Source: Bacteroidia bacterium
Lineage (GTDB): Bacteria > Bacteroidota > Bacteroidia > 2-12-FULL-35-15
NCBI GenBank assembly: GCA_030654175.1
Contig: JAURXZ010000049.1
Location: 156,334-220,333, forward strand
Length of the DNA: 64,000 bases
Reading direction: 5' to 3'
Each line of letters starts with the position of its first letter. Within the stretch, counting starts at the first letter, position 1. Made by a program: the position numbers and the translations under genes. This document shows, piece after piece, positions 1 through 64,000 of this stretch. The notes beneath the pieces are model-generated. The model made no database searches, was not told where the DNA came from, and saw nothing but the letters and a program-made list of their open reading frames with translations.

Positions 1-1708
1 CCTTTTTTTTATTTCTGAATTGAGAAAATTCTATTGAAGTACGATTAAACATATCCGAATATCTTTGTTTAACATATTCAAGATCTTCGGGATGAATGAA
101 ATCCATTGCCGACTTTCCGATCAATTCTTCCGGTTCATAGCCAAGAGTGCTTTTAACCGAATTGGATACATATAAATAATTAAAATTTAAATCGTGTAAA
201 GAAACAATATCCGTAGCATTTTTTGCCAAAAGACTGAATTTTGCTTCGCTTGCTTTAAGAGCATCTTCCGCTTTTTTTCTTTGTGTAATATCCTGTACAG
301 TTCCCCTGAGCTTAATTGGTTTTCCCTGTTCATCAATGAGAGTACGTCCAATACCTATCACATATTTAATAGTTCCATTATTGCAAATCACCCTATGCTC
401 GTAATTAAAACTTTCACCATGTTCAATGGCGTTATTTACCACAGTATCAAGCATTTTAATATCATCAGGATGAATTTTGCTTCTGTAAGCATCATAAAGT
501 TTATCGGGAGGTGTTTCCTCTAATTCAAAAATCCGATAATGCTCAATTGACCATGTTAAATCAAAAGTAATCAGGTTAAACTCCCAACTGCCTATTTTGG
601 CAAGTTGCTGAGCGTCATTGAGTTGTTTTTCATTTTTGATCAGCTTCTCTTCCGCCTTTTTTCGTTCCGAAATGTCGCGTATTGCCGCAGATACCCAAAT
701 TCCATCTACTGTTTTTAAAGGGCTTAAACTTATTTCAACAGGAATTTCAGTTCCATTTTTATGTTTTCCATTTAAATTTAACCCAGCTCCCATTGTACGT
801 GTCTGAGGATGAGCAAAAAAATGATCGGAATGGCTACGATGCCCCTTAATATGGTGGGAAGGAATTAACAATTCCACCTCTTTTCCAATAAGTTCCTCTT
901 TGGTGTAACCAAAAAGTTTTTCTGTTTGAAGGTTGATCAATTTGATTTTCCTTTTATTGTCAACAATTACCATTGCATCCGGTGCCGTTTCCAATAGCAT
1001 TCTGAATTTTTCTTCGCTCTCTGCAAGAGCATCTTCCAATTGTTTACGCTCATGGATATATCTATCGTTGCACATCAGAACAAAACCAAATGTGAGCATT
1101 ATTGAAGTAATATAAAAAGTTAAGAAAGAAATGTTTTGCATTGGATAAGTACCGAATGGTAGCTGGTTAGGGTCAGGTGCCACCAACAAGGAATAAAAAC
1201 ATCTTGCTGCAAGGATGATTCCACAAATGGTGAACATAGCTGAAGTTAACAGACTACTTGCAGGACGGTTTTGGCCTTTAAAGAATAAAATGTAGCTGCT
1301 GGAAAGCATCAGCAACGAAGATAATCCCGAAATGATTGCAATACGGGCGGATACATGAGGTGTTATTAATACAAAATAAGCCAAAAGGCAGGCTTCAAAA
1401 CCTACTAATAGATAGATCCACCCTCTTCGTATCTTTTGGTTGTTGAATTCTGCTAAAATATTGAAGTAAAGGCCCAGGCATAAAAGTACCAGACCATTTC
1501 CAAACACTACCGATATGATCTCAGGCACTTTATCCCGGAGTATGCTTAGGATTATCCATCCTAAAGATTGAATCAGAGAAGCTACTGCCCATTTGGTAAT
1601 TCCTTTTATCTGACCAAGATACCCGCGTGAAACAATGAATAATGACATACTCATCAGCAATGTGCCAACGATATTCATCATAATTATGGTTTTTGGATCA
1701 AGAATCAT
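1..1708 (-). CDS. membrane PAS-domain sensor, probably histidine kinase (3' end cut by window edge)
   Basis: The frame is open from an ATG at 1708 to the left edge, about 569 residues, and the C-terminus is missing. About the first 215 residues are a run of hydrophobic segments separated by short loops, which reads as a multi-helix membrane sensor. A linker (RKQLEDALAESEEKF) leads into three PAS domains at roughly 230-350, 355-475 and 480 to the edge. The PAC ends AAIRDISERKKAEE and VQDITQRKKAEDA are visible. Families with this order usually end in HisKA plus HATPase, so a histidine kinase is likely, but no catalytic domain can be seen; a guanylate cyclase or phosphatase end is also possible. 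No in-frame ATG lies between 1709 and the upstream stop at 1760-1762. The gene is divergent from the E1 gene. Confidence 0.85.
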   Translation of the reverse strand, partial: MILDPKTIIMMNIVGTLLMSMSLFIVSRGYLGQIKGITKWAVASLIQSLGWIILSILRDKVPEIISVVFGNGLVLLCLGLYFNILAEFNNQKIRRGWIYLLVGFEACLLAYFVLITPHVSARIAIISGLSSLLMLSSSYILFFKGQNRPASSLLTSAMFTICGIILAARCFYSLLVAPDPNQLPFGTYPMQNISFLTFYITSIMLTFGFVLMCNDRYIHERKQLEDALAESEEKFRMLLETAPDAMVIVDNKRKIKLINLQTEKLFGYTKEELIGKEVELLIPSHHIKGHRSHSDHFFAHPQTRTMGAGLNLNGKHKNGTEIPVEISLSPLKTVDGIWVSAAIRDISERKKAEEKLIKNEKQLNDAQQLAKIGSWEFNLITFDLTWSIEHYRIFELEETPPDKLYDAYRSKIHPDDIKMLDTVVNNAIEHGESFNYEHRVICNNGTIKYVIGIGRTLIDEQGKPIKLRGTVQDITQRKKAEDALKASEAKFSLLAKNATDIVSLHDLNFNYLYVSNSVKSTLGYEPEELIGKSAMDFIHPEDLEYVKQRYSDMFNRTSIEFSQFRNKKK

Positions 1709-2098
1709 AGTTGTGATCCGTATTTTTGAAAATAATACCTGGGGATTTGGTTCTTTATTTCAGAGTTATAAGCAAAGTCGATTTTCATACTGGCAGGCTA
1801 CTAAAGATTTTTTTATTTTAAGTGTCATTTTGCACTATTTTTTTATTTAACTATATGACAATTATTTTTTTCTTGCAAAGATAAGGTAAGTCCTGTTATG
1901 ATTTCATAAAATTTGCAATAATTAACTTTAATTTGTACTAAATAAGCATTAATCTGTTGTAATTAATCTTTATTTTGCAAGGTGTGTTTTTAAGGGACCG
2001 GAAAAGTTTAATTTTGGAATGATAATTTTGCAATAAATTAAAGGTTGGATAAATTTACAAATACCTACATTTGTGACAACGAATTATAGACGATAACC
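1709..2098. other. 390-bp divergent intergenic region
   Basis: AT-rich gap between the PAS sensor (minus) and the E1 gene (plus). The right end holds the E1 promoter listed separately. I see no RNA gene, and the only open frame (1635-1850) is antisense to the sensor start and has no recognisable content. Confidence 0.6.
2045..2073 (+). promoter_or_regulatory. Bacteroidota-type promoter of the E1 gene
   Basis: The -7 box TACATTTG at 2066-2073 fits TAnnTTTG. A TTG at 2045-2047 sits 18 bases upstream as the -33 box. The predicted start of transcription is near 2080, leaving a leader of about 20 bases before the ATG at 2099. Confidence 0.55.
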
Positions 2099-4534
2099 AT
2101 GGTAAACGCAGAACAATCGATTCAATCGGAAAAGAAGCAGGGTTTTTCAAAAGAAGAATTCATTAAGATAGTTTTAAACGATTATCGCATTGCTAATGAA
2201 AGTAGGGAAGCCAGCCTTATGGGCAGACGTGAAGTCCTTACCGGCAAAGCAAAATTCGGAATTTTTGGTGATGGAAAAGAATTGGCCCAATTGGCGATGG
2301 CAAGGGTTTTTCAAAATGGAGATTTCCGTTCAGGGTATTACCGCGATCAAACTTTTATGTTTGCAACCAATAATTTAACACTCCAGGAATGGTTTGCCGG
2401 ACTATATGGACATACCGATGTGGATGCAGAGCCAATGAGTGCAGGCCGTCAAATGGGTGGGCATTTTGGTACACGTAGTCTTAATAGTGATGGAACCTGG
2501 AAAGATCTTACAAAAATAAAAAATTCATCACCTGATATATCACCTACAGGTGGGCAGATGCCACGGCTATTGGGTTTGGCGATGGCATCAAAATATTACA
2601 AAGAAAATATCCAGTTACAAAGCAAAGAGTTTAGTAAGTTTTCGAACAAAGGAAATGAAATTGCTTTTGGCACTATTGGAGATGCAAGTACATCCGAAGG
2701 ATTATTCTGGGAAACCATTAATGCAGCCGGTGTAATGCAAATTCCTATGCTGGTATCGGTTTGGGATGATGGGCATGGGATTTCTGTTCCCAAAAAATAT
2801 CAAACAACAAAAGAAAGTATTTCTGAAATATTAAAGGGTTTTCAGCGTGAGAATGGTGGCACAGGATATGAAATTTTTAAAACCAAAGGTTGGGATTATG
2901 TTCATTTATGCGAAACGTATGAGAAGGCAGCAAAAATTTGCAGGGAAGAACATGTTCCGGTTTTGATCCATGTGGAGGAAGTAACTCAGCCTCAGGGCCA
3001 CAGTACATCGGGCTCACACGAGCGTTATAAATCAAAGGACCGCTTACAATGGGAAGCTGATTTTGATGGTATAAAGAAAATGCGGGACTGGATCCTGGAG
3101 AATAAATTAAGTACCGAGATTGAATTGAACGAAATTCATGAAAATGCAAAAAAGGTGGTACGCGAAGCTAAGGCAGCTGCCTGGGAGGCCTATCTTAATC
3201 CTATTAAAAATGAGTTAAAAGAGGTAAGCGCTTTTATTGATATAATTGCAACGCAGTCGTCAAATGCTTCATTTATCATAAAAATTAAAAACGACTTAAA
3301 TGCAATAAAGGAGCCTATCCGAAAGGATATGATAGTGGCAGCCAAACAAGTATTGCGTTTAGTACGAAATGAAAATACGGTTTCAAAAACGCAATTAATT
3401 GATTGGCTGAATGAATCGAATCTTGCAAATCACGATCGCTATAGCTCATACCTGCATAGCGAATCCGAACTAAATGCATTAAATGTTAAGCCTGTACTTG
3501 CTGAATATAAAGGCGAAAATAAAATGGTTGACGGCCGTGAATTGCTTCGTGATAATTTTGATGCAATACTTGCTAAATATCCTGAAGTATTGATATTTGG
3601 AGAGGATGCAGGAAAAATAGGCGGGGTGAACCAGTGTTTGGAAACCCTTCAGGAGAAGTATGGTGAAATACGTGTATTTGATACAGGGATTCGTGAAGCT
3701 ACTATTATGGGACAAGCTATAGGGCTTGCATTGCGTGGCTTACGCCCGATCTGTGAGATTCAATATTTAGATTATTTATTGTATGCCTTGCAAATCATGA
3801 GTGATGATCTGGCAACAATTCATTACCGTACCAAAGGCGGGCAAAAGGCGCCTGTAATCATTTCTACACGTGGGCATCGATTAGAAGGCATCTGGCATAG
3901 CGGTTCTCCAATGGGCATGATCATAAATTCTATTCGTGGGATCTATGTATGTGTGCCTCGTAATATGACACAAGCCGCTGGCTTTTATAATACCCTTTTA
4001 TGTGCTGATGAACCAGCTTTGGTTATCGAACCATTGAACGGATATCGCTTAAAAGAACAGCAACCAAGTAATTTGGGAGAATATAAAGTAGCGTTAGGTA
4101 TTACTGAAACAATTAATGAAGGTAGTGATGTAACATTAGTAACGTATGGTTCTTGTTGTCGTATTGCAATGGATGCAGTAAAACAACTAACTGATGTAGG
4201 TATCTCTGTTGAAGTGATTGACGTACAAACCTTATTACCATTCGATTTGAATCAATCCATTAAAGAGTCCGTAAAAAAGACAAATCGTTTATTGGTATTG
4301 GATGAAGATGTTCCGGGTGGAGCGAGTGCGTATATCCTGCAAAAAGTTTTGGTTGAGCAGGATGCTTTTCAATATTTAGATTCGGAACCTAAAACGCTGA
4401 CTGCAAAAGATCATCGTCCTGCCTATAGTACTGATGGTGATTATAACTCTAAACCAAGTGCTGACGATGTATTTGATAAGGTTTACGAGATGATGAATGA
4501 ATTTAATCCTGTTAAATTTCCGAGAATTTATTAA
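2099..4534 (+). CDS. fused alpha/beta E1 component of a 2-oxoacid dehydrogenase
   Basis: Thiamine-diphosphate E1 enzyme that decarboxylates a 2-oxoacid (pyruvate or branched-chain) and passes the acyl group to the lipoyl E2 subunit. The alpha half is about residues 1-350; its TPP site is the GDAS...DDGHG stretch at about 194-225, with GDA in place of the usual GDG. A helical linker follows. The beta half starts near residue 476 (MVDGRELLRDNFDAIL) and contains the expected FGEDAG, DTGIREATIMGQAIG and HSGSPMG segments. Other families encode the two halves as separate genes; single-chain versions of about 800 residues are familiar in Bacteroidota. No E2 or E3 gene is adjacent, so the substrate cannot be fixed from context. 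It has its own promoter and is followed by a dispersed repeat. Confidence 0.9.
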   Translation: MVNAEQSIQSEKKQGFSKEEFIKIVLNDYRIANESREASLMGRREVLTGKAKFGIFGDGKELAQLAMARVFQNGDFRSGYYRDQTFMFATNNLTLQEWFAGLYGHTDVDAEPMSAGRQMGGHFGTRSLNSDGTWKDLTKIKNSSPDISPTGGQMPRLLGLAMASKYYKENIQLQSKEFSKFSNKGNEIAFGTIGDASTSEGLFWETINAAGVMQIPMLVSVWDDGHGISVPKKYQTTKESISEILKGFQRENGGTGYEIFKTKGWDYVHLCETYEKAAKICREEHVPVLIHVEEVTQPQGHSTSGSHERYKSKDRLQWEADFDGIKKMRDWILENKLSTEIELNEIHENAKKVVREAKAAAWEAYLNPIKNELKEVSAFIDIIATQSSNASFIIKIKNDLNAIKEPIRKDMIVAAKQVLRLVRNENTVSKTQLIDWLNESNLANHDRYSSYLHSESELNALNVKPVLAEYKGENKMVDGRELLRDNFDAILAKYPEVLIFGEDAGKIGGVNQCLETLQEKYGEIRVFDTGIREATIMGQAIGLALRGLRPICEIQYLDYLLYALQIMSDDLATIHYRTKGGQKAPVIISTRGHRLEGIWHSGSPMGMIINSIRGIYVCVPRNMTQAAGFYNTLLCADEPALVIEPLNGYRLKEQQPSNLGEYKVALGITETINEGSDVTLVTYGSCCRIAMDAVKQLTDVGISVEVIDVQTLLPFDLNQSIKESVKKTNRLLVLDEDVPGGASAYILQKVLVEQDAFQYLDSEPKTLTAKDHRPAYSTDGDYNSKPSADDVFDKVYEMMNEFNPVKFPRIY

Positions 4535-4555
4535 TTTGTTAATTTTTGTTCATTT

Positions 4556-4646
4556 GGGCGTTCCCCTTTCTGAAAAGAAAGGGGCGGGCTTTTCACTTCA
4601 ATCTTTTCTAAACAGAAAAGGATTTACGTTGCAATCCCTAACGCAG
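4556..4646 (+). repeat. dispersed intergenic repeat, copy 1
   Basis: Begins GGGCGTTCC and ends CCCTAACGCAG. It contains two hairpins: stem 1 CCCCTTTC/GAAAGGGG (4563-4584) and stem 2 formed by TCTTTTCT/AGAAAAGGA. Near-identical sequence recurs at 46610-46702 and, inverted and enlarged, at 25629-25770. All three copies lie between convergent genes, here the E1 gene and galE. Confidence 0.85.
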
Positions 4647-4688
4647 CTTCATCGCTGAAACCTCAAAGTTTGATCCATTATCAAATCA

Positions 4689-5726
4689 TCATATCTCTTT
4701 CTTTTGTTCCAATTCCCATTTCCAGGCAGTTCCCATCATTTCTTCTAAATTGAATTGAGGTTTCCATTCCAGTTCCTTTTCCGATTTTTCGGTATTTGAA
4801 TAAATAGCAATTACATCTCCCGGGCGTTTTTCGCCTATTGTATAGTTGAGTTTTTGTCCGCTTATTTTTTCAAATGCGCTGATCGCTTCAAGTACACTTA
4901 CCCCCGTGCCTGTTCCTAAATTAAAGATAGAAAAATTGGATTCGTTTTTATTCTCAATCAGGTACATCATAGCTTTGATGTGAGCCGTGCCAATGTCGGT
5001 AACATGTATATAATCACGAACACAGGTTCCGTCACGTGTAGGATAATCACTTCCAAATACCGTCATTTCCTTGATTTTTCCAATCGCTGTTTGAGTAATG
5101 ATGGGTACCAGGTTGTTCGCCTTATTGATGGGGGATTCCCCGATCAGACCTGAAATGTGTGCCCCTACAGGATTGAAATAACGAAGTGCAATTGCTTTTA
5201 GCTGTGGAAATGCTGTTGTATAATCTTTGATCATTTCTTCACCTACTTGTTTTGTAAATGCATAAGGAGATTCGGCTTTTCCGAAAGGTGTGTCTTCTTT
5301 TACCGGTAGCTGGCTGATATTACCATAAACAGAGCAAGAAGAAGAAAAAATGAAATTAGAAATGTTGAATTTCAAACAACATTCCAACACATTTAACAAA
5401 GAGTTTATGTTGTTATGATAATATTTATGGGGATCTGAAACCGATTCACCTACCGACTTATATGCTGCGAAGTGGATGATGCCAACAATGTTTTTTTCGT
5501 TCTCGAAAATTTTTTCAAGACTAATTTTGTCACATAGATCAACCTCATAATTGATTACTTTTTTGCCCGTTATTTTTTCAATCCTATCAAAAGTCCTTAC
5601 TGAAGAATTGGAGAAGTTGTCGGCTGAAATTACTTTAAAATCAGTAGTTTCAAGGAGTTCGATAATTGTATGAGAACCAATGTATCCCGCTCCGCCCGTT
5701 ACTAGTATTGTTTTTTTTGAATTCAT
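4689..5726 (-). CDS. galE: UDP-glucose 4-epimerase
   Basis: Interconverts UDP-glucose and UDP-galactose (or the N-acetyl forms) in the cytoplasm, supplying galactose-type donors for surface glycans. It is an extended short-chain dehydrogenase: NAD-binding GGAGYIGSH at residues 11-19, SSSCSVYG near 128-135, and catalytic YAFTK at 155-159. The 345 residues match GalE length, and RDYIHVTDIGTAHI with the RPGDV segment near the end are typical. It stands apart from the dTDP/UDP-sugar cluster at 48-52 kb. GalE is favoured over GlcA epimerases because the YNFTK-type motif and RDGTCVRDYIHV match GalE. Confidence 0.93.
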   Translation of the reverse strand: MNSKKTILVTGGAGYIGSHTIIELLETTDFKVISADNFSNSSVRTFDRIEKITGKKVINYEVDLCDKISLEKIFENEKNIVGIIHFAAYKSVGESVSDPHKYYHNNINSLLNVLECCLKFNISNFIFSSSCSVYGNISQLPVKEDTPFGKAESPYAFTKQVGEEMIKDYTTAFPQLKAIALRYFNPVGAHISGLIGESPINKANNLVPIITQTAIGKIKEMTVFGSDYPTRDGTCVRDYIHVTDIGTAHIKAMMYLIENKNESNFSIFNLGTGTGVSVLEAISAFEKISGQKLNYTIGEKRPGDVIAIYSNTEKSEKELEWKPQFNLEEMMGTAWKWELEQKKEI

Positions 5727-5806
5727 AAAATTTGTTAAGTTCAGCAGTTAAAAATGGAACGATGATGACGCTGATTGTTGTGATTAAAATAAGATTTTTA
5801 GAAAAA

Positions 5807-5900
5807 ATCAAGAAACAAGTATCAAGTATCAAGTATCAAGTATCAAGAAACAAGTATCAAGAATTAATTATCAGGAAACAAGAATCAAGAAACAAAAAGC
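5807..5900. repeat. imperfect tandem array of a 7-base word (CAAGTAT / CAAGAAA)
   Basis: About a dozen consecutive copies of CAAGTAT, CAAGAAA or CAAGAAT occupy the gap between the BNR/PKD gene and galE (both minus strand). Just upstream, 5752-5801 carries a degenerate half of the GGAACG...GATGACGC repeat seen at 9827-9954. There are no spacers, so this is not a CRISPR. Confidence 0.8.
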
Positions 5901-5956
5901 AATTCATCATCTAACTTTCTCTCTTTGAGACTTCGTGTCAAAAATAACAGTAATTT

Positions 5957-8900
5957 TTAGTACACAACAATTTTCTTTGATACATTTCCTTTTGAATTTG
6001 TAATGGAAAGCATATACACTCCACTTCCATAAACAGCCAGATCTATTGCAATTTCTGTTCTTCCGGTAAAGGATTGAAATTTTTTAGTATAAACAACTTT
6101 ACCGGTAATATCGTTTATTTCAATTAATAGATCATCTATAATCTTTGATTGCAAGATAAGTGTTGCTAAGCCATTGGTTGGATTTGGATAAACAATATAA
6201 CTGATCCCATTTTTCGCTTCGTCCTCAATGCCAACAAAATCAGCTGATGTGGAAGAACATAACCCATTTATATCCGTTATTTTTACTTTATAAGTACCTC
6301 CTGCTTGAATTACATATGTTTGATCGGTTGCATTTGGAATCAAAGTTCCGTTTAAATACCACTGATTGCCTGTTACAGCACTTGATGTCAACGTGTCACC
6401 GCTAATAGTGATAACAGGGGTTGTTGGCAATAGAAATACATAAATGTTTTTGGGCTGGGACGTAACAGCACATCCAAAAACATCAGTAACTGTAACTGAA
6501 TAGGTGCCGGTTGTGTTTGCGTTTATGCTTTGTCCTGTTTGATTAGTAGGGTGCCACTTGTAATTATTGCCATTGCTGGCTGATAAAAGTACATATTGTC
6601 CCTGGCAAAGTGAATCGTTATTGTTCAATGACACCAGCGGCTGAACCTGCGGACTTACTGCTATATAACTGCTTTTTGTGATCGAATCAGTCCCATTAAG
6701 ATTGGTAACAATTAAGCTCACATTGTTGTATGTGCCGGGTGTATTGTAGGTTACAACCGGATTTTGTAATATGGATGTGGCGGGTGTTCCCCCCGGAAAT
6801 GACCAGGCCCAGGCTATTGGTGAATTGAGTGTACTGTCGGAAAATTGAACTGTAATACCCGGACAACCACTTAAACTATCAGCAGCAAAATTAGCAAAGG
6901 GTAGGGTAGAAGTAGGGTTATAAATTGCTGTTTCCCAGAGTCCACGTCCATAAGTAGCTGCACGTAATTTACTTGTACCGTAATGAATCTCTAACTCATC
7001 AATAATTACATTTGGCAAACCATTTGAATAAGGCATCCAGGATGATAGATCATTATCGCGGTAATACACACCAAGGTCGGTGCCAACATATACACCATCA
7101 TTCGTTCCTGTTTGACTAACAACACAATTGGCGGGTATATTGGGCAGGTTGCCCGAAAGGTCCATCCAGGTGAGCCCTCCATCCAATGATTTATATATTT
7201 TTTTATTTGCGGTGTAGCCCGAAAATGTTACCCATAGTTTATCAGGGTCAGTTTCAGAAACAGCAATATATGTTTTTGTGTTTGACACTCCCAAAGGGCC
7301 CGAAAGAGTTGTCCATGAAGCACCTCCATCGGTGGTTTTGTAAATTGATGAACCGTTTGATGCGTAAATATATTGAGGATTAGATTTTGCAACCACTAAA
7401 CACGTCAATCCATTGGAATTTAAATTTGAAATTTGTGTCCAGTTATTTCCCCGGTCAGTCGATTTCCAAACATTTTTAAAACCTGCATAAATAGTTAATG
7501 GTGAAACAGGATCTTGTTGCCAAGGGGTTATCCATTCACCGGGTTCAGAAATACCGGTTGTAATATCCGAAAAAATTGCACCCGCATCTGAAGAGATATG
7601 GAGAGCTCCATTTTGATATTCTGCATACATGTAATTTGGATCACTCCAATCAATAAAACATTCCATACCATCACCTCCAAGTACTGCTCCCCAGGCTCCG
7701 GTATTGTATAAATTGGTTCCATTATCCTGCCAGCCCTGTAATACTAAATTTGCATTGGTAGCAGCGCCTCCCAGGCGATACATCTGCCCAATTTGTAAAC
7801 CATCACTTTTATCCTGCCAGGAGATTCCGCCATCGGTAGTGATAAAAATTCCTCCATCAGAGGCTGCATAACATGCACTTCCATCAGGACGATAAATCAG
7901 ATCATGTATATCAGCATGTACATAAGGTGCTCCGTTATCTCCGTACCAATGGGCATTGATAGCCCAATTCAAACCGCCATCATAGGATTTCCAGATGTTA
8001 ACACCACCAACTACTATTTCATTTTTGTTAATGGGGGATGCCGCAATAGAAAGCGTGTACCAGCCATTGCCCCCTGAATCCATCCCATCAAAATCATATC
8101 CTAATAAATTAGGGGTATTGGCTTGCAATGTAAAATTGATTCCGGAATTTGTTGAATGGTATAGTGCCATAAAACCACTTTCATTAACATCGGAATACAA
8201 CAGGTAAACATAGGAAGGGTCAGCAGGAGTAACAGCAATAGCAATGCGGCTTACTGTTGTATTGGATGGTAAGCTACTGCTAACTGTTGTGAAATTATTT
8301 CCAGTATTAGTTGATCTGTAAAAACTGGATGGAGAAACAGCGTAGATAATACTGGGGTCTCCGGGTTTAAGTTCAAGATCTTTTATACTATTTACTGACA
8401 ATACTTTTGTCCAGGTAATTCCTGCATCAATTGATTTGAATACTCCATTGCTGGTTCCGGCAAACAGCATATTATTATCGTTTGGATTTATGATGATACG
8501 ACTAACCGTTCTGTTTTGCGAAGTGGTCCAGTTAAGACCTGTGATGTTCCAGGTGATACCGCCATTAATGGATTTTAATATACCTACACCATAAGTATCC
8601 GAAGCATCCACATCTCCGGTAGCTAAATACATGATGTTGGGGTTTGTGGGATCAATGGCAATATCATTAATGCCAAGAGTAGGAAGTGCGTCAGTATTGG
8701 TTGTCCAGGTAGCTCCTCCATCCACGGTTTTCCATAAACCACCGGAAGGAGCGCCTACAAAAATTATATTCTGATCAATTGGATGGAAACGGATACAGCT
8801 TAAACGGCCTGCTCCACCACCATTTACCGGAACATTAAATGCGCCCATTGGTGACCAGTTACCACCGGTTTGCATTGCACTTTTAAGGGTATGACTGGCA

Positions 8901-9220
8901 ATTAAATTTTGTAATTCCTGATTCCCTTTTTGTATGAGAGATCTATCGCCAGAAGGGTAAACACGTGGAGAAACATAGTTTTCCCAGCGTTTGTACATTG
9001 TAAAGCCTCCATTTTTACCTTCTGTTTTTTTTCCAAAAACAAAAAGATTTTTAATTTTTTCTTTTATTTTTTCCTGCTTCCAATATTTGTTAAATGATTG
9101 TTGAACATCATAAAAATTAACGGAAGGGTCTTTCATTTTGTTTACCCAATCCTGTGCAACAGCTTTTTTTTCGTTCAGTAGGGCTGTCAATATTAATAAA
9201 AGAAATAATTTCCGAATCAT
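5957..9220 (-). CDS. secreted BNR/sortilin-type beta-propeller protein with PKD domain and T9SS sorting domain
   Basis: Exported protein of 1087 residues, likely cell-surface or released. It has an N-terminal signal peptide (LFLLLILTALL...AVAQ). From about 110 to 760 it has at least ten Asp-box blades of the type W/YKSxDGGxTW (for example GLWKTVDGGATW, GILKSINGGITW, IYKSLDGGLTW), as in VPS10/sortilin and exo-sialidase propellers. A PKD domain follows at about 775-855 (AWSFPGGTPATS), then Ig-like segments. The T9SS type-A sorting domain starts at YPNP near 1008 and ends NVSKKIVVY. No glycosidase catalytic residues can be assigned, so enzymatic activity is uncertain; adhesion or polymer binding is equally possible. 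The start lies 6 bases after the GNAT gene, so the two are probably cotranscribed. Confidence 0.88.
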   Translation of the reverse strand: MIRKLFLLLILTALLNEKKAVAQDWVNKMKDPSVNFYDVQQSFNKYWKQEKIKEKIKNLFVFGKKTEGKNGGFTMYKRWENYVSPRVYPSGDRSLIQKGNQELQNLIASHTLKSAMQTGGNWSPMGAFNVPVNGGGAGRLSCIRFHPIDQNIIFVGAPSGGLWKTVDGGATWTTNTDALPTLGINDIAIDPTNPNIMYLATGDVDASDTYGVGILKSINGGITWNITGLNWTTSQNRTVSRIIINPNDNNMLFAGTSNGVFKSIDAGITWTKVLSVNSIKDLELKPGDPSIIYAVSPSSFYRSTNTGNNFTTVSSSLPSNTTVSRIAIAVTPADPSYVYLLYSDVNESGFMALYHSTNSGINFTLQANTPNLLGYDFDGMDSGGNGWYTLSIAASPINKNEIVVGGVNIWKSYDGGLNWAINAHWYGDNGAPYVHADIHDLIYRPDGSACYAASDGGIFITTDGGISWQDKSDGLQIGQMYRLGGAATNANLVLQGWQDNGTNLYNTGAWGAVLGGDGMECFIDWSDPNYMYAEYQNGALHISSDAGAIFSDITTGISEPGEWITPWQQDPVSPLTIYAGFKNVWKSTDRGNNWTQISNLNSNGLTCLVVAKSNPQYIYASNGSSIYKTTDGGASWTTLSGPLGVSNTKTYIAVSETDPDKLWVTFSGYTANKKIYKSLDGGLTWMDLSGNLPNIPANCVVSQTGTNDGVYVGTDLGVYYRDNDLSSWMPYSNGLPNVIIDELEIHYGTSKLRAATYGRGLWETAIYNPTSTLPFANFAADSLSGCPGITVQFSDSTLNSPIAWAWSFPGGTPATSILQNPVVTYNTPGTYNNVSLIVTNLNGTDSITKSSYIAVSPQVQPLVSLNNNDSLCQGQYVLLSASNGNNYKWHPTNQTGQSINANTTGTYSVTVTDVFGCAVTSQPKNIYVFLLPTTPVITISGDTLTSSAVTGNQWYLNGTLIPNATDQTYVIQAGGTYKVKITDINGLCSSTSADFVGIEDEAKNGISYIVYPNPTNGLATLILQSKIIDDLLIEINDITGKVVYTKKFQSFTGRTEIAIDLAVYGSGVYMLSITNSKGNVSKKIVVY

Positions 9221-9226
9221 GGTGTG

Positions 9227-9772
9227 CTATTTTGATAGAACAATATACGATTTCTTTTTTTTAACACTTTTTTTAAGAGGTGACAGAATATTTTTCACCA
9301 TTATAAAATCATTCATAAAATAACCATTTCCAATATCAAAGTCGGCCACATCTTTAATTCTAAAACCATTTTTGAAATAAAAATTTACAGCTTTATAATT
9401 CTTTCGATTTACTGTTAATTGAATGCTTTCGGGCTTGGTCAGCTGTTTTAATGCGTATTCAAATAATTCTGACCCGATTCCTTTTCTGTGGCTATTGATT
9501 TCGATATAAAATTTATGGAGGAAATATTTTTTTTTATTTTTTGTACTTATAGAAATGTAACCAATTGGTTTGTCATCAATAAATGCTAATGTAAAAACAT
9601 GTCCTTCCGTCATTTCCTGCAAAAGTTTTTCTGATGAATACATTTTTGCAAGCATGTAATCAATTTGCTTTAAAGTGATAATGCTGATATAATGTTTTTT
9701 CCATATTGACTTGGCTAATTGGGCGATCAGTGGAATGTCACTCTTTGTGGCTTTTCGAAATGTTATTTCCAT
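9227..9772 (-). CDS. GNAT family N-acetyltransferase
   Basis: Acetyl-CoA-dependent acyltransferase of 181 residues; substrate unknown. The GNAT fold is visible: N-terminal ITFRKATKSDIPLIAQLA, the central beta-4 strand with IGYISIS, motif A with SHRKGIGSELFEYAL (the Q/RxxGxG/A pyrophosphate loop), and VNRKNYKAVNFYFKNGF near the C-terminus. The lysine-rich end (KKSVKKKKSYIVLSK) extends past the fold. It lies 6 bases upstream of the BNR/PKD gene on the same strand. Small-molecule or peptide N-termini are the usual targets; nothing here discriminates. Confidence 0.85.
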   Translation of the reverse strand: MEITFRKATKSDIPLIAQLAKSIWKKHYISIITLKQIDYMLAKMYSSEKLLQEMTEGHVFTLAFIDDKPIGYISISTKNKKKYFLHKFYIEINSHRKGIGSELFEYALKQLTKPESIQLTVNRKNYKAVNFYFKNGFRIKDVADFDIGNGYFMNDFIMVKNILSPLKKSVKKKKSYIVLSK

Positions 9773-9826
9773 TATTGATAATTTGTTAATTGAACAAGAT
9801 CATTGTAAAATTCAGATAGTATGGAA

Positions 9827-9954
9827 TGGAACGCAGATGACGCAGAATGATTAGGATTAAAAATGATTTTTATTTTTGTTATAATAAATTTATGATTTGA
9901 AAAGATTTATTTTATCTGTGTTTATCATTATCTATCTGTGTTATCTGCGTTCTA
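9827..9954. repeat. palindromic intergenic repeat (GGAACGCAGATGACGCAG type)
   Basis: The left arm GAACGCAGATGACGCAG starts at 9829. It is mirrored by ATCTGTGTTATCTGCGTTC near 9934-9951, with AT-rich filler of the kind GATTAGGATTAAAAATGATTTTT between them. It lies in the gap between the pabA-type gene and the GNAT gene. A half copy occurs at 5752-5801. From memory, similar word palindromes recur in many Bacteroidota genomes. Confidence 0.75.
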
Positions 9955-9982
9955 TTTGTTTTTCAATGGCAGAGTAATTGAT

Positions 9983-10549
9983 TTATTCTGATACCCAATT
10001 TTTAATGATTTCTAATCCGTGTTCTGATAATATACTTTCGGGATGAAACTGAACACTTCTGATATCAAGCGTTTTGTGGCGGAGTGCCATTATACTTCCT
10101 GATTCATCAATACAGGTAATTTCCAATTCCTTAGGCAAATCGGTTCTATTCACTATCCATGAATGATAACGGCCTACATTAAATTTCTTTGGAATATTTT
10201 TAAACAGGGAATCATTAGCAATAATTTCAATGGGTGTGGAAACACCATGAAACACTTCATTTAAATTTGACAATGAACCTCCAAAAGCCTCTGCAATTGC
10301 CTGTTGGCCTAAACAAATCCCTAATATGCTTTTTGTGGTAGCGTAGGTTTTAATTACATCCAATAATATACCTGCATCAGCAGGAATGCCAGGGCCGGGT
10401 GAAAGTAAAATTTTATCAAACCTTTCTATCTCTTTTAAACTGATCTTGTCATTACGATGTATTTCAATTGTAGCATCAGTCGCCATTTCGAGGTAATGCA
10501 CTAAATTGTAAGTAAAACTATCGTAATTATCGAAAACAAGTATTTTCAT
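9983..10549 (-). CDS. pabA: anthranilate/aminodeoxychorismate synthase glutamine amidotransferase subunit
   Basis: Class I glutamine amidotransferase that hydrolyses glutamine and feeds ammonia to a TrpE or PabB chorismate enzyme. With the start at 10549 the protein is 188 residues and begins MKILVFDNYDSFTYNL, the exact family N-terminus. An upstream in-frame ATG at 10576 would add nine residues that the family lacks. The nucleophile is Cys79 (GICLGQ); the other triad members are His169 and Glu171 (HPES). PGPGIP near 51-56 is also typical. No chorismate-binding partner is adjacent, so the choice between TrpG and PabA, or an amphibolic role, is open. Confidence 0.88.
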   Translation of the reverse strand: MKILVFDNYDSFTYNLVHYLEMATDATIEIHRNDKISLKEIERFDKILLSPGPGIPADAGILLDVIKTYATTKSILGICLGQQAIAEAFGGSLSNLNEVFHGVSTPIEIIANDSLFKNIPKKFNVGRYHSWIVNRTDLPKELEITCIDESGSIMALRHKTLDIRSVQFHPESILSEHGLEIIKNWVSE

Positions 10550-10656
10550 TGCCCCTTTCTTAAGCTCTCTAATCATTGGAGAGTGTTAGTAAACTATATC
10601 CGTGATATCTCATTATAACCTTCTCTGAAGCAATGGTAGCGTGAAGGCTGGGTATA

Positions 10657-11823
10657 TTATTTTTTACGAAACAACTCTTCTAATTTTGCTGTAGAACTAT
10701 TCCAGTTAAAATTATGGATTGCGAATTTATAACCATTGATGGCAATTTCTCTTGCTTTTGCCTCGTCCTGTAAAAGTTCAATAATACATTGAACGTATTG
10801 TTCAGGAGTATCCGCTACCAAGATCTGATGATTGGGTTTTGCTCCAAGTGCATTGTTTGCTAGTGTTGACGTAACACAAGGCAATTGCATGGCCATTGCT
10901 TCCAATAATTTATTTTGTAAGCCAATGCTTATTTGCATTGGTGCAACTAATATTTTAGATTTTGCAAAATTTTCACGTATGTCGAATACCCAGCCACTGA
11001 CCTCAACCCGCTCTGATTTTAATGCCAATACTTTATTATTGGGTGATGCACCAGAAATGAGCAATCGAACTTTTGGCAGTTTTTTCCAGACTAACGGCAT
11101 TATTTTATTAACCAGATATTCCACGCTTTCCACATTTGGCGGGTAATTCATGTTTCCATTGAACAATAGTTCAAACTCTTTTTCGTACGGAATTGATCTA
11201 AAATAATCGGTATCAACACCATTAGGAATGACCTTTATCTCTTGCCTTTGAGGATGTGGAATTAAATTTTTATCCTGATCAGAAATGATCGTTTTGTTAT
11301 TAAAATATTGAAATACGTCATGCTCATATCTTAATAACCTTCTATGTTCCAAAGCCAGTATTGGCCGCATATAAAATGGGTCAGTTGATTTTCTGCGTTC
11401 CATACCCTTGGAAAAAACATCCATATAATCCAATGTTTTAGGGATATCCGAATGTGGTTTTGCGTATTCTGCGGTACGAATCAGCTGGCAATAGATATGG
11501 TCCGGCTTGTGCTTTGCTATAAGGGAGTCCACTTTTTTTTGTGCCCTGTTAAAATAGAAATAACCCACCTGCAAAGGGTTTCCATTGAAGAATGCACGAA
11601 TGAGGTTAAAGAAAATAGTTAATTTTGAAAGCTTAACTATTGATATCGCTACGCAGTATTTTTTCAATTCAGCAAATGCAAACTCGTCCAATTCTTTATC
11701 ATTCAGAGCAAACAAAATAACCTGATGCTTTTTGGAAAGCTCCTTTATCTGATTGAATGCCCGTAGCTTATCGCCCTTGTCGAGCGGGAAAGGAACACGA
11801 GATAATATTACAAGTATTTTCAT
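10657..11823 (-). CDS. glycosyltransferase family 4, surface polysaccharide type
   Basis: Retaining GT-B glycosyltransferase of 388 residues that moves a sugar from a nucleotide donor to a glycan acceptor at the cytoplasmic face of the membrane. The N-terminus MKILVILSRVPFPLDKGDKLRAF is the characteristic opening of exopolysaccharide-type GT4 enzymes related to the XrtA/PEP-CTERM-associated group. NGNMNYPPNVESVEYLV marks the start of the donor domain. The expected GLQNKLLEAMAMQLPCV (E-x7-E type) lies near 310-325. Donor and acceptor are not predictable. Its neighbour on the same strand is a second GT4 with a similar opening, 154 bases upstream across a TTACGAAT repeat. Confidence 0.87.
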   Translation of the reverse strand: MKILVILSRVPFPLDKGDKLRAFNQIKELSKKHQVILFALNDKELDEFAFAELKKYCVAISIVKLSKLTIFFNLIRAFFNGNPLQVGYFYFNRAQKKVDSLIAKHKPDHIYCQLIRTAEYAKPHSDIPKTLDYMDVFSKGMERRKSTDPFYMRPILALEHRRLLRYEHDVFQYFNNKTIISDQDKNLIPHPQRQEIKVIPNGVDTDYFRSIPYEKEFELLFNGNMNYPPNVESVEYLVNKIMPLVWKKLPKVRLLISGASPNNKVLALKSERVEVSGWVFDIRENFAKSKILVAPMQISIGLQNKLLEAMAMQLPCVTSTLANNALGAKPNHQILVADTPEQYVQCIIELLQDEAKAREIAINGYKFAIHNFNWNSSTAKLEELFRKK

Positions 11824-11837
11824 TGTTAATGAAACGA

Positions 11838-11960
11838 TCTTTACGAATTTACTGGTTAAGGATAACGAATTTTTACGAATTTACGAATCTATATTTGTTA
11901 AATTGCCCTTTCTTTATTTGTTACGAATTTACAAATCAATATAAAAAGCAACGAACACAG
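11838..11960. repeat. reiterated TTACGAATTTACGAAT words
   Basis: The gap between the two glycosyltransferase genes holds at least five copies of TTTACGAATTT or a near variant, in direct and staggered arrangement, with ATTCGT in inverse orientation at the right end. I see no coding potential. Confidence 0.7.
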
Positions 11961-11977
11961 ATTCGTACATTCGTTTT

Positions 11978-13189
11978 TTATACGTTATCTGTAAGAATTT
12001 TTTGATAGAACTGTACCAATCGTTTACAAATATCAGCATTATTGTATTGTTGTAATGCCAGAATTTTTGCATTTTTTCCTATTTCGTTATAAAAAGTTTT
12101 TTCCGAAATACATTTACTGATCGCTTCTGCAAATGTAGTTGCATCATCTGCAATTATACAGTTTTTATTGTTTTCGCAGTCGATCCCTTCTGCACCAATA
12201 CTCGTGGTTACAATGGTTTTACCTAAAGCAAGTCCTTCAATTATTTTTACACGCATACCGCTTCCGGAAAGTAAAGGCACTATCATCAAGCCTTTCGACT
12301 CAATGAACTCCTGAGCATTTTCAACTTCTCCTACGATAATTACATTGGGCTTATTTGATCGTTTTAAATCAGCACTCATATTCCGTCCTGCCAGGTATAA
12401 TTTCAATTGCGGGTGTTTGGCATTCAGCTTGTCCCACACATTATTTAAAAACCAGTCGAGTCCCTCTATATTCGGCTGCCAATCCATAGCACCAATATGA
12501 AATACAGAAGGATATTCTTCCTGAACTGAATTGTTTTCTATAGTGTTTTTTAAATCAATCCCAAAAGGTAGTGTTTCCATTGCTTTTAGAAAACCTGCTC
12601 TTTTAAAATGGTTCTCATCTTTTTTTGTAATGGTTGCTATTGCATCAAATGTTGGTAAGGAATTTAATTCATATTGTTTTAAACGTTTTGTAAGCAGTTT
12701 TAAATAGGCTTTCTTCAGCGGGTTTGTGGCTAATTGCGTTGCGTGTTCCCAAAGTTTATATTCTACATTATGAGCTCTAAAAACTATTTTTGCTTTCGAA
12801 TATTTACGAATTGCATCCACATACATACTCACATATAAGCCCTCTAATTGAACAATATCAAAGGTTTTCGATTGTAATATTTCAATTAGCTTATTTTCAA
12901 AATTTGCTGAATAAAAACGCTGAATATTGTATGACTTATCAGTAAATAAATTTAGAAATGCTTGGGTGATTTTTATTTCTGTATCAATAAAAACGGCTTC
13001 GATATTAGTTTTAGAACGATACTCCTGCGGTAATTTTTCAATATCAATAAAATGTTTTTTCGTATTTACACTTAAAACTTTTACCGTGTGCCCTAGGTCT
13101 AACAAACCTTGCGTAAGGTTGTTCATTGCAATGCAGCCACCGTCTTTAGGCGGGTATGGTACTTTATTACAAAGTTGTAAAATGTTCAT
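11978..13189 (-). CDS. glycosyltransferase family 4
   Basis: GT-B glycosyltransferase of 403 residues. It opens MNILQLCNKVPYPPKDGGCIAM, a glycine-rich acceptor-side loop typical of the family. VFHIGAMDWQPNIEGLDWFL begins the C-terminal donor domain, and GSGMRVKIIEGLALGKTIV carries the conserved E-x7-type nucleotide-sugar site. It is likely a partner of the GT4 at 10657-11823 in building a cell-surface glycan; both resemble enzymes found together in polysaccharide loci. No flippase or polymerase is visible nearby. Confidence 0.87.
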   Translation of the reverse strand: MNILQLCNKVPYPPKDGGCIAMNNLTQGLLDLGHTVKVLSVNTKKHFIDIEKLPQEYRSKTNIEAVFIDTEIKITQAFLNLFTDKSYNIQRFYSANFENKLIEILQSKTFDIVQLEGLYVSMYVDAIRKYSKAKIVFRAHNVEYKLWEHATQLATNPLKKAYLKLLTKRLKQYELNSLPTFDAIATITKKDENHFKRAGFLKAMETLPFGIDLKNTIENNSVQEEYPSVFHIGAMDWQPNIEGLDWFLNNVWDKLNAKHPQLKLYLAGRNMSADLKRSNKPNVIIVGEVENAQEFIESKGLMIVPLLSGSGMRVKIIEGLALGKTIVTTSIGAEGIDCENNKNCIIADDATTFAEAISKCISEKTFYNEIGKNAKILALQQYNNADICKRLVQFYQKILTDNV

Positions 13190-13314
13190 TATAAAAATAA
13201 TTTAACGATCTTGTTTCAGGCAATTTTACAATTTAACAAATCATCCACTGCATAATTGTTCAATTGAAAAATTATTTTTTAAATTGCCTACTGCATAATT
13301 GCCTACTGATAAAT

Positions 13315-14742
13315 TTACTTTTTCTCCTTACGGGTAAAAAAGTTTTTAACAGGTTCAATATATGCGTTGGCATCAAATAAACTACTGTCGGAAGTAGCTT
13401 TGAAAGTAAGAAAAACACCTACCGGAAATAAGATAGCAGTAGCTAACCACATGCCTTGATACACAGGGATTTCACCTTCTTTGGCCAGTTTCTCGCCTGT
13501 AATGGAAAGGATATGAAAGATTATAAAGAAAACAACAGATATTACAACTGGCATTCCTAAGCCACCTTTACGGATGATGGCTCCAAGAGGTGCGCCAATA
13601 AAAAACAGTACGATACATGCTATGGAAAGCGTGAATTTACGATGCCATTCGATCTGATATTTCAATTTTGAGTATTCTTCTGCGTCATTTTCATTAAATA
13701 TCGACTCAGAATAAGCTTTGGTGCTGCGCGCAATGTTGGTGGCACTTTCAATAATACTCAATTGTTGAACTTTAGGGAATTTTGAAAAAGAAATTGTATC
13801 AGGAATAGTTTTTTTAGACGAATCCAAGGCTGCTAAAAAGGAGTTTGACTTAGCATAGTAACTTTGTTTCAACTGGTTAGTAAAATTGGTTTTACGTTTT
13901 TCAGTTTTTATTTCCAATGAATCAACTGCTTCGTTTAACTGTGAGATATTAAGCATCTGATAATTATTTTTAAACAGATCTTCGTTGGTACGAGACATTT
14001 TGAACTCCGATAGATCGAAACGGATTACACGTTCTTCAAACTTATCGCGAACCATTGGGCGTGTTTCGATATCCTTAGGATTATCAACCATATCTTTATA
14101 GCTTACACCATTTTTTAAGGTAAGAACTAAGAATTTTTTGTCGTCAGTTTCTTCCATTTTACCACTTTTAGCAGCCAGTACAATATTATTTCCTTGCATG
14201 GCCCTGTGGTCATAAATCAAAATTTCCCTTAACGTTTTTTCATCCTTATCTTTTTTGCCAACTCTTATGCTAAATCCTTCCAGACTATTATTGAATACTC
14301 CTTCTTTAAACAACAAAGCTGGTTTCGATTCGCGAACATCATATAATAATGAACCTGCTTTTAAATTTGTGTATGGCAATATACTGTTGGAAAAATAAAA
14401 TGCACCGAGTGATAAACAAAATGTAGTTATGATAAGAGGGGTCATTATTTTTTGCAATGATAATCCGGAACTTTTCATTGCTGTAAGTTCAAAATGTTCG
14501 CCCAGATTTCCAAAAGTCATTAACGATGAAAGTAGTATCGCAAGTGGCAAAGCCATTGGAATGGTGGTAAGTGAAAAGTAAAAAAACAATTCGGATAAAA
14601 TGCTGAAACTTAAACCTTTCCCTACAAAATCATCAATATATTTAAAGATGAACATCATAAAAAATACAAACATTGCAATGAAAAAAGTCATTACAAAGGG
14701 GCCTACGTATGATTTTAAAATAAATTTATGCAGTGTTTTCAT
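13315..14742 (-). CDS. LptF/LptG family LPS-export permease
   Basis: Inner-membrane permease of the LptB2FG transporter that extracts lipopolysaccharide and hands it to LptC. It has 475 residues. N-terminal membrane helices at about 13-35 and 55-115 include the YIDDFVGKGLS and LPLAILLSSLMTFG segments of the YjgP/YjgQ family. A periplasmic jellyroll-type region with a long insertion spans about 135-365. Three C-terminal helices begin with LSIACIVLFFIGAPLGAIIRKGG. A second, shorter paralogue lies at 56309-57385; one is presumably LptF and the other LptG, but which is which cannot be told here. A CAAATATA at 14750-14757 (TATATTTG on this strand) sits only 8 bases from the ATG. Confidence 0.9.
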   Translation of the reverse strand: MKTLHKFILKSYVGPFVMTFFIAMFVFFMMFIFKYIDDFVGKGLSFSILSELFFYFSLTTIPMALPLAILLSSLMTFGNLGEHFELTAMKSSGLSLQKIMTPLIITTFCLSLGAFYFSNSILPYTNLKAGSLLYDVRESKPALLFKEGVFNNSLEGFSIRVGKKDKDEKTLREILIYDHRAMQGNNIVLAAKSGKMEETDDKKFLVLTLKNGVSYKDMVDNPKDIETRPMVRDKFEERVIRFDLSEFKMSRTNEDLFKNNYQMLNISQLNEAVDSLEIKTEKRKTNFTNQLKQSYYAKSNSFLAALDSSKKTIPDTISFSKFPKVQQLSIIESATNIARSTKAYSESIFNENDAEEYSKLKYQIEWHRKFTLSIACIVLFFIGAPLGAIIRKGGLGMPVVISVVFFIIFHILSITGEKLAKEGEIPVYQGMWLATAILFPVGVFLTFKATSDSSLFDANAYIEPVKNFFTRKEKK

Positions 14743-14749
14743 ATGAAGA

Positions 14750-14757
14750 CAAATATA
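14750..14757 (-). promoter_or_regulatory. possible -7 box directly before the Lpt permease start
   Basis: Reads TATATTTG on the minus strand and fits TAnnTTTG exactly. A start of transcription 5-7 bases downstream would fall at about 14743-14745, next to the ATG at 14742, implying a leaderless message. No convincing -33 box is present, which weakens the call. Confidence 0.4.
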
Positions 14758-15034
14758 AGAATAATAAAGAAGCTCTTCATTGAGATATGATAATGTGGGG
14801 TAAGAAATGAAATGTGGTTTGTTGTTGTGTTTTCTTCCTCCTTAAAGTTTGTCCCGATTTGGTTTTGAAATTTAGGTTTTGAGAGTTGGAATATTGAAGT
14901 CCAATGAATTGTTAAAAATGCGTTTTTTCTTTGTTTCAGGACCCCAAAATTCAAAAAAAGCTAATTTTTATTGCGTTTGGCATGTTATTGATAAATTTTC
15001 TACCTTAGCAAAACAATTATAAAACCTTTTTGCA

Positions 15035-15412
15035 ATGATGAACCTAAAAGAGAAAATACTTCAGGTATTGGAAAAGAAAAATTACACTTATGCTGAGTTA
15101 GCATCTTATCTTTCTATTTCTGAATCCGAATTGGACTTTGCAATTGAAAATAATACTATTGAAATACGAACCCTTGAGCTTATTTCAAAGGAATTACGTA
15201 TTCCTTTATATAGCTTTTTTCGTGAAAATTTTGAAGGTTTCGACTTTGAAAAAGAGTCTTATTACAACGAAAATATTTGGAGTAAAGAAGAAGAATCTGA
15301 AGCTATACCCGATTTAAGAACACTTCGTCAGGAAATTGAAGCGTTACGTGCTGACGTTCTTAAAAAGGATCAATTAATTAATGCTTTAGAATCCAAAATT
15401 CCAAAACCTTAA
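15035..15412 (+). CDS. small helix-turn-helix protein (XRE-like) with coiled-coil end
   Basis: 125 residues. The first about 65 form an XRE-type five-helix pattern: LKEKILQVLEKKNYTYAELA, the recognition-helix-like SISESELDFAI, then LELISKELRIPLYSFF. The C-terminal third (DLRTLRQEIEALRADVLKKDQ) is heptad-like and probably dimerises as a coiled coil. It may be a DNA-binding regulator, but no target is apparent. It stands alone between the divergent Lpt permease and the convergent cupredoxin gene, with a strong hairpin after it. The ATG at 15038 is an equally good start. Confidence 0.75.
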   Translation: MMNLKEKILQVLEKKNYTYAELASYLSISESELDFAIENNTIEIRTLELISKELRIPLYSFFRENFEGFDFEKESYYNENIWSKEEESEAIPDLRTLRQEIEALRADVLKKDQLINALESKIPKP

Positions 15413-15467
15413 AAATTGAATTTTTATATACTATAAAAATATATAATGTAAATTCTTAAAAAATCAA

Positions 15468-15514
15468 CATCAAATAAAAAGCTCCCGGTTTTTCCGGGAG
15501 CTTTTTATTTGATG
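15468..15514. terminator. bidirectional terminator, 21-bp perfect stem
   Basis: The left arm 15468-15488 and right arm 15494-15514 are exact reverse complements with a TTTTT loop. The core is GCTCCCGG/CCGGGAGC, flanked by A-rich and T-rich tracts on both sides, so it can terminate both the HTH gene and the convergent cupredoxin gene. Confidence 0.92.
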
Positions 15515-15537
15515 TATTTTGTCCTTTTGAATGTTAC

Positions 15538-16167
15538 TTATTGAAGTATAACTTTCTTTGAAAGAATGGCATCCTGCGTTTCTAAAGTGATTATATATAT
15601 TCCTTTACTGGCGGAAGATATATCTAATTTCTGATTGTGTGATCCTGCATTTTGACTTGATGAAGCAAAATTGTACAAAGTATTCCCGATAATATTATAC
15701 ATTCTAATATTTAATTCTGTTGTTTTAGGGATATTGTAAATCAGTTCTAATTCATTCGAAAGCAGAGTGTTTCCTCTTAGTTCCATTGAAGTTGAATTTA
15801 TAGTTTCAGTAATTCCTGTAGGACCAAGTACAGTGAATTGCCCTAGCATTCCAACCAGGAAATGGAAAGTACAGTGGTAATTATATCTTCCCGGAACTGA
15901 TGGCGAATACGTGAATATTGGCACATTTTGATTTATTTCCCTGTTCCATGGCGTGGCTCCTAAGGGAATAGTCGTTGAAGTTGTTGAATGGAGCATCATT
16001 GCGGAGTTATCCAAAACCCACTTAACGGTATCTCCTAAATTAATAGTAAAATTCTTTGGTCCAAATTCATTATCCTCAACATTTACAGTAAAAATTGTAG
16101 CATTTGATTTCAAACTGCACGAGCAAATTATATAAGCTGCAATGCAAATATTCCAAATATGTTTCAT
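15538..16167 (-). CDS. secreted cupredoxin (plastocyanin-like) with T9SS sorting domain
   Basis: Blue-copper electron-transfer fold exported to the cell surface. A signal peptide precedes a cupredoxin domain at about 25-115. The full type-1 copper ligand set is present: His60 (MLHSTT), Cys99 (YNYHC), His102 (TFHF) and Met107 (GMLG). The C-terminal part from about 120 is a T9SS type-A sorting domain (IYNIPKTTELNIRMYNIIGN, then GIYIITLETQDAILSKKVILQ). A single cupredoxin domain fused to a T9SS signal suggests a surface electron carrier or copper-binding protein. The copper ATPase lies 2 kb away, but there is no operon link. Confidence 0.88.
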   Translation of the reverse strand: MKHIWNICIAAYIICSCSLKSNATIFTVNVEDNEFGPKNFTINLGDTVKWVLDNSAMMLHSTTSTTIPLGATPWNREINQNVPIFTYSPSVPGRYNYHCTFHFLVGMLGQFTVLGPTGITETINSTSMELRGNTLLSNELELIYNIPKTTELNIRMYNIIGNTLYNFASSSQNAGSHNQKLDISSASKGIYIITLETQDAILSKKVILQ

Positions 16168-16350
16168 AACATTTTTTTGATTTATAAGTTTCTTAATTCA
16201 AAACTACTAAACCCTAGAGAACAAAGAAATGATCAGTATCAAATCATGAATTGATTCACAGTATATGACGAAAGCAAGCAGCTTCAGTTCTTCATTTGTC
16301 AGAAGACTTAAAAATCATTAAAATATTATTTTTTCATTCTTTTTGGAATT

Positions 16351-16827
16351 TTATTTTACAACATAATATACATTTGTTTTCCATTTAGCAGGGTCTTTTT
16401 CTATCAATGGATCAGTGAAGTATTCTTCTATCATCCATTCTTTTTTTAATTTATGTTCCACAAGATATTTTTCAAGAGCAGTATAAGCAGGCTCCATGGT
16501 TTCATAGGATCCGTAATGGGTTACAATCAAGGCTTTCGATTTAGGAATTACCACTTTTTCAAATCCTTTTATTTCTTTTGTAAGATTCTTTACAGGAATT
16601 GCAGCAGCCAGATCGGTTTCTTTTTTAGCTTCATCTACCGAGTAATAAATTGCACAAGGTGGTTCGTTGGTCTGCACTCCCATTTCTGTGACCGCTTTTT
16701 CAATGGCTCTATAATTCTCGGTAAAAAAATCGGGTAGTTTATCAAAACTTAATTTAGCCCTTTTGGTCACAAAGGTTCTTTCTGGAAATGTAATTTCTTT
16801 TACTTCATATTTTGTTATTGTTTCCAT
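16351..16827 (-). CDS. GyrI-like / AraC effector-binding domain protein
   Basis: 158 residues with the start at 16827 (METITKYEVKEITFPERTFV). The fold is the SOUL/GyrI small-molecule-binding domain found alone or at the C-terminus of AraC regulators: two pseudo-repeats, with PCAIYYSVDEAKKETDLAAAIPV and KALIVTHYGSYETMEPAYTALEKYL as the signature segments. Stand-alone members bind hydrophobic drugs, and some hydrolyse them; no DNA-binding domain is present. An ATG at 16884 lies upstream of the predicted promoter and would fall outside the transcript, which decides the start. Confidence 0.8.
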   Translation of the reverse strand: METITKYEVKEITFPERTFVTKRAKLSFDKLPDFFTENYRAIEKAVTEMGVQTNEPPCAIYYSVDEAKKETDLAAAIPVKNLTKEIKGFEKVVIPKSKALIVTHYGSYETMEPAYTALEKYLVEHKLKKEWMIEEYFTDPLIEKDPAKWKTNVYYVVK

Positions 16828-16853
16828 TTTTTTGATTTTTTGATTTGTGGATA

Positions 16854-16884
16854 CAAAAGTAAAATAGCAATTCCCTTTCTTCAA
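16854..16884 (-). promoter_or_regulatory. promoter of the GyrI-like gene
   Basis: On the minus strand the -7 box TACTTTTG (16861-16854) is preceded by a TTG -33 box (16884-16882) with 20 bases between. Transcription would begin near 16848, about 20 bases before the chosen ATG. Confidence 0.6.
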
Positions 16885-17122
16885 TAATCTTAATTACTTA
16901 ATAATGTGATATCTATCAATTGGGTGATCTTGGATTGTGTTGAGAGCTTTTTTTATTGTTAGGATTTTCGAGGGTATTTTATTGATTTTTTAAGTCCTTA
17001 ACTATTTTTATTAATAAACATAAAATTTACTTGCAACCAGGTTTTTTTGAATTTTATGAGGAATGATCTTGTAAGAAATGATTGATTCAGGAGGCTTAGG
17101 ATCCTCTTTCAATATAAAAATG

Positions 17123-17153
17123 AAAAAGGCCTTGCTAAGTGCAAGACCTTTTT
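17123..17153 (-). terminator. terminator of tRNA-His
   Basis: Hairpin directly 3' of the tRNA on the minus strand: AAAAAGG..CTTG pairs with CAAG..CCTTTTT with one mismatch, and ends in a T-run. Confidence 0.8.
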
Positions 17154-17156
17154 AAG

Positions 17157-17231
17157 GGTGGCCAATGGGGCTCGAACCCACGACCCTCGGTACCACAAAC
17201 CGATATTCTAACCAACTGAACTATGGCCACC
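17157..17231 (-). tRNA. tRNA-His (GTG)
   Basis: Complete cloverleaf. The acceptor stem GTGGCCA pairs with TGGCCAC. The anticodon stem is TCGGT/ACCGA around the loop TTGTGGT, giving anticodon GTG. The T-loop reads GGTTCGAGCC. The diagnostic extra G at position -1 (17231) faces discriminator C73 (17157), the identity pair of histidine tRNA. The 3' CCA is not encoded and must be added after transcription. Confidence 0.97.
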
Positions 17232-17248
17232 ATAGAATTTTGAGACTG

Positions 17249-17256
17249 CAAAGATA
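17249..17256 (-). promoter_or_regulatory. -7 box of the tRNA-His promoter
   Basis: Reads TATCTTTG on the minus strand, the most canonical form of TAnnTTTG, 18 bases before the tRNA 5' end. No clear -33 box is seen at the usual distance. Confidence 0.55.
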
Positions 17257-17636
17257 TAGTTTTTTACAATTTTAAAATTAAAAAATGCAAATAATCTTAA
17301 AATTAATCGAATTTTAAGCGAAAGTCAAGCAAATCAAAGGGTTGGCTGGATTTTGACAACAAAAGTTTAGATTTTAAAAGGTCATTCCTCAATAATACTT
17401 TTTTAAATTACATTTTTTTTAACCCCTATTTTTTCTTTTTAAGCTGAACAAAATACATAATGTGTGAATCATGTAATTTATTACAAAAGTTCTATAATAT
17501 AGATAGATCATTAGTTTCACACCTTTGTGCTGTCGGAAGCGTTCTCACTAACCTCAGAAATTATGGAAAATTAAATGACGAAGGGAAGACCAGACCAGAA
17601 CAAATCAAAAAAGGTAAAATAACTAATTCAATAAAA
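17257..17636. other. intergenic region before the LytTR regulator
   Basis: About 380 AT-rich bases. An open frame from 17460 runs into the regulator, but its first 59 residues (MCESCNLLQK...) have no receiver-domain homology; they are treated here as untranslated. Confidence 0.5.
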
Positions 17637-18323
17637 ATGAACTGTATTATTGTTGATGATGATGAACTAACAACGCTTCTATTACAAACATTGATTTCAG
17701 ATACAGATTCTTTACACCTCGTGAAAAGTTGCAATAACCCTTTAGAAGCATCTGAAGTGTTATTAAGAGAAAAAATTGATCTGATTTTTTTAGATGTTAT
17801 GATGCCTGGAATGACTGGGATTGAATTTCTCAATACATTGGGAGAAAACAGGCCTGAAATAATTTTGATCTCAAATAGTAAAGAGTTTGCGGCAGATGCT
17901 TTTGAGTTCGAGTTATGCGATTTTATTGAAAAACCAATTACTCATTCACGATTTCTGAAAGCTGTTTCAAAAGCAAAAAAAATATGCGATACAAAGCTTA
18001 ATCCACCAAGTAATGAGAGTTTTTTTGTAAATGTTAATTCAGTTCTGAAAAAGATTGATCTGAAGGAAATCTTTTTTATTCAAGCATTAGAAGATTTTAT
18101 TTCTATTTATACTGTTACTGGAAGGCATACTGTCCGTTCTACAATGAAGGATATTTTAAACAAACTTCCCAAAAATGATTTTATGCGGGTTCACAATTCT
18201 TACATTATCAGACTGGATAAAATCAGCGGGGTCGAAGATAACTGCCTTATCCTGAACCAACAGGCTATTCCTATAAGCAGAAGTAAGCAAAAAGATATAA
18301 TGAAGAGAATTAGACTATTGTAA
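17637..18323 (+). CDS. LytTR-family two-component response regulator
   Basis: 228 residues starting MNCIIVDDDELTTLLL. The receiver domain spans about 1-115: acidic pocket DDD at 7-9, phosphoacceptor Asp53 (IFLDVMMPGMTG), switch Ser (ILISNS) and Lys (IEKPI). The LytTR DNA-binding domain covers about 135-228 (INSVLKKIDLKEIFFIQALEDFISIYT, then HNSYIIRLDKISGVEDNCLIL, IPISRSKQKDIMKRI). Its sensor, usually a LytS/YehU-like 7TM kinase, is not adjacent. The start was set at 17637 because receiver domains begin within a few residues of this methionine; the frame itself is open from 17460. Confidence 0.9.
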   Translation: MNCIIVDDDELTTLLLQTLISDTDSLHLVKSCNNPLEASEVLLREKIDLIFLDVMMPGMTGIEFLNTLGENRPEIILISNSKEFAADAFEFELCDFIEKPITHSRFLKAVSKAKKICDTKLNPPSNESFFVNVNSVLKKIDLKEIFFIQALEDFISIYTVTGRHTVRSTMKDILNKLPKNDFMRVHNSYIIRLDKISGVEDNCLILNQQAIPISRSKQKDIMKRIRLL

Positions 18324-18423
18324 TAAGTTTTTTTTCTATTGTAATTCATCGCTTGTTCTTTTCTGATTTTTTTGCTTCAGTCGTTTATCGCACTTGATTT
18401 TTTCTTAACTTCGAACTCTATAT

Positions 18424-20580
18424 ATGGCTGAAAACTCAACAAATATAACACTTCAGGTAGAAGGGATGGATTGCACAGCCTGTGCATTAGGCATAACTAA
18501 AACCCTTCAAAAAAAAGGTTTAGAAAATGTTTTTGTTGATTTCTCAACAGGTGAAGCCTCTTTTTTGCTGGATGATAAAAGCAAACTGCCTTTAATTATT
18601 AAAAGTATTGATGATTTAGGTTATAAAGTGGTTGACAGCAAATACCGGGAAGAAAATGAAGGTAAAATGTCAACAATAGAAAAGCGCTTTTATTTTACGC
18701 TTCCTTTTACCATTATTTTATTTTTCGGGCACATGTTGCTTCCGCATGATTTTATTCTAAATCATCCGTTTATACAACTAGCTATGTGCTTGCCTGTATT
18801 TGTTACGGGTATTATTCAATTTGGAAAAAGTGCCTGGGGCTCATTAAAAACAGGTGTTCCCAATATGGATGTATTAATATTCATTGGCTCTACCTCCGCA
18901 TTTATATACAGTATCATTGGTATATGGATGCATTATGGCACACATGAGGTGCATAATTATTTGTTTTTTGAAACCGCTGCAACTATTATTACTCTTGTAT
19001 TATTGGGCAATGTATTTGAGCATCGCTCTGTGAGGCAAACCACAACGGCCATTCGGGAGCTAAGTGCTATCCAGGTTACCAAGGCAAAAATGATCAGTTT
19101 ACAAATGGGTAAAGAAGTAATTACTGAAGTTGATTATAAAAATATCCATGTAGGCGCATTATTGCAGGTGAATTCAGGTGATAAGATCCCTGTTGATGGT
19201 GAAATTATTTCAGGTGATGCCAGTATAGATGAATCGATGATAACCGGTGAGAGCCTTCCGGTTGAGAAGGCCCTTGCACATAAAGTAATTGGCGGGACCA
19301 TTGTTGTAAGCGGTAATATTCGTATGCGTGCCGAGAAGGTGGGGGATGAAACACTGCTTGCAAAAATAATTGAACTTGTAAAAAAAGCCCAACAGGCAAA
19401 ACCAAATATTCAGAAGCTTGGAGATAAAATAAGCGCCATATTTGTTCCCATAGTTCTTGGCATTTCTATACTAACATTTTGTGTCAACTATTTTTTTGTA
19501 GATTTTGGTATCTCCATAGATCCTTTGCAGGAATCTATTATGCGAAGCATAGCCGTGCTTGTTATTTCTTGTCCTTGCGCGATGGGACTTGCAACACCTA
19601 CTGCCGTGATGGTTGGGATTGGCAGAGCTGCAAAAAAAGGTATTTTGATTAAAGGAGGAAGTACATTGGAGGAATTTGCTAAGATCAAAAATATTGTATT
19701 TGATAAAACAGGCACACTTACAACCGGGGATTTTAAAATTAAAAAAATAGAATCTTTTGATGGGGTAAGTGAAACGGAAGTGAAAGAAATTTTGTTTGTT
19801 CTGGAACAGCACTCCTCTCATCCAATAGCAAAATCAATTATTACAGAACTTAGTGGAACCACAGGCACAAAAAAATTCATTAATATCAAAGAAGAAAAAG
19901 GTTTAGGGATAACAGCTTCTGATGAACAAAATAACACTTACCAGGTTGGTTCCTATAAAATTGCAGCCCAGATCAGCTCAAATGATACACATAACATATA
20001 TGTATTGAAAAACAATTTGCTGATAGCGACTATTGATATAGAAGATGCTATAAAGCTGAATGCCAGGGAAACGATCACTGAGCTTCAAGGACAGGGTATC
20101 ACAACAATTATGCTCAGCGGTGATAATCGAAAAAAATGCGAAGACTTAGCAAAAAAAATAAATATTGCCAAAGTATTCAGCGAACAATCTCCATCTCAAA
20201 AATTGGAGGTGATTGAACAACTTACCAAAAGCGCACCTACCGCAATGGTTGGCGATGGTATAAATGATGCTCCTGCTTTAGCTAAAGCAACTGTGGGCAT
20301 TTCTTTGAGCAATGCTACACAAGTGGCAATACAAACTGCACAAATTATTTTATTAAAAAACAATGATCTGGCAATGCTCACTCAGGCACACCTGATAAGC
20401 AAGCATACCCTTATCACCATCAAACAAAATTTATTCTGGGCGTTTTTTTATAACATAGTAGCCATACCTGTTGCCGCTATGGGCCTTCTTAGTCCTACTG
20501 TTGGCGCCTTGACAATGGCTTTTTCTGACGTAATTGTAATTGGAAATTCTATCCGGTTAAAAACTAAAAAGTTAGATTAA
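18424..20580 (+). CDS. copA: copper-exporting P1B-type ATPase
   Basis: ATP-driven export of Cu(I) across the inner membrane. 718 residues with one N-terminal heavy-metal domain (GMDCTAC, 14-20), eight predicted helices, the CPC transport motif near 383-385 (VISCPCAMGLATPTA), the TGES actuator loop, phosphorylated Asp in DKTGT near 427, the HP motif (SSHPIAKSI) and the GDGINDAPAL hinge. The seventh helix carries YN (FFYNIVAIP). In the eighth, the usual MxxSS copper ligand motif reads MAFSD, so one Ser is replaced by Asp. The upstream gene is the LytTR regulator, not a CopY/CueR type. A glycosyltransferase-methyltransferase gene follows after 5 bases, so they are probably cotranscribed. Confidence 0.92.
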   Translation: MAENSTNITLQVEGMDCTACALGITKTLQKKGLENVFVDFSTGEASFLLDDKSKLPLIIKSIDDLGYKVVDSKYREENEGKMSTIEKRFYFTLPFTIILFFGHMLLPHDFILNHPFIQLAMCLPVFVTGIIQFGKSAWGSLKTGVPNMDVLIFIGSTSAFIYSIIGIWMHYGTHEVHNYLFFETAATIITLVLLGNVFEHRSVRQTTTAIRELSAIQVTKAKMISLQMGKEVITEVDYKNIHVGALLQVNSGDKIPVDGEIISGDASIDESMITGESLPVEKALAHKVIGGTIVVSGNIRMRAEKVGDETLLAKIIELVKKAQQAKPNIQKLGDKISAIFVPIVLGISILTFCVNYFFVDFGISIDPLQESIMRSIAVLVISCPCAMGLATPTAVMVGIGRAAKKGILIKGGSTLEEFAKIKNIVFDKTGTLTTGDFKIKKIESFDGVSETEVKEILFVLEQHSSHPIAKSIITELSGTTGTKKFINIKEEKGLGITASDEQNNTYQVGSYKIAAQISSNDTHNIYVLKNNLLIATIDIEDAIKLNARETITELQGQGITTIMLSGDNRKKCEDLAKKINIAKVFSEQSPSQKLEVIEQLTKSAPTAMVGDGINDAPALAKATVGISLSNATQVAIQTAQIILLKNNDLAMLTQAHLISKHTLITIKQNLFWAFFYNIVAIPVAAMGLLSPTVGALTMAFSDVIVIGNSIRLKTKKLD

Positions 20581-20585
20581 ATATA

Positions 20586-22415
20586 ATGCAAAATAATTTT
20601 TCTACTGTTTTGAATGAAACTGAAAGCCCGATACGCTACAATATTTTATTTTTAACAAAATGGTATCCAAATAAATTTGATCCGCAATTGGGCGTATTTG
20701 TAAAAAAGCACGCTAAAGCGGTTTCTGATTTGTGCAACGTAAATGTTTTGTATGTGTGTGCTGACCAAGAAATAACTACAACCTATGAAACAATGATTTC
20801 AAACCCGGAGGGTTTTACTGAAATCATCGTTTATTATAAAAAAGACAATTCATTACTAAAATCAATAATTAACCCATTCCGTTATATTAAAGCCAATAGA
20901 ATTGGAATACGAGAGGTTCAAAAAAGATTGGGAGTGATCGATCTGATCCATGTTAACGTATTGAATCGACCGGGATTAATAGCATTGCTCATTAATAAAT
21001 TAAAAGGTATCCCTTTTATTATTACTGAACATTGGACGGGTTATGTTTCAGGTAAATATGAAAAAACCAGTGCCCTAATAAAATGGATTGCCAAATTAAT
21101 AATTAAAAATGCAAGTGCTGTAACTACTGTTTCTGAAAGTTTAAAAAAAAAGATGCAAGAACTAGGATTGCATGCCAATTATGCGGTAGTGCCTAATATA
21201 ATTGAAAGTATTGATCTTGCTGCTCCTTCCACTAATTCTGCAACTGAGCCTGCTCCTGCAAAAATAAAAATTTTGACCGTTGCCGATCTATTGGATTCTC
21301 ATAAAAATATCAGCGGTATCATAAAAGCGATTGCAAGCATTTCAAAACAAAACTCAACTATTGAATATCATATAATAGGTGATGGCCCCGATAAACAGAT
21401 GCTTTCATCACTTGCTGACTCAGTACAAGGTGCTGCTAAATTTATTTTTTTTCATGGTCGTCAGGCAAATGAATATGTGTATGATTTTTTGAAACAAGTT
21501 GATTTTGTTGTTATTAACAGCAATTTTGAAACATTTTCAGTTGTTGCTGCTGAGGCATTGGCAAATGGAAAACCTGTAATCTCAACTATTTGCGGTGGCC
21601 CTGAAGAATTCATCACTTCCAATTTTGGAATATTAATTGAGCCGGGAAATCAACTACAATTAGAAGAGGCTATCATTAAAATGATCTCCACTTTTAAAAA
21701 TTATGATGCTCAAAAATTAAATCAGTACATCAGTCAAAAATATAATTATCAAACCATTGGTAAACAATTTTACAATATTTATAAACCACTGATAAAAAAC
21801 TTCACCGTTGGTTTATCAGGTAAAAAATTACCGATCGATCCCGAATGGAAGGTGCTGGACGTTGGCAGTGGTCATCGCCCTAACAGAAGGGCAAATGTTT
21901 TAATTGATAATGAACTGAATGAAACAGAACACCGTTCAGGGAAAAAAGCAAGTGTACCATCTGATAAAAAAATGGTTGTAGGTGATGCGCTCAATATGCC
22001 TTTTAAGAACAAGGAATTTGATTTTATTATCGCATCACATATTGCTGAGCATATTGATGATCCCGAACAATTTTGTAAGGAACTTGCCCGTGTGGGAAAA
22101 CGCGGTTATATTGAAACTCCTGGTGCATTAGATGAATTCTTTTTAAATGAACCCTTTCACAAATGGATAGTAAGTAAAAAAGATAATTGTTTGGTTTTTA
22201 AGGAGAAGAAAAATTTCAAACCATTTTCAGAATTTTTTTATGGATTGTACTACTTAAACGAAACCCGTACAGGACATAAGCCTCTTTATTCTACAAATTA
22301 TCTTTTTAAATTAAAATCGAAATTTCTAGGTAAAATCTGGCCTTACCTCCCAAATACGTATACCCGTTTTTATTGGGAAAATTCCATTCAGGTGAAAGTA
22401 ATTCTTCGGAAATAG
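20586..22415 (+). CDS. bifunctional glycosyltransferase (GT4) - SAM methyltransferase fusion
   Basis: Single 609-residue protein with two enzyme modules. Residues about 15-395 are a GT4 glycosyltransferase (NILFLTKWYPNKFDPQLGVF opening, ITEHWTGY acceptor loop, VVINSNFETFSVVAAEALANGKPVI donor site). Residues about 410-609 are a class I methyltransferase: motif I VLDVGSGHRP, then VVGDALNMPFKNKEFDFIIASHIAEHIDDP, the Methyltransf_11 pattern. The two likely act in sequence on one glycan, for example glycosylation followed by O-methylation of a surface polysaccharide. It starts 5 bases after copA, and a second methyltransferase follows after 24 bases, so the three genes look like one transcript despite unrelated functions. 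Confidence 0.88.
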   Translation: MQNNFSTVLNETESPIRYNILFLTKWYPNKFDPQLGVFVKKHAKAVSDLCNVNVLYVCADQEITTTYETMISNPEGFTEIIVYYKKDNSLLKSIINPFRYIKANRIGIREVQKRLGVIDLIHVNVLNRPGLIALLINKLKGIPFIITEHWTGYVSGKYEKTSALIKWIAKLIIKNASAVTTVSESLKKKMQELGLHANYAVVPNIIESIDLAAPSTNSATEPAPAKIKILTVADLLDSHKNISGIIKAIASISKQNSTIEYHIIGDGPDKQMLSSLADSVQGAAKFIFFHGRQANEYVYDFLKQVDFVVINSNFETFSVVAAEALANGKPVISTICGGPEEFITSNFGILIEPGNQLQLEEAIIKMISTFKNYDAQKLNQYISQKYNYQTIGKQFYNIYKPLIKNFTVGLSGKKLPIDPEWKVLDVGSGHRPNRRANVLIDNELNETEHRSGKKASVPSDKKMVVGDALNMPFKNKEFDFIIASHIAEHIDDPEQFCKELARVGKRGYIETPGALDEFFLNEPFHKWIVSKKDNCLVFKEKKNFKPFSEFFYGLYYLNETRTGHKPLYSTNYLFKLKSKFLGKIWPYLPNTYTRFYWENSIQVKVILRK

Positions 22416-22439
22416 GAACACGTCTTAACAAATTATTAA

Positions 22440-23246
22440 ATGAATAAATTAAGTAAATTATTAAAAGCAATAACCTTGATAATAAGGCAACCCGCATTAT
22501 TAAACAAAGTACTGGATGATGGGGATGTAAATAAACAACAGGTAATTGAAACTTATAACTTACCTAAAGGATTAAAAACTATTGACATCAGAGAGCTGTT
22601 GCCGGATTTTTCTGAAACTGTTGAACCATACTGCTCAATTGACGGTGGATCTACTCCCTTTGATCTGGCCCTATTAAAAGGTTTGGCAAAAAGAAAAGCC
22701 GATTGTACTTATTTTGAAATTGGCACCTGGCGCGGTGAAAGTGCTGCTAATGTTGCAAGTGTAGCTAAACAGGTTGTAACGCTTAATTTGCCCGATGAAG
22801 AAATGCTTAAGATCGGACTTGATAAAAAATATGTGGGCTTGCATCGTTTTTTTTCGAACGGTTTAAAAAATGTAACACCTATCCAGGCCAATTCTCAAAC
22901 CTTTGATTACAATAGTTTAAATCAAAAATTTGATTTGATCTTTATTGATGGCGACCACCATTATGAAAGTGTAAAAAATGACACTATAAATGCATTTAAG
23001 CTTTTAAAAGGTGAAAATTCAATAATTGTATGGCATGATTACGGAAACAACCCATCAGATATCAGGTGGGATGTTTTACGCGGTATTTTGGATGGCACTC
23101 CAAATGAAAAACGTGGTAATTTATACCGTGTATCAAATACGTTATGTGCTATTTATACAGCCGGTATTGTTAAGGCTGAATATTTTGAACCTTTTTCTGA
23201 TCCCGATAAGTTTTTTTCTATTAGCCTGAAAATGAAAACAATATAG
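22440..23246 (+). CDS. class I SAM-dependent methyltransferase (Methyltransf_24 type)
   Basis: 268 residues. The Rossmann core begins CTYFEIGTWRGESAANVASVA (motif I), with DLIFIDGDHHYESVKNDTINAFKLL as the acidic metal-binding segment and IIVWHDYGNN after it, as in cephalosporin-hydroxylase/rhamnosyl O-methyltransferase-like enzymes. Metal-dependent O-methylation of a sugar is the likely activity, in keeping with the glycosyltransferase-methyltransferase fusion just upstream. Not a catechol methyltransferase by context. Confidence 0.82.
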   Translation: MNKLSKLLKAITLIIRQPALLNKVLDDGDVNKQQVIETYNLPKGLKTIDIRELLPDFSETVEPYCSIDGGSTPFDLALLKGLAKRKADCTYFEIGTWRGESAANVASVAKQVVTLNLPDEEMLKIGLDKKYVGLHRFFSNGLKNVTPIQANSQTFDYNSLNQKFDLIFIDGDHHYESVKNDTINAFKLLKGENSIIVWHDYGNNPSDIRWDVLRGILDGTPNEKRGNLYRVSNTLCAIYTAGIVKAEYFEPFSDPDKFFSISLKMKTI

Positions 23247-23365
23247 ATTGCACACATAGTTTATTACAAATTATAATGTTTTGAATTCATATGTAAATCA
23301 GTTAAAGAAATGGAACAGATCTCAAAATATTTTAATTCCGAAAGAAGTGAAAGCTGAAAACTATT

Positions 23366-23397
23366 TTTGTTTTAAGTAGATGATTTTCATATATTTG
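23366..23397 (+). promoter_or_regulatory. promoter of the secreted protein gene at 23446
   Basis: -33 box TTTG (23366-23369), a 20-base spacer, and -7 box TATATTTG (23390-23397). This is the closest match to the Bacteroidota consensus in the window. Transcription should start near 23404, giving a leader of about 40 bases. Confidence 0.7.
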
Positions 23398-23445
23398 TAG
23401 AAAGTAAGAAAAAGATAATATTTATATAAATTAAAATTAAGACTA

Positions 23446-25395
23446 ATGAAAAAACATTTACTTATTGGGATCGCAATTAGTATTGGAGGAATTGCCATAG
23501 CGCAAAACTCTAACAATACAGGGCATATTGCACCAAAACTAAAACCCGTAATTGCAAACAAGGCTGTTCCTTATAAAAAACAAATGATAGATTCAGGTGC
23601 TCCTTCTTTTCAGGCAGCTGTTAATTCTTCAAATTCACATAATCAGAATAGTGTTTCTTCAAGAGCAACAACATCTACTGTAATTGGTACTTCCTTTTAT
23701 GATTTGCAAACAAATGCTTCTGTTTGTAATCGTATTATCTTAAATACGGATGGTACTATTGCTGCTACGTGGACCATGTCTCATGATGCAGCTCCTAGCT
23801 CTTCACCGGACCGTGGTACCGGTTATAATTATTTCAATGGTACAGCATGGGGCGCTGCACCAACAACACGTATAGAAACTATTCGCTGCGGGTGGCCCAA
23901 TATTGGGGTTACTGCTACCGGTGGAGAGGTGATCGTATCTCACGAAGCAACTGCAAACTTAGGAAATATGCACGTTTTAACCAGACCAGCTAAAGGAACC
24001 GGGTTATGGAAAGATACAACACTAGGTTACCCGGATGTTTGGCCACGTATGGTTGTGGGTGGTGCAAACGGAAATACGATTCACATTATTTCTCAAACTA
24101 CAGGTGTTGATGGAGCTCCTTTTCACGGGCAGGATGGCGCAATTGCTTATTCTCGTTCACAAGATGGTGGTATAACCTGGGATAAATATCATACTGTTAT
24201 TCCTGAAATTGATTCATCAAAATATTTAGGTTTTGGTGGTGATTCTTATGCTATAGATTCTAAAGGTGATACGATCGTTATCGTTGCAGGAGGATTTGAT
24301 GTAGATGTTGTTCTGCTTAAATCTATTGATAACGGTACTACCTGGACTAAAAAAATTGTTAAAAAATTCCCTATTCCATTGTACTCTTCTGAAACGATGA
24401 CCACTGATGTGGACAATGATGGAATTATAGATACAATTGAAACAAATGATGCTTCAGTGGCTGTTTTATTAGACAATCAAGGAAAAGCACACGTATGGTA
24501 TGGTTTAATGAGAGTTGTTTGTGATGATCCGGGAACAGCAACAGGTCAAGGATTATCTTATTTCCCGGGCACTGATGGATTAAACTACTGGAATGAAACA
24601 ATGGCCGTACCGGGTACATGTGCTTTTGCACAAGATATTGACAGTGATGGACAATTGAATGTAACTGCTTGGGGAAGCTACCAACTATCATTAACATCCA
24701 TGCCAAGTGCCGGAATCGATAGTGCCGGAAACATTTACCTTTCTTATGGAAGTATTTATGAAGGAATTTCTGATGATGGAACTGCTGGTGGAGGAAAAAG
24801 TTATCGTCATACTTATTTATTGAGATCCACTGATGGGGGAGCAACCTGGTGCGGACCTATTAATATAACTGATCCTGAGGGGCCAAATCATTTGGATTAT
24901 ACTGAAGGTGTATTTGGTGCTATTTCAAGACATATAGACGATAAAGTACATTTAATATTTCAAAGAGATACAAGTCCTGGGCATGCCTTAGGAACAGCCG
25001 GTACTGATCCACAAAGTGGGAATGAATCTGAAATTGTTTATGTGGAACTTCCTGTAACTGATTTTGATTCACTACCTATTACTGCTTGTGATAGCCTTTT
25101 GTTTAACGGCAGTGTTCTTGGAATAAAAGAAAACTTTGAAAACGGAAGTACGGTTAATCTGTATCCTAATCCTGCAACTAATTCGGTTAACTTATTATAT
25201 AATTTAACTAACGCTGCAAAAGTAAATGTAAAAATATACAATGTAGTAGGACAGGAGCTTAGTACTTTCGAAAAAGAATTACCTGCAGGAAACAATTCTT
25301 TAAATATTAATCTTGAAAATTACAAACAAGGTATTTATTTTGTAAAATCAACAGTTCAAGGTAAATTGGTTACCAAAAAATTAGTGGTTGAATAA
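23446..25395 (+). CDS. secreted sialidase-fold protein with T9SS sorting domain
   Basis: 649 residues with signal peptide (MKKHLLIGIAISIGGIAIAQ). The middle (about 80-540) is built like a six-bladed BNR/sialidase propeller, with Asp-box sequences SQDGGITWDK, SIDNGTTWTK and STDGGATWCG. No catalytic arginine triad or Tyr/Glu pair can be assigned with confidence. The C-terminal 75 residues form a T9SS type-A domain (VNLYPNPATNSVNLLYNL, YKQGIYFVKSTVQGKLVTKKLVVE). Likely displayed on the cell surface or released; function unknown. It has its own strong promoter and terminator, so it is monocistronic. Confidence 0.87.
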   Translation: MKKHLLIGIAISIGGIAIAQNSNNTGHIAPKLKPVIANKAVPYKKQMIDSGAPSFQAAVNSSNSHNQNSVSSRATTSTVIGTSFYDLQTNASVCNRIILNTDGTIAATWTMSHDAAPSSSPDRGTGYNYFNGTAWGAAPTTRIETIRCGWPNIGVTATGGEVIVSHEATANLGNMHVLTRPAKGTGLWKDTTLGYPDVWPRMVVGGANGNTIHIISQTTGVDGAPFHGQDGAIAYSRSQDGGITWDKYHTVIPEIDSSKYLGFGGDSYAIDSKGDTIVIVAGGFDVDVVLLKSIDNGTTWTKKIVKKFPIPLYSSETMTTDVDNDGIIDTIETNDASVAVLLDNQGKAHVWYGLMRVVCDDPGTATGQGLSYFPGTDGLNYWNETMAVPGTCAFAQDIDSDGQLNVTAWGSYQLSLTSMPSAGIDSAGNIYLSYGSIYEGISDDGTAGGGKSYRHTYLLRSTDGGATWCGPINITDPEGPNHLDYTEGVFGAISRHIDDKVHLIFQRDTSPGHALGTAGTDPQSGNESEIVYVELPVTDFDSLPITACDSLLFNGSVLGIKENFENGSTVNLYPNPATNSVNLLYNLTNAAKVNVKIYNVVGQELSTFEKELPAGNNSLNINLENYKQGIYFVKSTVQGKLVTKKLVVE

Positions 25396-25456
25396 AATTG
25401 GTTTAGGGATTGAATAGGTCAAATTTGCTGATCTTTACAATTATTGAATTAAAAGG

Positions 25457-25488
25457 AAGCTGAATGAAATTTTCATTCAGCTTTTTTT
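25457..25488 (+). terminator. rho-independent terminator after the T9SS protein gene
   Basis: Stem AAGCTGAATGAAA pairs with TTTCATTCAGCTT and is followed by a T-run, about 60 bases after the stop codon. Confidence 0.88.
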
Positions 25489-25628
25489 GTGTCATAAAAA
25501 CAGAGTTCGTTTGGGTTATAGTATTGGTAAGCCTTCACAAAAAAAATGTAGCCTTAAAGGCCTGAGTTCTATTCTTAATTCGGACCTAAAATCCATTAAA
25601 AGCGACAAATTCTCATTTCATGGTAATG

Positions 25629-25770
25629 CTGCGTTAGGGATTCCTTCGACAGGCTCAGGATAAATTCCGCGGAAATCCTTTTCTTTTTAGAAAAGATTGA
25701 AGCCCTTCGACTTCGCTCAGGATAAACTCCAAGCCCGCCCCTTTCTCTTTTAAGAAAGGGGAACGCCCCC
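25629..25770 (-). repeat. dispersed intergenic repeat, copy 2, interrupted by two short repeat insertions
   Basis: Inverted relative to copies 1 and 3. It keeps the CTGCGTTAGGGATT edge, the stem-2 hairpin and the stem-1 hairpin (CCCCTTTC/GAAAGGGG). It carries CCTTCGACAGGCTCAGG at 25643-25659 and CCCTTCGACTTCGCTCAGG at 25703-25721, neither of which is in the other copies. Confidence 0.82.
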
Positions 25771-25965
25771 ATGAAAGGGGCTTAAACATATTGTTTTATT
25801 TTTATTAATCGAACAAAGGTTAAAAGCCTTGTAAACAAAGCGTTTTTCCAAAAGACATAATGAAGGAGATCTTCCACAATGAGATTATAGATAAAGAAAA
25901 AACGGATCGTGTTTGCTATTGGTTAAAGCAAACATCGATCCGTTAAGTACTTATATAAGAATTAG

Positions 25966-26601
25966 TTACCTAAGATCTTCCACTGATATTCCAGGGTGAG
26001 CTTTTGGGTTAAATGTGAAGTTAGCATCCGGAATATCACCATTACCTACAAACGATTTTATGGCATAGGTTTGAGTGGTACCATCCTTCATCATCATTTT
26101 TACACTAATAATTTGTTTTTTTACTTTATCAATACTCAATTTAACGGTATGAAATTTTTGTTTATCCGGGTTTTCAGGAAATAAGCTGATCGTTTGCGTT
26201 GTAGCATCTTCCGAATCAAATTTATATTTATAACCTTTTTCATACATGGTAAAAATTGAGGTAGGACTTAAAGCACTATTGTCCACTTCCATATCCTTTA
26301 TTATCACCTCGTTTGCATCTGTTACAAAATCCCAAACAGTTTTACCATCCGAATAGATCTCATGGCCCGGAATTACCAATTTGTATTTATTACCTTTCGT
26401 TTCAAGTTTGGAATCCTGAGTTTCCTTGGTCTTGTCTTTTTTTTCCAACGTTTTGGTAAACGATGCTTTAATACTCGTGTAAGCTTTTGTTTTAGCACTT
26501 AATTCATCTAAAATCTTCTTGGCTTTCAGATCGTTTTGAGCAATGGACGTAAAATATCCTAAGGTCAGCAGTGCAATTATTGTTATTTTTTTTGAAAACA
26601 T
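25966..26601 (-). CDS. lolA: LolA-like outer-membrane lipoprotein carrier
   Basis: Periplasmic chaperone that carries lipoproteins from the inner to the outer membrane. 211 residues with signal peptide (MFSKKITIIALLTLGYFTSIAQ). The LolA fold is visible in KILDELSAKTKAYTSIKASFTKTL, the beta-barrel segment YSDGKTVWDFVTDANEVIIKDM, and the late motif IPDANFTFNPKAHPGISVEDLR. It follows ftsK by 13 bases on the same strand, an arrangement also familiar elsewhere (ftsK-lolA). Confidence 0.87.
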   Translation of the reverse strand: MFSKKITIIALLTLGYFTSIAQNDLKAKKILDELSAKTKAYTSIKASFTKTLEKKDKTKETQDSKLETKGNKYKLVIPGHEIYSDGKTVWDFVTDANEVIIKDMEVDNSALSPTSIFTMYEKGYKYKFDSEDATTQTISLFPENPDKQKFHTVKLSIDKVKKQIISVKMMMKDGTTQTYAIKSFVGNGDIPDANFTFNPKAHPGISVEDLR

Positions 26602-26614
26602 TTTCGTTATTTTT

Positions 26615-29149
26615 TTAATTGTTATTGGACCTATTCAAAAACTGTTCCAAAGATAACATATCCTTAATTAATACTTCACGTGCCTTCGAACCTTCAAAGC
26701 GGCCAAGGATTCCCGCAGCCTCTAACTGATCTACAATTCTACCTGCACGGTTATAACCTAATTTTAATTTACGCTGTATCAAAGAAGTGGAACCTTGCTG
26801 GGTTGAAACCACTATTTCGGCTGCCTGGTTGAACATACTGTCCCTTTCAGATGGATCCATATCCTCTTTTCCGCTTCCTTCACCGTTTTCATCAACATAT
26901 TCAGGTAATAAATAAGCATTAGGGTATCCACGTTGACTTCCTATAAATTCACAGATCTTTTCCACTTCAGGTGTATCTACAAAGGCACATTGCAAACGGA
27001 TAAGATCGTTGCCAGTTGATAATAGCATATCTCCTCGTCCGATCAGCTGATCGGCCCCGCCAGAATCTAAAATAGTGCGGGAATCAATTTTTGACGTTAC
27101 ACGAAAGGCAATACGTGCCGGGAAATTGGCTTTTATAGTTCCTGTAATGATATTTACGGATGGCCTTTGTGTTGCAATAACCAGGTGAATACCAACAGCA
27201 CGTGCAAGCTGCGCTATTCGGGCAATAGGTGCTTCCACCTCTTTCCCTGCAGTCATTATCAGATCGGCAAACTCATCAATTACTAAAACAATGTATGGTA
27301 AAAATTTATGTCCGTTATTAGGATTGAGTTTACGAGCTATAAACTTAGAGTTGTATTCTTTTATATTCCTTACCTGTGCTTCCTTTAAAAGATCATAACG
27401 CTGATCCATTTCAATACACAGGGAGCTTAGCGTATGTACTACTTTTTTAGTATCTGTAATGATGGCATCTGCACTATCGGGTAGCTTTGCAAGAAAGTGT
27501 CTTTCAATTTTATTAAACAACGTTAACTCCACTTTTTTAGGGTCAACCAATACAAATTTAATTTGAGAGGGATGTTTTTTGTATAATAAAGAAACAAGGA
27601 TAGCATTTAATCCAACTGACTTCCCTTGTCCGGTTGCGCCTGCCATAAGCAAGTGAGGCATCTTAGCCAGATCAAAAATAAATGTTTCATTACTGATGGT
27701 CTTGCCCAAAGCAATAGGCAGATCCATTGTGGTGTTCTGAAATTTTTCTGAAGAGATGAGTGCCCGCATCGGAACCATTTCAGCATGTGAATTAGGAACT
27801 TCAATACCTATTGTTCCTTTACCCGGTATTGGTGCAATGATACGGATCCCTAGTGCTGAAAGACTTAAAGCAATGTCATCTTCAAGGTTTTTAATTTTTG
27901 AGATACGAACACCTGCAGCAGGAATAATTTCATATAAAGTAACCGTAGGACCAACGGTAGCTTTTATTTTCTGAATTTCAATGCCGTAATCGCCAAGTGT
28001 TTTTAAGATACGATCTTTATTCTCATTCAGCTCTTCGGTATTGATCACAATCTCTTTGGAGCCACCATAATTTTCCAAAAGATCAACCGGAGGGAATTGA
28101 TAAGAGGATAGATCCAAGGTAGGATCATATTCCCCTACCTGCGCAATTAAAGCTTCACTGATTTTTTCAGGGCTTAATTCTTCTTCTTTATTTTCAGTAC
28201 TTACAACTGAAAATTGTACATCACTATCATCCGAAGTTAATATAATTTCCTCTTTTACAATGGGCTTTTCCACTTCTTCAACTATATCATGCTGTACATT
28301 GTTGGTAATGAAAAAATCATCTTCCTTAACAGGTTCTTTTACCTCTTCCTTAACCTTTTCTTCTTCCTTAAATGTATTGACCAATGTTTTTTTATTTTCA
28401 TTGTCAGGCAGTGGTTCTGTTTCGGGTTCAAAGTTACTAGTTACTGCAACTTTTTTACTGAGATCAAATGACATATTAAATGCCGCAACTAAAAAAACAA
28501 TGAACATAAAAAACAACGAGACCCCGGTTCCTATATGACCTAAAAGCTCATTCAGCTTATTGCTCATTGTATATCCATAGGCACCTCCCAAAAAGGTTAG
28601 TTCATCATTAGGGAAAATATAACCAAGAGTTATTGAAATAAAAACCAGGAAAAAGAAGGAGTAAATATATGCATTACGGAAATTTGTTGGTCCTACATTA
28701 AACGTAATACGCAAGCCTGTTATGAACGCTAAAAAAGCAAGAAGGTAAGAGGATATCCCAAACCATTTGTAAAGAAAAAGATGTGATAGCAGGGCGCCTA
28801 ATTTTCCCAGCCAGTTGTCAACTTCGGAAGAGGGTAGGTTGCTCAATACGGCTGCCTGATCCGGATTTTGAATAAAAGAAGTGAAACTTGTAAAGCAATA
28901 TGATGTAAAGGCAATTGTTAAATAAACCGAAAACAATAAAAGAGTTAATCCGGATATTTTTTGAAAACGCTCATTGTTGACAATAACAAGAACAGAAGCT
29001 ATCTTTTCACGAAATTGAGATCTGGAGGGGGATTTATCAGAATTCTTTTTTTTCTCCTCCATCGGATCGGTCGATTTCAGTTTACCTCCTGTTTCGGTTT
29101 TACTGTCTTTTAATGTGTTTTTTAAACTATTTTTTTTAGGCTCGGCCAT
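26615..29149 (-). CDS. ftsK: DNA translocase FtsK
   Basis: Septum-anchored motor that pumps chromosome ends during division. 844 residues. N-terminal membrane domain with four or five helices (about 60-235), an acidic linker rich in Glu/Lys (about 240-330), then the alpha, beta and gamma domains. Walker A is GATGQGKS near 500; Walker B is IVLVIDEFADLI. TQRPSVNIITGTIKANFPARIAF is the family signature. The winged-helix gamma domain at the end (STSLIQRKLKLGYNRAGRIVDQLE) reads the polar guide sequences and contacts XerD. Length is normal for Bacteroidota FtsK. Confidence 0.95.
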   Translation of the reverse strand: MAEPKKNSLKNTLKDSKTETGGKLKSTDPMEEKKKNSDKSPSRSQFREKIASVLVIVNNERFQKISGLTLLLFSVYLTIAFTSYCFTSFTSFIQNPDQAAVLSNLPSSEVDNWLGKLGALLSHLFLYKWFGISSYLLAFLAFITGLRITFNVGPTNFRNAYIYSFFFLVFISITLGYIFPNDELTFLGGAYGYTMSNKLNELLGHIGTGVSLFFMFIVFLVAAFNMSFDLSKKVAVTSNFEPETEPLPDNENKKTLVNTFKEEEKVKEEVKEPVKEDDFFITNNVQHDIVEEVEKPIVKEEIILTSDDSDVQFSVVSTENKEEELSPEKISEALIAQVGEYDPTLDLSSYQFPPVDLLENYGGSKEIVINTEELNENKDRILKTLGDYGIEIQKIKATVGPTVTLYEIIPAAGVRISKIKNLEDDIALSLSALGIRIIAPIPGKGTIGIEVPNSHAEMVPMRALISSEKFQNTTMDLPIALGKTISNETFIFDLAKMPHLLMAGATGQGKSVGLNAILVSLLYKKHPSQIKFVLVDPKKVELTLFNKIERHFLAKLPDSADAIITDTKKVVHTLSSLCIEMDQRYDLLKEAQVRNIKEYNSKFIARKLNPNNGHKFLPYIVLVIDEFADLIMTAGKEVEAPIARIAQLARAVGIHLVIATQRPSVNIITGTIKANFPARIAFRVTSKIDSRTILDSGGADQLIGRGDMLLSTGNDLIRLQCAFVDTPEVEKICEFIGSQRGYPNAYLLPEYVDENGEGSGKEDMDPSERDSMFNQAAEIVVSTQQGSTSLIQRKLKLGYNRAGRIVDQLEAAGILGRFEGSKAREVLIKDMLSLEQFLNRSNNN

Positions 29150-29561
29150 TAATATTTTAATTGAAAATTTGAAAAAAGAAACAATTTACCACGGATAGCC
29201 TTAGCTTGGCGGCAGCAGACTCATTTTCAAATTAGTGGTATTGACATACTATTTATCCCTTAAATATAAATAGTAAATATAATAATAGACAAAAGGTGAA
29301 AAATAAAAATACCAAAATCTTATAAACGTGGTATTGTGAATAAAGAAAACGCCTTACGGATGCAGTTATTATACCTGAAATTGAAAAAATCAATTACTAA
29401 AAGATAAAATAATATTTTGATTAAATATTTTTATATTTGTAGGGAGGCTTGTTTTTCATCTCTTAAGAGATAAAAATCCATACAAAAATTTACATTTTAT
29501 TTTTTATTTATCGATATTGAATTTTACAATTTGATGATCTGCAATTCTAAATTATTTTCAA
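29150..29561. other. 412-bp divergent intergenic region between ftsK and the NCS1 gene
   Basis: AT-rich. A possible -7 box (TATATTTG, 29432-29439) for the NCS1 gene leaves a leader of about 115 bases. The leader contains a small palindrome (TCTCTTAAGAGA, 29459-29470). Upstream of ftsK, 29185-29240 has a GC-richer patch with CCAC...GTGG ends. No RNA gene recognised. Confidence 0.5.
29432..29439 (+). promoter_or_regulatory. -7 box upstream of the NCS1 transporter gene
   Basis: TATATTTG, exact TAnnTTTG match. No -33 box at the usual spacing. Confidence 0.45.
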
Positions 29562-31034
29562 ATGACCAATGGATCTTTAGACCATTCTGAAGAAAACTCT
29601 TCCGCCTCCCTTTACAGTGAAGATCTTGCTCCTGTTCCATTATCAAAACGTACATGGAGTACCTGGAATTATGCTGCACTGTGGATAAGCATGAGCTTAT
29701 GCATTCCAACGTATATGCTTGCCAGTTCGCTCATTGAAGGAGGGATGAATTGGTGGCAGGCAATTCTCACTATTTTTATTGGTAACACTGTAGTACTTGT
29801 TCCCATGGTTTTAAATGGGCATGCAGGAGCAAAATACGGAATACCTTTTCCTGTATTTGCCCGTGCAAGTTTTGGTGTGCGTGGTGCAAATATTCCGGCT
29901 GTATTACGGGCTATTGTTGCCTGCGGATGGTTTGGTATTCAAACATGGATAGGAGGTTATGCAATTTACCTGATGCTGAAACTCTGGATACCGGCACTGG
30001 AAACCATTCCACAAATTTTCCCAACCTCTTTTGGACTTCAAACCGGACCGGCCATTACTTTCTTTTTGTTTTGGCTCATCAATATGTTTGTGGTATACCT
30101 TGGTGTGGAAAGCATTAAAAAATTATTGGTTTTTAAAGCATTTTTTCTTCCTGTTGCAGCGTTGGCACTTTTGTTTTGGGCTATTTCAGCCGGTAATGGT
30201 TTGGGCCCCATTCTTTCTCAGCCCTCTAAATTTGAATCAAGCGCAGCTTTCTGGAATTATTTTTTTCCTGCTTTAACAGGCATGGTAGGTTTTTGGGCCA
30301 CACTTTCCCTCAATATTCCTGATTTTACAAGGTATGCAAAAAGTCAGCGTGCTCAGATCATGGGGCAGGCCATCGCACTTCCTGCTTCCATGACCTTGTT
30401 TTCTTTCATTGGTGTGGTTGTAACTTCAGCCACACTTATTATTTATGGAGAAACTATTTGGGATCCATTAGTGCTTGCAGGACGATTTGAAAGTAAATTG
30501 CTGGTAAGCATTGCAATGATCGCTGTTGCCCTTTCAACGCTGGCTACCAATATTGCGGCCAACATTGTAAGCCCGGCAAATGATTTTGCAAATTTATCGC
30601 CTTCTAAAATTAATTTTAAAACTGGCGGATACATCACCGGTATAATAGGATTATTAATTTTTCCCTGGAAACTTATCGCAGATCCTACAGGGTATATTTT
30701 TACCTGGCTCATCGCTTATTCAAGTTTACTTGGCCCAATAGGAGGTATCATGATAGCAGATTATTATTTTATCCGAAAACAAAATCTCATTGTAAAAGAC
30801 CTCTATCAATTAAAAGGACAATATTCCTTTAGCAATGGTTTTAATAAGTTTGCGATCATCGCATTGCTTCTTGGAATTGTTCCTAACATACCAGGATTTT
30901 TAACCACTATTGGTGCTATTAACAAAGACACAATATGGCATTGGGTTTCGCAGTTGTATAATTATGCGTGGTTTGTTGGTTTTTTTGTTTCAGGGATCAC
31001 GTATTTGATTATGATGAGAAAAAATAAAATTTAG
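29562..31034 (+). CDS. NCS1 family nucleobase/hydantoin/allantoin:cation symporter
   Basis: Twelve-helix inner-membrane importer of 490 residues with a LeuT-type fold. The sequence parallels the hydantoin transporter Mhp1 and the allantoin permease PucI: LSKRTWSTWNYAALWISMSL in helix 1, PFPVFARASFGVRGANIPAVLRAIVACGWFGIQTWIGG in helices 2-3, SLNIPDFTRYAKSQ, LATNIAANIVSPANDFANL, and SLLGPIGGIMIADYYFIRKQ. The Trp and Gln that contact the ring in Mhp1 appear conserved (WFGIQTW). Substrate cannot be told: uracil, allantoin, hydantoin or a vitamin. No purine- or pyrimidine-degrading gene is adjacent; ligA follows. Confidence 0.87.
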   Translation: MTNGSLDHSEENSSASLYSEDLAPVPLSKRTWSTWNYAALWISMSLCIPTYMLASSLIEGGMNWWQAILTIFIGNTVVLVPMVLNGHAGAKYGIPFPVFARASFGVRGANIPAVLRAIVACGWFGIQTWIGGYAIYLMLKLWIPALETIPQIFPTSFGLQTGPAITFFLFWLINMFVVYLGVESIKKLLVFKAFFLPVAALALLFWAISAGNGLGPILSQPSKFESSAAFWNYFFPALTGMVGFWATLSLNIPDFTRYAKSQRAQIMGQAIALPASMTLFSFIGVVVTSATLIIYGETIWDPLVLAGRFESKLLVSIAMIAVALSTLATNIAANIVSPANDFANLSPSKINFKTGGYITGIIGLLIFPWKLIADPTGYIFTWLIAYSSLLGPIGGIMIADYYFIRKQNLIVKDLYQLKGQYSFSNGFNKFAIIALLLGIVPNIPGFLTTIGAINKDTIWHWVSQLYNYAWFVGFFVSGITYLIMMRKNKI

Positions 31035-31091
31035 CCACGAATTTCGCGAATAAGATTTTTAATTATTTTTTTAATTCGTGCAATTAGTGGC
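31034..31091. repeat. palindromic CACGAATT-type intergenic repeat
   Basis: Imperfect inverted repeat between the NCS1 gene and ligA: left arm GCCACGAATTTCGCGAAT, right arm TTCGTGCAATTAGTGGC, with an AT-rich loop. It may act as a terminator or attenuator. Confidence 0.65.
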
Positions 31092-31109
31092 AATTTAATG
31101 GAAGTATAA

Positions 31110-33119
<2,010 letters not shown>

Positions 33120-33145
33120 ATAAGAACTTTGGACAAAAGGGTAGA

Positions 33146-33196
33146 ATACAGATTGGTTACAAAAAAACGAATGGTTACTAATTTACCAATCTGTAT
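33146..33196. repeat. 12-bp inverted repeat downstream of ligA
   Basis: ATACAGATTGGT (33146-33157) is exactly mirrored by ACCAATCTGTAT (33185-33196), with a 27-base AT-rich loop. It may be a 3' end or processing structure between ligA and the next gene. Confidence 0.7.
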
Positions 33197-33282
33197 GTTA
33201 AAAAACAGCAAACTCATTTTTGTAAATTCGTTGAAACTCGTTTATCCGTAAATTTGTAATGATTAGTTATTCGTAACCAACA

Positions 33283-33852
33283 ATGAGCTTATTAAAAAAA
33301 ATAAAACAAGTTATTAGTAATGGCTACATAAAACTGGAACTGAAGGACAATCCCAGGGTGCGTGTGCCTATCCGGTTTGATTTCAATACAATAAAAACTG
33401 TGGGGATCTTGTTTGATGCTACCAACCCTGATGATTTTGAATTGGTAAAACGTTATGTATTATATTTAAGGGAACATCGTAAAAAGGTGAAAGCGTTGGG
33501 GTTTTTCAGTACAAAACAAATACCTGATATGGCCTTTTCAAAACTGGAATACGACTTTTTTTCAACCAAGGACTTGAATTGGTTTGGAAAACCATCATCC
33601 ATGGTCATCCAAAATTTTATTGATGAAGAATATGATTTATTGATAGATCTGAACATTAATGATCACTTCCCTTTAAAATATATTTCAGCGCTTTCTAAAG
33701 CGAATTTTAAGGTAGGGAAGTTCAATGAAAAAGGAATAGAAATTTATGATATGATGATCGATTCCGATAATACAAAAACATTGAAATATTTTTTACGACA
33801 GGTTGATGTATATGTAACGATGCTTAATAAGGTAGAACCGAGTTTGAATTAA
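33283..33852 (+). CDS. conserved Bacteroidota protein, probably DUF6913 family
   Basis: 189 residues, no signal peptide or membrane helix. It begins MSLLKKIKQVISNGYIKLELKDNP. The central part alternates strands and helices (IRFDFNTIKTVGILFDATNPDDFELVKRYVLYLREHRKKVKALGFF, then EEYDLLIDLNINDHFPLKYISALSKANFKVGKF), suggesting a Rossmann-like alpha/beta fold. I recall this family as widespread and unnamed in the phylum, but the family number is from memory. The function is unknown. It lies between ligA and the GlmU-like gene, on the same strand. Confidence 0.7.
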   Translation: MSLLKKIKQVISNGYIKLELKDNPRVRVPIRFDFNTIKTVGILFDATNPDDFELVKRYVLYLREHRKKVKALGFFSTKQIPDMAFSKLEYDFFSTKDLNWFGKPSSMVIQNFIDEEYDLLIDLNINDHFPLKYISALSKANFKVGKFNEKGIEIYDMMIDSDNTKTLKYFLRQVDVYVTMLNKVEPSLN

Positions 33853-33862
33853 AAGTAAAAGA

Positions 33863-33895
33863 GGACCTTCCCAGGCTGCCCCATTGGGGAGAGGT
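33863..33895. repeat. GC-rich hairpin in the gap before the GlmU-like gene
   Basis: GGACCTTCCC pairs with GGGGAGAGGTC, enclosing an inner CCCC/GGGG stem. The words resemble short repeats common between Bacteroidota genes. It may terminate the preceding transcript. Confidence 0.55.
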
Positions 33896-33939
33896 CAAGG
33901 GTGAATTTTTAAATTAATTATATAAAAATATATAGAAGT

Positions 33940-33972
33940 CCCGCATTATTGCGGGATTGGAGGTTTTTTTTT
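33940..33972 (+). terminator. small hairpin plus T-run directly before the GlmU-like start
   Basis: CCCGC/GCGGG (33940-33944 and 33951-33955) is followed by ATTGGAGG and a T-run that ends at the ATG (33973). It could be a terminator or attenuator, or an element hiding the start region. Confidence 0.4.
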
Positions 33973-35163
33973 ATGAACTACATTTTATTTGACGACAATA
34001 CCAGAAACAACCTTTTACCGCTCACATTAACGCGTCCTGTTGCTGACATTCGGATCGGTATTCTTACTATTCGTGAAAAGTGGGAGAGGGTATTGGGTGC
34101 AAAAACATCTTCAAAAACACAGGATTATTTGAGTAAAAAATATCCTGCCGAATTTGCTATTGATACTGATAATGTTTGGATCAATGGATCTTACTGTCCG
34201 AATGAAAAATTAATTGAAGAGATCAAATCTCTAAAACCGATGGAGGCTTTATTTGATGCAGCCACTGTTATAGCTGCAAATTCGGGAGATATAAAAAGCT
34301 TTGACTTTACTTCACTTTTAGAATTTACAAGATATCAATCACATGCAAAAGTCTTGCGTATTGAAAACACCTGGGATATTTTTTCAAAGAACGGGGATGC
34401 AATAAATGCTGATTTTGCATTGCTTACTGCAGGTCGTAAATCGATTGCATTAAGTGCAACCAACCGGGTGATAGGTTTGGAAAATATTTTTGTGGAAGAA
34501 GGTGCAAAGGTGGAATGTGCTATTTTAAACGCAAGTACAGGGCCTATATACATAGGAAAAGATTCTGAAATTATGGAAGGTTCTGTTGTAAGAGGGCCAT
34601 TTGCATTGTGCGAACATTCAACTTTAAAATTATCCGCAAAAATATATGGGCCAACCACTATTGGTCCCCATTGCAAGGTAGGAGGAGAGATCAATAATTC
34701 TGTGATATTCGGTTATTCAAACAAAGCACATGATGGTTTTCTTGGAAACGCTGTACTTGGCGAATGGTGCAACATTGGAGCGGATACGAATAATTCAAAT
34801 CTGAAAAATAATTATTCTGAAGTGAAACTTTGGAATTACGAAAAAGAAGATTTTGTAAATACCGGCTTAACTTTTTGTGGGCTTATCATGGCCGATCATA
34901 GTAAATGCGGTATCAATACAATGTTTAATACAGGAACGGTTGTTGGAGTAAATGCAAACATTTTTGGAGCAGGATTTCCACCAAATTTTATTCCTTCATT
35001 TTCCTGGGGCGGTGCATCCGGATTTACTGTCTATAAAATAAAAGAGGCTATTGCAGTTGCTACCAGAGTATTTGAACGTAGAGGTTTGGTGTTTGATGAA
35101 ACGGAGAAAGATATATTGACTCATGTTTTTGAATTAACAGAGAAAAAGCAATCTGGGAATTAG
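33973..35163 (+). CDS. GlmU-like sugar nucleotidyltransferase-related protein (NTP_transf_4 plus left-handed beta-helix)
   Basis: 396 residues from the ATG at 33973 (MNYILFDDNTRNNLLPLTLTRP); the upstream in-frame ATG at 33949 adds residues the family lacks. The N-terminal half is the NTP_transf_4 type: in place of the usual GxGTRM loop it has FDDNTRNNLLPLTLTRPVADIRIG, so classical pyrophosphorylase activity is doubtful. The C-terminal half is a hexapeptide left-handed beta-helix (YIGKDSEIMEGSVVRGPFAL, IGPHCKVGGEINNSVIFGYS, GEWCNIGADTNNSNLKNNYS), as in GlmU. Cytoplasmic, probably linked to envelope precursor synthesis. Confidence 0.8.
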   Translation: MNYILFDDNTRNNLLPLTLTRPVADIRIGILTIREKWERVLGAKTSSKTQDYLSKKYPAEFAIDTDNVWINGSYCPNEKLIEEIKSLKPMEALFDAATVIAANSGDIKSFDFTSLLEFTRYQSHAKVLRIENTWDIFSKNGDAINADFALLTAGRKSIALSATNRVIGLENIFVEEGAKVECAILNASTGPIYIGKDSEIMEGSVVRGPFALCEHSTLKLSAKIYGPTTIGPHCKVGGEINNSVIFGYSNKAHDGFLGNAVLGEWCNIGADTNNSNLKNNYSEVKLWNYEKEDFVNTGLTFCGLIMADHSKCGINTMFNTGTVVGVNANIFGAGFPPNFIPSFSWGGASGFTVYKIKEAIAVATRVFERRGLVFDETEKDILTHVFELTEKKQSGN

Positions 35164-35224
35164 CTAATTTGAAAATGTGCTAATTCCATTATCAAATTAG
35201 CACATTTTCACATTTTCAAATTAG
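35164..35224. repeat. palindromic TTTGAAAATGTGC repeat at a convergent junction
   Basis: CTAATTTGAAAATGTGC (from 35164) is mirrored by GCACATTTTCACATTTTC and then AAATTAG (to 35224), with an extra inner copy of TTAGCACATTTT. Related words occur at 43637-43687 and 50340-50427. It lies between the GlmU-like and TonB-receptor stops. Confidence 0.8.
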
Positions 35225-35232
35225 TTTCTATC

Positions 35233-38091
35233 CTATTTATTCTTATCCAATTCCAATAAAACAGAAAAATAAACCATCCTGCCAATTCTAGGGCCACCGT
35301 ATACCTGGAACATTTTATTGTTCAGCATATTGGATGCTCCTAATTTAAATGTAGTATGGATCTTAGGCACGAATTTGCTTATTTGTGCATCCAGCTGATC
35401 ATACGTTGGAACTTTACCGGTAAATTGAGGAGAGCCTTCATACATAAAGCCTTCAACCCATTTGTAGTTAATGCTGAATCCTATGTTATTAATTGGAATA
35501 GGACTGGTCTTTTTAAATATCCTGGAAAATAAGCTGAAATAAGTATTGATCTCACGTCCGCTAAAGCCAATATTAAATTTATTTTTTGGTGTATTAAAAG
35601 CAGGAATAATAGGGTCCTCAGCACTTTTCTTTTTTAATTCGTTCCATGAGTAATTTCCTGTAAAAGCAAAGAATTTTTGGAAATAATAAGTTAATCCAAC
35701 AGAAGCCCCTTGTGTGACAACAACCTCGTTGGAGTTGGCTGCAACCCGATAAAATGTAATAGCTGAAATATTATTTTCCAAAGGACTTGGAGCAAAACTA
35801 ACATCTCCACCTAATTTATAACCTAAGAAATCTTTATAATAGCTGTAGTAATAACTTCCATCAAAAAACAGATTGTTAAAAAGTGTTGTTCTATAGCCTA
35901 CTTCAAACGATTTTACTTTTTCCGGCCTAACCGGTGGAATATCAAAATAAACCAATGAACTGCGTTGTGGCAAAGTTACACTGTAATAATCTCCAATAGA
36001 TTCGATGGTAACTAAAGAGTCGAAACCATTAACGTTTCCTATTAAAATAGCTCTTCCCACATTATAATAAAGATATTGATCTGCTAAAGTAGGATTACGG
36101 ATGGCGGAGGAAAAGGACAAACGCAGAATATTATTTTTATTAAAATTATACACAACTGATGCAGCAGGAGAAACAACAAAATCGAAATTTTGATTTTTAT
36201 CAACTCGGGTCGTTAAATTTAATTTTAACTTTTCGTCCATTACTTTCTTTTCTAATCCTGCATAAGCACCGAATTCATAATTAGTGATTTTAACACTACC
36301 GGTATCACTGAATACAGTACCTGCCGAATTTGGTTTATACAACCTGGAGTTAGCCCCAATAGTTATGTCCATTGGTTTTGGTGTGAATTTATATTCTCCG
36401 TGAATATGATAAAGGGCCGATCTGTCGATCAATCGTGAACCACCCTGTCCATAAGTGGCTTTTGAAGTTATATTATCAAAGGCATCTTGGAATGCCTGCG
36501 TTCCCGGAACTAAACGGTTATTGTCAGCATATCCTCTTGCATAGGAATGCCAAAGCGTTAAGGAGTCGGAATAAGTATTCATGACTGCATCAGCCTGTGC
36601 GTAATCGTAATAATAGTTTGGCGGACCACCCTGAGTTGGAAAACCAGGAAGGGCTTTTACATTGTTATTCATTCCACCCGGCTCCCAATGTGGAGTGGTA
36701 TTAGGGACCGCACCATTCCAGAAATTCCGATAATCGGTGCTCCAGGTTGCATTGTTTTTTGATAAATCCTGAAGTAAAAGTGCTGTAAATACTGCGTCAT
36801 ACGACTTGCCTGCATCCTCATTAGTAGCATAAGCGCGGATAAAAAATTTATCTTTTTTTACCAATTCAACCCTGTTTTGGAAAAAATAAATATCTTTTAA
36901 GCTGTACCTGTTATCACCCTGATAAACTGTTGTACCTGTTCCAAAATTGAAAGCATAAATAAGCTCAACCTCAGGTTTTATCCGGTAATGTAAAGCAGCT
37001 CCTACCTTCAGATTTTTAGTGTTGTAGTCCACCAGGTCTTTTTCTTCATACCCGGTACGGTACCATCTTTTTAATCCACGATATTGAATTTGCTGGCCAT
37101 TGCTGGTAGCGTTATTTTGTCCGGAAGTTAAGTTCTCATCTCCATAACGATTAACAGCATCGTATCCTCCCGGGTTTTTTATTCCATCAGAAGATTGTTC
37201 TGTAGGATCCATATTGTCGGCTTCCCAATCGTTTGCCCTCATGTAAGATAAATTTACTTTAAAAGCGAACTTATCAATACCTTCCTTATTTTTAAATACC
37301 TCTGCATATCGAACCGCAGTTTCAATTAAATTTCGTTCACCAACTTTAAAAGAAACAGCAACTCCAGGTTTGATAAATGGGTTTTTGGTGGTCATGCTAA
37401 CCACACCATTAAAAGCATTGGGGCCATAATATGCCGAAGCAGCACCAACAATAATTTCAACTTTTTGTACGTCCAGTTCGGAGGAACCTAAAAAATTTCC
37501 AAGCGAAAAATTTAATCCCGGGGACTGGTTATCAACACCATCAATGATTTGCAATGATCGTACAGGAGAAGTGCTATTGAAACCTCTTGTATTGATAACT
37601 CTAAAACCAATACTGGCAGCCATAATATCTACCCCTTTTAATTGCCCTAAGCCTTCATAGAAATTGGCAGCAGGAGTTTCTTTAATTGCAAGTACATCCA
37701 ATGCTTCAATAGTAAGGGGGGATTCTTTTTGTTTTTCGGTGATACGGTCTCCAACTACTTCTACTGTCTTTAATAGAGTTTCATTGGGTTTTATTTTAAT
37801 AGATATCGGACTTTCTATTGAATTTACAGTGCTTTCAAAAGTAACATATCCAAGATAAGAAACAGATAACACAAAGGGTGGGAGAGTGGTTGTGGTAAAA
37901 TTAAATTTTCCATCCATATCGGTAAGTCCTCCCTGGGTGGTACCTTTTATAACCACAGTTGCACCAAACAAAGCTTCATTTGTTTTGCCATCTTTAATAG
38001 TTCCTGATACAGTTTGAGCATTTGACGATAATGAAAGAAAGAAAACCGATAAAATAAAAAAAGTTCTTAAAAAAGTAAGTTTCTGTTTCAT
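35233..38091 (-). CDS. TonB-dependent outer-membrane receptor with carboxypeptidase-like N-terminal domain
   Basis: 952 residues. Signal peptide to about 25 (LRTFFILSVFFLSLSSNAQ), then a CarboxypepD_reg-like domain (SGTIKDGKTNEALFGATVVIKGT), a plug domain near 110-230 (GVDIMAASIGFRVINTRGFNS, VEIIVGAASAYYGPNAFNGVVSM), and a long beta-barrel with a C-terminal aromatic strand (VYFSVLLELDKNK). This is the architecture of Bacteroidota nutrient receptors. No SusD-like partner is adjacent, so a SusCD polysaccharide system is not supported; a siderophore, vitamin or peptide receptor is possible. Substrate unknown. Confidence 0.9.
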   Translation of the reverse strand: MKQKLTFLRTFFILSVFFLSLSSNAQTVSGTIKDGKTNEALFGATVVIKGTTQGGLTDMDGKFNFTTTTLPPFVLSVSYLGYVTFESTVNSIESPISIKIKPNETLLKTVEVVGDRITEKQKESPLTIEALDVLAIKETPAANFYEGLGQLKGVDIMAASIGFRVINTRGFNSTSPVRSLQIIDGVDNQSPGLNFSLGNFLGSSELDVQKVEIIVGAASAYYGPNAFNGVVSMTTKNPFIKPGVAVSFKVGERNLIETAVRYAEVFKNKEGIDKFAFKVNLSYMRANDWEADNMDPTEQSSDGIKNPGGYDAVNRYGDENLTSGQNNATSNGQQIQYRGLKRWYRTGYEEKDLVDYNTKNLKVGAALHYRIKPEVELIYAFNFGTGTTVYQGDNRYSLKDIYFFQNRVELVKKDKFFIRAYATNEDAGKSYDAVFTALLLQDLSKNNATWSTDYRNFWNGAVPNTTPHWEPGGMNNNVKALPGFPTQGGPPNYYYDYAQADAVMNTYSDSLTLWHSYARGYADNNRLVPGTQAFQDAFDNITSKATYGQGGSRLIDRSALYHIHGEYKFTPKPMDITIGANSRLYKPNSAGTVFSDTGSVKITNYEFGAYAGLEKKVMDEKLKLNLTTRVDKNQNFDFVVSPAASVVYNFNKNNILRLSFSSAIRNPTLADQYLYYNVGRAILIGNVNGFDSLVTIESIGDYYSVTLPQRSSLVYFDIPPVRPEKVKSFEVGYRTTLFNNLFFDGSYYYSYYKDFLGYKLGGDVSFAPSPLENNISAITFYRVAANSNEVVVTQGASVGLTYYFQKFFAFTGNYSWNELKKKSAEDPIIPAFNTPKNKFNIGFSGREINTYFSLFSRIFKKTSPIPINNIGFSINYKWVEGFMYEGSPQFTGKVPTYDQLDAQISKFVPKIHTTFKLGASNMLNNKMFQVYGGPRIGRMVYFSVLLELDKNK

Positions 38092-38362
38092 AATAAAGTT
38101 TTGAATTTTTATAGTTGATGCCGTATTATTTGTAGATAAATGAAATAAAAGGTAGGCTAAGATAGATTATTTTTTTTAATGAGTTTGAAAATCATAAAAC
38201 AATTTTGGGTGACTTGGTTCGGATGTTTTATTGATGTTGGAAATAAGCAAATAAATCTCAAGTCAATATTATCATTATAGTAATTTATGAATGGGGGCTC
38301 AGTTTTTTTATTTAAATAACATTCATTTCGATATTTGTACGTCTTCGATATGTTTTAAAAAT

Positions 38363-38370
38363 TATATTTG
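38363..38370 (+). promoter_or_regulatory. -7 box upstream of the TPR-phosphatase gene
   Basis: TATATTTG, exact TAnnTTTG match, with a TTTG 25 bases upstream (38334-38337) as a loosely spaced -33 box. Confidence 0.45.
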
Positions 38371-38548
38371 TAGGTTTTGTTATTATTGAATGTAGTAAAG
38401 ATTTTCACTTTTAATTTAATACGATAGTAACAATTATAAAAATTCTTGGAGTTAAGCTGCTCGCAAAATTGACGAAATGGGTTTCCGCCAATTGTAAGGG
38501 AAATGAATCTTGTTGGGCATATATTTTAGTTAACAGAACCGCAATCAT

Positions 38549-38555
38549 AAGGAGG
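38549..38555 (+). promoter_or_regulatory. Shine-Dalgarno site deciding the start of the TPR-phosphatase gene
   Basis: AAGGAGG ends 6 bases before the ATG at 38562. Such sites are rare in this window, and it supports 38562 over the upstream in-frame ATG at 38469. Confidence 0.7.
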
Positions 38556-38561
38556 ACAATA

Positions 38562-40712
38562 ATGACACGAATACTAAAATATCTTTTTTACGCACTAACA
38601 ATTTATTGTTGTCAATTGACTTTAGCGGCCCAACAAAATAAAATTGACTCCCTTTTAACGCTCATAAGAGCAGATAAAGCAGATACAAACAAATTAAATC
38701 ACTTAAATAAACTAGGATTAGAATTCTACCAAACGGGTTCATATGACCTTGCGATGAGTTATTCTAATTTGACTCTTCAACTATGCAACACTGTAAATAA
38801 AGGAAATGTAAGTCCGGAAATAAGCCAAAAAGTTTTAAAAATCAAGGCATCTGCTTACAATAATATAGGAAACGGATTTAAAAATAAAGACAATTATAGT
38901 GAAGCGTTAAAAAATTACAAGGCAGGTTTGATAATATTGGAAACATTAGGCAACAAAAATGCAATAGCCTCTTATTACATTAATATCGGAAATGTTTATA
39001 TCGATCAAGGCGATTATTCTAATGCGTTTAAGAATTTTTTTTCTGGTTTGAAAATAATGGAATCAATAAGCGACAAAAAGGGGATTGCAAAATGTTATAA
39101 TAATATAGGTATTCTTTATGAGCATCAGTTAAATTTCTCTTATGCTTTAAAAAATTACTTTGCTTCACTAAAAATATATGAAGAAATAGACGACAAAGCT
39201 GGAATCGGGAGGTCTTATAATAATATAGGTAATGTGTACCAATTGCAGGGCAATTATCCTGAAGCTTTAAAAAAGCATTTTGCCTCTTTAAAAATAAAAC
39301 AAGCATTGGGTAACAAATCGGGTATCTCCTATTCTTATAATAATATTGGTAATGTTTACTATTTACAAGGCAATTATACAGAAGCATTAAAAAATCACAT
39401 GACTTCTTTAAAAATAAAGGAAGCATTAGGCGACAAAATAGGTTTTATTTCTTCGTATTGTAATATTGGGACTATTTTGACAAAACAGAAGAAATTTAAA
39501 GAAGCAGAAGAGTATCTTATTAAATCAATTGTATTGTCAAAAAAAATCGGGTATAAGGAATGTTTGAAGGAGGCTTACAACTGTTTAACAGTGTTGGACA
39601 GCGCAAAGGGAAATTTCAAAGGAGCGTATGAAAACCACAAATTGTACATCCTTTACCGTGATAGTATAGATAATGAAGAAATCCGAAAAAAAACAATACA
39701 AAGTCAGATGACATATGATTTTGAAAAGAAAGAAGCTGCAACTCAAGCGGAGCAAAATAAGAAAGATGTCATCGCAAAAGAATTACTAAAACAAAAAGAA
39801 CAACAACGCAATTATTTTGTCATTGGCTTTGCATTGGTTGGTCTCCTTGCATTATTTATTTTTAGAGGTTACAAACAAAAACAAAAAGCAAATTTTATTA
39901 TTACCCAGCAAAAATATGAAGTTGAAAAATCAAAACACATTATAGAAGAAAAAAATAAAGACATCACAGATAGCATAAACTATGCAAAACGGATTCAACG
40001 TGCAACACTTCCGCATCGCAAAGAAATATGGGCAGCATTTCCACAAAGTTTCGTGCTCTTTAAGCCAAAGGACATTGTAAGCGGAGATTTTTACTTCTTT
40101 CATAAAAACGATCATTCTGCTTTTATTGCAGCTGCTGACTGTACTGGTCATGGAGTGCCAGGAGCATTTATGAGTATGGTTGGTGCAGGGAAATTGAACG
40201 ATGCAGTTTCAGAAAGCTCCGATACATCCGAAATTTTATCACTATTGAATAAAGGAATCAAAGCCTCCCTTAAACAAACTGATGGCAACGAATCAACACG
40301 TGACGGTATGGACATTGCTCTTTGTTCCGTGGACACAGAAAATCGTATAATAAAATATGCCGGTGCAAACCGACCATTATGGATTATTCGAAATGGACAA
40401 ACTGAAGTTGAAGAAATAAAAGCAACAAAAAGTGCCATTGGTGGTTTAACTGACAATAATCAACACTTCGAAACACATGAATTTAAATTATTGACAGGCG
40501 ACACTTTGTATCTTTTTACAGATGGATTCGCTGACCAATTTGGAGGTGGAGAAGGAAAAAAATTAATGACCAAAAAATTTAAAGAAATTTTGATCGACAT
40601 TCAAGGCAAATCAATGAAAGAACAGGAACAATATTTAAACAGCTTTATTGAAAACTGGAAAGCCGGGATTGAGCAAGTGGACGACATTTTAGTTATCGGA
40701 ATCAGGCTTTAA
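38562..40712 (+). CDS. TPR-repeat membrane protein with C-terminal SpoIIE/PP2C serine phosphatase domain
   Basis: 716 residues. Signal peptide (MTRILKYLFYALTIYCC...LAAQ); five to seven TPRs at about 25-370, built from near-identical 40-residue units (SYNNIGNVYQLQGNYPEALK); one membrane helix near 430 (YFVIGFALVGLLALFIF); a coiled coil; then the phosphatase domain (about 470-716) with FKPKDIVSGDFYFF, AADCTGHGVPGAFMS, RDGMDIALCSVD and VDDILVIGIRL. Asp residues of the metal site are intact. The periplasmic TPRs probably sense a protein and control a cytoplasmic phosphatase acting on an anti-sigma-antagonist or similar phosphoprotein. No partner-switching kinase or antagonist is adjacent. Confidence 0.88.
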   Translation: MTRILKYLFYALTIYCCQLTLAAQQNKIDSLLTLIRADKADTNKLNHLNKLGLEFYQTGSYDLAMSYSNLTLQLCNTVNKGNVSPEISQKVLKIKASAYNNIGNGFKNKDNYSEALKNYKAGLIILETLGNKNAIASYYINIGNVYIDQGDYSNAFKNFFSGLKIMESISDKKGIAKCYNNIGILYEHQLNFSYALKNYFASLKIYEEIDDKAGIGRSYNNIGNVYQLQGNYPEALKKHFASLKIKQALGNKSGISYSYNNIGNVYYLQGNYTEALKNHMTSLKIKEALGDKIGFISSYCNIGTILTKQKKFKEAEEYLIKSIVLSKKIGYKECLKEAYNCLTVLDSAKGNFKGAYENHKLYILYRDSIDNEEIRKKTIQSQMTYDFEKKEAATQAEQNKKDVIAKELLKQKEQQRNYFVIGFALVGLLALFIFRGYKQKQKANFIITQQKYEVEKSKHIIEEKNKDITDSINYAKRIQRATLPHRKEIWAAFPQSFVLFKPKDIVSGDFYFFHKNDHSAFIAAADCTGHGVPGAFMSMVGAGKLNDAVSESSDTSEILSLLNKGIKASLKQTDGNESTRDGMDIALCSVDTENRIIKYAGANRPLWIIRNGQTEVEEIKATKSAIGGLTDNNQHFETHEFKLLTGDTLYLFTDGFADQFGGGEGKKLMTKKFKEILIDIQGKSMKEQEQYLNSFIENWKAGIEQVDDILVIGIRL

Positions 40713-40864
40713 TATTCGCTCAGGAAAATTGAAATTCCAGTAACATTAATGCTAAGTTATTTGCCATGTGTCCTGATTTGCCTTCAATTTAATAGGGCTT
40801 TTTTATTCAATCAGAAGCAAAAATATTCTTCGCATCAAAAAATTATAATCTACTTGTTTTTTGC

Positions 40865-40872
40865 TATATTTG
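40865..40872 (+). promoter_or_regulatory. -7 box upstream of the gene at 40940
   Basis: TATATTTG, exact consensus, about 70 bases before the start codon. Confidence 0.45.
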
Positions 40873-40939
40873 TAACTAACCATAATTCACGCATCCCATC
40901 GCTAAAATCTGATTTCAGTAATTCTAAATGAGCTCAAAA

Positions 40940-41743
40940 ATGAAATTATATACGCTGCTGATATTAAGTATTATGCTTGAAGCTATCCCGGGTTTCGCAC
41001 AATTGTTGCCTTGCTCTGATAGTGCTGCCGTTAGAAAAAATAAAGTAAAAACATCATCCAGCTACTTTTTTAATGAAACTTTTAATAATGATCTTGGAGA
41101 GATCTGGACATACGATAAAAAAGGACGTATGACATCTTATGAATTAATTGACAGCAAGGATACAAGTAAGGATATTGAGATCTATTTTTATGACAATAAT
41201 TTATTAGTTCAGGAATGGCACATTGGCACCTGGCAAAAGTATGACACCATACGTACAAAATATAAGTACAATAGCAATAATCAACTTTTGAGTAAAACGG
41301 TGAATGGTGGCTGGTGCAGCTATGCATATGAATGTATCTATGAAAATGATCTTCTGACCAACGTAGTATATGAAGATGGGGGAAGTTGCTCCTTTGATGA
41401 TGATACACTTGTTTATGATAGCCAGAAGCGATTGCAAAAAAAATTAAATATAGCTAAGGACTTTTATTTTGAGTATACGTATGATTCGGATGGCCGTATT
41501 TTAAGCGAAAAAAAATTGGGAATTTCCGATCCGAATATCGTTTACCATATTGCCAATTATTTTTACCTGGAAGGTAAACTGGTGAAGGAAGAGGTAGCGA
41601 GTTCTAAAACAGGTAACAAAGAAAGGTTAAAAAGGTACAATTTTAATTATTACTACTACGACAATGGCTTGTTAAAGGAGATCAGAAGAATTGATAATGG
41701 AAAAACGAGCTATTACAATAAATTGACCTATACCTTTTATTAA
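40940..41743 (+). CDS. secreted protein of unknown function with YD-like repeats
   Basis: 267 residues from the second ATG (MKLYTLLILSIMLEAIPGFAQ is a clean signal peptide); an ATG at 40928 adds four residues. The mature part is a series of short tyrosine/aspartate-rich beta-hairpin units: WTYDKKGRMTSYELI, IYFYDNNLLVQEWH, KYNSNNQLLSKTV, YDSDGRILSEKKL, FNYYYYDNGLLKEI. These resemble RHS/YD repeats, but without a core or toxin end. No sorting domain. Probably periplasmic or outer-membrane-associated; function unknown. Confidence 0.7.
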   Translation: MKLYTLLILSIMLEAIPGFAQLLPCSDSAAVRKNKVKTSSSYFFNETFNNDLGEIWTYDKKGRMTSYELIDSKDTSKDIEIYFYDNNLLVQEWHIGTWQKYDTIRTKYKYNSNNQLLSKTVNGGWCSYAYECIYENDLLTNVVYEDGGSCSFDDDTLVYDSQKRLQKKLNIAKDFYFEYTYDSDGRILSEKKLGISDPNIVYHIANYFYLEGKLVKEEVASSKTGNKERLKRYNFNYYYYDNGLLKEIRRIDNGKTSYYNKLTYTFY

Positions 41744-41850
41744 TCCCATCATTAAATTACCGGATCAGGCGTTCAAAAAGAGGCTGTCTAAAAAGTAAAA
41801 TGAAGACTCTGAGAATTGCTTAAATGAAAATTTTCTCTGGGAGACGTACG

Positions 41851-41897
41851 AATACAAAAGAGGCTGTCTCGACTTTTGAGACAGCCTCTTTTGTATT
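41851..41897. terminator. bidirectional terminator, 20-bp perfect stem
   Basis: The left arm (AATACAAAAGAGGCTGTCTC) and right arm 41878-41897 are exact reverse complements around a 7-base loop, with A/T-rich ends for both directions. A lone half copy (AAAAAGAGGCTGTCT) lies at 41776-41790. It serves the gene ending at 41743 and the convergent collagen-like gene. Confidence 0.88.
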
Positions 41898-41929
41898 TGA
41901 CAAATTGCTGGTAAGCTCTGTGAATGAAC

Positions 41930-42640
41930 TTATTTTGCTATTTGAAACGTTCCTCTGTTGATCGCAATTTTCTTTTGATTCAATATGGTATAAATATATG
42001 TTCCCTGGATAAAGGAGGTTGTTTGAATACTTACTTTATTGTCCGTCATTGTATAAGAACCAACCAAACGCCCGGTGATATCACTAATTTGAAGGAAAGT
42101 CCCTTCTAAAGAGCATTTAATATTAATATTATTGTTGGCAGGGTTTGGATAAACGGATACCTGATTAATAATACTTTCAATCTCATTGGTACCAATAGAC
42201 CCTGTAAATCCGGTAATACCTGTGGAGCCGGTTGTTCCTGTACTACCAGATATCCCCGTAGAGCCTGTTGAACCGGTAGCTCCTGTAACGCCTGTTGACC
42301 CTGTAGAACCAGTAGAACCAGAAGATCCGGAAAAGCCAGTCAAACCAGTTGAACCGGAAGATCCGGAAAAACCTGAAAAACCGCTAAAACCGCTAAAACC
42401 AGAAAAACCGGTAAAACCGGTAAGTCCTGTAATTCCAGTAATACCAGTTGAACCACTTGAACCGGAAGTTCCGCTAAAACCTGAAATTCCACTTGAACCC
42501 GAAGTTCCGCTGGAACCCGAAGTGCCGCTTGATCCGGATGTACCACTAAAGCCTGTGAAGCCTGTAAAACCGGTGAATTGTGCAGTAATACTCATTATAC
42601 CACTAAAAGAAAAAGCCAGAATTAGTAATGATTTCTTCAT
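41930..42640 (-). CDS. secreted collagen-like (G-X-S/T) repeat protein with T9SS sorting domain
   Basis: 236 residues. A signal peptide ([21 protein letters not shown]) is followed by about 43 uninterrupted triplets with Gly every third position (residues about 22-150), such as [15 protein letters not shown]. Position Y is almost always Ser or Thr; X is Phe, Ser, Thr, Ile, Leu, Val or Ala. There is no proline, unlike most bacterial collagens. The remaining about 80 residues are a T9SS type-A domain ([33 protein letters not shown]). Probably a surface fibre or stalk. Its sorting domain is closely similar to that of the next gene upstream, 36 bases away, so they are likely duplicates in one operon. 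Confidence 0.88.
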
Positions 42641-42676
42641 GATTAAAAAGTTTTTTTATCTGAAATTTCGATTTTT

Positions 42677-43612
42677 TTATTTTGTTATTTCAAATCTGCC
42701 TCTGTTCACTACATTTTTCTTTTGATCCAAAACACTGTAAATGTATATCCCGGAAGCAAATGTGCTGGTTTGAATGTTTGCTTTATTATTGGTCATTGAA
42801 TAGTTACCTATCAAACGACCTGTAATATCTGTTATTCTGATAATTGCGGCATCAACTGTACTTGTAATACTGATATTGTTTGTTGCAGGGTTTGGATAAA
42901 CAAATACTTCATTAACAGTACCATTTATTTCATCAGTGCTGTTGTAGCCCGACCATGCGATATCATCAATATAAAAAGTACTTCCTACTTTAGCTCCATC
43001 ATGAGAATAGATACTTGATGAAATAAATATTTGTTCAGAATCAGGTACAACGGTTGCAAATGCAGGATCATAAGTAAGGTTTATACTTTTTAATTCGTAG
43101 GCTGTAGTGCTTGCACCTGTGGCATATTTTCCACTGGCAATGGTATCACGGGAAGTTCCGTTCCATTTTGTTAACGTAGCTAGTACAAAAGCGGAATCAC
43201 CTGCCATTGGTGTGTATTTACATTGAAAAGATAACACCTGGGAACGCCATGTATAATTGTAACCATATTTAATACTTGGAGGAGAAGCTACAATTTGTCC
43301 TATTGTAAGAAGCCCGGCTGTATCAATATCCCCGCTTTGATAAGGATTTGGAATTAATGCACCAGTTACTTTTACTGTTGTTATTTTAGCACTTGCAGTT
43401 CCTCCAAAAGGTGATGTGGTTTCTTTAAACACTGATTTAGGAGTAGCCGTGAAAACATTTAGTGTATTTAAACTAGCCCAACCCTGAGGGTCCTGGATTG
43501 TAGTGCTAAATTGAACATTGTTCCATGTTTCAAAACTAAAATCAGGGCTTTGTGCCATTGCACCAATAACAGATGAAGCAACAGCAGAAATTGTAAGTAA
43601 TATTTTTTTCAT
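42677..43612 (-). CDS. secreted protein with T9SS sorting domain, possible carbohydrate-binding type
   Basis: 311 residues from the ATG at 43612 (MKKILLTISAVASSVIGAMAQ is a signal peptide); an upstream in-frame ATG at 43675 precedes it by 21 residues without signal character. The body has a jellyroll-like look with FSFETWNNVQF and IFISSSIYSHDGAKVGSTFYIDDIAWSG, as in the PCMD/CBM-like outer-surface proteins of the phylum. The sorting domain (VFVYPNPATNNISITSTV, ITDITGRLIGNYSMTNNK) closely matches that of the collagen-like protein downstream. Function unknown; probably a glycan-binding or adhesion protein. Confidence 0.82.
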   Translation of the reverse strand: MKKILLTISAVASSVIGAMAQSPDFSFETWNNVQFSTTIQDPQGWASLNTLNVFTATPKSVFKETTSPFGGTASAKITTVKVTGALIPNPYQSGDIDTAGLLTIGQIVASPPSIKYGYNYTWRSQVLSFQCKYTPMAGDSAFVLATLTKWNGTSRDTIASGKYATGASTTAYELKSINLTYDPAFATVVPDSEQIFISSSIYSHDGAKVGSTFYIDDIAWSGYNSTDEINGTVNEVFVYPNPATNNISITSTVDAAIIRITDITGRLIGNYSMTNNKANIQTSTFASGIYIYSVLDQKKNVVNRGRFEITK

Positions 43613-43636
43613 TTTTATTGTTTTTATTAGATATAA

Positions 43637-43687
43637 CAATGTGCTTATTTGAAAGGAGCATAAACACCTTTTCAAATACGCACATTG
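43637..43687. repeat. hairpin repeat, TTTGAAA/CAATGTGC words
   Basis: CAATGTGCTTATTTGAAAGG is mirrored by CCTTTTCAAATACGCACATTG within 51 bases, with small bulges. It separates two same-strand T9SS genes and shares words with the repeats at 35164 and 50340. Confidence 0.72.
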
Positions 43688-43698
43688 TCAAATTAAAT

Positions 43699-45237
43699 TT
43701 ATTGTTTAATGAATTTTTTGTTGATGCTTGTATTTTGGTTTTTTATTTGAATAAAATAAATCCCTTTTGGCAAATCAGCAATATCCACCATCATTTCATT
43801 TTTACCATTTACCAATTGTTTGATACCTGCTTTTTTAATGCTTTGTCCTAACTCATTTTGAATATCAATTAAAACATCTTGTTTAGCTGATGCAGCAATA
43901 AGAGAAGCATCAAATTTGATAGTAATTTGATTGCTGGCAGGGTTAGGGAAAATAGCAACGCTGTTATTTAAAATGGATTCGTTTATACCAATGGTATTAA
44001 AATTAAATATAGCAGAAGTATCCAAACATCCTCCTCCGGTATTAACTTCAACAGTATAATTTCCATTTTGAGTAACTGTATAATTGGATGAAGTTGCATT
44101 TGGAATGAATACACCATTTAAATACCATTTATAACCAACTGCTGTAAAATTAGTGCTTAATGTAGTACCATTTGCAGTAACTACAGGTTGTGCAGGATTA
44201 GTAATGGTTACAGTTGCAGTGGCTGTAGCAAGCAGAGAGTCAGTAATAGTAACAGTATATGTTCCGGCACATAAACCTATTGCAGTAATTGAATCCTGCA
44301 CCGGACTTGTACTCCAAGAGTATGTTTTTGGACCGCTACCCCAGTTTGGAATTGCAGTTGCTGTTCCATTACATAAACCCTGGCAGGTAACGTTTACTGA
44401 GCTGGTGCTTGCTGATAATGGTGGCTCAGCAGGAACTGCAGTTAACCACTGTAAATTACTTACACCACCAATACTATCCATTGTAGCTGTTGCTAAAGCA
44501 GCACCAAAACCATTTGCCCACCAGCTATAGGTTGTTATAGAATCGTGAGCAATACCTCCCGGGATATCATTCCATCCTCCAAAGAAAAATGCCTGAGTGG
44601 TATCATCAGTTACTTTTATTTCCTGAGTACGCAGAACGTCATATGGGCCACCAGCTAAAGGAGTTGTTAAAGTTCCCCAACCATCAACTAAGAATGTTTT
44701 TTGTATTCCTGATTTTTGATGAATAGAGTCAATGGTGATCCCTTGAATTGTTTGCCCGAAATAAAATTTAGCACTTGTAGAATAATTTTGAGAATAGGTA
44801 CTAGTGTATATAGTAGGGAAATTGAATATTATTTCAGCTGGAGAGCTGTTTTGATTTATTTGGGTTAGATTACCGCCAATATCAACTACTCCGGCACCAC
44901 CAAGTAATTTCATATCAGAGGCGGTGTTTAATATATAACCATAAAAATCCTGGGCACCTTCCTTTGCAAGCACTACGTTAGCCGTTGAAAATTCTGTATT
45001 TGGCATAGCAGAATATTGCATAACCGTTGTGGTATCTTTTGTATGTGCAACCACAGAAGTAAGGTTCCAGGTTTGTGCTATACCTGCAGAACCAATAGTA
45101 ACGGTAGGCATGGTATCATTCGACTGATAAATTACTTTTGTAGGAACCGGCATATCTGCCGTGGTGATGATAATTTGAGCACTTACATTTAAAATGCCAA
45201 TACAAAAAGAGGTGATAAAAAGTAATGATTTTTTCAT
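43699..45237 (-). CDS. large secreted T9SS protein with SprB-type repeat
   Basis: 513 residues from the second ATG (MKKSLLFITSFCIGILNVSAQ, signal peptide); an ATG at 45243 adds two residues. The first half is a beta-rich domain of unknown type. SVNVTCQGLCNGTATAIPNWGSGPKTYSWSTSP...TYTVTITDSLLATATATVTI is a SprB-like repeat, the type found in the large gliding adhesin SprB and other surface proteins. An Ig-like segment (GYKWYLNGVFIPNATSSNYTV) and a sorting domain (VAIFPNPASNQITIKFD, GIYFIQIKNQNTSINKKFIKQ) follow. Likely surface adhesin. It heads a run of three same-strand T9SS genes. Confidence 0.84.
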   Translation of the reverse strand: MKKSLLFITSFCIGILNVSAQIIITTADMPVPTKVIYQSNDTMPTVTIGSAGIAQTWNLTSVVAHTKDTTTVMQYSAMPNTEFSTANVVLAKEGAQDFYGYILNTASDMKLLGGAGVVDIGGNLTQINQNSSPAEIIFNFPTIYTSTYSQNYSTSAKFYFGQTIQGITIDSIHQKSGIQKTFLVDGWGTLTTPLAGGPYDVLRTQEIKVTDDTTQAFFFGGWNDIPGGIAHDSITTYSWWANGFGAALATATMDSIGGVSNLQWLTAVPAEPPLSASTSSVNVTCQGLCNGTATAIPNWGSGPKTYSWSTSPVQDSITAIGLCAGTYTVTITDSLLATATATVTITNPAQPVVTANGTTLSTNFTAVGYKWYLNGVFIPNATSSNYTVTQNGNYTVEVNTGGGCLDTSAIFNFNTIGINESILNNSVAIFPNPASNQITIKFDASLIAASAKQDVLIDIQNELGQSIKKAGIKQLVNGKNEMMVDIADLPKGIYFIQIKNQNTSINKKFIKQ

Positions 45238-45409
45238 GTTCAACAGGATTTAGTAAATTTAGATGATCAATTGTGAGTACAAATATATAAAAATCGGGTA
45301 GAATTCCAAATATTGACCTATCCCAAATTCGGCTTTTTTCGAATTGTCCAAAAAAACAATTACTTTTGAGAAGGGAGTATGGGGAATATTTAAAAGGTAA
45401 TATGAAATA

Positions 45410-46576
45410 ATGAAAAAATTATTGATCATTGATGATGAAAAAAGTATACGCAAAGCTTTGCGCGAAATTTTAGAATATGAAAAGTATCAGGTAGATGAAG
45501 CCGTTGATGGTTCTGAAGGGCTATCTATGATTCAGAAAGACAAATATGACATAGTCCTTTGTGATATAAAAATGCCTAAAATGGATGGCATTGAAGTGTT
45601 GGATAAAATTATGCAATTGTCGTGCGATACCCCTGTAATAATGATCTCGGGGCACGGTAATATTGAAACAGCTGTAGAAGCTGTAAAAAAGGGCGCCTTT
45701 GATTTTATTGCAAAGCCTTTGGATCTGAACCGTTTGCTGGTAACCATTCGCAATGCAATGGATAAATCATCATTGGTTACCGAAACAAAAGTATTGAAAA
45801 AGAAGGTTAGCAAAACGTTTGATATGATTGGCGAATCAAAAGCAATTGTTCAAATTCAGGCTATGATTGAACGTGTAGCACCAACCGATGCAAGAGTATT
45901 AATAACAGGAGGGAACGGAAGCGGAAAAGAATTAGTTGCCCGTTGGCTTCACGAAAAAAGTAACCGCTCCAATGCTCCCTTGATAGAAGTGAATTGTGCC
46001 GCTATTCCAAGCGAATTGATTGAAAGTGAGTTGTTTGGGCATGAAAAGGGGGCTTTCACGTCTGCTATTAACCAACGTAAAGGCAAGTTTGAACAGGCAG
46101 AAGGCGGAACCATATTTCTGGATGAAATTGGTGATATGAGCCTTTCTGCTCAGGCAAAGGTTTTGCGTGCTTTACAGGAGAATAAAATTACACGGGTTGG
46201 TGGTGAAAAAGAAATTAAAGTAAATGTCCGTGTAGTAGCTGCAACCAACAAGGATCTGCAAAAAGAAATTGCTTCCGGGAATTTTCGTGAGGATTTGTAT
46301 CATCGCTTAAGTGTTATCCTTATTCATGTTCCTTCGTTGAACGAGCGTAAGGAAGATATTCCATTATTGGCTGAGCATTTTTTGAAATTAATCAGCGAAG
46401 ATCATGGAATTCCGCCTAAATCTTTTACCAAAGAGGCAATCAAAGAACTTCAGAAAATAAATTGGACCGGTAATATCCGCGAATTCAGGAATGTGGTGGA
46501 AAGGTTAATTATATTGTGTGATAAAGTAATTACCGATAAAGATGTGATTGCGTATGCGAGGCCTTTAAAGAGCTAA
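45410..46576 (+). CDS. NtrC-type sigma-54 response regulator lacking the DNA-binding domain
   Basis: 388 residues. Receiver domain at 1-120 with phosphoacceptor Asp52 (LCDIKMPKMDG) and Lys (FDFIAKPLDL). AAA+ domain at about 135-370: Walker A GGNGSGKELVA, the sigma-54 contact loop GAFTSA near 214-219 in place of the usual GAFTGA, Walker B GGTIFLDEIGD, sensor RVVAATNKDL. It stops soon after the AAA+ lid (LCDKVITDKDVIAYARPLKS); the Fis-type helix-turn-helix expected beyond residue 400 is absent. The stop codon is genuine and followed by intergenic sequence. It may activate sigma-54 from solution, or dimerise with another regulator. No histidine kinase is adjacent. Confidence 0.88.
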   Translation: MKKLLIIDDEKSIRKALREILEYEKYQVDEAVDGSEGLSMIQKDKYDIVLCDIKMPKMDGIEVLDKIMQLSCDTPVIMISGHGNIETAVEAVKKGAFDFIAKPLDLNRLLVTIRNAMDKSSLVTETKVLKKKVSKTFDMIGESKAIVQIQAMIERVAPTDARVLITGGNGSGKELVARWLHEKSNRSNAPLIEVNCAAIPSELIESELFGHEKGAFTSAINQRKGKFEQAEGGTIFLDEIGDMSLSAQAKVLRALQENKITRVGGEKEIKVNVRVVAATNKDLQKEIASGNFREDLYHRLSVILIHVPSLNERKEDIPLLAEHFLKLISEDHGIPPKSFTKEAIKELQKINWTGNIREFRNVVERLIILCDKVITDKDVIAYARPLKS

Positions 46577-46609
46577 CAGGGGTGTTGAGCAGAACAATAG
46601 GGAGGTTTT

Positions 46610-46702
46610 GGGCGTTCCAATTCTTTAAAAGAAGAATTGGCGGGCTTTTCACTTCAATCTTTTCTAAACAGAAAAGGATTTACGTTGCAATCCCTAACGC
46701 AG
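46610..46702 (+). repeat. dispersed intergenic repeat, copy 3
   Basis: Matches copy 1 from GGGCGTTCC to CCCTAACGCAG, including an identical second hairpin. The first hairpin has a different sequence (CCAATTCTT/AAGAATTGG) at the same place, so pairing is kept while bases changed. Lies between the convergent regulator and the gene at 46745. Confidence 0.85.
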
Positions 46703-46744
46703 TGTTCTCATGAAAAGATCTTAATCAGAAACTCAAGATTTTAA

Positions 46745-47704
46745 TTAGTTGAATAAACGCTGCCAAAAGCCCGGCATTTTTTTATAGGAAACTGTAGCAC
46801 CTATAAATGTTAAGTCAATCAATGGAATTTTGATCCACTCCGATACAAATGAAGCTCTTATAAAAAGATCTGTTGATCCAAAAATAGAAGGCGAAACGCC
46901 AATTTTCATTTTTTTATCAGATGAATATATACATTCCAATGCTACAATAAAATCATCAGTAACCTCAATGTTTTGAGACGATAGGTCAATAGATTTCACC
47001 TCTTTTTTACCAAAGGCTTTAATTATTATGGGTTCTTTCATCACATTTATCATTGTTTCCTCATTGATCATCCCAATAGCCGTAATATGCCTGCTGAGGA
47101 TCTTACCTTTTGTATAAATATTTACTCTGTATATAGCAGTATCTTTAATATCAAGGCAAACTTTAAATTGTATTTTATCAATAAAAATCTGTTGCCCTTT
47201 TTTTATTTTTATTTTGTTTCCAATTTCAATCCCAACAGCATTTTTGTCAAGTCCTTTTTCTTTTGCAATACGCTGGTAAGCAGTATCCTTAATTTGGGGC
47301 AACTCCATGCATTCAAGGTCATCAAGATTTTTATTTCCCAGAATTTTGGTTTCGTATTCATTTGGTGTAATTGTTACTTGCGATAATTGATAGGTCATTT
47401 CTTCAAGAAAAACAGCGCCATTACTATCACATTTATTTTTAAGTTCTTTTAACTTTAATAAAATAGTCTGGTAACCAATTAATGAAATTTGAACAGTATC
47501 ATCATCCTTTTCAGAAGTAGCTTTAAACTTAAAATTTCCATTCTCATCCGACAGAAAACCCCATGCTTTTGCAGGAACACCTATATTTACATAGGGTAAG
47601 CCTTCATTCGTTTTTTTATCTTTTATGGATCCTTTAAATTCCTGACTGAATAAAAAAAAAGGAAAAATATAAAACAGAAAAAAGAAGATTTTCTTTAAGG
47701 CCAT
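46745..47704 (-). CDS. secreted carboxypeptidase-like regulatory domain protein
   Basis: 319 residues with a signal peptide (FFFLFYIFPFFLFSQ) and a CarboxypepD_reg-like beta-sandwich (FKGSIKDKKTNEGLPYVNIGVPAKAWGFLSDENGNFKF) at about 22-100, as seen at the N-terminus of TonB receptors. The rest is beta-rich (KIKIKKGQQIFIDKIQFKVCLDIKDTAIYRVNIYTKGKIL) with no barrel, plug or sorting domain. It is a familiar but poorly understood Bacteroidota envelope protein; probably periplasmic or outer-membrane lipid-facing. Function unknown. Confidence 0.75.
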   Translation of the reverse strand: MALKKIFFFLFYIFPFFLFSQEFKGSIKDKKTNEGLPYVNIGVPAKAWGFLSDENGNFKFKATSEKDDDTVQISLIGYQTILLKLKELKNKCDSNGAVFLEEMTYQLSQVTITPNEYETKILGNKNLDDLECMELPQIKDTAYQRIAKEKGLDKNAVGIEIGNKIKIKKGQQIFIDKIQFKVCLDIKDTAIYRVNIYTKGKILSRHITAIGMINEETMINVMKEPIIIKAFGKKEVKSIDLSSQNIEVTDDFIVALECIYSSDKKMKIGVSPSIFGSTDLFIRASFVSEWIKIPLIDLTFIGATVSYKKMPGFWQRLFN

Positions 47705-47873
47705 TTTTATAGAATTAGAAGGATTTGGATTTTAAGAGGATGTGAGTCTGAATTTTATCAAAAGGTTGCCTTGTGTAATAGCATACTATATTGAAAGGTC
47801 ATGAAATCAATATTTGCCGAGCTTTTTTAAGGATTTCGTTATATTATTAAGGATATTTCCAATGATTAAAAAG

Positions 47874-47903
47874 ATCCCTCTTCTTTTTTTTCGGAAGAGG
47901 GAT
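47874..47903 (-). terminator. terminator of the nucleotide-sugar operon
   Basis: ATCCCTCTTC (47874-47883) pairs with GAAGAGGGAT (47894-47903). On the minus strand it is followed by CTTTTTAATC, 20 bases after the rfbB stop. Confidence 0.85.
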
Positions 47904-47922
47904 GGCATTTAAATTTTTGCTT

Positions 47923-48981
47923 TTATCTTTTTACATACTGTTCCTGGTAGTACTTTTTATAATCACCTGAAGTTACATTGTTTAACCATTCTTCATTTGT
48001 AAGGTACCAATCAACGGTTTTTTCTAAACCTTCTTCAAATTGTAAAGATGGAGTCCAGCCTAATTCTTTTTGAAGTTTTGATGAATCGATGGCATAGCGC
48101 AAATCATGACCTGCACGGTCTTTCACATACGTGATCAGTTTTGCTGATTCACCTTCAGTACGGTTTAATTTCTTATCCATGATCTTACAAAGCAAATGGA
48201 TGAGATCAATATTTGTCCATTCATTATGTCCTCCAATATTATAAGTTACACCTGCTTTTGCATTGTGATAAATCAGGTCAATTGCACGAGCGTGATCCTC
48301 CACCCATAGCCAATCACGGATGTTTTCACCTTTTCCGTAAATAGGGATTGATTTATTATTTTTGATATTATAAATAGAAAGAGGAATTAATTTTTCAGGA
48401 AAATGGAAGCTTCCATAATTGTTGGAGCAATTTGAAATGACTGCATCCAGACCATAAGTATCGTGATAAGCTCTTACAAAATGATCGGAGCTGGCTTTTG
48501 AAGCAGAGTAAGGGCTGTGAGGGTCATATCCGGTTGTTTCAGTGAACATACCTGTTTCGCCTAAGCTACCATATACTTCATCGGTGGAAACATGATAAAA
48601 ACGATGAGCAGAAAAATTATCTTTCCATTGAGTACGAGCTGCATTTAATAAATTAACAGTACCAATAACATTGGTCATTACAAACTCTAATGGATTGGTA
48701 ATGCTTCTGTCCACATGGCTTTCGGCAGCTAAATGAACAACTCCATCAAATTTATGCTCTTCAAACAATTGATTAATGAAAGCCGCATCAACAATATCAC
48801 CTTTTATAAACTGATAATTTGGTTGGTTTTCAATGTCTTTTAAATTAGCAAGATTCCCGGCATAAGTTAGTTTATCCAAATTTACAATTTGGTAGTTCGG
48901 GTATTTCGTTACAAATAATCGAACTACATGTGATCCAATAAACCCTGCGCCTCCGGTGATCAATAATTTTTTGTTTTTCAT
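47923..48981 (-). CDS. rfbB: dTDP-glucose 4,6-dehydratase
   Basis: Second step of dTDP-rhamnose and dTDP-deoxysugar synthesis, converting dTDP-glucose to the 4-keto-6-deoxy sugar. 352 residues. NAD-binding GGAGFIGSHVV near 9-16, LAAESHVDRSI, the DEVYGSL active-site segment (STDEVYG), catalytic Tyr-Lys in YSASKASSD, and NCSNNYG, all matching RfbB. No rfbA, rfbC or rfbD neighbour is seen, which is unusual. It is the last gene of a same-strand run with three nucleotide-sugar genes. Confidence 0.93.
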   Translation of the reverse strand: MKNKKLLITGGAGFIGSHVVRLFVTKYPNYQIVNLDKLTYAGNLANLKDIENQPNYQFIKGDIVDAAFINQLFEEHKFDGVVHLAAESHVDRSITNPLEFVMTNVIGTVNLLNAARTQWKDNFSAHRFYHVSTDEVYGSLGETGMFTETTGYDPHSPYSASKASSDHFVRAYHDTYGLDAVISNCSNNYGSFHFPEKLIPLSIYNIKNNKSIPIYGKGENIRDWLWVEDHARAIDLIYHNAKAGVTYNIGGHNEWTNIDLIHLLCKIMDKKLNRTEGESAKLITYVKDRAGHDLRYAIDSSKLQKELGWTPSLQFEEGLEKTVDWYLTNEEWLNNVTSGDYKKYYQEQYVKR

Positions 48982-49026
48982 TTTTTTATCCTCCTGCCTA
49001 TTTTAACTTTCAATTTTTGACTTTTT

Positions 49027-50316
49027 TTATAAACTCCAGTAGGTTAACTCTTTAATATTGTTTTTCAATATCCCTTTAACATCAACTAATATTCCGCCCT
49101 CTGAAAGTATTGATTTATAAAAGTTTTCGTCTAATTGTAAATATTCCTCATGGTTTACAGCTACTACAACAGCATCGTACCCCTTGCCAATTTCTTTTGT
49201 TAATCCAAAGCCATATTCGTGCATTAATTCTTCTGAAGATGCGTTTGGGTCAATGATATCAACTGATACACCAAAAGATTTAAATTCTTTTACCAGATCA
49301 GAAATTTTCGAATTGCGAATGTCGCTGACATTTTCTTTAAATGTGGCGCCCATTACCAATACACGAGATATTGTCAGGTTTTTTTTTGCGGCAATTATTT
49401 TTTTTACTGTTTGTTTTGCAATATAAAATCCCATGGAGTCATTTACATATCTACCGGAATTAATAACTTTAGCATGATATCCTAATTGTTCCGCTTTATA
49501 CGTTAAGTAATATGGGTCAACGCCAATGCAATGGCCTCCAACAAGCCCCGGAGAAAATTTCAGGAAATTCCATTTTGTTCCCGCAGCTTCCAAAACATCA
49601 TACGTATTAATTCCTATACGACTGAAAATTATGGATAGCTCATTCATTAAAGCAATGTTGACGTCACGTTGTGTGTTCTCAATTATTTTTGCAGCTTCAG
49701 CAACCTTGATGGATGAGGCTTTGTGAACACCGGGCTCAACAATTATTTTGTAAACGTTTGCTATAGTTTCCAAAGATTCTTCACAACAGCCGGAAACTAT
49801 TTTTAATATTTTTGTAATGGTATGTTCTTTATCGCCCGGATTGATTCGTTCCGGAGAATATCCTACTTTGAAATCAGTTCTGAATTTTAATCCTGATACT
49901 TCTTCTAAAACTGGTACACAATCATCTTCAGTACATCCCGGATAAACAGTGGATTCATAAACAACGTAATCGCCTTTCTTTAAAGCTTTTCCTACAGTAT
50001 GAGAAGCACTGATCAGTGGTTTTAAATTAGGGTGGTTATGTTCATCAATAGGAGTGGGGACGGCAATAATAAAAAAATTAGCTTCTTTTAATACATCGAT
50101 TGATGTTGTAAATTTAATATCACATCCTTCAAAATCCTTCTTTTGCATTTCCTTCGAAGGATCGATGTTGTTTTGCATCATCTTTACCCGTTCTTCATGA
50201 ATATCAAAACCAATTACTTTTACTTTTTTTGCAAACGCCAAAGCTATTGGTAACCCTACATATCCAAGACCGATCACTGCAATTGTAGCTTCTTTTTTTA
50301 ATAATTTATTATACAT
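49027..50316 (-). CDS. UDP-N-acetylhexosamine 6-dehydrogenase (TviB/WbpO type)
   Basis: Two-step NAD-dependent oxidation of UDP-GlcNAc or UDP-GalNAc to the uronic acid. 429 residues. GLGYVGLPIALAF near 17-29 is the NAD loop; VPTPIDEHNHPNL, YESTVYPGCTEDDCVPVLE, ERINPGDKEHT, and the catalytic Cys in GLVGGHCIGVDPYYLT are present. The ESTVYPGCTE signature and overall sequence match the Vi-antigen enzyme TviB and WbpO more than the UDP-glucose dehydrogenases. It is followed by rfbB and preceded by the WbpB-like and WbpD-like genes, so the product probably feeds an acetamido-uronic acid. Confidence 0.9.
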   Translation of the reverse strand: MYNKLLKKEATIAVIGLGYVGLPIALAFAKKVKVIGFDIHEERVKMMQNNIDPSKEMQKKDFEGCDIKFTTSIDVLKEANFFIIAVPTPIDEHNHPNLKPLISASHTVGKALKKGDYVVYESTVYPGCTEDDCVPVLEEVSGLKFRTDFKVGYSPERINPGDKEHTITKILKIVSGCCEESLETIANVYKIIVEPGVHKASSIKVAEAAKIIENTQRDVNIALMNELSIIFSRIGINTYDVLEAAGTKWNFLKFSPGLVGGHCIGVDPYYLTYKAEQLGYHAKVINSGRYVNDSMGFYIAKQTVKKIIAAKKNLTISRVLVMGATFKENVSDIRNSKISDLVKEFKSFGVSVDIIDPNASSEELMHEYGFGLTKEIGKGYDAVVVAVNHEEYLQLDENFYKSILSEGGILVDVKGILKNNIKELTYWSL

Positions 50317-50339
50317 AAAATTAAACTTGAAAATTTATT

Positions 50340-50427
50340 AATTTGAAAATTTGAAAATAAAATTTGGCTGAATATGATAAACAATTTGGAACATTGTTAA
50401 ATTAGCACATTATCACATTTTCAAATT
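50340..50427. repeat. TTTGAAA-type palindromic repeat inside the nucleotide-sugar operon
   Basis: AATTTGAAAATTTGAAAAT (from 50340) is mirrored by ATTTTCAAATT (to 50427) with an inner ATTAGCACATT copy. Words are shared with 35164-35224. Confidence 0.72.
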
Positions 50428-50434
50428 GTTACAT

Positions 50435-51460
50435 CTAACTCTTTCTGTCTTCGTTTCTCAATGCGTAAATCCGTTCAATTATATCAACCACTTTCAACCC
50501 TTCCATAGCATTGGTTGTAATTGTGGTTCTTCCTTTTAGTGTATCAATTACATTTTTGAAAATGTAATTATGATTATTTGCAGATCCTTTGTATGCCCCG
50601 TAATCATTGGCCGCATTTGTTGGTGCAAGTTCAGGCATTGTATAATCTTTAATATGGCAATATTCTACTTTGTCCATATATTGCCCGCCTACTTTAACGC
50701 TTCCTTTACTTCCAATAATGGTGATACTACTTTCAAGGTTAGTATCCCAAACGGAAGTAGAGTAGTTAATACACCCCATTCCACCATTCATAAAATTGAA
50801 GTTTACTAAACCACTATCTTCAAATTCAGTTAAGTTGGAATGATTAAAATCTTTAAATTTTGCCTGAATATCTTTTAAATCTCCAAAGAGCCAATACATT
50901 ATATCAATGAAATGAGAAAACTGAGTGAACAGTGTTCCTCCGTCCAATTCCTGTGTTCCTTTCCAACCACCTTTTTTATAATACCGTTCATCACGATTCC
51001 AGTAACAATTGAGTTGAACCATAAATACATCCCCGATAATTTTATTTTCTATAATATCCTTTAACCATGCTGATGGAGGAGAGTAGCGGTTTTGCATTAC
51101 ACAAAAAACTGTTTTATTTACTTGTAATGCTTTAAAAATTATGGTTTCACAATCAGCTTTTGTGAGTGCCATTGGTTTTTCACAAATGATATTCTTTTTT
51201 GCTTCCAATGCTTTCAAGGCATGTTGTGCATGTAATCCGTTAGGTGTACAGATACTAACCACTTCGATCTCCGGATGAGAAGCGATCATTTTATCAATAG
51301 ATGTGTAGTAGTGTTCAGTTATATCGGTTAATCCCGTCTGCTCTTTTGAAGATGAATCGCAAACGGCAATTAGTTCTGCTTCTTCATTTCTGCGAATCAT
51401 CTCTGCATGGCGTTTACCAATATGGCCCTGACCTATTACTGCAAATTTTATTTTACTCAT
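50435..51460 (-). CDS. Gfo/Idh/MocA oxidoreductase, WbpB-like
   Basis: 341 residues. Rossmann N-terminus KFAVIGQGHIGKRHAEMI, EVVSICTPNGLHAQHALKALEAKKNIICEKPMALT with the signature EKP lysine near 95-97, and the C-terminal alpha/beta domain GGTLFTQFSHFIDIMYWLFG with the catalytic His. In Pseudomonas WbpB oxidises UDP-GlcNAcA at C3 before transamination. The neighbours (TviB-like dehydrogenase, WbpD-like acetyltransferase) support that role. No aminotransferase is present in the operon. Confidence 0.86.
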   Translation of the reverse strand: MSKIKFAVIGQGHIGKRHAEMIRRNEEAELIAVCDSSSKEQTGLTDITEHYYTSIDKMIASHPEIEVVSICTPNGLHAQHALKALEAKKNIICEKPMALTKADCETIIFKALQVNKTVFCVMQNRYSPPSAWLKDIIENKIIGDVFMVQLNCYWNRDERYYKKGGWKGTQELDGGTLFTQFSHFIDIMYWLFGDLKDIQAKFKDFNHSNLTEFEDSGLVNFNFMNGGMGCINYSTSVWDTNLESSITIIGSKGSVKVGGQYMDKVEYCHIKDYTMPELAPTNAANDYGAYKGSANNHNYIFKNVIDTLKGRTTITTNAMEGLKVVDIIERIYALRNEDRKS

Positions 51461-51556
51461 ATTTTTTATTAAGAAACGCAGTTCTGAAATTTATGCCGGT
51501 TATTTTTTTGCGATTTTTTTCGAAATTGATATACTAAAAATCGAAAGAAATCTATT

Positions 51557-52132
51557 TTATATTTTTGTAACAACGTTATTTTCTATTCTATATTTTTCTT
51601 TACTTTCCAGGCATACAGCAATGTTTTCGTTATCGAACTTTAAACGATGCCCATATTCGCTTATCCAACCCGCTTGTTTGGCGGGATTGCCTATCCAAAG
51701 TGAATATGGTGGGACATTTTTTGTAACTACAGCACCAGCCCCAATAAAGGCATACTCTCCAATATTATGTCCGCAAACTATTGTTGCATTTGCTCCTATT
51801 GAAGCGCCTTTGCCAACATGAGTTTTCGCGTATTCATTTTTACGATTGATAGCGCTGCGGGGATTAATAACATTTGTAAATACCATAGAGGGCCCAAGAA
51901 ATACATCATCATCGCAGGTGACACCGGTATAAATTGAAACGTTATTTTGAACCTTTACGTTTCTTCCTAAAACAACTTGTGGTGAAACCACAACATTTTG
52001 ACCAAGATTACAGTTTTCACCTAATGTACAATTTGACATAAGGTGAGAAAAGTGCCAAATTTTTGTACCCTTTCCAATTTTACAACCTTCATCAATTATT
52101 GCTGTTGAATGTGCAAAAAAATCCTGTTCCAT
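51557..52132 (-). CDS. hexapeptide-repeat N-acetyltransferase, WbpD-like
   Basis: 191 residues, the length of WbpD, a left-handed beta-helix enzyme that acetylates the 3-amino group of UDP-2-acetamido-3-amino-uronic acid. Hexapeptide coils span about 10-130 (IGKGTKIWHFSHLMSNCTLGENCNLG, IGANATIVCGHNIGEYAFIGAGAVVTKNVPPYSLWIGNPAKQ). KTHVGKGASIGANATIVCG and the end AGWISEYGHRL are close to the WbpD family. It starts the nucleotide-sugar operon; a TAAATTTG box (52161-52154, minus strand) lies 21 bases upstream. Confidence 0.88.
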   Translation of the reverse strand: MEQDFFAHSTAIIDEGCKIGKGTKIWHFSHLMSNCTLGENCNLGQNVVVSPQVVLGRNVKVQNNVSIYTGVTCDDDVFLGPSMVFTNVINPRSAINRKNEYAKTHVGKGASIGANATIVCGHNIGEYAFIGAGAVVTKNVPPYSLWIGNPAKQAGWISEYGHRLKFDNENIAVCLESKEKYRIENNVVTKI

Positions 52133-52153
52133 TTGATCTGAAAATTAAGAAAT

Positions 52154-52161
52154 ACAAATTT
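52154..52161 (-). promoter_or_regulatory. -7 box of the nucleotide-sugar operon
   Basis: TAAATTTG on the minus strand, exact TAnnTTTG. Start of transcription would be near 52148, about 15 bases before the WbpD-like ATG. No good -33 box. Confidence 0.45.
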
Positions 52162-52307
52162 AGAAATTTCCTTGAAAGAGAAGGGGTAAAAGGAGAAAAT
52201 GTTAAAGATTTTTTGCAACTTGATCGAACCAATTCTCAAATAATCTAACTAACGAATCAGTATAGGGATGCGCTTAGTTTTTAGGAAAGGAATTTTAATG
52301 ATTATTG

Positions 52308-53024
52308 CTACATTGGCAAATAAACCACCTTTTTCGTTTCAAAAAAATCTTCGGTGAAATATTCTTTCAAATCGTAATAGACAACACGTTTTTTAAAATC
52401 CAGGAATTCTTCGGTAAGGTCGCCACCTTTTAAAAATAAAATGCCGTTTGGTAAATTATTGAATTGCTTTTTACTGAACTTCCCTTGTACCCATCTATAA
52501 AATATAGAAGAATCGGTTACAGCACGGCTGATTACAAATTCGAATTTTTCTTTTACTTCTTCAGCCCTTTTATGCTCTGCTTTTACATTTTTTAAGCCGA
52601 GTGCTGCGGCTACTTCGTTCACCACTTTAATTTTTTTACCTATAGAATCTACAAGGTAAAAATTGCTTTCCGGAAAAAGGATGGCTAACGGAATTCCGGG
52701 AAATCCTCCACCGCAACCTACATCCATTATAGAAGTTTTCGGTTTAAAGTTCATTACTTTAGCTATCCCCAATGAATGAAGAACGTGGTGCTCATAAAGC
52801 AGATCAATATCTTTACGTGAAATGACATTTATTTGTATGTTCCAATGCTCGTATAAGCCCTGCAAAGCAGCAAACTGTTGAAGTTGTGTTTCAGTAAGAT
52901 TTGGAAAGTATTTAGAGATAAGTGCCTGCCCCAATAAGCCCTTTTCTAAAGCTTTGCTTTCTTCATTTTCAACATCTATAGGGTTTGAAGAAGGGGTAGA
53001 TGAGGGGGTATCCGGAAAATCCAT
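52308..53024 (-). CDS. rsmG: 16S rRNA 7-methylguanosine methyltransferase
   Basis: Methylates G527 of 16S rRNA using SAM. 238 residues; the family core is about 205, and the first about 30 residues (PDTPSSTPSSNPIDVENEE) are a low-complexity extension. Core features: LQQFAALQGLYEHWNIQINVISRKDIDLLYEHHVLHSL, motif I IMDVGCGGGFPGIPLAI, SIGKKIKVVNEVA, and FVISRAVTD. Last gene of a same-strand run after the sigma factor. Confidence 0.93.
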   Translation of the reverse strand: MDFPDTPSSTPSSNPIDVENEESKALEKGLLGQALISKYFPNLTETQLQQFAALQGLYEHWNIQINVISRKDIDLLYEHHVLHSLGIAKVMNFKPKTSIMDVGCGGGFPGIPLAILFPESNFYLVDSIGKKIKVVNEVAAALGLKNVKAEHKRAEEVKEKFEFVISRAVTDSSIFYRWVQGKFSKKQFNNLPNGILFLKGGDLTEEFLDFKKRVVYYDLKEYFTEDFFETKKVVYLPM

Positions 53025-53079
53025 AACGTTTAAAATACTTATTTTTTTATAAATAAAGAATGAACAATAGCTTAAGGAA

Positions 53080-53697
53080 TTATATTTTCCCTGTTGAGTT
53101 TTTTAAAATAGTAGCTAAAAATTCACGGGCGCGAAATAACTGAGCTTTTACTGTACCCAAAGGTAGTTCAAGTTTCTCTGCAATTTCTTCGTAGGATAAT
53201 TCATCAAAATAGCGCAATTCCACTAAAACACGATAACGGGGCTTTAATTTTTCCACGATATCACGCATGTGTTTAACCTTTTGCTTTTTCACCATGTGCT
53301 CTTCCGGATTTAAGCCATCAGCTTTAATATCCATGCTCATTTCAGCTCCTTCACTATTTTCGAATTTTTTATCGATAGAAAACATGATCATTTTTTTTCT
53401 ACGAATAAAATCAATACAATTGTTTGAAGCGATTTTAAACAACCAGGTGCTGAAGGCATAAGTGGGTGTATATTGATTCAGGCGTTTGAATGCTTTACCA
53501 AATGCTTCAATAGTAAGATCATCAGCATCATCTTTGTTATTAACCATTTTAAGAAGCATAAAATAAACCGAATCGCGGTAACGTCCCATCAATTCGGCAT
53601 ATGCTCTTTGGTCGCCTTTATCAAGCGCAGCACGGATCAAATTATAATCATACACAGCCTTGACCGACAAATTTGTGTCAAATTCTAAATCATCCAT
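53080..53697 (-). CDS. ECF-type RNA polymerase sigma-70 factor
   Basis: 205 residues with sigma-2 (AYAELMGRYRDSVYFMLLKMVNNKDDADDLTIEAFGKAFKRLNQY...FSTWLFKIASNNCIDFIRRKKMI) and sigma-4 (LKPRYRVLVELRYFDELSYEEIAEKLELPLGTVKAQLFRAREFL). It has no anti-sigma gene beside it. Its start overlaps the end of the family 2 glycosyltransferase by 8 bases (ATGGATGA shared), so translation is probably coupled. Regulon unknown; the coupling suggests constitutive rather than stress-controlled expression. RsmG follows after 55 bases. Confidence 0.9.
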   Translation of the reverse strand: MDDLEFDTNLSVKAVYDYNLIRAALDKGDQRAYAELMGRYRDSVYFMLLKMVNNKDDADDLTIEAFGKAFKRLNQYTPTYAFSTWLFKIASNNCIDFIRRKKMIMFSIDKKFENSEGAEMSMDIKADGLNPEEHMVKKQKVKHMRDIVEKLKPRYRVLVELRYFDELSYEEIAEKLELPLGTVKAQLFRAREFLATILKNSTGKI

Positions 53698-54829
53698 TTG
53701 TTTTCTCCCATTTGTTTTTCTTAGTAAAAATGTTTGATATTACGATCAATGGATACATTATCAGTAATATCAATTCAATAACCGGTAAATAGATCAATAG
53801 ATCTTTTTCAGATAGCAGGCTCATTGATTTGTTAAAGATAATAATTTGAATTGACAATCTTACGGTAAAAAGTGATAAAACAATAATTGGTTGGAACTGA
53901 AGTATCAATATAGCAATAAATGAGGAATAAAACAAATATTGGCTCAGGCGGAGTATTCTTACCAGAGATTTACTTTTGGCATTATAATGTTTAAAGGTTT
54001 TGCCTTGTCTGACTTTTTTGAAGAACCAATCTTTAAATGTTTTTTTTACACGCGAAATGGTATGGCTGTCAACATCTATTTCAATTTTGGTATTATGCTT
54101 GGTCGCAGCTTCATTTACAAACAGATCATCATCGCCTGATTCGATGTGATAATGCGATGCAAACCCCTTCATTTTAAAGAATAATGACTTTTTATATGCA
54201 AGGTTCCTGCCGGTTCCCATGTATGTTTTACCTGCTAAAGCGAAGGATAAATATTGAAGAGCATTTGTGAATGCATCAAAACGGATAATTTTATTCAAAA
54301 ATCCTTTCTGTTTTTCGTAGGCACCATAGCCGAGGACGATCTCAGTTTCAGATGAAAAATGCTGCATCATATTTCTCAGCCAATATTTGCTGTTGGGCTT
54401 ACAATCGGCTTCTGTAAACAAAAGGTGTTCATGTTTTGCACCTTTTATTCCCATCATTAATGCTACCTTTTTACCATGTGAATGGTTTTTGCTCTCCTTT
54501 ATAGTAACTACTTTGAGATTTGAATATTTTTTTACCAACTCTTTTAAAATATCTTCTGTATTATCAAAAGAGCAATCATTTACAACAACTACCTCAAAAT
54601 CAGGGTAATCCTGCTCGAAAATAAAATGTAAAAATTTAACAAGATTATCTTCTTCATTTCGGGCGCAAATAATTACTGATGCAGGTGGAGTAAATGCTTT
54701 TAACTCCTTTTTTTTATAAAATGCAAATCGTCTGAAAAAAAATAAATAATACCACAACTGCAGCAGCAATGCGAAAACAAACACATAAAAAATAATTGAT
54801 CCTACAGACAATGTTGTAAAGGCAGACAT
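53690..54829 (-). CDS. family 2 glycosyltransferase, membrane-anchored
   Basis: 380 residues from the ATG at 54829; an ATG at 54835 adds two residues. N-terminal membrane helix (VGSIIFYVFVFALLLQLWYYLFFF), then the GT-A domain: PPASVIICARNEEDNLVKFLHFIF, VVVNDCSFDNTEDIL, the DxD-type TEADCKPNS, and ESGDDDLFVNEAA. Two or three C-terminal helices (LFYSSFIAILILQF, DLLIYLPVIELILLIMYPLIV) follow, as in processive or lipid-linked sugar transferases. Substrate unknown. It is translationally coupled to the sigma factor gene. Confidence 0.88.
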   Translation of the reverse strand: MSAFTTLSVGSIIFYVFVFALLLQLWYYLFFFRRFAFYKKKELKAFTPPASVIICARNEEDNLVKFLHFIFEQDYPDFEVVVVNDCSFDNTEDILKELVKKYSNLKVVTIKESKNHSHGKKVALMMGIKGAKHEHLLFTEADCKPNSKYWLRNMMQHFSSETEIVLGYGAYEKQKGFLNKIIRFDAFTNALQYLSFALAGKTYMGTGRNLAYKKSLFFKMKGFASHYHIESGDDDLFVNEAATKHNTKIEIDVDSHTISRVKKTFKDWFFKKVRQGKTFKHYNAKSKSLVRILRLSQYLFYSSFIAILILQFQPIIVLSLFTVRLSIQIIIFNKSMSLLSEKDLLIYLPVIELILLIMYPLIVISNIFTKKNKWEKTNG

Positions 54830-54987
54830 ATACAATACCTCGAATTACGAATAAAAATGAATTAAGAAAAACAAACTACAAGTTACAAATAAAGATTAAC
54901 AACGAATAATTTGATTCGCAATTAGTTAAAAAAATGTAATTGATAGTAAATGACAAAAATAGACTGAACCAGTCCATGCTATTATAT

Positions 54988-54995
54988 TATCTTTG
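54988..54995 (+). promoter_or_regulatory. -7 box of the tgt promoter
   Basis: TATCTTTG, the canonical form. Transcription would start near 55002, leaving a leader of about 90 bases before the tgt ATG at 55093. No -33 box at usual distance. Confidence 0.55.
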
Positions 54996-55020
54996 GCAGG
55001 ATTTAAACAAAGTAATTAAC

Positions 55021-55080
55021 AAAGTGGACGGACGAGGAACAAATGACGAGAGGCGTCCCCCGACAATCCGCCCCAACTTT
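55021..55080 (+). promoter_or_regulatory. GC-rich structured leader of tgt
   Basis: Within an AT-rich gap, this stretch can fold into nested stems: AAAGTGGACGG (55021-55031) with CCGCCCCAACTTT (55068-55080) allowing bulges, CGAGG (55033-55037) with CCCCCG (55057-55062), and GACG/CGTC (55045-55048 and 55054-55057). It ends 12 bases before the tgt start codon and lies inside the predicted transcript. It does not match the preQ1-I riboswitch consensus that I remember. Confidence 0.4.
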
Positions 55081-55092
55081 CCAATTTAAAAT

Positions 55093-56223
55093 ATGAAGTT
55101 TAGCATTTCGCATACCGATAAAAACAGCAAAGCCAGAGCCGGAGAAATCATAACGGATCATGGTACTATCCAAACTCCCATTTTTATGCCCGTTGGCACT
55201 GCAGGAACAGTAAAGGCTGTTCACCAGCGAGAATTGAAAAATGATATTAAAGCACAAATTATTTTAGGAAATACCTATCATTTATATCTACGTCCGGGAC
55301 TTGAGGTAATTGAGCAAGCGGGTGGATTGCATAAATTTAACGGATGGGACAGGCCTTTGTTAACGGATAGTGGCGGTTACCAGGTTTATTCATTATCTGA
55401 CCAGCGGAAGCTAAGCGAAGAAGGAGCCAAGTTCACTTCCCACATTGATGGCAGCAAACATTTTTTTAGTCCGGAGGGTGTAATGGACATACAGCGAACC
55501 ATTGGAGCTGATATTATCATGGCTTTTGATGAATGTACTCCTTATCCATGTGATTATAACTATGCAAAAAAATCGCTTGATATGACACATCGCTGGTTAA
55601 AACGTTGCTGTGCACGTTTTGACCAAACTGAAGGGAAATATGGTTATTCGCAAACGCTTTTTCCGATCGTTCAGGGAAGTGTATATCCTGATCTTAGAAA
55701 AAAATCGGCTGAATTTATTGCCGAACAAAATCGTGAAGGAAATGCTATTGGTGGATTATCTGTTGGAGAACCTGCCGAAGATATGTATGCGATGACAGAG
55801 GTTGTATGTGATATTCTGCCTGTTGACAAGCCCCGTTATTTAATGGGGGTAGGTACCCCAATAAATATTTTGGAAAGCATTGCTTTGGGTATTGATATGT
55901 TTGATTGTGTGATGCCTACCCGCAATGCCCGTCATGGCTTATTATATACTCAACATGGCTTGATCAATATTAAAAATGAAAAATGGAAAAATGATTTTTC
56001 AGTATTGGATGAAAATGGAACGGCTTATGTTGATAAAGAGTATTCAAAAGCATATCTTCGCCATTTAGTACATTCAAAAGAATTATTGGGAGCCCAAATT
56101 TCAAGTATTCACAACCTGGCTTTTTATTTATGGCTTGTTGGAGAGGCCCGAAATCAGATTATAGCAGGAACATTCCGCGAATGGAAAGATAAAATGGTGA
56201 AGCAAATGAATTGCAGATTATAA
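55093..56223 (+). CDS. tgt: queuine/preQ1 tRNA-guanine transglycosylase
   Basis: Exchanges G34 for preQ1 in tRNAs with GUN anticodons, first committed step of queuosine in tRNA. 376 residues. PIFMPVGTAGTVKAVHQREL, LTDSGGYQVYSLS near 92 (Asp general base), GGLSVGEPAEDMYAM, and the nucleophile Asp in MFDCVMPTRNARHG near 270 are all intact. The C-terminal subdomain, which in E. coli holds a Cys3His zinc site, reads NGTAYVDKEYSKAYLRHL here (about 307-324): all three Cys are gone, while the His in SIHNLAFY remains. The gene follows its own structured leader. Confidence 0.95.
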   Translation: MKFSISHTDKNSKARAGEIITDHGTIQTPIFMPVGTAGTVKAVHQRELKNDIKAQIILGNTYHLYLRPGLEVIEQAGGLHKFNGWDRPLLTDSGGYQVYSLSDQRKLSEEGAKFTSHIDGSKHFFSPEGVMDIQRTIGADIIMAFDECTPYPCDYNYAKKSLDMTHRWLKRCCARFDQTEGKYGYSQTLFPIVQGSVYPDLRKKSAEFIAEQNREGNAIGGLSVGEPAEDMYAMTEVVCDILPVDKPRYLMGVGTPINILESIALGIDMFDCVMPTRNARHGLLYTQHGLINIKNEKWKNDFSVLDENGTAYVDKEYSKAYLRHLVHSKELLGAQISSIHNLAFYLWLVGEARNQIIAGTFREWKDKMVKQMNCRL

Positions 56224-56232
56224 TTAATTTAA

Positions 56233-56296
56233 GATTTAGGATTTTTTGATTTAGGACTGCAGGGTGTTTAAATCCTAAATCAAAAAATCCTAAATC
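56233..56296. repeat. perfect 24-bp inverted repeat of GATTTAGGA words between tgt and the Lpt permease
   Basis: Left arm 56233-56256 and right arm 56273-56296 are exact reverse complements with a 16-base loop (CTGCAGGGTGTTTAAA). Each arm is itself two copies of GATTTAGGA separated by a T-run. It lies between two same-strand genes and could end or attenuate transcription. Confidence 0.85.
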
Positions 56297-56308
56297 CCAA
56301 ATATAAAA

Positions 56309-57385
56309 ATGAAAATATTAGATCTATATATTATTAAAAAGTTTTTAGGGACATTTTTTTTCTCCATGTCTCTTATCATTCTCATTGTTGTTGTGTTTGA
56401 TATTTCAGAAAAAATCGATGATTTTATCGGAAGGGAGGCACCTCTTAAGGCAATAGTTTTTGATTTCTATTTTAATTTCATTCCCTATTTTGTTAATCTT
56501 TTTAGTCCTCTTTTTACATTTATTGCTGTTATTTTGTTTACTTCACAAATGGCTACACGTACCGAAATTGTTGCTATTCTGAGCAGCGGTGTGAGCTATA
56601 GAAGATTGCTTTTGCCATATATGCTTTCGGCTATTGTTATTGCAATTCTATCTTTGTTTCTTAATAATTTTGTGATACCAAATGCAACAAAAAAGCGCAT
56701 TGCATTTGAAGACAAATACATTAGAAATGAGTTTTATAACCGGAACAGAAATATCCACATGCAAATATCGCCTGGCAATTACATTTATATGGAGGGTTAT
56801 AGTACACAGGAAAATACAGGTTTTAAATTTTCAATTGAAAAATTTAATGATGGTCAACTTGATTATAAATTGATGGCCGAAAGTATTAAATGGGATAGCG
56901 TTAAAAATAATTGGGCCATTAATAATTATTTTATCAGGGAAATTAAGGGAATGGATGAAGTCATTACAAAAGGTAAAAAGCTGGATACCGTGCTTGGCTT
57001 TACACCAAAAGAATTTGGACGAAAGGATAATACAGTTGAAACGATGGATTATTACGAACTCAATGCATATATTGATTCAGAGCGCTTGAAAGGTTCTGAT
57101 AATGTTGAGTTGTACGAAATTGAAAAATACAGAAGGATATCTTTTCCTTTTGCAACATTTATTCTAACCTTGATAGGAGTTTCCATTGCAAGCAGGAAAG
57201 TGCGAGGTGGTATTGGTATGCATATAGGACTTGGTATTTTGATCAGTTTTACATTTATTATGTTTATGCAGGTAAGCACCACCTTTGCTGCAAGCGGTCT
57301 GGTTTCTCCATTGATTGCTGTTTGGATCCCCAATTTTATATTCAGCCTTTTGGCCTTGTATTTATTGAAAAAAGCACAGAAGTAG
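56309..57385 (+). CDS. LptF/LptG family LPS-export permease
   Basis: 358 residues, normal LptG/LptF length. N-terminal helices (LGTFFFSMSLIILIVVVFDI, FNFIPYFVNLFSPLFTFIAVILF) with IDDFIG after helix 1, the periplasmic domain (about 125-265), and C-terminal helices with FPFATFILTLIGVSIASRKVRGGIGMHIGLG. It is the shorter paralogue of the permease at 13315-14742; the two presumably form the LptFG heterodimer although they lie 42 kb apart. Begins 12 bases after the 24-bp inverted repeat. Confidence 0.9.
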   Translation: MKILDLYIIKKFLGTFFFSMSLIILIVVVFDISEKIDDFIGREAPLKAIVFDFYFNFIPYFVNLFSPLFTFIAVILFTSQMATRTEIVAILSSGVSYRRLLLPYMLSAIVIAILSLFLNNFVIPNATKKRIAFEDKYIRNEFYNRNRNIHMQISPGNYIYMEGYSTQENTGFKFSIEKFNDGQLDYKLMAESIKWDSVKNNWAINNYFIREIKGMDEVITKGKKLDTVLGFTPKEFGRKDNTVETMDYYELNAYIDSERLKGSDNVELYEIEKYRRISFPFATFILTLIGVSIASRKVRGGIGMHIGLGILISFTFIMFMQVSTTFAASGLVSPLIAVWIPNFIFSLLALYLLKKAQK

Positions 57386-57388
57386 TGA

Positions 57389-57543
57389 GTTTGAAAGTTT
57401 GAAAGTTGTATTGCCCAAGCCTAAAGTTTCAAAAAAAAAAAAATAATTATACAAAGTTCTTCAACTTTCAACTTTCTAACATTGAACTTTAAACTAAAAT
57501 AAAGCACTTCAACTTTTTACTTTCTAACTTTAAACTTTCAAAC
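57389..57543. repeat. inverted GTTTGAAAG-word repeat at a convergent junction
   Basis: GTTTGAAAGTTTGAAAGTT (57389-57407) is mirrored, with one base missing, by AACTTTAAACTTTCAAAC (57526-57543), whose end touches the ispE stop codon. Between them are further copies of CAACTTT and CTTTCAACTTTC. Confidence 0.8.
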
Positions 57544-58367
57544 TACATTTGTCCTTCCCAAACAAAACAATTTTTAAAATTGTTTTTCAAATCGGTTTGG
57601 TTTTTAAAAATTCCGTAGACTGTAGATCCGCTGCCACTCATGGCTGCATATTCAGCACCCATTGAATATAATTGCTGCTTTATTTCTTTTAGTTCGGGAA
57701 ATTGTAAAAAAACAGAATCTTCGAAATCATTATGAATAAATTCTTTCCATTGCTGGATGGGTAAATTAAGAAGATCATTTTCCAATGATCGTGTTGGTCT
57801 TTTAGGAATTACTCCGCTGTATGCTTTTGCGGTATTTATATGAATATTGGGATAAACCAATGCAATATGATACTTGCTCAAATCCAGTTTCATGGATTCA
57901 TATTGATCTCCTGTACCTTCAGCAAAAGAAGGTTTATTGCTGATAAAAAAAGAACAATCGCTTCCCAACTGACGTGCATAATTATGCATTTCACCCCAGG
58001 AGATACCTAATTCAAATTTATCATTTAACAAATGGATAAAAAAAGCAGCATCGGCTGAACCGCCACCTAAACCTGCGCCAATTGGGACGTGTTTATGCAA
58101 ATGAACTTTTATATTTGGTAAAACATAGTCGGCTGCTATCAAATGATAGGCGTACCAGCATAAATTATCATCTGCATTGCCGGGTATTTCAATACCTGAA
58201 AAGGTAAAACTAATCCGTTCACTGGAATCGTCTTTGTTTTCGATTATTTCAAGGGCATCGCATAAAGCAACCGGGTAAAAAGCACTTTCAATATTATGAT
58301 AACCATCACCCCTTTTTTCAATGATGTTGAGACCAATATTTATTTTTGCGTTGGGGAATGAGATCAT
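57543..58367 (-). CDS. ispE: 4-diphosphocytidyl-2-C-methylerythritol kinase
   Basis: Fourth step of the methylerythritol phosphate route to isoprenoids. 274 residues. GHMP-kinase features: substrate loop FPNAKINIGLNI, ATP-binding PIGAGLGGGSADAAFF near 93-106, and the third motif MSGSGSTVYGIF near 240-250. Usual length. It stands alone; convergent with the Lpt permease. Confidence 0.93.
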   Translation of the reverse strand: MISFPNAKINIGLNIIEKRGDGYHNIESAFYPVALCDALEIIENKDDSSERISFTFSGIEIPGNADDNLCWYAYHLIAADYVLPNIKVHLHKHVPIGAGLGGGSADAAFFIHLLNDKFELGISWGEMHNYARQLGSDCSFFISNKPSFAEGTGDQYESMKLDLSKYHIALVYPNIHINTAKAYSGVIPKRPTRSLENDLLNLPIQQWKEFIHNDFEDSVFLQFPELKEIKQQLYSMGAEYAAMSGSGSTVYGIFKNQTDLKNNFKNCFVWEGQM

Positions 58368-58465
58368 TTTTAAATTTGTGGATAATATAAATTATTTGCC
58401 ACAAAGTTCGCAAAGTTTTCCAAGTTGTCAATGAGCTTATTTCAAAACGAATGAATCCGTTTATT

Positions 58466-60418
58466 TTACCTTAAAAGTACAACACTTATGTTCTCTGTTT
58501 TGTTTCCAATCATTATCTGCAAGCTATAAATTCCTTGTGGAAGTGATTTGTCCAGTTCAATTGTTTCCAAAATATATTCATTGCCTGATACAAATTGTTT
58601 ATTATAAACCATTTGACCTAAACTATTCATTACAAAAACTTTTATTTTGGTTTCTCCCTGAGTTGCCAACTTCAGTGAGATCATGAAAATGCCATTATTA
58701 GGGTTAGGATAAACTTTTAAAAGATAAGAAGCTTCATCTTTTGGTGGTTTAGTGGAAGTGGCCATTAAAGTGCCTGTGTCATTCACAAATATCTCTGTAT
58801 TATTTCCCTTAATATTAACTGATTCCGAAATGGCTATACTTCCGTTTTTTATCACATTTACCTGATATGAACCTGGTACATTAACAACAATATTGTTGTT
58901 GTTTTCACCAACTATTATAACATCATTTAGTTTCCATTGATAACTTGCTGATGAATCAAGCAAGGTGTATAGAGTTGTTTTTATACCGATAGTTAATTGC
59001 TTCGGTCCTTTTATTGTAATGACCGGAACAGGAGATGTCTTCTTTTTTGTCACAGCCGCTAGTGCCGTTTGTTTGTAAATTGTATAACTATCGATGAGGC
59101 TGTAAGATACATTGTAAAATTTGAAGGTAAGTGAATTTGATGAAACCTTAACTTGTATTGCTCCATATTTCAGGTTATACCTTTTTTGGCTGCCTGAAAC
59201 AGGTGTGGAATTTAATGCATAAATACTTTGTCCTCCTAATCCATTAACAAAATAGGGGAAATTATCCCTGATTATGCGTTCATAGATATGTGAATGGCTC
59301 GACATCACAACATCAGCACCCCATGCTTTAAAGGGCCATCGCATCCAAAGTGAACTCCCATGAACTTTATCAGAAGCATAAGGGGAATGATGAAAATATA
59401 CAATATTCCATTTTGATTTGGATGCTGCAAGTTTATTTTTTAACCAGGTTCCCTGAGTAGATGTACTTGAAGTGCCATCTCTTTCGGATTGATTGCTGTT
59501 AATAACAAAAAAGTGTATATCTCCTTTAATATAATCGTAATATCGTTCATTGCCGGGCAAAGTAAAATAATTATAATATGGTGCACCGTTGGATGTATAC
59601 AGATCATGATTCCCAAGGCCCGGAAAAAAATTGTTCACGCTTGCACCACTTCCGTAATTACCTGTGTATGGTTTTATATAAGAATGATAGTATTTCCCGA
59701 TATTGGCATCAATGGTACTCCAAGCTCCGTTCGGCACATTGTTATCACCGGGAGTGACTATGAATTGCGGATTCCAAGATTTTACAAGATTTGCTACAGC
59801 CGCTTCATTCGAACTATTTGATCCGTAATCTCCGATCATGGCAAATGTTGCGCTTGTACTTGATGATGCAGTATATGGCGAAAGTCGTGATCCGGGGATT
59901 GGTCTTTGCAATGTTCCGTTTGGCAATTTCCAGCCAACACTTACGTGATCTCCTAATGTTCCCTCTTTGTGTAATGCTTCAATGTAATATTTCTGCCCAG
60001 CAACAAGATATTTGGTAGCAGATTTTTGAGATGCGTATTTGGTCCATTGCCTATAGTTGGTCCAGTCTGGAACAGATGCTATTTTTACCTTGTTTTGTGA
60101 TGAGCTGGTGGTGCTTAACCATAACTCACTATCATTATTACTAGCTATCCAAAAAATATAATTGCCTGAAACCGTTGGATTAACATAACCTCTGATCCTC
60201 CGTCCGAAATTGTTTGCAATATCTTTTGGTGCTTCAAATTGAGTTAAAAAACTACTGGAATTTGGAGCAGAATTTACTGGAATGGATGATATATTTGTTC
60301 CGGAAATATTTGTCCAGGTATCCATATTAATTGATCCTAACTGCGCCTGAATGGTATTAATAAGGAGTAGCTGGCAGGTATAAAATAAAAGTCCGGTATA
60401 TATATATTTAGGTTTCAT
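58466..60418 (-). CDS. secreted metallophosphoesterase with PA14-like domain and T9SS sorting domain
   Basis: 650 residues from the ATG at 60418 (MKPKYIYTGLLFYTCQLLLINTIQAQ, signal peptide); an upstream ATG at 60442 is in frame but gives a less typical signal. A PA14-like lectin domain (WLSTTSSSQNKVKIASVPDW, GQKYYIEALHKEGTLGDHVSVGW) at about 35-175 precedes a calcineurin-like phosphoesterase: IGDYGSN, TPGDNNVPNG, GNHDLY, FHHSPYAS and SHSHIYER supply the two-metal ligands. An Ig-like linker and a T9SS type-A domain (YLLKVYPNPNNGIFMISL, GIYSLQIMIGNKTENISVVLLR) end the protein. Probable surface phosphatase resembling purple acid phosphatases. Confidence 0.9.
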   Translation of the reverse strand: MKPKYIYTGLLFYTCQLLLINTIQAQLGSINMDTWTNISGTNISSIPVNSAPNSSSFLTQFEAPKDIANNFGRRIRGYVNPTVSGNYIFWIASNNDSELWLSTTSSSQNKVKIASVPDWTNYRQWTKYASQKSATKYLVAGQKYYIEALHKEGTLGDHVSVGWKLPNGTLQRPIPGSRLSPYTASSSTSATFAMIGDYGSNSSNEAAVANLVKSWNPQFIVTPGDNNVPNGAWSTIDANIGKYYHSYIKPYTGNYGSGASVNNFFPGLGNHDLYTSNGAPYYNYFTLPGNERYYDYIKGDIHFFVINSNQSERDGTSSTSTQGTWLKNKLAASKSKWNIVYFHHSPYASDKVHGSSLWMRWPFKAWGADVVMSSHSHIYERIIRDNFPYFVNGLGGQSIYALNSTPVSGSQKRYNLKYGAIQVKVSSNSLTFKFYNVSYSLIDSYTIYKQTALAAVTKKKTSPVPVITIKGPKQLTIGIKTTLYTLLDSSASYQWKLNDVIIVGENNNNIVVNVPGSYQVNVIKNGSIAISESVNIKGNNTEIFVNDTGTLMATSTKPPKDEASYLLKVYPNPNNGIFMISLKLATQGETKIKVFVMNSLGQMVYNKQFVSGNEYILETIELDKSLPQGIYSLQIMIGNKTENISVVLLR

Positions 60419-60870
60419 TTTTAGAATAATTTTTAAATTCATATTATGTCTTTATCGATATGTCTTCTTCAAAAAATATGAAAGTGATTATATGATCAAA
60501 GATAATTTCGGTAGAAACCGTATCTTTTCTTTATTCGTTGAAAGCTCAATTTTAAAAGTTGATAATTGCAATTTGAAGACTTTTGAAAATTCAGAAAATT
60601 GGATTGTAAAAAAAGCCGTTAACACATTTTTTTGCATTATCATCCAGATTTGATTTGTCGCATATAGTTTTTATTTGGCTTGATATATAAGCTAAGAAGC
60701 GATTTCATTATATCAGTTAATTCGACTCTCCATTTTTTTTATTTCATTAGGTAAAAAAATGAAAATTTTCATCAAAAAATAATTGTTTTTTTATAATTCA
60801 ATTGCATTGCACATAAATGCGATTTTCGTATTTTTTTTGTAATTTAGCATCTTAATAAAAATTTCAAAAA
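60419..60870. other. 452-bp divergent intergenic region
   Basis: Between the metallophosphoesterase gene and accA. AT-rich, with homopolymer T and A runs near 60740-60840. TAATTTAG (60840-60847) is an imperfect -7 box for accA. I see no RNA gene or strong hairpin. Confidence 0.55.
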
Positions 60871-61872
60871 ATGAATTATTTAGAATTTGAAAAACCAATT
60901 GCCGAGTTATTCGAACAATTAGAGAAAGTAAAACAAGTTGGTGAAAAAAGTGGTGTTGATATTTCACAAACCATTTCTGAAATAGAAGAGAAGATAAAAG
61001 AAGAGCGTACCAAAATTTATGGAAATCTTACTCCCTGGGAGCGTGTCCAGGTTTCCCGTCATCCCGACAGGCCTTATACTTTAGCATATATTGATTATAT
61101 AACTGGAGGTACCTTTATGGAATTACATGGCGATCGCACTGTAAAAGACGATAAGGCTATGGTGGGAGGTTTTGGTAGTATTGATGGAAAAACTGTTATG
61201 TTCATTGGTCAACAAAAAGGTATCAATACTAAAATGCGCCAGATACGCAGGTTCGGTATGGCTAATCCTGAAGGTTACCGTAAAGCATTGCGTTTAATGA
61301 AACTGGCCGAAAAATTCAACAAACCTATTGTTACACTTATAGATACTCCCGGTGCTTATCCCGGTTTAGAAGCGGAAGAGCGAGGCCAAGGTGAAGCTAT
61401 TGCGCGTAATCTATTGGAAATGTCTCAATTAAAAGTTCCGGTTATTTGTATTGTTATTGGCGAAGGTGCATCAGGTGGCGCATTAGGGATTGCTATTGGA
61501 GATAAAGTATTGATGCTTGAAAATACTTGGTATTCGGTAATTTCACCGGAATCATGTTCGTCCATCTTGTGGCGTAACTGGAACAACAAAGAGCGTGCGG
61601 CTGAGGCTTTAAAATTGACTCCCAAAGATATGTTTGCAAATAAATTGATTGATGGAGTTATTCCTGAACCATTGGGAGGGGCGCATACCAATCATGAAGA
61701 AACATTTAAAACAGTAAAGGAAGAGATATTAAAACACCTTGCTAAATTAGAAAAATTAACTCCTAAAAAGCGTGTTGAGCAACGGATTGAAAAGTTTTGT
61801 GCTATGGGAATGGTGAATGAAAATGGTGATAATCTTGTTGAGGGAGAAGTTTTGCTGAACAAAGAATCTTAA
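60871..61872 (+). CDS. accA: acetyl-CoA carboxylase carboxyltransferase subunit alpha
   Basis: Forms malonyl-CoA with AccD for fatty-acid synthesis. 333 residues, usual length. The N-terminal helical segment [25 protein letters not shown] and then [62 protein letters not shown], and [31 protein letters not shown] match the family closely. AccD is not in the window. Confidence 0.96.
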
Positions 61873-61895
61873 TTATATCCTTCATATTGAAATAA

Positions 61896-61929
61896 AAAAA
61901 AATGAGGCTTTTTTAAGCCTCATTTTTTT
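61896..61929. terminator. bidirectional terminator after accA
   Basis: AAAAAAATGAGGCTT (61896-61910) and AAGCCTCATTTTTTT (61915-61929) are exact reverse complements with a 4-base loop, serving accA and the convergent NTF2-like gene. Confidence 0.92.
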
Positions 61930-61955
61930 AAAATATTCATTCGATTGTTTCTTTT

Positions 61956-62387
61956 TTAACTGGTATGGTCACTAACAATCACCCATTGTCCTTTTATTTT
62001 TTTCCAAAGCAAGGTATAAAAACCTCCAACATTTCCTTTTTTTCTTTTAAGATTCCAACTACCAATTACATAGCAACTGTTTTCTGATAATAGCTCAACA
62101 CTTACAATTGAGAAATTCAATTCGCCCATTGTTGCTTTATCGGGATAACTTTTTTTATAATTATCCAGGGTGCTTTGCCAGCCAAACGTTATTCCATTTT
62201 TCCCAATAAACTTTAAGCTGTCGCTATTCCAATAATAGGCCATAAATCCCTCAATGTCTCCTTTGTTCCATGCGAGTTCCTGTGCATGCATTGCTTTTTC
62301 TATGGTGGATATTATTTTATTTTCTGTTTGAGAATAAAATTTGGTTGAAAGCAGTGATAGAAAAGAAATTAATAAATATTTTTTCAT
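61956..62387 (-). CDS. secreted NTF2-like (DUF4440/SnoaL type) protein
   Basis: 143 residues with a signal peptide (MKKYLLISFLSLLSTKFYS) and one NTF2-like fold: TIEKAMHAQELAWNKGDIEGFMAYYWNSDSLKFIGKNG, GWQSTLDNYKKSYPDKATMGELNFSIVSVELLSENSCYVIGSW, FYTLLWKKIKGQWVIVSDHTS. Such stand-alone domains are isomerases or ligand-binding proteins; no catalytic residues can be assigned. Function unknown. Confidence 0.82.
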   Translation of the reverse strand: MKKYLLISFLSLLSTKFYSQTENKIISTIEKAMHAQELAWNKGDIEGFMAYYWNSDSLKFIGKNGITFGWQSTLDNYKKSYPDKATMGELNFSIVSVELLSENSCYVIGSWNLKRKKGNVGGFYTLLWKKIKGQWVIVSDHTS

Positions 62388-62435
62388 AAATTGAAATGTT
62401 GAAAGATCAAATCGTCACGGATTCGATTTTATTTT

Positions 62436-64000
62436 TTAATTACCGACTTTAATAGTAACAGCCGTTCCCTCATCACCTTCGCCACTATCCTTATCACCTC
62501 CTTTTAACGACTTTGTATTATTATCAGGTGTTCGATCAATTAGTTTGTTATATGGATCAATTCCAACTTTAACGGGCTCTTGGTCAACAATAATTTCAAA
62601 CTCCATTTTATTTTTATTGATCTTACGTTTTTGTAAATACAATTCGGTTTCTGTTTTTTTATCTTTTACCAGTTTACTGCCAAATACACCAATATCCATC
62701 CAATCATTAACTGCAACATCTTTCATTTTGCCGATGCTGTCAGCTTTCATTTTTTTACTTTCGATAGAAAATTTCACTAAATATTTTCCATCTTTTGTTT
62801 TTGTATACGAACATTTTGTTGTTTTATTTTCATACAAAGTGATGGTCTCAAACATATCGTTAATGATATATTTCAGGCTGTCAGGAGTAGCAGCTTTCAG
62901 ATAACTGATGAACTCAATTGAATTGGTATAGGGTGGTTCCTGAAAAGCAACTTTTTTAATATACTTTGCCAGTGCTGCATTTAATGAATCTTCGCCTATA
63001 TAATCTTTCAAGGCATACATCACTATACTTCCTTTATTGTAATGAATATATTGTTGGTTTTCAACTAACATCAATGGGCGTTCTTTTTTACCTTCAGTAG
63101 CTCTGCCTTTTAAATATTGATTCATTTCATATTTCAAAAACTTTTTCATTGCTTCTTTTCCGTATTCTTTTTCCATGACCATCAATGCCGAATATTGCGA
63201 CATCGTTTCCGACATTATCGTAGAGCCCTGAACATTGCCTCCAATCACCTGATGCGCCCACCATTGATGTGCCACTTCGTGAGCTGTAACATAAAATGGA
63301 TAGTCGATCGATTCAGGATCATCTTCATCCACTTTGGCAATAAAACCTATCCCTTCCGAAAACGGAATTGTATTTGGGAATGATTGTGCAAATGTTGCAT
63401 AACGTGGGAATTCTAATATACGAACTTGTTTGTGCTGGTATGGCCCAAAGTTTTTTGTATAATAATCCAGGGATCTTTTTATTCCTTTTATCATTCTTTC
63501 TATATTATACTCATGGCCTTCATTATAATAAATTTCAATGGCCACAGCCTGCCCGGATCTTGAGTTAGGATCTGTCCATTTATCGCGTTTTACCTCGTAA
63601 CGGGCAGAAAGAAACGAATAGAAATTTAAAATTTTACTATCCATTTTATAATGAAAATAATTTCTATCGTCCTGCTTCCAGCTTTTAAGTAAATAGCCGG
63701 GAGCCACTGCCATCTGATCAAGTGAAGTACTCATTGTACATTCAAAATCTATCCAGTCTGCATCATGACTAATGTAAGTATTCATACGCGCAAGAGAATC
63801 ATTTACATTTGCCATACGTTCTTTTTTGCCCAGACCATATTTTTTTCGGGACGAATCGTCACTCAGTTCACTTTGTTCGGAATATCCTAAACTTGGTAAT
63901 AACTGATTATTAAAGAAAGTTCCATTATACACAATGGAAGTTCCTGCATCAGAATTTTTAAATCCTTTAGGGAAATAATCCAGATTCATTTCAAATTTAA
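62436..64000 (-). CDS. M1 family metallopeptidase domain, 5' end cut by window edge
   Basis: The frame stays open beyond an internal ATG at 63989 to the right edge, so the N-terminus is missing; at least 521 residues are visible. The zinc site HEVAHQWW near 236 and the downstream Glu (IMSETMSQYSAL), 18 residues on, are the M1/gluzincin signature. The text before it (YNGTFFNNQLLPSLGYSEQSELSDDSSRKKYGL) and the end (TAVTIKVGN) resemble, as I remember them, the large Bacteroidota proteins that join ABC-2 membrane segments to an M1 domain, so the upstream half may be a permease. The usual GxMEN motif is not evident (FAQSFPNTIPFSEGIGFI instead). Confidence 0.82.
   Translation of the reverse strand, partial: KFEMNLDYFPKGFKNSDAGTSIVYNGTFFNNQLLPSLGYSEQSELSDDSSRKKYGLGKKERMANVNDSLARMNTYISHDADWIDFECTMSTSLDQMAVAPGYLLKSWKQDDRNYFHYKMDSKILNFYSFLSARYEVKRDKWTDPNSRSGQAVAIEIYYNEGHEYNIERMIKGIKRSLDYYTKNFGPYQHKQVRILEFPRYATFAQSFPNTIPFSEGIGFIAKVDEDDPESIDYPFYVTAHEVAHQWWAHQVIGGNVQGSTIMSETMSQYSALMVMEKEYGKEAMKKFLKYEMNQYLKGRATEGKKERPLMLVENQQYIHYNKGSIVMYALKDYIGEDSLNAALAKYIKKVAFQEPPYTNSIEFISYLKAATPDSLKYIINDMFETITLYENKTTKCSYTKTKDGKYLVKFSIESKKMKADSIGKMKDVAVNDWMDIGVFGSKLVKDKKTETELYLQKRKINKNKMEFEIIVDQEPVKVGIDPYNKLIDRTPDNNTKSLKGGDKDSGEGDEGTAVTIKVGN

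Follow-up and report, generated by a model that had tools for sequence, protein, structure and literature searches.

Three copies of a folded repeat lie in the window (the whole stretch of 64,000 nucleotides that was analysed), each between convergent genes. An earlier note had placed them there, and they were found at the positions it gave, with one fold fitting all three (Table 1). A covariance model trained on six copies from the same genome recovered all three, and the claim of conserved pairing came out stronger than first stated. Copies 1 and 3 were matched on the minus strand by the Rfam family RF01705 (Flavo-1) with 52.5 and 50.6 bits, respectively, against a gathering cut-off of 42 (E-values in the window of 1.7e-8 and 5.7e-8). 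Copy 2 was absent from the RF01705 matches at the gathering cut-off in the scan of the window.

Table 1. Positions of the Flavo-1 copies and their parts in the window
Feature	Position	Strand	Basis or remark
Copy 1, Flavo-1 core	4558..4644	-	Covariance model and Rfam
Copy 1, hairpin B (first hairpin of the earlier note)	4563..4584	-	CCCCTTTC/GAAAGGGG
Copy 1, kernel region	4590..4638	-	Two ATTGnAGCGnAAA halves joined through hairpin A; middles AACG and AGTG
Copy 1, hairpin A (second hairpin of the earlier note)	4604..4619	-	
Copy 2, possible target duplication, left half	25555..25559	.	TAAAG; by reading; four of five bases equal to the right half
Copy 2, full miniature element	25560..25820	+	261 bp; IS982-type ends around the core
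Copy 2, left terminal inverted repeat	25560..25573	+	GCCTGAGTTCTATT, two mismatches to ACCTGAGTTCGATT
Copy 2, Flavo-1 core	25631..25766	+	38.2 bits, six-copy model; interrupted by two REP-like stretches
Copy 2, REP-like stretch 1	25643..25669	+	CCTTCGACAGGCTCAGG..., by reading
Copy 2, REP-like stretch 2	25703..25731	+	CCTTCGACTTCGCTCAGG..., by reading
Copy 2, right terminal inverted repeat	25807..25820	-	ACCTTTGTTCGATT on the minus strand, two mismatches
Copy 2, possible target duplication, right half	25821..25825	.	TAAAA; by reading
Copy 3, Flavo-1 core	46612..46700	-	Covariance model and Rfam
Copy 3, hairpin B	46617..46640	-	CCAATTCTT/AAGAATTGG; both arms changed, still pairs

The core of copy 1 is made up of a closing stem (GCGTT/AACGC), an inner helix (GGG/CCC), a symmetric kernel and the hairpins A and B. 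Copies 1 and 3 have 64 nt identical. The letters reported for the first hairpin were correct, the arms of copy 1 being found in copy 2 as well and the changed arms in copy 3. The second hairpin, described as identical throughout, is so in copies 1 and 3 but differs by one loop base in copy 2. The greater length of copy 2 is due to two REP-like stretches (CCTTCGAC..GCTCAGG) in its central loops. By reading, such CCTTCGAC..GCTCAGGATAAA stretches recur at the same kernel positions in copy 2 and in copies elsewhere in the genome of the window (C31:266835 and C27:505558). In about 10 of 130 copies of that genome (e.g., C40:27332, C31:80693 and C27:466080) the loop of hairpin B holds a second long palindrome, TACCTCACCCC...GGTGAGGTA, so that hairpins are nested in hairpins. 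Apart from the element, an imperfect tandem repeat of approximately 14 bp was seen at 5789-5907 of the window, between two minus-strand open reading frames.

Conserved fold and symmetric kernel

When 131 distinct copies of the genome were aligned, 98.1% of 3958 pair cells held standard pairs and 19 of 31 pairs showed double-sided changes, figures that are favoured by the fitting of the alignment to the structure. Pairing fell to 44-59% when the partner was slid by one to three columns, and none of 500 shuffles attained any of five measures. Double-sided changes were seen at all nine pairs of hairpin B when copies were compared. Other genomes contributed 44 distinct matches, in which 94.4% of cells paired and 27 of 31 pairs were changed on both sides; there, the inner helix was found flipped, its outermost pair being CG in 22 cases and GC in 20. 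Pairing at these levels with compensatory changes bears out the earlier proposal of selection on the folded structure.

The strictest part of the fold is the kernel, in which two ATTGnAGCGnAAA halves are joined by hairpin A, of 16 to approximately 30 nt. The middles of the halves covaried: AGCG/AGCG was found in 62, AACG/AGTG in 45 and AGTG/AACG in 6 of 127 copies, three of the 130 being left out as unparsed. Because the length of hairpin A varies, the two halves would stand in a fixed relation only in a folded strand.

Which strand folds was addressed in two ways. For copy 1, the Flavo-1 strand gave -29.5 kcal/mol as RNA compared to -26.3 for its complement, and -19.6 compared to -16.6 kcal/mol as DNA; for copy 2, which carries the inserts, it was the complement that folded better as RNA (-49.3 compared to -42.1 for the Flavo-1 strand). 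Counts of mispairs in the alignment, a weak test of strand, gave 22 G.T versus 9 A.C in the core (p 0.03) and 14 versus 24 in hairpin B (p 0.14). These supersede earlier G.T:A.C counts that used anchored pairs, namely 12:2 for hairpin A, 8:3 for the closing stem, 2:2 for the inner helix, 5:1 for the kernel and 6:12 for short hairpin B. The mispairs leave the folding strand unsettled.

Copy numbers, empty sites and IS982-type ends

The genome of the window (5.1 Mb, 51 contigs) holds at least 134 RF01705 matches, at least 130 of them above the curated cut-off; these counts are lower bounds, 150 of 1322 candidates having been scored. The four matches below the cut-off were removed before the analysis of 130 copies. 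Matches of any kind were found in 33 of 59 genomes (this one and 58 relatives). Among the 35 relatives of the same genus, 22 had a match and 13 had no Flavo-1 match, with counts ranging from 0 to at least 61 per relative, where up to 66 candidates were scored. Of 296 genomes drawn evenly across the phylum, 44 gave matches at E 0.001 and 36 gave matches above the cut-off. In one genus, all 17 genomes listed carry at least 15 matches each, match-less genomes being mostly not listed. The statement in the earlier note that related sequences occur in other Bacteroidota thus held among both the relatives and the phylum draw.

Five copies lie on the stretch C34:321011-332123, to which G027:C6:45085-58473 is collinear; none of the five was present in the latter, by alignment and by the covariance model (L246). 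Window copy 1 was likewise absent from the syntenic junction of G027 (L167), a relative with 2 matches in its whole genome. All six empty sites come from this one relative, for which the alternative is loss there instead of gain here. At 58 loci of relatives, around the orthologues of the upstream genes of copies 1 and 3, there were two weak matches (L189 and L140), neither at the junction. Copy 1 in G027 was the one case in which synteny was established beyond the gene itself, and copy 3 was left out of the count of empty sites. No target duplication was seen at fixed offsets from the core in 127 copies, three of the 130 being left out for want of a 3' edge. The high, erratic counts within the genus and the six of six empty collinear sites indicate a mobile, non-autonomous repeat. 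Downstream of lepA, two Flavo-1-like elements lie in inverted order (L049:2342-2549 and L052:2393-2582), and the same arrangement was seen in G023 and G005; since this site is common to two species, some copies are long-lived.

A subset of copies have longer arms in common, which end approximately 67-69 nt upstream and 50-53 nt downstream of the core in inverted repeats, ACCTGAGTTCGATT. With up to two mismatches, ACCTGAGTTCGATT occurred 62 times in the genome compared to 15 for a reversed-pattern control, and its inverted pairs span 219-261 bp in some cases. Some pairs enclose Flavo-1, as in copy 2, and others enclose another core, which has AACCACGGTCTGAAGACCGTGGTT-like hairpins as well as GGCTTTAGCC ones and gave no Rfam match at E 0.1. 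Such sibling elements lie at C6:251816-252034, C31:478342-478569, C17:51251-51476, C17:108041-108259 and C31:221950-222178; the second is flanked, by reading, by TAATA on both sides. In leave-one-out profiles, all 9 left and all 12 right seed arms beat the 99% level of a shuffled null, as did 8 of 122 left and 11 of 119 right non-seed flanks, with about 1.2 expected on each side. At least one outer arm (99% null or seed) was present in 29 of 131 copies, window copy 2 included and 16 of them seeds, and 102 had no arm at this level. At the 95% level, an arm was found in 36 of 131 copies, where chance alone would yield approximately 12 from the 241 non-seed flanks, and 95 had none. Window copies 1 and 3 had zero arm score on both sides and lack terminal inverted repeats of the IS982 type; decay of old ends may account for this. 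Copy 2 has these repeats, and named IS982 elements carry the same ends.

The assignment to IS982 comes from relatives. In G017, a 493-bp unit with ACCTGAGTTCGATT ends and TATAA on both sides encodes the C-terminus of a transposase, which matched Pfam DDE_Tnp_1_3 (2.7e-32) and NCBIfam IS982 (6.7e-30, 104.5 bits, below the full-length cut-off of 130); the unit is an internally deleted copy. Of 286 relatives found in named genomes, 80 were fetched and 35 examined. In 26 of these 35 the ends formed an inverted pair that agreed at 15-18 of 18 bases, all but one of the ACCTGA type, and several of the 9 without a pair were cut by contig ends. In 25 of these 26 the element measures 1000-1065 bp end to end, and 14 have equal 5-bp flanks (e.g., TATTA/TATTA). 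IS982 elements are described as approximately 1 kb long with AC ends (PMC7335449).

With up to one mismatch, ACCTGAGTTCGATT was frequent in G022 (40), G015 (25; control 0), G017 (20; control 5) and G007 (11; control 0), and absent or rare in G003 (0), G004 (0) and G026 (2), all three of which carry many Flavo-1 copies. Eight of the 11 matches in G007 are no more than 10 bp from the end of a contig, as would be expected of a collapsed multi-copy insertion sequence. The genome of the window had no IS982 match at E 0.001, and no source of transposase was found in it; of 13 further IS982-like matches, from 12 genomes, none had ACCTGAGTTCGATT ends on both sides. In G055, from another family, nothing was shared by eye outside CTAGC...GCTCC, and the unit seems to end at the stem. 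The armless majority, the lack of an IS982 match in the genome itself and the unshared flanks in G055 show that IS982 ends are one mode of spreading in this lineage, not the whole family.

An IS982-derived MITE of approximately 240 bp has been reported in Cardinium (PMC9769881) and is a direct precedent. As described there, it resembles the present elements in its size, in inverted repeats very near those of an IS982-family element, in the lack of a transposase gene and in its host, also a member of the Bacteroidota. It differs in that the parental insertion sequence is present in Cardinium, whereas the genome of the window has no IS982 match, and in that the interior here is a structured core that is also found without such ends.

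Taken together, Flavo-1, Rfam's 'sRNA', is probably a dispersed, non-autonomous mobile repeat with IS982-type ends in a minority of copies, the fold of which is under selection, not as a terminator. Copies with ACCTGAGTTCGATT ends would have been moved by an IS982 transposase acting in trans. The armless copies would be either older ones with decayed outer ends or ones that moved without those ends.

More tentatively, the kernel and closing stem may form a self-contained mobile unit of the Bacteroidota that is driven by neither RAYT nor IS982 in origin. Its single-stranded form, with the paired ATTGnAGCGnAAA halves in a symmetric G.A-rich helix, would be recognised by a putative protein, probably a dimer, that places copies of it in intergenic DNA, and capture into IS982 miniature elements would have given it a second route of spreading in the lineage of the window. 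We regard this extension as possible but less likely than not.

Placement relative to genes and alternative roles

The junctions of all three window copies are convergent, as the earlier note had said, but in the whole genome this was true of 37 of 130 copies; the other copies were in 75 co-directional and 15 divergent gaps, or over short open reading frames in three cases (simple ORF calling). The impression that all are convergent arose from a small sample, on top of a tendency in this genome. Counted by gaps, with window copy 2 included (it is outside the 130, yet also convergent), 129 gaps hold an element: 76 co-directional, 38 convergent and 15 divergent. Convergent gaps are about as many as divergent ones on a chromosome, so the excess of 38 over 15 is a tilt toward gene 3' ends; the median distance from stop codon to element was 45-47 nt. 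A placement control from element-free gaps was discarded as biased, since the neighbours of a convergent gap cannot be convergent. In G055, 27 copies (3 of 30 loci were left out) showed no such tilt, with 3 convergent and 3 divergent. The earlier note had named unpaired first hairpins and random placement as findings that would count against it: hairpin B was paired in 95.2% of cells, and placement was mixed, convergent gaps outnumbering divergent ones but most copies being co-directional.

The tilt and the closeness to stop codons are what would be expected if the element were a bidirectional intrinsic terminator or a 3'-UTR element, retained at convergent gene ends for the benefit of the host, and a terminator-like site was indeed present on the strand opposite to Flavo-1 in 47 of 130 copies. 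On the Flavo-1 strand, a GC stem followed by a U-run was found in 21 of 130 (raw scan counts), and most copies lack this combination; none was detected inside copy 1. Moreover, 12 of 131 gene 3' ends had a terminator-like site ahead of an element, a share matched by gaps free of the element (14 of 136), and the two-way terminator suggested at first is not supported. Protection of mRNA 3' ends, also suggested, predicts a sense bias; in co-directional gaps, which hold 75 of the 130 copies, 39 were in the same and 36 in the opposite orientation, and the corresponding numbers in G055 were 11 and 10, so that this role is not supported either. Together with the 13 match-less relatives of the genus, these findings make a terminator or 3'-UTR role improbable. 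If Flavo-1 is instead a mobile repeat, its copies would accumulate downstream of genes through the purging of those inserted in genes or promoters.

Two other observations on placement were made in G055. At six loci (L360, L361, L365, L366, L367 and L371), the T-run of an apparent intrinsic terminator of the facing gene directly adjoins, by eye, the 3' edge of the element, possibly an insertion preference. A replication-strand bias (13 minus versus 3 plus in the first 1.7 Mb of contig C1, where the skew is mainly positive) was set aside, as the sign of the skew flips locally and the boundary was drawn by eye (25 copies, 20 sampled windows).

As short, folded, intergenic sequences in more than 100 copies, the elements resemble REP/BIME repeats, and movement by a RAYT/TnpA-REP (Y1) single-strand transposase was considered. 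In copies 1 and 3 one of the strands folds somewhat better than the other, and the Bacteroidetes possess RAYT subclass 2.6, for which 'atypical secondary structures' are reported (PMC6006769). However, among 35 Y1 loci (all 5 of this genome and 30 of 67 matches in 18 relatives), none was directly flanked by Flavo-1, and one had a copy approximately 1.4 kb off. Five of the 18 genomes (G044, G050, G031, G005 and G023) had Flavo-1 but no Y1_Tnp match, and the RAYT genes of this genome are adjoined, by reading, by other palindromes. Flavo-1 also differs from REP/BIME in being larger, with two hairpins and a symmetric kernel. A RAYT mobiliser is therefore disfavoured and, like termination, seems unlikely. 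The palindromes that differ from Flavo-1 are those at L032, L033, L034 and L035. At L031:2334-2514 (contig C27), three tandem copies like Acido-Lenti-1 (RF01687, 32.6-33.9 bits, below the cut-off of 37) adjoin an IS200-like Y1 transposase gene (L031:1486-1938) with the YIENQ..HH motif of subclass 1.2; Acido-Lenti-1 may be another Rfam 'sRNA' that is the repeat of a transposase. A likeness of the Flavo-1 ends to integron attC sites was rejected, as the core-site consensus does not fit.

That Flavo-1 is a true trans-acting small RNA or a cis-regulatory RNA, following its Rfam type, is very improbable in spite of the strong RNA-type covariation and of its grade 'y', probably an RNA, in Weinberg 2010 (PMC2864571), given more than 100 copies in this genome, no orientation preference here or in G055, and reported hits in sense, in antisense and outside transcripts, which speak against a consistent sense transcript (PMC9723704).

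Meaning for the Flavo-1 family

In sequence and fold the element is the Flavo-1 of Rfam, where it stands as an sRNA gene with a model of 76 positions; in the present genome it forms a dispersed repeat, to which hairpin B and the closing stem belong, and some copies lie inside a larger transposable unit. Flavo-1 is also mentioned in PMC9029176, and no description of it as a mobile element was found in the portions of the open-access literature consulted.

Structured MITEs of the ERIC, Correia and RUP type are likewise small intergenic inverted-repeat elements and can be transcribed. They have other hosts and other ends, and Flavo-1 is distinguished from them by the compensatory evolution of its core.

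Flavo-1 thus behaves as a small passenger mobile element with a strictly kept fold, and neither as a terminator nor as an RNA gene of the ordinary kind. Selection would see the fold itself, probably as a protein-binding structure of single-stranded DNA or RNA, and the fold would be needed for amplification or harmlessness, not for termination. Since 2010 Flavo-1 has been listed as an 'sRNA' family with no function assigned to it, and its reading as a mobile repeat accounts for the erratic counts and for the indifference to sense and antisense. For researchers on RNA, it means that each Flavo-1 match need not be a gene. The IS982 ends provide a concrete candidate mobiliser, and the core, which retains its fold by compensatory changes with the outer ends gone or absent, offers a natural case for what structured mobile elements are selected for.
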